Notes under the pieces: generated by a model
The model's input: the letters and a program-made list of their open reading frames with translations, nothing else
Databases searched by the model: none
What the model was told of the DNA's origin: nothing
Shown here: piece by piece, positions 1 to 18,723 of the stretch
How the letters are laid out: the number at the start of each line of letters is the position of its first letter
Numbering within the stretch: the first letter of the stretch is position 1
From: Gemmatimonadota bacterium
GTDB lineage: Bacteria; JBHIER01; G020348925
Assembly: GCA_020348925.1 (NCBI GenBank)
Contig: CP070758.1
Coordinates: 1,923,603 to 1,942,325 of the forward strand
Length of the DNA: 18,723 nt
Direction: 5' to 3'
Translations under genes and position numbers: made by a program

Positions 1-198
1 CATGAGATCGATGAGGATGAGGTCGTAGGGCGATTCTTTCGCTTTGGCCAGGCCCTCGTTTCCGTTCTCGGCCGTCTCGACCTCGAACCCTTCGCTCTGG
101 AGAATCCGACGACAGCCTTCGCGAATACCGCGTTCGTCATCGACGACGAGGATGCGTTCTTTTTCCTTCGTTGATTGGGTCGGTGTGGAGTTACTCAT
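1..198 (-). CDS. Response regulator, N-terminal receiver part (cut by window edge)
   Basis: Only the first 66 residues are in the window; the gene continues past base 1. The visible part is a CheY-like receiver: the strand-1 motif ILVVDDE gives the acidic pair D20/D21, and LILIDLM at 60-66 puts the phospho-acceptor at D64. The start is the ATG at 198-196. An in-frame stop lies about 20 bases upstream, and no strong Shine-Dalgarno is visible. It lies 68 bases downstream of the receiver-only gene (683-267) and the hydrogenase-like kinase, on the same strand, so it is probably the output or relay partner of that kinase. The receiver resembles those of NtrC-type sigma-54 activators, but the output domain is outside the window, so the class is not established. 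Confidence 0.85.
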   Translation of the reverse strand, partial: MSNSTPTQSTKEKERILVVDDERGIREGCRRILQSEGFEVETAENGNEGLAKAKESPYDLILIDLM

Positions 199-266
199 GG
201 CATTGATACGTAATATTTACAAGGTCGTGAGCACCATGTGGACTATTGGATCGTGCTGATGCCGGC

Positions 267-683
267 CTATTCCGATGCCCCCTCTTCCTCCGTTTTTTCC
301 AAGAGTTTTTCGATTCTCGCCACCAGCTCGGTCGGTAAAAGCGGTTTTTCGGCAAAGTCGTCGGTCTTCATCCAATAGCCATCCTCCTCCAGAGAGAATT
401 GATAGCCGGTGGCATCCGCCACGGAAGTCAGCATGAGAATGGGAATGTGTTTGAGGTTCGGATCCGCTTTCAAATTTTTCGCAAAGGTGAATCCCGAATC
501 ATGCTTCTCCATCATCAGATCGAGTACTATAGCGTCCGGCCGTTCCAGTTTGACCGTCTCGAGACCTTCTTTGCCGCTGAAAGCGGTGACGACCTCATAG
601 CCCTGATGTTCCAGAACCGCTCTGTTCATGTCCACGAAATCGACATCATTATCGACCAGCAAAATTTTCGATTTTTTTCCCAC
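267..683 (-). CDS. Stand-alone receiver-domain response regulator
   Basis: This 138-residue protein is a single CheY-like receiver with no output domain. The acidic pair is D11/D13, the phospho-acceptor is D55 (IVLDLMM), the switch Thr is T86 (MLTS) and the conserved Lys is K113 (AEKP). It probably takes a phosphate from the kinase encoded immediately upstream and acts by protein contact or as a relay intermediate. The start is a GTG at 683-681. Its Shine-Dalgarno (GGAGGAG) lies inside the last codons of the kinase gene and only 2 bases separate the kinase stop from this GTG, so the two genes are likely translationally coupled. The segment between T86 and K113 is longer than in CheY and contains a charged WMKTDDF stretch. 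A loop like this is seen in receivers next to this type of kinase (from memory; check by search). Confidence 0.9.
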   Translation of the reverse strand: MGKKSKILLVDNDVDFVDMNRAVLEHQGYEVVTAFSGKEGLETVKLERPDAIVLDLMMEKHDSGFTFAKNLKADPNLKHIPILMLTSVADATGYQFSLEEDGYWMKTDDFAEKPLLPTELVARIEKLLEKTEEEGASE

Positions 684-685
684 CG

Positions 686-2746
686 TTAGACTCCTCCTAT
701 CATGGCGGGGCTTTCGTTCCCCGTAACAGTATGCATCAGCCTTGCGTCCCCCTCCTCAAGCACTGGGAGCGTCATAATAAACGTTGACCCTACTCCGATC
801 TCACTGCGGACATCAATGGTTCCGCCGTGGCGATCGATAATCCCGTAGGCGATGGCGAGGCCAAGGCCTGTTCCCCTCTCCTTCGTCGTGAAAAAAGGAT
901 CGAAGAGTTTGTTCAGGGTCTCTTCGGGAATTCCGGGCCCTGTATCGGTCACCGCTATTTCGACCCTTTTTCTGTCTTGCAGAAGTTTCGTTCGAACCCT
1001 CAATTCTCCCGCTCCCTCCATGGCTTGTGCTCCGTTGAGGATAATATTCAAGAAGACCTGTTTCAATTGAGCCGCGTCGACGAACATGGTCGGGAGAAGG
1101 GGATCAAGCTCCTTCTTTAACGTGACGTTAAAGAACAACGATTGATTCTGAATAAGACCGAATACATCATCGATGATGGCATTGAGATTGATCATGCCGG
1201 GTTTGAGCACTGTCTCCCTGGCGAAGCTCAGGAGGCCCTTGACGATCTCCTTGGCTCTGGCCGACTCCTCAATGACCATCTGTAAATCCTCTCTCCTGGG
1301 ATCGTCCTCTTCCAAGCTCTTCATCATCATGTGGGAGAAGATTGTAATCGTTCCCAGGGGATTGTTGATCTCGTGGGCGACACCTGCGGCCAATTGTCCG
1401 ATGGAGGCGAGCTTTTCCGTTAGTATGAGCTGCTGGTGGGCCTGTTCCAATTCATGGTGCGCCTGTTGCAGCTCTTTATGGGAAACCTCCAGCTCTTCGT
1501 AAATCTTTCTCGATTGTTCCAACAGATAGGGGAGGCACATCTCTATCTCCGCCAGTCCCTGGAGGACGGCTATGGCCTTTTCGCGGCAGGTGCGGTAACC
1601 GCAGGCCTCGCAGTCGAGGTTGTTGTAAGGTTCCGTCTTGTTGATTTTTTCGAGGACTTCTTGAATCTCCTCCTCCGAAGGGACGGGCAACTTTACATCC
1701 TGAACCGTGAATTCACGGTGAAGATCGAGAGGTGAGAATCGGTCCATTTCTTGTTCGGTGCGTTCGGAATCCTGATGGGCGGTCTCTTCTTTCGTATAGT
1801 GGGCTACAATCTGTCGCCCCCCCAGGATGGAGATATCCTTGTCCCGGATGGGGCCGTCGATGCAGCCTTCGCAGAAGAGCACGTCGAGGAACTTGAGCGA
1901 CACAGACCCGGATTGAATCTGGTGAATGGCTCGCCCTGAGCGATATTTTCCCGCTGTGATGCTGACTTCCTCGTTCGTCACATCAAAATGCACCCCGATA
2001 CTCTGCAGGAGTCCTCCGGAAACAGCCGTCATCCGCGCCAGATAGGGTTTGGGGCCGTCGAATTCCGACTCCTCTAAAGTTTCCCGCTCTATCTCCTGTT
2101 CATCCAATAAGTTTTTAATCTCATAGAAGGTAATAACCTGATCGACAAATCCGGCCACATGCGGGTCCTGTATTTCCCCGATGCGGGCCATACATGGACC
2201 GATATAGACGACCTTGGCCTCAGGATCGTATTTTTCCTTGATCACTTTACCCAGAGCGATCATGGGGGAGACGATGGGCGCCAGGTTCCGCACCAGCTCC
2301 GGTGCAAACTTCTCGATGTAGGACACGATGGCCGGGCAGAAAGAAGATATGATCGGACCTTCCGTATGGTTCTGGAGCACGTTTCGATAGGCCCTGCAGA
2401 CCAGTTCGGCCCCGAAGGCCACCTTCCATACTTCATCGAAACCGAGGGTCTTCAAGGCCGATACCAGTTGCCTCGGGGTGCCCTGGTCGAGGATGGCGGG
2501 GAATGACGGATCGAGACAGGCGATGGTCTTCACGTCACTCTGGAGGTACTGGAGAACTTGTGAGATACCGGTCCTGTAGCTCCGAGCATTCTGCGGACAG
2601 ATTTTTACGCAACTCCCGCACAGGATGCACCGCTCCTCGATGGTTATGACACAGCTCTTTGAAATTTTGATGGCATTTGCCGGGCAGGTTCGAACGCAGG
2701 AATAACACCGCCTGCATCTGTCCCCCACCGTATAAATCGTGGCCAT
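686..2746 (-). CDS. Hydrogenase-like Fe-S sensor histidine kinase
   Basis: This 686-residue cytoplasmic sensor kinase has no membrane segment. Order of parts: a two-cluster ferredoxin domain (C11/C14/C17/C21 and C40/C43/C46/C50); an [FeFe]-hydrogenase large-subunit-like domain (about 70-320); a PF04060-type Fe-S domain (C379, C382, C387, C404); a coiled coil (about 411-445); a HisKA domain with H458 in [10 protein letters not shown]; and an HATPase domain with N571, [15 protein letters not shown] and GTGLGLA. The H-cluster motifs are recognisable but altered: SSFCPAI (C137), GPCMARIGE (C185) and FCEGC (C292/C295). The Cys that passes protons in true enzymes is F136, the motif-2 Lys is R188, and the last pair is CxxC instead of CxxxC. 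It therefore looks like a redox or Fe-S sensor related to the sensory HydS-type hydrogenases rather than a hydrogen-turning enzyme. The start ATG is preceded by AGGAGG, and a sigma-70-like promoter lies just upstream. It leads an operon with two response regulators. Confidence 0.93.
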
Positions 2747-3245
2747 AGATGTCCGAGCCTCCTATCTTTGCCGAAAGTCTTAATTTATAATATGTTTCGC
2801 TTGAAGTCAAGATTAAACATAGAGACCCTGAGAAAGAGAATATGGATATCTGTTGGGGAGGTTAATACTTGGAGTTTTTATATTTTAAACTAAATGAGGT
2901 TTCTAAACATGTGGTTTACCCGGTGTTTTTAGAGGGACTGCGAAATCTTTGTTTCGCTTTGGAAAGCGGAGACACATCACCGCACACCATAATTGAGTCG
3001 AAATCGCAGGTTCTGTTCGGGTGGGAGTCACACTTCCGTCCGTTTTCGTTCAATAATGGAGAATTGAGGGGGTGTGTTCGATAGGAATCTCCGAATGAAT
3101 TTGGAGTCTTGAAGATTAATCGGGAAGCTCCTCTCGATGTCTCCTTCAGAGAATCCAACTCCTGTCCCAGCACCATGCATCCCAGCAGCCTTGCTCCTCT
3201 ACTCTCTCTGCATTCTTGCTTCTTGTGTCCGTCTTGTCTCCGAAG
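2747..3245. other. Intergenic region between the kinase operon and the dockerin protein gene
   Basis: About 500 bases with no convincing gene. The left end holds the predicted kinase promoter. A short plus-strand frame starting at a TTG (2869-3084, 71 codons) follows a GGGGAGG, but its product resembles nothing I recognise. A near-palindrome, CTCCGAAT-GA-ATTTGGAG, lies around 3090-3107. No clear intrinsic terminator for the gene ending at 3246 was found. Confidence 0.5.
2782..2810 (-). promoter_or_regulatory. Predicted sigma-70-type promoter of the sensor kinase operon
   Basis: On the minus strand TTGACT (2810-2805) is followed after 17 bases by TAAATT (2787-2782). A TATAAA is also present at a 15-base spacing. 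It ends about 35 bases upstream of the kinase ATG and fits the start of the three-gene operon. This is a consensus match only. Confidence 0.5.
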
Positions 3246-6200
3246 TTACTTGATCATCACCATCCGCTTCGTGGCTGAGAAGTTGCCCGCTTTCATTTGG
3301 TAAAAGTAGACGCCTCCGGGAACCTCGTTCCCTTTCACGTTACGTCCGTCCCAGGTCGCCGTGAAGAAGCCAGGCTCCTTCTCCTCATCCACCAGCGTCA
3401 GCACCTCCTGCCCAATGATATTATAGATTTTCAAGGTAGTGTGGATGGGTGATCTACTATCTGGTATCTGATATCTAATATCTGTGCAGGAATTGAACGG
3501 GGTCGGGTAGTTCTGAGAGAGAGAGTACTCGGAAGGTGTGTGGGCTCGTCTCACGAGAGCCATGAAATGCGTATATTCTTCGGTTGAAAGGAGAGATTCC
3601 AGCGAGTTACAGTACGATAGAACAGCCGGGGAAACAATCGATGGGCAGCCTTTGAGCGGATATTGCGGGTTGATTCCCAGGATAACGTTCACTATGGACA
3701 GAGCGTCCGGGATGCTCACACTTCCATCCCCGTTGTAATCGGCCCTGCACTGTTCACCCGCTGTTGGCTCCGGGAATTGATCGAGAATAATTTGAATACA
3801 CCGTATGGCATCCTGAACATTGATGTCACAGTCCGCGATGACATCTCCTTTGACACAATAGTCGGAAGATACCTCGAAAGCGCACTCGGCCGAAGGGCTT
3901 CGATTTCCGGCCAGGTCGCAGGCCCACACCCAGAAAGTACGAATCCCTTCGGGCAGTTTATTATACGAAACACACTGCGTGGGGAGACACTCAGACGGTT
4001 TTTGGTCAACTCCCACCAGCATGCAGGAAAATCTCAAGCTGTCGTCCGGAGTGTACGTATCCTGGCCGGTAAAACATATCCGGATATTTCCGCAGACCTC
4101 TATGGGATCCTCGGTATAGTCAGCTATGGCGCACGTCGGTTTCGTCACGTCGATACAGAAAGGACCGAAATGGACGACCTCCGGTTCCGTCTGCCAATTC
4201 CCCACAATGTCGACACTTCGAATGTGAAAAAAGTGGCAACCTTCGTTCAGAGTGTGACAGGTGTATTCGATCCCTGCCGGCACAAAATCCGCGGTCGTAT
4301 CGGGCTCTGGGATCGACGTGGAATCGGTATCCCAGAGTATCGAATACCCGAGAAGCCCACATGCATCGGGACCGTCACTGGCATCGACCCACGTGATACA
4401 GACCTCATTTTCGTCGGACCAGACACCGGGTGTATGGCTCACGCCTGCCAAATATTTCGGAGCACCTGGTGGAACCGTATCTTTATAAAATTGTAAGATC
4501 CAGTTCCCCGATCCACCAGCCACATTTCCACAATCATCCTCGGCTTTAAAATGTAAGGAATGACTTCCATCAGACAGGGACAGGAAAAGTGATTCGGCCA
4601 GAGACCAGCTCTTTTGTTCCCAAGAAGCACCTGACCGGTTGGAAAAGAGGGAGGTCCAGAGACCGGAATCGAGCGCGTACCAGCCTTCGTCTAAACCACA
4701 GTTATCATGAAAGCCAAGATAGGGAATGTGTGGCGGACCATTCCAGCAGAGATGTTCAGGGCCGTCGATTTGAAAGGTTGGTACTTCGTCATCGTCAACA
4801 GTCACGTCTTGGGTGCACGTAACGCCGTTCCCTGGTGGGTCAGTCACCGTCCATGTGACAGTAGTTTTCCCCAGGGCGAAGAGGGCAGGGGCATCATTGG
4901 TTACCGTAAGATTCGTATCGCATCGATCGGATACTGCCGGTATCCCGAGGTCAACTGCGCTGGCCGTGCACGCACCCTGATCCGTGTTCACGGTCACGGC
5001 CGCCGGGGGTGTGACGTTGGGCGGTGTGGTGTCTTCGATGGTGATCGTCTGTTGACATTGTGTGCTGTTGCCACCAGCGTCAGTGGCAGTCCAGGTCCGG
5101 CTGACCGCGACCGTACTATTCTCATCGGAATATGTGATGGTCGGATTTTCATCATAATTGTCAGTTGCTGAGGCAGATCCTGTGCAAGTCGGATGGATTG
5201 AGTCACCGCATTCGATGGTGGTGTCGATGGGGCAGGTGATCGCCGGCGGTGTGGTATCGATTATGAATTCCCAAACGCTGCTCCAGTCGCTGTTGTTGGT
5301 GGCGTTATCCCGGGCGAGAGCTTTCCAGTAATAATGACCTTCACCCAACGTGGGCGTGTAGGATGTGCTCGATGTGTAGGCACTTTTCACATAGGGAGTG
5401 GAAAAATCCGGCTCATCATCCATGAGGATTCGGTAGTTCTTGATACCACTGCCAGGTTCAGGTTCGGAGGAGGTGGACCACGTGAGTGTGACATTCATAT
5501 CATTCATATGTGCCCCGTCAACAGGGGATATCAGTGAGGGTGTTTCGGGTGCTGTCGTGTCGTACATGGTTGAATCGTCGCCGGCATCCGGGGTGATCGG
5601 CTCGGTATTGTTCGCGGAGTCAGTGGCCACAGTTTGAAAGTAGTATGGTCCGTCCCCAGAGGGAGGAGTGAAGATGAAAGAGCCTGTGGTGCCGACGGCG
5701 GAATCCCCAGTGCTGTAGATCCACATACCATCAATGTCGTATTTAAAGTAGAGCTTTGTACAGAAAACGCCGCTGCCGACCGAATCGTCCGCCGTCCATG
5801 TTAGATCAATCGTACCGTCGTTGTCATAGTCGGGGGAGGAGCAGCCTGAGGTGGGAGGTGTCGTGTCTATTTCCAGTTCCCAAACTTCGCTCCACTCACT
5901 CTGGTTCCCTCCATTGTCTTTGGCATAGACCCTCCAGTAGAAGTATCCTTCATAGAGTGTGGGTGCATAGTATGTATTCGAGGTGGTATATTCTTTTACA
6001 CGAGGCGCGGTGAATGTCGAGTCATCGTCGATGTAGATACGGTAATTCTTGATACCGCTCCCTCCGGGATCGGCGGGCTCACTCCAGGTGAACACAGGCG
6101 TCACGTCGTTCGTTTTTAAGTGATCGGAAGGTGAAATAAGAGAGGGAGGATCGGGTGGCTGGTCATCAGTAAGAAATTGCCGGTTTTCGTTGCTCGACTC

Positions 6201-6389
6201 TGTCTCAATAGAGACCGTGTCTGAGTATTCATCATACCACAGTGGGGCCATGAGGTTTCCCTCGGTGATCCCTCTCTTCTGGTAGCTCTTCATAGTGCCA
6301 TGACCGGCTGCATGGGTCAAGGGTGCCAGTAAAACCGACACTCCAAAGAACACCAGGAGCGCCGCCAATCTTTCTCTAACGGTGGTCAT
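3246..6389 (-). CDS. Secreted FN3/HYR multidomain protein with dockerin and type IX-like sorting tail
   Basis: This 1047-residue exported surface protein has a signal peptide at 1-28 (hydrophobic LLVFFGVSVLLAPL, then THAAG). Two closely similar FN3-like modules (about 82-180 and 283-382) share PSLISP, SGIKNYRI and the W-E-IDTTPP end, and are separated by a third beta-sandwich module. Two HYR (hyalin-repeat) modules follow (about 380-532), then Cys-rich Ig-like modules to about 840. A type I dockerin (about 847-907) has a canonical second calcium loop (DYNGDGSVSIPDA) and a degenerate first one (DVIADCDINVQDA). The last ~94 residues are a type IX / FlgD-like tail with QNYPTPFN, LKIYNIIGQEV, WDGRN and GGVYFYQM. 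Most of its 32 or so cysteines lie after residue 380, suggesting disulfides. The start ATG follows AAGGAG by 8 bases. It is monocistronic in appearance. Catalysis is not evident; a structural or adhesive role is inferred. Confidence 0.9.
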   Translation of the reverse strand: MTTVRERLAALLVFFGVSVLLAPLTHAAGHGTMKSYQKRGITEGNLMAPLWYDEYSDTVSIETESSNENRQFLTDDQPPDPPSLISPSDHLKTNDVTPVFTWSEPADPGGSGIKNYRIYIDDDSTFTAPRVKEYTTSNTYYAPTLYEGYFYWRVYAKDNGGNQSEWSEVWELEIDTTPPTSGCSSPDYDNDGTIDLTWTADDSVGSGVFCTKLYFKYDIDGMWIYSTGDSAVGTTGSFIFTPPSGDGPYYFQTVATDSANNTEPITPDAGDDSTMYDTTAPETPSLISPVDGAHMNDMNVTLTWSTSSEPEPGSGIKNYRILMDDEPDFSTPYVKSAYTSSTSYTPTLGEGHYYWKALARDNATNNSDWSSVWEFIIDTTPPAITCPIDTTIECGDSIHPTCTGSASATDNYDENPTITYSDENSTVAVSRTWTATDAGGNSTQCQQTITIEDTTPPNVTPPAAVTVNTDQGACTASAVDLGIPAVSDRCDTNLTVTNDAPALFALGKTTVTWTVTDPPGNGVTCTQDVTVDDDEVPTFQIDGPEHLCWNGPPHIPYLGFHDNCGLDEGWYALDSGLWTSLFSNRSGASWEQKSWSLAESLFLSLSDGSHSLHFKAEDDCGNVAGGSGNWILQFYKDTVPPGAPKYLAGVSHTPGVWSDENEVCITWVDASDGPDACGLLGYSILWDTDSTSIPEPDTTADFVPAGIEYTCHTLNEGCHFFHIRSVDIVGNWQTEPEVVHFGPFCIDVTKPTCAIADYTEDPIEVCGNIRICFTGQDTYTPDDSLRFSCMLVGVDQKPSECLPTQCVSYNKLPEGIRTFWVWACDLAGNRSPSAECAFEVSSDYCVKGDVIADCDINVQDAIRCIQIILDQFPEPTAGEQCRADYNGDGSVSIPDALSIVNVILGINPQYPLKGCPSIVSPAVLSYCNSLESLLSTEEYTHFMALVRRAHTPSEYSLSQNYPTPFNSCTDIRYQIPDSRSPIHTTLKIYNIIGQEVLTLVDEEKEPGFFTATWDGRNVKGNEVPGGVYFYQMKAGNFSATKRMVMIK

Positions 6390-6573
6390 ATCGCTCGCTC
6401 CTTCGGAATAGGGTTATGGGGTTCGGAAGAGAAACGTGCTAAGCTTCATATTCTTCCTGGATTATTCAGAAAATCATCATGAATGGAACGGAATGCGAAC
6501 ATTTTGTCGAGTTCAAATGAATATTGGTTTTGAGCGTCGTTCCACGGCACTGTCCACGATTCTGTACTCTGTC

Positions 6574-6635
6574 ATTCCTGGTTTATCCCGGAATCCCCCT
6601 CATTGAGAATCCCTTGTGCACATCGAGGGGATTCC
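6574..6635. repeat. REP-like double inverted repeat
   Basis: Two overlapping hairpins. The first is ATTCCTGG-TTTAT-CCCGGAAT at 6574-6594 (7 of 8 pairs). The second pairs GGAATCCCCCTC (6590-6601) with GAGGGGATTCC (6625-6635), which is 11 pairs with one bulged C. The GTCATTCC...GGAATCC pattern resembles dispersed REP-type repeats common in environmental genomes. That resemblance is from memory and only one copy is in this window. Confidence 0.5.
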
Positions 6636-7160
6636 CTGTAATAAATACGGGGTGGGCTCTGCAGGAGTCTATCCCGAACGTGTTGCGGGACAGGACTGAC
6701 AGTTTTTGTTTTTCTCGACGCATTATCCAGGTATTACATCCCAGAAGTGTATTTTTTGACGAAACGAAACGACAACACCACGTACGTTTGAGAGGCCGGT
6801 TTGTCGGTGCTGAGACTCGTTTTGAAGCTCGTAAATAGGGAACGGAGGCTCGTAAGACAAAACCCTTGACAGCCATACGCACCGAACTTCGAGTATCGTC
6901 AGCCCAAACCAGGCATCCTTGATCCCAAAAGTACTGGTAGGAGAAAGCGTGGCAGCTGAATCATACGACTCTTTTGACAACAACTGCGCCCTGTTCAAAT
7001 TCACACGATTGAAGAGAGACTCTTCCTCTTACAGGAATTAATTTCGAATACATGGCTATGATAGTCAATCTTCTTTTGATTGTCAAGGATTTTATGATGT
7101 GTTTTTTGAGATAAGTTCATAGAAGTGGAACAAGGGGGTGGTGAGATGGAGATGTGAGGG

Positions 7161-7184
7161 TGAGTGTCTCACTGAGACGACTCA
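7161..7184. repeat. Near-perfect palindrome
   Basis: TGAGTGTCTCA and TGAGACGACTCA flank a single central C. The arms give 11 pairs with one bulged G. It sits about 240 bases beyond the 3' end of the cytochrome gene, within the repeat-rich region. It could be an operator-like site or part of a dispersed repeat. Confidence 0.45.
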
Positions 7185-7249
7185 ACATGGGATACAAATT
7201 CGAAGCGTGGAATGCGAAAAACGGGAATTTCGGAGGTGACAACAAAGGG

Positions 7250-7378
7250 AGGGCACGTGTCCTCACAAGCCGATACGAAATGAATATCCTCATCAACAAT
7301 TCCGTCAGGATGACAGAATAATGGAGGGCGAGGGTTTTCGCGAGCCGAAAAATCGGCTCGACGGTGTCTTGCCCTCCC
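7250..7378. repeat. Dispersed-repeat-like element with strong stem-loop
   Basis: Two directly repeated blocks begin GGAGGGC at about 7250 and at 7323, each followed some 13 bases later by AAGCCGA or GAGCCGA. The second block contains a perfect 8-bp hairpin, CGAGCCGA-AAAA-TCGGCTCG (7341-7360). Around it GGAGGGCGAG (7323-7332) pairs with CTTGCCCTCC (7369-7378), giving 10 pairs with one G-T. It lies just past the stop of the octaheme cytochrome gene, so the stem may protect or end that transcript. It lacks the T tract of an intrinsic terminator in the minus-strand direction. Confidence 0.55.
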
Positions 7379-7405
7379 AGCAAGTATCAAGGTCTGAGTT
7401 CGCTC

Positions 7406-8905
7406 TTACTTTTTGGAGTTGGCCTTTAAATCGATAAGGTCGCCCATCGCCTGAAGAGTGTGGGTCATTTTCCACCAGCCGTTCTTGAAGGAGGCGTAAT
7501 CCGGGCCGGCCATGGCCGAGGCGTATCGGGTCGAGTTCGCATAGAAGAGCCACTGCTCGATCCATTTTTGCTCGATGGCTTCATCAAAGAGGTTGGATCG
7601 GTCCGCAACGTCCTTGTTCCAGGCTTCAAGAAGCAGTTGCGTGGCGGCCAGGACCATCTCATCGCTTTCAGCAATGACCGTATCCAATTGGGTAAAATGT
7701 CCATCCGCCCAGCTTCTGCCGTGACACGATTGACAGATCTTTTTGAAGTTTTCTTCTCGCTTCTCCTGCTCGGAGGGTTCGATGAGAAATTCGGAGGCCG
7801 GCTCTCCCGTGAGTGTCGTTGGAAGGGGCAGCCCATCCTTATTTTTTATCAGATATGTTCTACCATCCTTCGGTTGGGGGTGAGCGTAAATGAGCCCGAA
7901 AAGTCGCTTCCACAGTCTTGATCCAAAATTGTGGGTTCTCGGTACGATCACATCACCGGTCAAGGTGGTGATGAGGCTGGCGTGGCAGACGGCGCAGGTT
8001 GGTGCACGAAAATCGAAACCAATTTTCCAGGGGACAGCATCCCACGTCCAGGTCCCTTTCTTTGACTCGAAGATATTGCCGTGCTTGCTCTCTTTATACA
8101 CATTATATGAAGGGACGTCGGGTTCAAGGTGACATTGTGAACAGGTGTAGGGTTTTCTTGCTATCTCAATTGAAAAACTGTGCCGCGGATGGCACGCGGT
8201 GCAAGCCCCGTAACTTCCATCTGGATTGATACGACCCACACCCTGGTTCGGCCAGTTGGTGAGATGGGGGATCTCGATCTCACCCATATCCAATGATATC
8301 TCTTTCATTCCAGTCACCGTGACATGTGTGCCGTGACAGTTGTAGCACGATTCGCCCTTGGTGAGTTCGGAGGCCTTGTGTGGTGTGATGGTGTGGTTCT
8401 CGACCTTCTTGATGCTGAGAATTGCCTCGACGAGCGTATCGTAGACCGGATTTTTCTCAAGGTTTCCGATGGCGTGTGCTTTTTTGCTGTCAGCGTATTG
8501 CTCTACCTCCGCGGAGTGACAGGTTTTACAGTCGTTGGGCGAGACGATCACATTGATCTGTTCCCCAAAGTGTTCGAAGTTGTCAGTGTGTTGACTTTGA
8601 TTCAGGCTGTGACATTCGTAGCAGCCGACGCTGACCGAGCTGAGGTTTTCGGGAATGGTTTCACTGGAAACTCTTCGGGAACGTTCGAGTTTCTCCAGAG
8701 CTTTCTGGGGGGATATTTGGGCGTGTCGACTTGATCTCCAATCCATTACGAGACCGGGATTGTACATCTCATGGCAGTCGATGCAGGTTTGTGACGTCTC
8801 GCTGGGGCGCACTTCTGCCGGGAACTGAGACGGCGTTGAGTTTGGCGTGAAGATAACTGCCGCGAATGAGACGACAATGATTAATAGAATAATACTTCGC
8901 TTCAT
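7406..8905 (-). CDS. Periplasmic octaheme cytochrome c, hydroxylamine-oxidoreductase-like
   Basis: This 499-residue exported protein has eight CxxCH heme sites, at C41, C95, C126, C187, C235, C255, C304 and C391. The order and surrounding motifs (NPGLVMDWRSSRHA near the first heme, GRINPDG and CTACHPRHSFS near the fifth, YKESKHGN, FGLIYAHPQP, KDGLPLP, WLFYANSTRY near the end) match the HAO-like octaheme cytochromes of anaerobes. These proteins handle nitrogen compounds such as hydroxylamine or nitrite by oxidation or reduction. The true start is taken as the ATG at 8905: AGGAGG lies 8 bases upstream and a classic signal peptide follows (KRSIILLIIVVSFAAVIF). An upstream in-frame start at 8947 would add 14 polar residues and has no such site. 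No membrane quinol-dehydrogenase partner (NrfH or NapC type) is adjacent. Direction of catalysis and substrate cannot be read from sequence; the crosslinking Tyr of true HAO must be checked by alignment. Confidence 0.92.
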   Translation of the reverse strand: MKRSIILLIIVVSFAAVIFTPNSTPSQFPAEVRPSETSQTCIDCHEMYNPGLVMDWRSSRHAQISPQKALEKLERSRRVSSETIPENLSSVSVGCYECHSLNQSQHTDNFEHFGEQINVIVSPNDCKTCHSAEVEQYADSKKAHAIGNLEKNPVYDTLVEAILSIKKVENHTITPHKASELTKGESCYNCHGTHVTVTGMKEISLDMGEIEIPHLTNWPNQGVGRINPDGSYGACTACHPRHSFSIEIARKPYTCSQCHLEPDVPSYNVYKESKHGNIFESKKGTWTWDAVPWKIGFDFRAPTCAVCHASLITTLTGDVIVPRTHNFGSRLWKRLFGLIYAHPQPKDGRTYLIKNKDGLPLPTTLTGEPASEFLIEPSEQEKREENFKKICQSCHGRSWADGHFTQLDTVIAESDEMVLAATQLLLEAWNKDVADRSNLFDEAIEQKWIEQWLFYANSTRYASAMAGPDYASFKNGWWKMTHTLQAMGDLIDLKANSKK

Positions 8906-9337
8906 AATGACGGCCTCCTTTTTTGGTTCTTTCGGAGACGTAGACAATCTCTCAATATGGGTTTTTGAGAAATGTAATGCTTTTCATTGGGCAAGGCAAT
9001 TATTATTATTTCCCTATGCAACATACAGGATCGAGCATTCCTGGGTAAGAAGATATTCGTCGCGGCCACAAACAGCCTGTGTTGCATTTACTCCCCAAGA
9101 AGCAAGAGGATGGTTTGATGTCATATCTCCAGTTCTCTATCCCTGAAAAATTGAAAACACATTCTTGGATTTTGTAGGTTTCATTTCTTTGTTTCTATTC
9201 TAAAGGAGGTTACATGAGATTTCTCTGTTTTTACGTGTCACAATGACACCATTCCTGTTGTCTAATTAATGGGTGCTACTCAACGGAACTATTGCTTATA
9301 TTAGATGTTAAATGACTATATCTGAAAGGAGGTTCAC
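8906..9337. other. Divergent intergenic region
   Basis: About 430 bases between the cytochrome (leftward) and the LolA/DUF4412-like gene (rightward). It must hold both promoters, but I see only weak candidates, such as TTGCCT-17-TACATT on the minus strand near 8960-9000. A ten-codon frame with a perfect ribosome site lies at 9214-9246 and is listed separately. Confidence 0.5.
9214..9246 (+). CDS. Possible ten-residue leader peptide
   Basis: ATG at 9214 begins MRFLCFYVSQ and stops at 9246. It is preceded by TAAAGGAGGT, which is fully complementary to the usual 16S rRNA 3' end, 3 bases before the ATG. It lies about 90 bases upstream of the next gene, whose own site is the very similar AAAGGAGGTTCAC. 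It could be a regulatory leader peptide, the remnant of a lost gene, or chance. The peptide itself resembles nothing known to me. Confidence 0.25.
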   Translation: MRFLCFYVSQ

Positions 9338-10069
9338 ATGAAAACGGATCTTTCAATCCTTATGTTTCTGTTTGCGGTCACCACGTGTGGACATGCCGAT
9401 GTCCATGTAAAACTGGAATCGCACACCGATTCCTATTACTATGGGGGCATCACGTATCCTGAAGAGAATGAAGTGTGGGAGGCTTGGGTGGGTGATAATA
9501 AGTCCGCATATATATCCGAGCGCAGAAGCGTCATAGTTGATCTTAACACGAATATGCTATCCTTCATCAATCACCTTGATTCAACGTATGCTGAAGCCGC
9601 ACTTCCCTTTCAGTGGCCGAATCTTGTTTCAGAGGAGATGGCCGGACGGCTTGAAATGTATCGAACAACAGGGACGGTCACGGAGAGCCGAGAAATAAAA
9701 ACAATTGGAAAGTGGGCGTGTCAACGATACGATGTAAATTCATGGATCCCGTACGCCGGTGGCCGGTACGACGAGAGGGAGATCGTACTATGGATTACAC
9801 CGGATGTTCCCATTGATATAAATGTGTATAAGCAAATACGTACTGTCCTCAGGCAGCTCAGGAATTATGATGAAGTTCTCGTCAGTGAACTGGGGAAAAT
9901 CGAGGGGTACCAAATTGCTTCCGAGACCACAACCTATGTCAAAGGATTTGGCTATCAATCTACCGAATGGGTGACCGACATGTCTGAGAGGCAACCCCCG
10001 GCCGACGTCTATTCTGTTCCGGAAGGATATACCAAAAAAGAGGCGCTGACATGGGAGGATCTCGAATGA
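9338..10069 (+). CDS. Exported protein, LolA/DUF4412-like
   Basis: This 243-residue protein has a signal peptide (hydrophobic LSILMFLFAVTTCGHA, cut near residue 20). The mature part looks like an antiparallel beta-sheet protein of the LolA/LppX-like superfamily. IGKWACQRYDV (about 124-134) fits the 'I-G-x-x-C-x-x-Y-x-V' strand, and the end PPADVYSVPEGYTKK resembles the closing motif of DUF4412 proteins. The assignment rests on these short motifs only. AAAGGAGG lies 6 bases before the ATG. It is 67 bases upstream of the first Tat-exported aldo/keto reductase on the same strand and may be cotranscribed. A binding or carrier role in the periplasm is inferred from the fold guess; no catalytic residues are apparent. 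Confidence 0.75.
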   Translation: MKTDLSILMFLFAVTTCGHADVHVKLESHTDSYYYGGITYPEENEVWEAWVGDNKSAYISERRSVIVDLNTNMLSFINHLDSTYAEAALPFQWPNLVSEEMAGRLEMYRTTGTVTESREIKTIGKWACQRYDVNSWIPYAGGRYDEREIVLWITPDVPIDINVYKQIRTVLRQLRNYDEVLVSELGKIEGYQIASETTTYVKGFGYQSTEWVTDMSERQPPADVYSVPEGYTKKEALTWEDLE

Positions 10070-10136
10070 TACAAAAGATCAATGGTGTAAAAGAGGGAAT
10101 CACACATATTCAGAATACCCAACTCAGGAGGTATCG

Positions 10137-11363
10137 ATGAGAAAGCATGAAATGGGTCGTGATCGGAGACAATTTTTAAAGACGGGCGTCGCATGTCTTG
10201 CCGGTGCCACGTTTTTTCCGCCGGTTCTCCAGGAGGAACCCAGCCCAAAGTCTCAGGAGACAAAAAAGGAGAGAAAAATCGTCACTCGCACACTGGGGAA
10301 GACGGGCCTTCGGCTGCCTGTCGTCAGCATGGGGGTGATGAATTCGGATAATCCGAATTTGGTCAAGGCTGCCCTTGATGCCGGAATTGTCCTTCTCGAC
10401 ACGGCCCACGGCTATCAGAGGGGGCGAAACGAGGAGATGATCGGAGGGATCATCAAGGACTATCCGCGAGATTCTTACGTGATTGCGACAAAGGTCCCAG
10501 GCGAACCTACTGATCGGAAGACCGGTCTGTTTACAGAGGAGGCCAAGGCCGAACCCTTCCTGGAAAAATTTGAAATCAGTCTGAAACGGCTTGGTCTGGA
10601 ATACGTGGATATCCTGTATCTCCATAGCGTCGTGCGGCGGGAGGCTACCCTTTATGAACCGTACATGACGGCCATGGAGAATCTGAAAAAGGAAGGGAAA
10701 GTTCGATTCATCGGTGTCTCCACCCATCGCAACGAGCCGGAGGTGATCCAGGCGGCGATCGACAGCAAAGTTTACGATGTCGTTCTGACAGCATACAACT
10801 TCAAACAGCCGCATGTTGAGGAGATGAAGAAGGCGATTGCCCAAGCTGCGAAGGCGGGATTGGGTATTGTGGCCATGAAGACCCAGGCCGGTGTGTACTG
10901 GGATAGGGAAAGACAGCACCAAATCAATATGAAGGCAGCTCTCAAATGGGCACTGCAGGATGAGAATGTCCACACGACCATTCCGGGCTTTACGACATTT
11001 GATCAGATGGAGCTCGATCTTACAGTCATGGAGGATCTGTCTCTCACACCGCAGGAGAAAAAAGATCTGCAACTGGGTATGAAGACGGGTATGAACGGTC
11101 TGTACTGTCATCAATGTGAAACATGTCTGTCTCAATGTCCGGAGATCTTTGACATTCCTGCTTTCATGAGAAGCTACATGTACGCGTATGGGTACAAGAA
11201 CCTTGCGGCGGCAAAAGAGTCCTTGGAATGTATGGATATGTCCGAAATACCGTGCGAGCTGTGCGATACATGCTCTGTGAGATGTCCTGCGGGATTTCAT
11301 GTCAGACAGCGAATACTCGATATTGCTCGAATTCAGAACGTGCCCGAAGACCTTTTAGTATAA
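10137..11363 (+). CDS. Tat-exported aldo/keto reductase with C-terminal 2[4Fe-4S] ferredoxin domain (copy 1)
   Basis: This 408-residue protein starts with a Tat signal (DRRQFLK with R10/R11, then a hydrophobic GVACLAGATFF stretch), so it should be exported folded with its cofactors. Residues about 48-315 are an aldo/keto reductase barrel with the full catalytic tetrad: D88 and Y93 (LDTAHGY), K119 (YVIATK) and H163 (LYLHSV). The C-terminal region has two CxxCxxCxxxCP motifs (C324/327/330/334 and C373/376/379/383), which should hold two [4Fe-4S] clusters. The barrel normally uses NAD(P)H, which is scarce outside the cytoplasm; with the ferredoxin domain this suggests electron transfer to another carrier (inference). 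CAGGAGG lies 5 bases before the ATG. It is followed 30 bases later by a paralogue of identical length. The substrate is unknown. Confidence 0.92.
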   Translation: MRKHEMGRDRRQFLKTGVACLAGATFFPPVLQEEPSPKSQETKKERKIVTRTLGKTGLRLPVVSMGVMNSDNPNLVKAALDAGIVLLDTAHGYQRGRNEEMIGGIIKDYPRDSYVIATKVPGEPTDRKTGLFTEEAKAEPFLEKFEISLKRLGLEYVDILYLHSVVRREATLYEPYMTAMENLKKEGKVRFIGVSTHRNEPEVIQAAIDSKVYDVVLTAYNFKQPHVEEMKKAIAQAAKAGLGIVAMKTQAGVYWDRERQHQINMKAALKWALQDENVHTTIPGFTTFDQMELDLTVMEDLSLTPQEKKDLQLGMKTGMNGLYCHQCETCLSQCPEIFDIPAFMRSYMYAYGYKNLAAAKESLECMDMSEIPCELCDTCSVRCPAGFHVRQRILDIARIQNVPEDLLV

Positions 11364-11393
11364 AATTTGATGTTTTGTCTGAGAGAGGTACAC

Positions 11394-12620
11394 ATGGAAA
11401 ATCATATGAAAAGTCGCAGAAGTTTCTTGAAAAAGGGAATTACGGGTGTGGCAGGCTTATCCCTTTTCCCTGCTGCCTGTCAGAAGGACAGAGGTGCCCA
11501 GGAACAGGGTGCACGTGAAAAGAAAGTTGTGACGCGAACCCTGGGAAAAACGGGCTTAACCCTTCCCCTTGTCAATATGGGGGTGATGAATGCAGACAAT
11601 CCAAACTTAGTGAAGGTTGCCCTTGATCGGGGGATCGTCATGCTCGATACGGCTCATTATTATATGTACGGTCGAAACGAGGAGATGATCGGAGGGGTCA
11701 TCAAGGATTATCCGCGTGATGCGTATGTAATTGCAACAAAAGCTCGGGCGACCACGGTGGACCGGCACACGAGACTTGAGACGGAGGACGTGCAGGCGGA
11801 AACCTTCGAATCCTTTATCAAGAAATTTGAACTGAGCCTGCTTCGACTTGGATTGACTTACGTCGATATCTTGTATCTTCACAGTGTGAAAAGCAAAGAG
11901 GATGCGATGATCGAACATATTGTGGGGGCCATGGAAAAATTGAAACAGGATGGGAAAGTACGACATGTCGGTCTTTCAACCCATGGCAATGAGCCGGAGG
12001 TCATCAGGGCGGCGGCGGACAGCGGCTTCTACGAAGTCGTATTAACCTCTTACAACTTCCTCCAGGCGCATCGGGAAGAGGTGGAGAGCGCCATTGCCTA
12101 CGCTGCGGGGGCGGGCCTTGGTATCGTTGCCATGAAAACGCAGGCAGGGGTCTATTGGGACAGGGAACGGTCGCAGCGAATTAATATGAAGGCAGCATTA
12201 AAATGGGTTCTGCAGAATGAGAATGTCCATACGACTATTCCCGGCTTTACGACGTACGATCAATTGGAGGAGGATCTTGCGGTCATGGAGGATCCGACGT
12301 TGACACCCAAGGATAAAGAGGATCTTCAGCTCGGTATGGATCTTAAATTCGACGGTCTCTATTGCCAGCAGTGCGGAGCGTGCCTCGAACAGTGCGATCG
12401 AAAAGTCGAGATTCCGACCTTGATGAGAAGCTATATGTATTTATACGGATACCGAAATCTTGCGGCAGCCAAGCAGACACTACAGTCTCTGGATATGCCT
12501 GCTATTCCGTGTGAGAGATGCAATCCGTGCCTGGTGAATTGCTCCAGGGGATTTGATATTAAGAATAGAATGGTGGATATTGCCAGGCTCAAATATGTGC
12601 CTCAGGATTTTCTGGTGTGA
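11394..12620 (+). CDS. Tat-exported aldo/keto reductase with C-terminal ferredoxin domain (copy 2)
   Basis: This is a 408-residue tandem paralogue of the preceding gene. The start is taken as the ATG at 11394, behind GAGAGGTACAC; in-frame starts further upstream have no ribosome site, and this choice makes both copies equal in length. It has a Tat signal (KSRRSFLKKG) with a hydrophobic GVAGLSLFPAAC segment, where C29 could be lipidated although the lipobox is weak. The tetrad is D85/Y90 (LDTAHYY), K116 and H163. Its eight cluster cysteines fall at exactly the same residues as in copy 1 (324/327/330/334 and 373/376/379/383), but the Pro after each last Cys is replaced (CD and CS). This may shift cluster potential. 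The two very likely arose by duplication and are cotranscribed. Confidence 0.92.
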   Translation: MENHMKSRRSFLKKGITGVAGLSLFPAACQKDRGAQEQGAREKKVVTRTLGKTGLTLPLVNMGVMNADNPNLVKVALDRGIVMLDTAHYYMYGRNEEMIGGVIKDYPRDAYVIATKARATTVDRHTRLETEDVQAETFESFIKKFELSLLRLGLTYVDILYLHSVKSKEDAMIEHIVGAMEKLKQDGKVRHVGLSTHGNEPEVIRAAADSGFYEVVLTSYNFLQAHREEVESAIAYAAGAGLGIVAMKTQAGVYWDRERSQRINMKAALKWVLQNENVHTTIPGFTTYDQLEEDLAVMEDPTLTPKDKEDLQLGMDLKFDGLYCQQCGACLEQCDRKVEIPTLMRSYMYLYGYRNLAAAKQTLQSLDMPAIPCERCNPCLVNCSRGFDIKNRMVDIARLKYVPQDFLV

Positions 12621-12903
12621 TCGTACCTTAAATATTATAAACAGATTAATTCATGAAATGCTATTCTGAGGAAAGCATGGGTATTGTGAAACCTTCGCTT
12701 CAAACAGATTTCTCCACTACACAAGGTTATACTGGTCTTGTTCCGGTTGCAATGACAGATTTTGACATTCTGAGCGGAGCGAAGCGGAGTCGAAGAATCT
12801 GTATGGCAACAGCTTGCAGATTGCCTGAAGGACACACTTCGTTTTGTTTAGGAATAATTCAGGACAACCACAGTTTTGATTAAAAGGGAGTGAGAAAACC
12901 TAT
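12621..12903. other. Intergenic region with dispersed-repeat-like element
   Basis: 283 bases between the second aldo/keto reductase and the DUF6599-like gene. Most of it is the inverted-repeat element at 12695-12802. An open frame across it (12653-12883) is judged non-coding. No clear promoter or terminator is visible. Confidence 0.5.
12695..12802. repeat. Imperfect palindromic dispersed repeat
   Basis: Outer arms ACAGATT (near 12694-12700) and AATCTGT (12796-12802) are perfectly inverted. Inner arms AATGACA (12751-12757) and TGACATT (12763-12769) are inverted with one mismatch. The right half, TGACATTCTGAGCGGAGCG followed by AAGCGGAGTCGAAGAATCT, belongs to a repeat type seen widely between genes in environmental bacteria (from memory). 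It separates the reductase pair from the DUF6599-like gene. Confidence 0.6.
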
Positions 12904-13803
12904 ATGAAAAGAAGGATATTTATCCTGATGGTTTGCGGATTCCTTGCGCCGATAGCGCTGTTCAGCTCAGAGCTTCCTAAAATGGACAAGATATTCCCGG
13001 ACATTGAAGGATTGGAGAGGGATGGGAAACCGCAGATATTTACCGCGCAGAATCTGTTTGAGTACATCAACGGTGCGGCTGAAGTTTACCTGAGCTACGG
13101 TTTTCAAGAATTGGCTGTAATGAATTACGACAACGATCAGGAACAGTCCATTACGATTGAAATTTACCGCCACAGCAGTTCCAACAATGGCTTCGGCATC
13201 TACAGTCAGGAGAAACCTCTCGAGAGTACCTTCCTATCGATAGGAGTCCAGGGATACTATGAACCTGGCGTTCTCAACTTCTTTAAAGGCGATTACTACG
13301 TGAAACTGTTGAGTTTTGGTCTGGGGGATAAGGATCGATCCATACTTGTAAAAATAGGTGAGGAGGTAGCGGAGAAGCTTCCGGGTGAAACGGATTTCCC
13401 CAAAACCATACTGTGCTTTCCAGAGAAAGGGAAGGTAAAAAACTCAGAACGATATATTTCAAAAAATTTCTTAGGCCACAGCTTTCTCCATTCGGCCTTT
13501 GTTGCTGATTACGAACTGGAGAAGGATAAGTACCGTGTCTTCATTATCGAAACTGCCGATACATCGGCAGCAAAAGAAATGATTAATAAATATCTGAAGC
13601 TTCTTGAGAAGAATGAAGTCAGCCCAAGCATCGAGAAGGGCGTGTATCGTTTTCAGGACCCTTATTTCTCTACCAAGGGAATTATGAATCTAAAAAAGAG
13701 CGGGAGATTTATCTGGGGTCTGTTCAGTAAAGATCGATCGCTCTCAAAATATTATGTGGATTCTATTGAGAAAAACCTGAAAGAGAACGACCTTCTCAAT
13801 TGA
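12904..13803 (+). CDS. Exported DUF6599-like protein
   Basis: This 299-residue protein has a signal peptide (RRIFILMVCGFLAPIALFSS). The mature part resembles DUF6599: FTAQNLFEYINGAAEVYLSY at about 45-64, then YGF, a strand ITIEIYRHSSSNNGFGIYS and later FFKGDYYVKLLSF. The 'Y-I-N-G-A-A-E-Y-x-x-Y-G-F' signature is the main basis. The family has no established function. The start ATG is behind a GGGAGTGAG, a mediocre ribosome site. It lies on the same strand as the aldo/keto reductases but 283 bases beyond them with a repeat between, so operon membership is uncertain. It converges with the frameshifted surface protein (95 bases apart), and no strong terminator hairpin is visible in that gap. Confidence 0.8.
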   Translation: MKRRIFILMVCGFLAPIALFSSELPKMDKIFPDIEGLERDGKPQIFTAQNLFEYINGAAEVYLSYGFQELAVMNYDNDQEQSITIEIYRHSSSNNGFGIYSQEKPLESTFLSIGVQGYYEPGVLNFFKGDYYVKLLSFGLGDKDRSILVKIGEEVAEKLPGETDFPKTILCFPEKGKVKNSERYISKNFLGHSFLHSAFVADYELEKDKYRVFIIETADTSAAKEMINKYLKLLEKNEVSPSIEKGVYRFQDPYFSTKGIMNLKKSGRFIWGLFSKDRSLSKYYVDSIEKNLKENDLLN

Positions 13804-13898
13804 AGGTTTATCAATCTGAGGAATTTTTAGGAAATAGATAATCCTCCTGAATTGAATCAGAAGGGCTTGTTCGGGATGATATCAACAGGAGTTCTTCT

Positions 13899-15068
13899 TT
13901 AACGCATCAACACCATCTTCTTCGTCTGCACAATATTCTCAGCCTGGAGGCGATAGAAATAGACACCACTGCTAAATTCGCATCCCTGATTGTCTATTCC
14001 ATCCCATGTAACCGTGTAATATCCAGGCTCCTTTTGTTCATTCATCAGCGTTTGTACCTCCTGTCCAAGAGCATTGTAAATCTTCAGGGTGACATGCTTT
14101 GATGTCTGACCACTGATTTCAAGTAATTGAAAGCTAATATGTGTTTCTGGATTAAATGGATTGGGATGGTTCTGGTTTAAAGCAAAGTCCTGTGGATGTT
14201 CTGTAACAGGTTTCGCTGGTGAGGTGAAAACCGGTCCTTCATTAACCTGAAATTCCGTTATCGTGAAATCGTCATTATTGCCCCTATCACCAATTACTCT
14301 AAAATGAGCATAAGCCATTGGAGCTTTGGAAACAACAGCTTTAGCACTGGCCATAGCAATGAGTACTTCTCCGTTACGTTCGTTGTATTCCATGAGATAT
14401 TCTTTCGATAGCTCCGTTGTAGTAATTTTTATGAATTCCAAGTTTTTTAGATCATATTTCCCAGCGATCTTGGCTGAGAATACTCCTTCAGCATTTTTAA
14501 CATAGATAGGTATCCGGACAATAGGCCCTGACCGCAGTAAACCTCCCATTGCTACCTCTGCATCACCTGAAAATACCACAGGTTTTGGGCATGAAGGAGG
14601 ACATACCTCTTGAACTGGAAAGCATTCGATGATATCTTGGATGTATTGTAAAATCAAAGATGCATCGTATGCGGTTACTGTTCCATTTCCACTCACCTCA
14701 GCCATGACCAGTTGATAGTTTGTTAGACTTATCTGTTGTACTATCCATAGAAGGATCTTTTGAGCGTCAGTGACTTCAATCTCTTCGTCCAGGCCAACAT
14801 CACCATACATGACTCTTATAAACCAAATGTTTTCCACGTCATAGTTGTTTTCGTAATTTGTGTCCACGACCTTGGCACGAACTTCATATTTTGTGTGCTT
14901 TGAGAGGGCGCAAAGATCAAAAATACCGTCAGTACCACCACCTGTGTAACTATAGTTGTTTGTAATCCAATAGTAGTAATCGCTCTTAGTGGAAGGGGTT
15001 GCATATATTTTGGTAACACCATCTGAAACTACTGAAGTCCCTTTATCGTATTTATCGGACCAAGTAAA
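13899..15068 (-). CDS. C-terminal part of frameshifted surface protein: Ig-like, dockerin, cohesin, sorting tail
   Basis: This frame is open from 15068 to the stop at 13899 (389 residues) but has no convincing start; the first usable codon is a GTG at 14867 without a ribosome site. The stretch upstream of that GTG still reads as good beta-sandwich protein (YDKGTSVVSDGVTKIYAT, then DYYYWITNNYSYTG, KYEVRAKVVDTN) and continues the Ig-like domain begun in the 16051-15029 frame. Then come a dockerin-like module (about 88-148: GDVGLDEEIEVTDAQKIL and VSGNGTVTAYDASLIL), a cohesin-like domain (about 163-278) and a type IX / FlgD-like tail (about 293-389) with HPNPFNPETHISF, LKIYNALGQEV, WDGID and SGVYFYRL. 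The tail closely matches that of the 1047-residue protein. It is best read as the second half of one 717-residue product. Confidence 0.85.
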   Translation of the reverse strand, partial: FTWSDKYDKGTSVVSDGVTKIYATPSTKSDYYYWITNNYSYTGGGTDGIFDLCALSKHTKYEVRAKVVDTNYENNYDVENIWFIRVMYGDVGLDEEIEVTDAQKILLWIVQQISLTNYQLVMAEVSGNGTVTAYDASLILQYIQDIIECFPVQEVCPPSCPKPVVFSGDAEVAMGGLLRSGPIVRIPIYVKNAEGVFSAKIAGKYDLKNLEFIKITTTELSKEYLMEYNERNGEVLIAMASAKAVVSKAPMAYAHFRVIGDRGNNDDFTITEFQVNEGPVFTSPAKPVTEHPQDFALNQNHPNPFNPETHISFQLLEISGQTSKHVTLKIYNALGQEVQTLMNEQKEPGYYTVTWDGIDNQGCEFSSGVYFYRLQAENIVQTKKMVLMR

Positions 15069-16051
15069 TCAAAATAATATTCATGATAGTAAGAACCACC
15101 TGATACCTCGCTCCCACCCTCATCATAGAGATTGTAAGCCAACGCCCACGGAGCAACGTTTCGAGTGCCAATCTCGTCGCGTGCCCGTAGTTTTATGTCA
15201 AACTTATCCTCCGCAAGGTACGGATCACTTTGGCTGCCACTGCCTCTGGACAGGGAACTACCGTTCTCTTGGTAATATAACCACTTACCAAGGATTTCAG
15301 GATCATCAGAGTTATCATCGGTAAATGGATTTAGCAAGGGCCTGGGGTCATTAGGGTCGCTTGGATTTGGAGGATTCAGAGGATTAACAATGAGATAGCC
15401 ATATATGAAGGTATCATAGTGGTCATTATAGGACACTTCTCCATAATGCAAATGGTCACCATCACATCCGGAAGGTTCATAATCATCGACATCGGCAATC
15501 AACAGGTGTTGAGGATAATAATACCAGCCCTCACTGTAGTATCTTCCAGTAAGCGATTGATTCCAAATGATTTTGTCCTTATATTGAACTTTTCTGTTTT
15601 TGATATGCAGATATCTCGTTGTATACCAGGCATCGTCATCGCCATCATCAGCCCGATTCCAACCGCTTCCTGGCCCCCCAACATGAAACCATCCCCTTAT
15701 ACTTATTCTTGAACCGGTAGATTCAATAACGAAAACATCCTTCATAACACTGTAAACATCAGTTCCATTGCATGCTGGCATGTCAACACCACCGTGGAAG
15801 TGGTTGCCACCTTCTGTACGAAATTCGCCTACAACACCACAAATGTCGTGTTCCTGAGAGGAGGTTTGTCCCTCTTGTGTAGGTTGATCGAGCGGCCAAA
15901 TGTGGCTTTCGTCCGGAAAGAGATAATCCGGAAAGATATAAAGTATGCTTTGAATTTCGTCTTCATGCTGAGAGCCGATACCATCATTAATCCAAAAAAT
16001 GAGACTTAGACCCATCAAGAGTATCGCGACATTAAATCTCTGTGCCGACAT
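15029..16051 (-). CDS. N-terminal part of frameshifted surface protein: M23 (LytM) peptidase domain
   Basis: 340 residues as read, but only the first 328 belong; the last 12 are out-of-frame readthrough after a probable one-base deletion. It has a signal peptide (VAILLMGLSLIFWINDGIG). An M23 metallopeptidase-like domain (about 70-215) has all the usual zinc and catalytic motifs: HGGVD (H86, D90), YLH (H149) and HLH (H200, H202). This fold normally cuts peptidoglycan cross-links or glycine-rich peptides. A Pro/Asp/Asn-rich linker (VNPLNPPNPSDPNDPRPLL) and the start of an Ig-like domain follow. The start ATG is 5 bases after AGGAGG. It lies 43 bases behind the beta-propeller gene on the same strand and is probably cotranscribed with it. 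If the frame break is real, the protein would lack its dockerin, cohesin and sorting tail. Confidence 0.85.
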   Translation of the reverse strand: MSAQRFNVAILLMGLSLIFWINDGIGSQHEDEIQSILYIFPDYLFPDESHIWPLDQPTQEGQTSSQEHDICGVVGEFRTEGGNHFHGGVDMPACNGTDVYSVMKDVFVIESTGSRISIRGWFHVGGPGSGWNRADDGDDDAWYTTRYLHIKNRKVQYKDKIIWNQSLTGRYYSEGWYYYPQHLLIADVDDYEPSGCDGDHLHYGEVSYNDHYDTFIYGYLIVNPLNPPNPSDPNDPRPLLNPFTDDNSDDPEILGKWLYYQENGSSLSRGSGSQSDPYLAEDKFDIKLRARDEIGTRNVAPWALAYNLYDEGGSEVSGGSYYHEYYFDLLGPINTIKGLQ

Positions 16052-16094
16052 TGTTTCCTCCTTCTGATAATCTTGTGATGTGTGAGGGGAGCGA

Positions 16095-17333
16095 TTACCT
16101 GTTCATTTTGAAAGTGTACACGTTCGGATGAGCTCGACAAATGATGTACTCCCCACGCTCTGAGAAATGGATGTAATTTTCGGGCAATATATCTTCAGGC
16201 GCTTCCATTTCAATTGCATCGACTTCTTGGCCTTGCAGGTCGAATAGAACAAAGCGATAGGTAACAGGGCCTCCTCGAGTGGGGTGGTATTCAATTATTG
16301 ATGCCGCAATATATTCTGCAGATAAGGCAACAGAGGAGATCCAATAGTATGGTGGTCCCACCTCACGCTCCCAGAGCAGTGAAGCCGTCTCTGTTTCAAA
16401 GAAAAGTAACTTGTTCATACCCCCAACGATCAGATACTCCCCATCGTAGGGAGAAAAAGCCATTTCGTGAGCGTGGCTGATGTGACATAGCATTTCTCTC
16501 AGAATACTGCCATCCTTACGCAGGAGAGTAAGGTATGCCTCATTTGAAGGTGTAATCTCAACAGTTCCTTTCATGGGTATTGCACGCACTTCTCCAACTT
16601 CTGATGGGATTTTCTCGGTTTGCTCCTTTTTGGCCTTGGGCCGGGTCAACCTATCGTTGATTGATATATACGAGCCTGCAGAAGAGATTATGGCTTTTTT
16701 GTCTGAATGGCGAGAGAATTCTCTTTTCCATAAGAGCTGTCCTTCGGATGTAAAAAGATGTAAATCTTTGCTCCAGGCCAAAAAGGTACCTCCATCGTCC
16801 GAAAAGTGGCCACCGCTGAGGTGCATTTCATAAGTATTAATGGGCTCAAGTGATTCAATGGCGTAAAAGTCCAGCCGTTGTCCGAAATTTGAATTTGTTG
16901 AGACAAAATTCTGTCCATTATTGGAGATATAGATGGCATCTTCCGTCTCACCTTTCCAAATTTCTCTTTCATCCTTGTTTAACAAGGATGAAAGAACACC
17001 CCATTCACCTTCTTTTTCGCCGGCTCCCGGATGTTTAGGGTAATATGATTTGATAGCCTTATAATGACCATTTGTGGAGAAGGCCTGCCTGTTATCTCCC
17101 CCCGGATGGAATTCCATAAACGTCTTCGCCAGCGCCCCTTGAATTTTAGGCATCTCATCGTTTGTCAGAACCTTCGGAAACGGGCCGCTCTCCTCAGATA
17201 TTTCGAGTAACTCCAAAGATACTTTTCCAGGAGCGAAAGAAACATCCTTAAGAATAAATGGTATAAATACAATTAGACAAAAGCAAACGCCTAAAATGAA
17301 CTTCTTCTTCAAAAATATCTCTTGTTTCATCAT
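16095..17333 (-). CDS. Exported or membrane-anchored beta-propeller protein
   Basis: 412 residues. The start is taken as the ATG at 17333, 5 bases after AAGGAG; an upstream in-frame start at 17375 adds 14 residues without such a site. A Lys-rich start and one hydrophobic helix (FILGVCFCLIVFIPFIL, about 12-28) serve as signal or anchor. The rest shows repeated blade-like units of WD40/PQQ type: LHLFTSEGQLLWKREF, then LTLLRKDGSILREM, then LLFFETETASLLWEREV, and RFVLFDLQGQEVDAIEM. Such propellers usually bind partners or ligands; no enzyme residues are evident and I do not recognise a named family. It heads a transcription unit with the M23-dockerin-cohesin gene 43 bases downstream and has its own predicted promoter (17387-17416). 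Confidence 0.8.
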   Translation of the reverse strand: MMKQEIFLKKKFILGVCFCLIVFIPFILKDVSFAPGKVSLELLEISEESGPFPKVLTNDEMPKIQGALAKTFMEFHPGGDNRQAFSTNGHYKAIKSYYPKHPGAGEKEGEWGVLSSLLNKDEREIWKGETEDAIYISNNGQNFVSTNSNFGQRLDFYAIESLEPINTYEMHLSGGHFSDDGGTFLAWSKDLHLFTSEGQLLWKREFSRHSDKKAIISSAGSYISINDRLTRPKAKKEQTEKIPSEVGEVRAIPMKGTVEITPSNEAYLTLLRKDGSILREMLCHISHAHEMAFSPYDGEYLIVGGMNKLLFFETETASLLWEREVGPPYYWISSVALSAEYIAASIIEYHPTRGGPVTYRFVLFDLQGQEVDAIEMEAPEDILPENYIHFSERGEYIICRAHPNVYTFKMNR

Positions 17334-17386
17334 GGATACTCCTTGAAGTTGTGAGTGATACAATCTACGTACCATGTTATGTTGAA

Positions 17387-17416
17387 AACATAGTCATTTT
17401 GATTCCCCCATGTCAA
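17387..17416 (-). promoter_or_regulatory. Predicted promoter of the beta-propeller/M23 unit
   Basis: On the minus strand a perfect TTGACA (17416-17411) is followed after 18 bases by TATGTT (17392-17387). A short inverted repeat, ATGTT-GAA-AACAT on the plus strand (17379-17391), overlaps the -10 box and could be an operator. The site lies in the 105-base gap after the AraC-type regulator, about 55 bases before the propeller ATG. Confidence 0.5.
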
Positions 17417-17438
17417 TACTACTAATGTGATATTTACA

Positions 17439-18209
17439 TCAATTTTGTGACATTTTTGCTTTTGATTTTGAGAATTGACTCCGATGCTCTTTGGGAGTAT
17501 GGCCAAATGTTCTTTTGAAAAGTTGAATAAAATGAGATTCTAACTGATAACCGCACTTTTGGCCGACAATTTTTACCGAGTGCGTGGTCGTTTCGACCAA
17601 CATTTTCGCCTCCTCCATCCGGACTTCCTCAAGGAACTCGTGAATAGTCTGTCCCAATTGACAGTGAAAGATTCTTGAAAGATGTTCACGACTACAGTCT
17701 ACAGAGGCTGCAACCTCATTGACTCCAATATTCTTTTGAAAATTTTCCACTATGAAGTCCACAGCTCTTCGCACTCTGAAAGGAAGCTTTTGATTATCAA
17801 AATTTTGTCTGAAATTTTTGTTGTCTTTATAAAAGTCGTCTCTTTCAAGGATTTCCTTGACTATTTCAAAAATCTGTTTTGGGCTGAAGGGTTTGATGAT
17901 GTATCGGAAAATCTGATATTCAGAAAATCTGGCGGCCACCTCCTCCGAACCCTTTCCGGTGACGACGACCAACGGAGTGTCGAAATCCTTTTCCCGAAAT
18001 TTCTCCATAAATTCCAGGCCGTTCATTCCGGGTAGTTGATAGTCCAGGAACAGGAGTCTGATATCCGCCCTCCGATCCAGTATCATTAGAGCCTCTTCGG
18101 CCGTCTTGGCCAGGACCAGATCGTAGTCGTCCCCCAAGATGACGTCATACGAAGCCCTTATGGCCTCTTCGTCTTCAACGATCAGAATGATGGGTTTTCT
18201 GTCAGGCAT
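17439..18209 (-). CDS. Response regulator with receiver and AraC-type DNA-binding domain
   Basis: 256 residues. The receiver (1-125) has the acidic pair E12/D13, phospho-acceptor D56 (LLFLDYQLPGMNG), T84 (VVVTGKG) and K107 (IIKPFSP). The C-terminal AraC/XylS domain (about 147-245) has two helix-turn-helices: VNEVAASVDCSREHLSRIF and the second around VKIVGQKCGYQLESHFIQLF, closing with the family signature FKRTFGHTPKEHR. It should be a phosphorylation-controlled transcription factor. No cognate kinase is next to it. It lies just upstream of the beta-propeller/M23 unit on the same strand, so that unit is a plausible target (inference). The ATG at 18209 has a modest AGTGGGGT ribosome site, and a predicted promoter lies at 18294-18322. 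Confidence 0.93.
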   Translation of the reverse strand: MPDRKPIILIVEDEEAIRASYDVILGDDYDLVLAKTAEEALMILDRRADIRLLFLDYQLPGMNGLEFMEKFREKDFDTPLVVVTGKGSEEVAARFSEYQIFRYIIKPFSPKQIFEIVKEILERDDFYKDNKNFRQNFDNQKLPFRVRRAVDFIVENFQKNIGVNEVAASVDCSREHLSRIFHCQLGQTIHEFLEEVRMEEAKMLVETTTHSVKIVGQKCGYQLESHFIQLFKRTFGHTPKEHRSQFSKSKAKMSQN

Positions 18210-18293
18210 GACCCCACTTTTCCAAAACCAAAGAGACGTTCACAGGTCAGTTGTAGATCTCTTAAGCTCGATAGACTTCCTCCTTGATTGTAC

Positions 18294-18322
18294 AATAAAT
18301 GGGACTGATTACGGAAAGTCAA
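18294..18322 (-). promoter_or_regulatory. Predicted promoter of the receiver-AraC regulator
   Basis: On the minus strand TTGACT (18322-18317) is followed after 17 bases by TTTATT (18299-18294). This implies a 5' leader of roughly 80 bases. A strong AAGGAGG lies just downstream with no start codon at a usable distance. Consensus match only. Confidence 0.4.
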
Positions 18323-18410
18323 GTGCATTCTCGTAGAATCGTGACCGGATTGATTTCAGGGTGAAGTTATGTTGTGCTTTCACAGGAGTAAAAGGTAGGC
18401 AACTTTCCTC

Positions 18411-18439
18411 TTGATAGGAGAAGAGGGTAGGTGTATATT
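18411..18439 (+). promoter_or_regulatory. Predicted promoter of the archease gene
   Basis: TTGATA (18411-18416) is followed after 17 bases by TATATT (18434-18439), each matching five of six consensus bases. Transcription would begin near 18446 and give a leader of about 70 bases before the TTG start. Confidence 0.55.
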
Positions 18440-18517
18440 ACCATACTCTTAGTAGGATTTTGAAGAGATCGTGGTTGGAAGGTATTCAGTTTGAGATAGG
18501 TAAATAAGGAGTCTGAA

Positions 18518-18723
18518 TTGTCCCTCATATCTGGGAAAAGGCGGGGTCGTGAATATTTTGATCATCAGGCCGATATCGGTATTGTTGGTTTTGGAGCCTC
18601 ACTTCAGGAGGCCTTCGAAGAGGCGGCTGTGGCGATGTTCGACCTCATTGTGGATGTCAGTCGGGTTGAACCGAGAGACGAGATAGCTATAGAATGTCAG
18701 GCCGCAGATAAAGAAGAACTCTT
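18518..18723 (+). CDS. Archease, N-terminal part (cut by window edge)
   Basis: The first 68 residues are visible. After a short basic start (SGKRRGRE) comes the archease signature YFDHQADIGIVGFGASLQEA, followed by FEEAAVAMFDLIVDVSRVEP and a DKEEL end, all matching the start of the archease family (usual motif HTADIG). Archease activates the RNA ligase RtcB in RNA repair and tRNA splicing systems, and in bacteria the two genes are often adjacent. An rtcB gene may therefore lie past the right edge (inference). The start is a TTG at 18518, 6 bases after AAGGAG. An in-frame stop at 18497 and the lack of any ATG or GTG in between leave TTG as the only good choice. The Thr of HTAD is Gln here. Confidence 0.88.
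   Translation, partial: MSLISGKRRGREYFDHQADIGIVGFGASLQEAFEEAAVAMFDLIVDVSRVEPRDEIAIECQAADKEEL

Follow-up and report, generated by a model that had tools for sequence, protein, structure and literature searches.

In hydrogenase surveys, a protein with an [FeFe]-hydrogenase domain (PF02906) counts as a sign that H2 is metabolized or sensed. The window analyzed here, a stretch of 18,723 nucleotides from the genome of a Gemmatimonadota bacterium, encodes a protein in which such a domain is fused to a histidine kinase (henceforth termed HydHK). This locus raises the question of whether a kinase built around a hydrogenase-like sensor responds to hydrogen at all.

Architecture and family membership of HydHK

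According to Pfam, HydHK consists of two Fer4 domains, an H-domain (PF02906, 161 bits against a cut-off of 22), a PF04060 domain and the two domains of a histidine kinase (Table 1). A motif search located CxxCxxCxxxC at residues 11 and 40 and Cx2Cx4Cx16C at residues 379-404, the latter being a marker of group C and D sensory hydrogenases (PMC8163306). The four H-cluster cysteines named in the initial annotation (C137, C185, C292 and C295) all lie at those positions, and motif reading found the ligands for four [4Fe-4S] clusters intact. The same annotation had placed the H-domain between a two-cluster ferredoxin and PF04060, in agreement with Pfam, and had joined this sensor through a coiled coil to a complete histidine kinase, an arrangement that the predicted helix, Pfam and the kinase motifs bear out. 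The H-box GVAHEINNP (H458, in [20 protein letters not shown]), DTGPG and GTGLGL were found by motif search; the protein has the HisKA H-box histidine, the N, G1 and G2 boxes and the cognate receiver of a two-component histidine kinase. No transmembrane stretch was found in HydHK, its top 19-residue hydropathy being 1.48. An AlphaFold2 model of residues 1-420 reached a pLDDT of 91 and superposed on CpI and CbA5H with Z ~40 and 2.4 Å over ~345 residues. Model confidence and structural alignment thus confirm that HydHK has the hydrogenase fold with its cubane site.

Table 1. Features of HydHK and adjacent genes, in window coordinates.
Feature	Position	Strand	Basis or remark
Receiver-PAS-histidine kinase, start only, cut by contig end	1..198	-	Complete at L251:6468-8000, 510 aa
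Stand-alone response regulator receiver, 138 aa	267..683	-	2 bases after kinase; conserved next to kinase in clade
Hydrogenase-like histidine kinase (HydHK), 686 aa, soluble	686..2746	-	ORF list, Pfam, motif search
HATPase_c kinase ATP-binding domain, residues 557-662	761..1078	-	Pfam
HisKA dimerization/phosphoacceptor domain, residues 450-510, H458	1217..1399	-	Pfam, motif search
Predicted coiled-coil signaling helix, residues 408-446	1409..1525	-	Sequence; model helix from 405
C-terminal Fe-S domain PF04060, Cx2Cx4Cx16C, residues 377-406	1529..1618	-	Pfam, motif search
[FeFe]-hydrogenase H-domain PF02906, residues 76-299	1850..2521	-	Pfam; fold by model and structural alignment
Motif 3: C292-E-G-C295 (CpI C499, C503), CxxC clade-typical	1862..1873	-	Motif reading in relatives
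Motif 2: cubane ligand C185 (CpI C355) to R188 (CpI K358)	2183..2194	-	Motif reading, CpI mapping
Motif 1: F136 (CpI C299) and cubane ligand C137 (CpI C300)	2336..2341	-	Motif reading, CpI mapping
D79 (CpI A230)	2510..2512	-	CpI mapping
N-terminal two-cluster ferredoxin domain, residues 8-55, 8 Cys	2582..2725	-	Pfam Fer4, motif search

By sequence, HydHK belongs to the group C family: it combines an N-terminal ferredoxin domain for two [4Fe-4S] clusters, an H-domain with four cubane cysteines and the C-terminal Cx2Cx4Cx16C motif. The sole family feature that it lacks is a same-chain PAS domain, for which Pfam gave no match in HydHK; a PAS domain is present in the partner kinase. Phylogenetically, HydHK groups with pocket-retaining histidine kinase-linked group C proteins and separately from the group D-like and group A sequences (96 SH-aLRT; 82/99), and its tie to named group C rests on motifs because the tree had no row for TmHydS, a putative sensory hydrogenase of this group (M2f).

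Relatives and operon context

Because a survey of its own phylum contained this genome alone, relatives were collected from 396 Acidobacteriota and 395 Desulfobacterota genomes, most of them metagenome-assembled and fragmented. Residues 1-433 served as query (E ≤ 1e-30); a contig search with whole HydHK matched the kinase half only. Relatives occurred in 30 Acidobacteriota and 53 Desulfobacterota genomes, and motifs were read from 113 extracted proteins. A tree computed without the columns of the diiron pocket recovered the clade of HydHK (clade W, 13 rows) with a support of 99/98 and a second clade, clade H, with 100/100. The order among these two clades, a pair of proteins with Ile at the position of F136 (I136 pair) and a Lys-retaining set with Pro there (P136 set) was not resolved, so that one shared loss and several losses cannot be told apart; the pocket losses described below amount to one to three evolutionary events.

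The initial annotation had counted three altered H-cluster motifs, of which the changes in motifs 1 and 2 proved informative, while the CxxC spacing of motif 3 turned out to be normal for the clade and a further change, D79, had been missed. CxxC occurs in most kinase-linked group C proteins, including ones adjoining HydA, HydB, HydE and HydG, as in locus L165 (FCEGCINGP, next to hydrogenase and maturase genes). We therefore rejected CxxC as a marker of H-cluster loss; as far as the surveyed sequences indicate, it is a feature of an entire clade within group C and no change peculiar to HydHK. The initial annotation had named a place among active hydrogenases with the same spacing as refuting evidence; maturase-linked relatives with CxxC do exist and speak against its use of this motif, but they do not share the altered pocket residues.

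Clade W proteins have a characteristic neighborhood. In 11/11 loci with enough sequence (L203, L205-L212, L217 and L218), the kinase is followed by the receiver, the receiver-PAS-kinase and a 734-769-aa fusion protein of the Nfn type. One representative fusion and the copy in the genome of HydHK passed the NCBIfam cut-off for PRK12778, with PRK06222 and gltA also above. Nfn is an NADH-dependent ferredoxin:NADP+ oxidoreductase. Sharing an operon with the clade W kinase, the fusion is no homologue of the sensor and is likely its regulated partner. At one of these loci (L205:9979-16367, genome G709), NuoF-like and NuoG-like subunits and separate NfnA-like and NfnB-like proteins lie directly upstream of the kinase, a set that resembles non-canonical electron-bifurcating complexes.

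For HydHK itself, the link to Nfn rests on an overlap of contig ends: positions 1-419 of the window and 6247-6665 of locus L251 in the same genome are 98% identical (411/419), and each end lies directly at a 100-N join. The simplest reading of these sequences is that the window end and L251 represent one locus split by strain variation. Beyond the overlap, L251 encodes the complete receiver-PAS-kinase, the Nfn fusion, a DRTGG protein, a HATPase protein, a second hydrogenase-like protein (L002), another DRTGG protein and a PHP protein. The genome is metagenome-assembled and 96.3% complete, and its contigs are concatenated with 100-N spacers; it is therefore not to be called closed, and the left neighbor of the window in the record is not its true neighbor.

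The genes of the pocket-retaining kin that we examined belong to operons of the type HydB-HydA-kinase, together with HydE and/or HydG; several also contain the receiver or the receiver-PAS-kinase (L215, L265, L266 and L268). The sensor cassette thus stands beside a hydrogenase and maturases where the pocket is retained and beside Nfn where it is altered. HydG was found within 6 kb of 12/49 listed pocket-retaining proteins versus 0/15 clade W and I136 proteins. No DNA-binding domain was found in the 138-aa receiver or the receiver-PAS-kinase, leaving the cassette without a DNA-binding output. At 17439-18209(-), 15 kb from the kinase, lies the gene of a response regulator whose DNA-binding domain is of the AraC type and which might serve as output partner.

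Clade H (L167-L173 and L175-L178) comprises stand-alone hydrogenase-like kinases of ~760 aa from Desulfobacterota, with the signature SSHCP, Ala or Gly at CpI K358 and Arg at M497. All 11 are found in genomes without HydG and HydF, several of them with long contigs; there is no HydG for these kinases to be near. A shared operon was not found in the clade H loci, whose neighbors look like housekeeping genes; in the fetched loci L264, L267, L269 and L270, the script located no kinase centre.

The diiron pocket and the maturases

Mapping onto CpI separated the residues that hold the cubane from those that line the diiron subsite, whose CN ligands are contacted by K358 and the stretch 230-232. The cubane cysteines (CpI 300, 355, 499 and 503) are kept in every group C or D row that covers them. 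The pocket residues CpI K358, C299 and A230 correspond to R188, F136 and D79 in HydHK, two of which (F136 for the motif-1 Cys and R188 for the motif-2 Lys) had been recognized from the start; P231 and E361 are still present, which, like the preserved fold, speaks against a lost diiron site. At CpI A230, Ala is found in 58/58 pocket-retaining group C relatives, Asp in 16/16 proteins of clade W and the I136 pair, and Gly in 11/11 of clade H. At CpI K358, 57/58 pocket-retaining relatives have Lys (one has Arg), 15/16 proteins of clade W and the I136 pair have R, H, Q or N, and clade H has A or G; the one exception among the 16, L118, retains Lys, yet its genome lacks HydG. CpI C299 is replaced by Phe in 13/14 clade W proteins (Val in one), by Ile in the I136 pair, by His in clade H, and by A, T, P or S in pocket-retaining group C. 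From these comparisons, the informative changes in HydHK are those of the diiron pocket, R188, F136 and D79, without CxxC. A functional hydrogenase is expected to have Lys at CpI 358, where HydHK has R188, and we suggest that by function HydHK should not be called a hydrogenase.

The initial annotation had called for a search of the genome for HydE, HydF and HydG, and none was found above cut-off, with a Thermotoga maritima control positive in each search. The HydG profile gave no match, HydE reached 19.8 bits against a cut-off of 254.6, and HydF yielded matches to its GTPase domain only, the best scoring 100 against 325.6. The genome encodes exactly two PF02906 proteins. The second, L002 (L251:11502-12794; ~585,500-586,800 of G000:C1), is group D-like, has TPCPAK, CxxxC and PF04060, and adjoins the DRTGG, HATPase and PHP genes. 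In its subclade, 17/17 proteins come from HydG-less genomes, CpI A230 is mostly Ser, E361 is lost and the Lys is usually kept.

Pocket alteration and maturase absence coincide among the relatives. The pocket-altered set consists of 27 proteins encoded in Acidobacteriota, Desulfobacterota and the genome of HydHK. HydG above cut-off is missing from the genomes of 22/27 pocket-altered proteins versus 6/58 pocket-retaining ones, HydF from 23/27 versus 10/58, and both from 22/27 versus 4/58, with Fisher p-values of 1.5e-10, 2.4e-9 and 6.9e-12, respectively, all of which are too small since kin are treated as independent. An independent-pairs test on the tree gave ~2 to 0; as the altered proteins represent only 1-3 events, significance is out of reach for it. 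A clean rule equating HydG absence with an altered pocket fails: five altered proteins occur in HydG-positive genomes, while six with a retained pocket come from metagenome-assembled genomes that lack HydG, two of which carry HydF. All five HydG-positive genomes with a clade W protein encode other hydrogenase-family proteins: in G764 and G729, two group A hydrogenases adjoining HydF/HydG, and in G709, G668 and G689, relatives of group C or D that retain the pocket.

Candidate signals and known systems

On sequence grounds, HydHK most likely senses the electron supply of the cell and not hydrogen. We consider it probable that the sensor of this cytoplasmic kinase is a group C-type module in which the diiron half of the H-cluster has been lost, and that it reads the redox state of ferredoxin/NAD(P)H. 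Electrons would enter the N-terminal clusters from reduced ferredoxin or an Nfn-linked carrier and thereby determine how far the H-site cubane and the PF04060 cluster are reduced; this state could then shift the coiled coil and so control phosphorylation of H458 and, after it, of the response regulator, with Nfn or redox balance being tuned in turn. The absence of maturases, the replaced pocket Ala, Lys and Cys, and the Nfn operon argue for the multi-cluster cytoplasmic redox sensor without H2 turnover that the initial annotation had envisaged. Its alternative of H2 as the signal is disfavored, since no H2-binding centre is known that would remain once the diiron subsite is lost. Work on TmHydS suggests that the potential of a [4Fe-4S] cluster may matter for sensing (PMC10055695). 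A broader proposal is more tentative: hydrogenase-type sensors may have been converted repeatedly to diiron-free redox sensors in maturase-less bacteria, as in clades W and H and the group D-like subclade. If so, many proteins annotated as H2-sensing hydrogenases would not interact with H2, and the Nfn-linked clade W would read the ferredoxin redox state to manage electron bifurcation by Nfn.

Although altered, the pocket residues are uniform within each clade (Asp in 16/16, Phe in 13/14), and this uniformity suggests that they are under constraint for a new role. The vacated pocket might instead take up a different ligand or cluster, such as a [2Fe-2S] cluster or a small molecule, and HydHK might sense Fe-S status, NO, O2 or a metabolite instead of electron supply. 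A precedent is Nar1/CIAO3, a protein of maturase-less cells with a hydrogenase fold that retains [4Fe-4S]H but has no [2Fe] subsite, and for which a [2Fe-2S] cluster has been proposed in that cavity (PMC12621388); by analogy, the cavity of HydHK may be occupied by a further cluster. Nar1/CIAO3 is a eukaryotic Fe-S assembly factor without a kinase and with unrelated partners, and is taken here as a mechanistic precedent only. We find a signal other than electron supply rather unlikely, given that both the Nfn operon and the input through a two-cluster ferredoxin suggest electrons of low potential.

That HydHK remains a genuine H2 sensor whose H-cluster is complete, its maturases having been missed or the diiron unit arriving by another route, appears improbable. 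The fold and the four cubane cysteines are intact, five sister proteins occur in HydG-positive genomes, and TmHydS and TamHydS work without C299 (PMC8163306, PMC10055695). Against this stand the searches for HydG, HydE and HydF, which found nothing above cut-off, the other hydrogenase-family proteins in those five genomes, and the retention of K358 and A230 in maturase-linked relatives but not in HydHK. TmHydS shares with HydHK the 2x[4Fe-4S] N-terminus, the four-Cys H-domain, the C-terminal Cx2Cx4Cx16C, the lack of C299 and a Gly at CpI M353, and forms an H-cluster after artificial maturation (PMC10055695). HydHK differs from it by the fused histidine kinase, the missing same-chain PAS, the replacement of K358 by R and A230 by D, and the maturase-less genome. 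Kinase-linked group C proteins in HydABC operons (L165 in G546, L119 in G154) match HydHK in domain order, partner response regulator and CxxC, and several such proteins also have the receiver-PAS-kinase partner nearby; these proteins, however, retain the pocket Lys and Ala and are encoded with HydA, HydB, HydE and/or HydG. A decaying, non-functional relic, as the altered diiron-site residues and missing maturases might imply, is scarcely credible for an open 686-aa frame with intact kinase and cluster motifs in a conserved clade that spans phyla and in a conserved operon.

We found no report in the open-access literature of the maturase-free group C/D pattern, the A230/K358 signature or the Nfn operon. 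The nearest published remark that we found concerns group C1 [FeFe]-hydrogenases of Hydrogenedentota, described in the consulted passages of that study as carrying HATPase_c and hardly recognizable H-cluster motifs P1-P3, with H2 sensing questioned (PMC11406978). Compared by this description alone, they differ from HydHK in that many adjoin group A3 hydrogenases, and no analysis of maturase loss or of the pocket was found in those passages. Were the reading of HydHK as a diiron-free redox sensor correct, a widespread clade that keeps the cubane without pocket residues, maturases or hydrogenase operons would make survey calls of H2 metabolism or sensing from PF02906 wrong. The clade would be a candidate cytoplasmic sensor of the low-potential ferredoxin pool and a bacterial counterpart to Nar1, a metalloenzyme turned sensor by losing half its cofactor. 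A230 together with K358 offers a simple filter for PF02906 proteins, and the maturase-linked sister L165 and the maturase-free HydHK allow a direct experimental comparison.

Elsewhere in the window, 10137-12620(+) encodes two aldo/keto reductases in tandem, with a ferredoxin-like domain at the C-terminus and a twin-arginine-like N-terminus, and a multihaem cytochrome with many CxxCH motifs adjoins secreted proteins at 7406-8947(-). Two secreted proteins have FlgD-like or type IX-like C-terminal segments, one by Pfam (3246-6389(-), with an additional weak dockerin-type match) and one by visual resemblance (13899-14867(-)).
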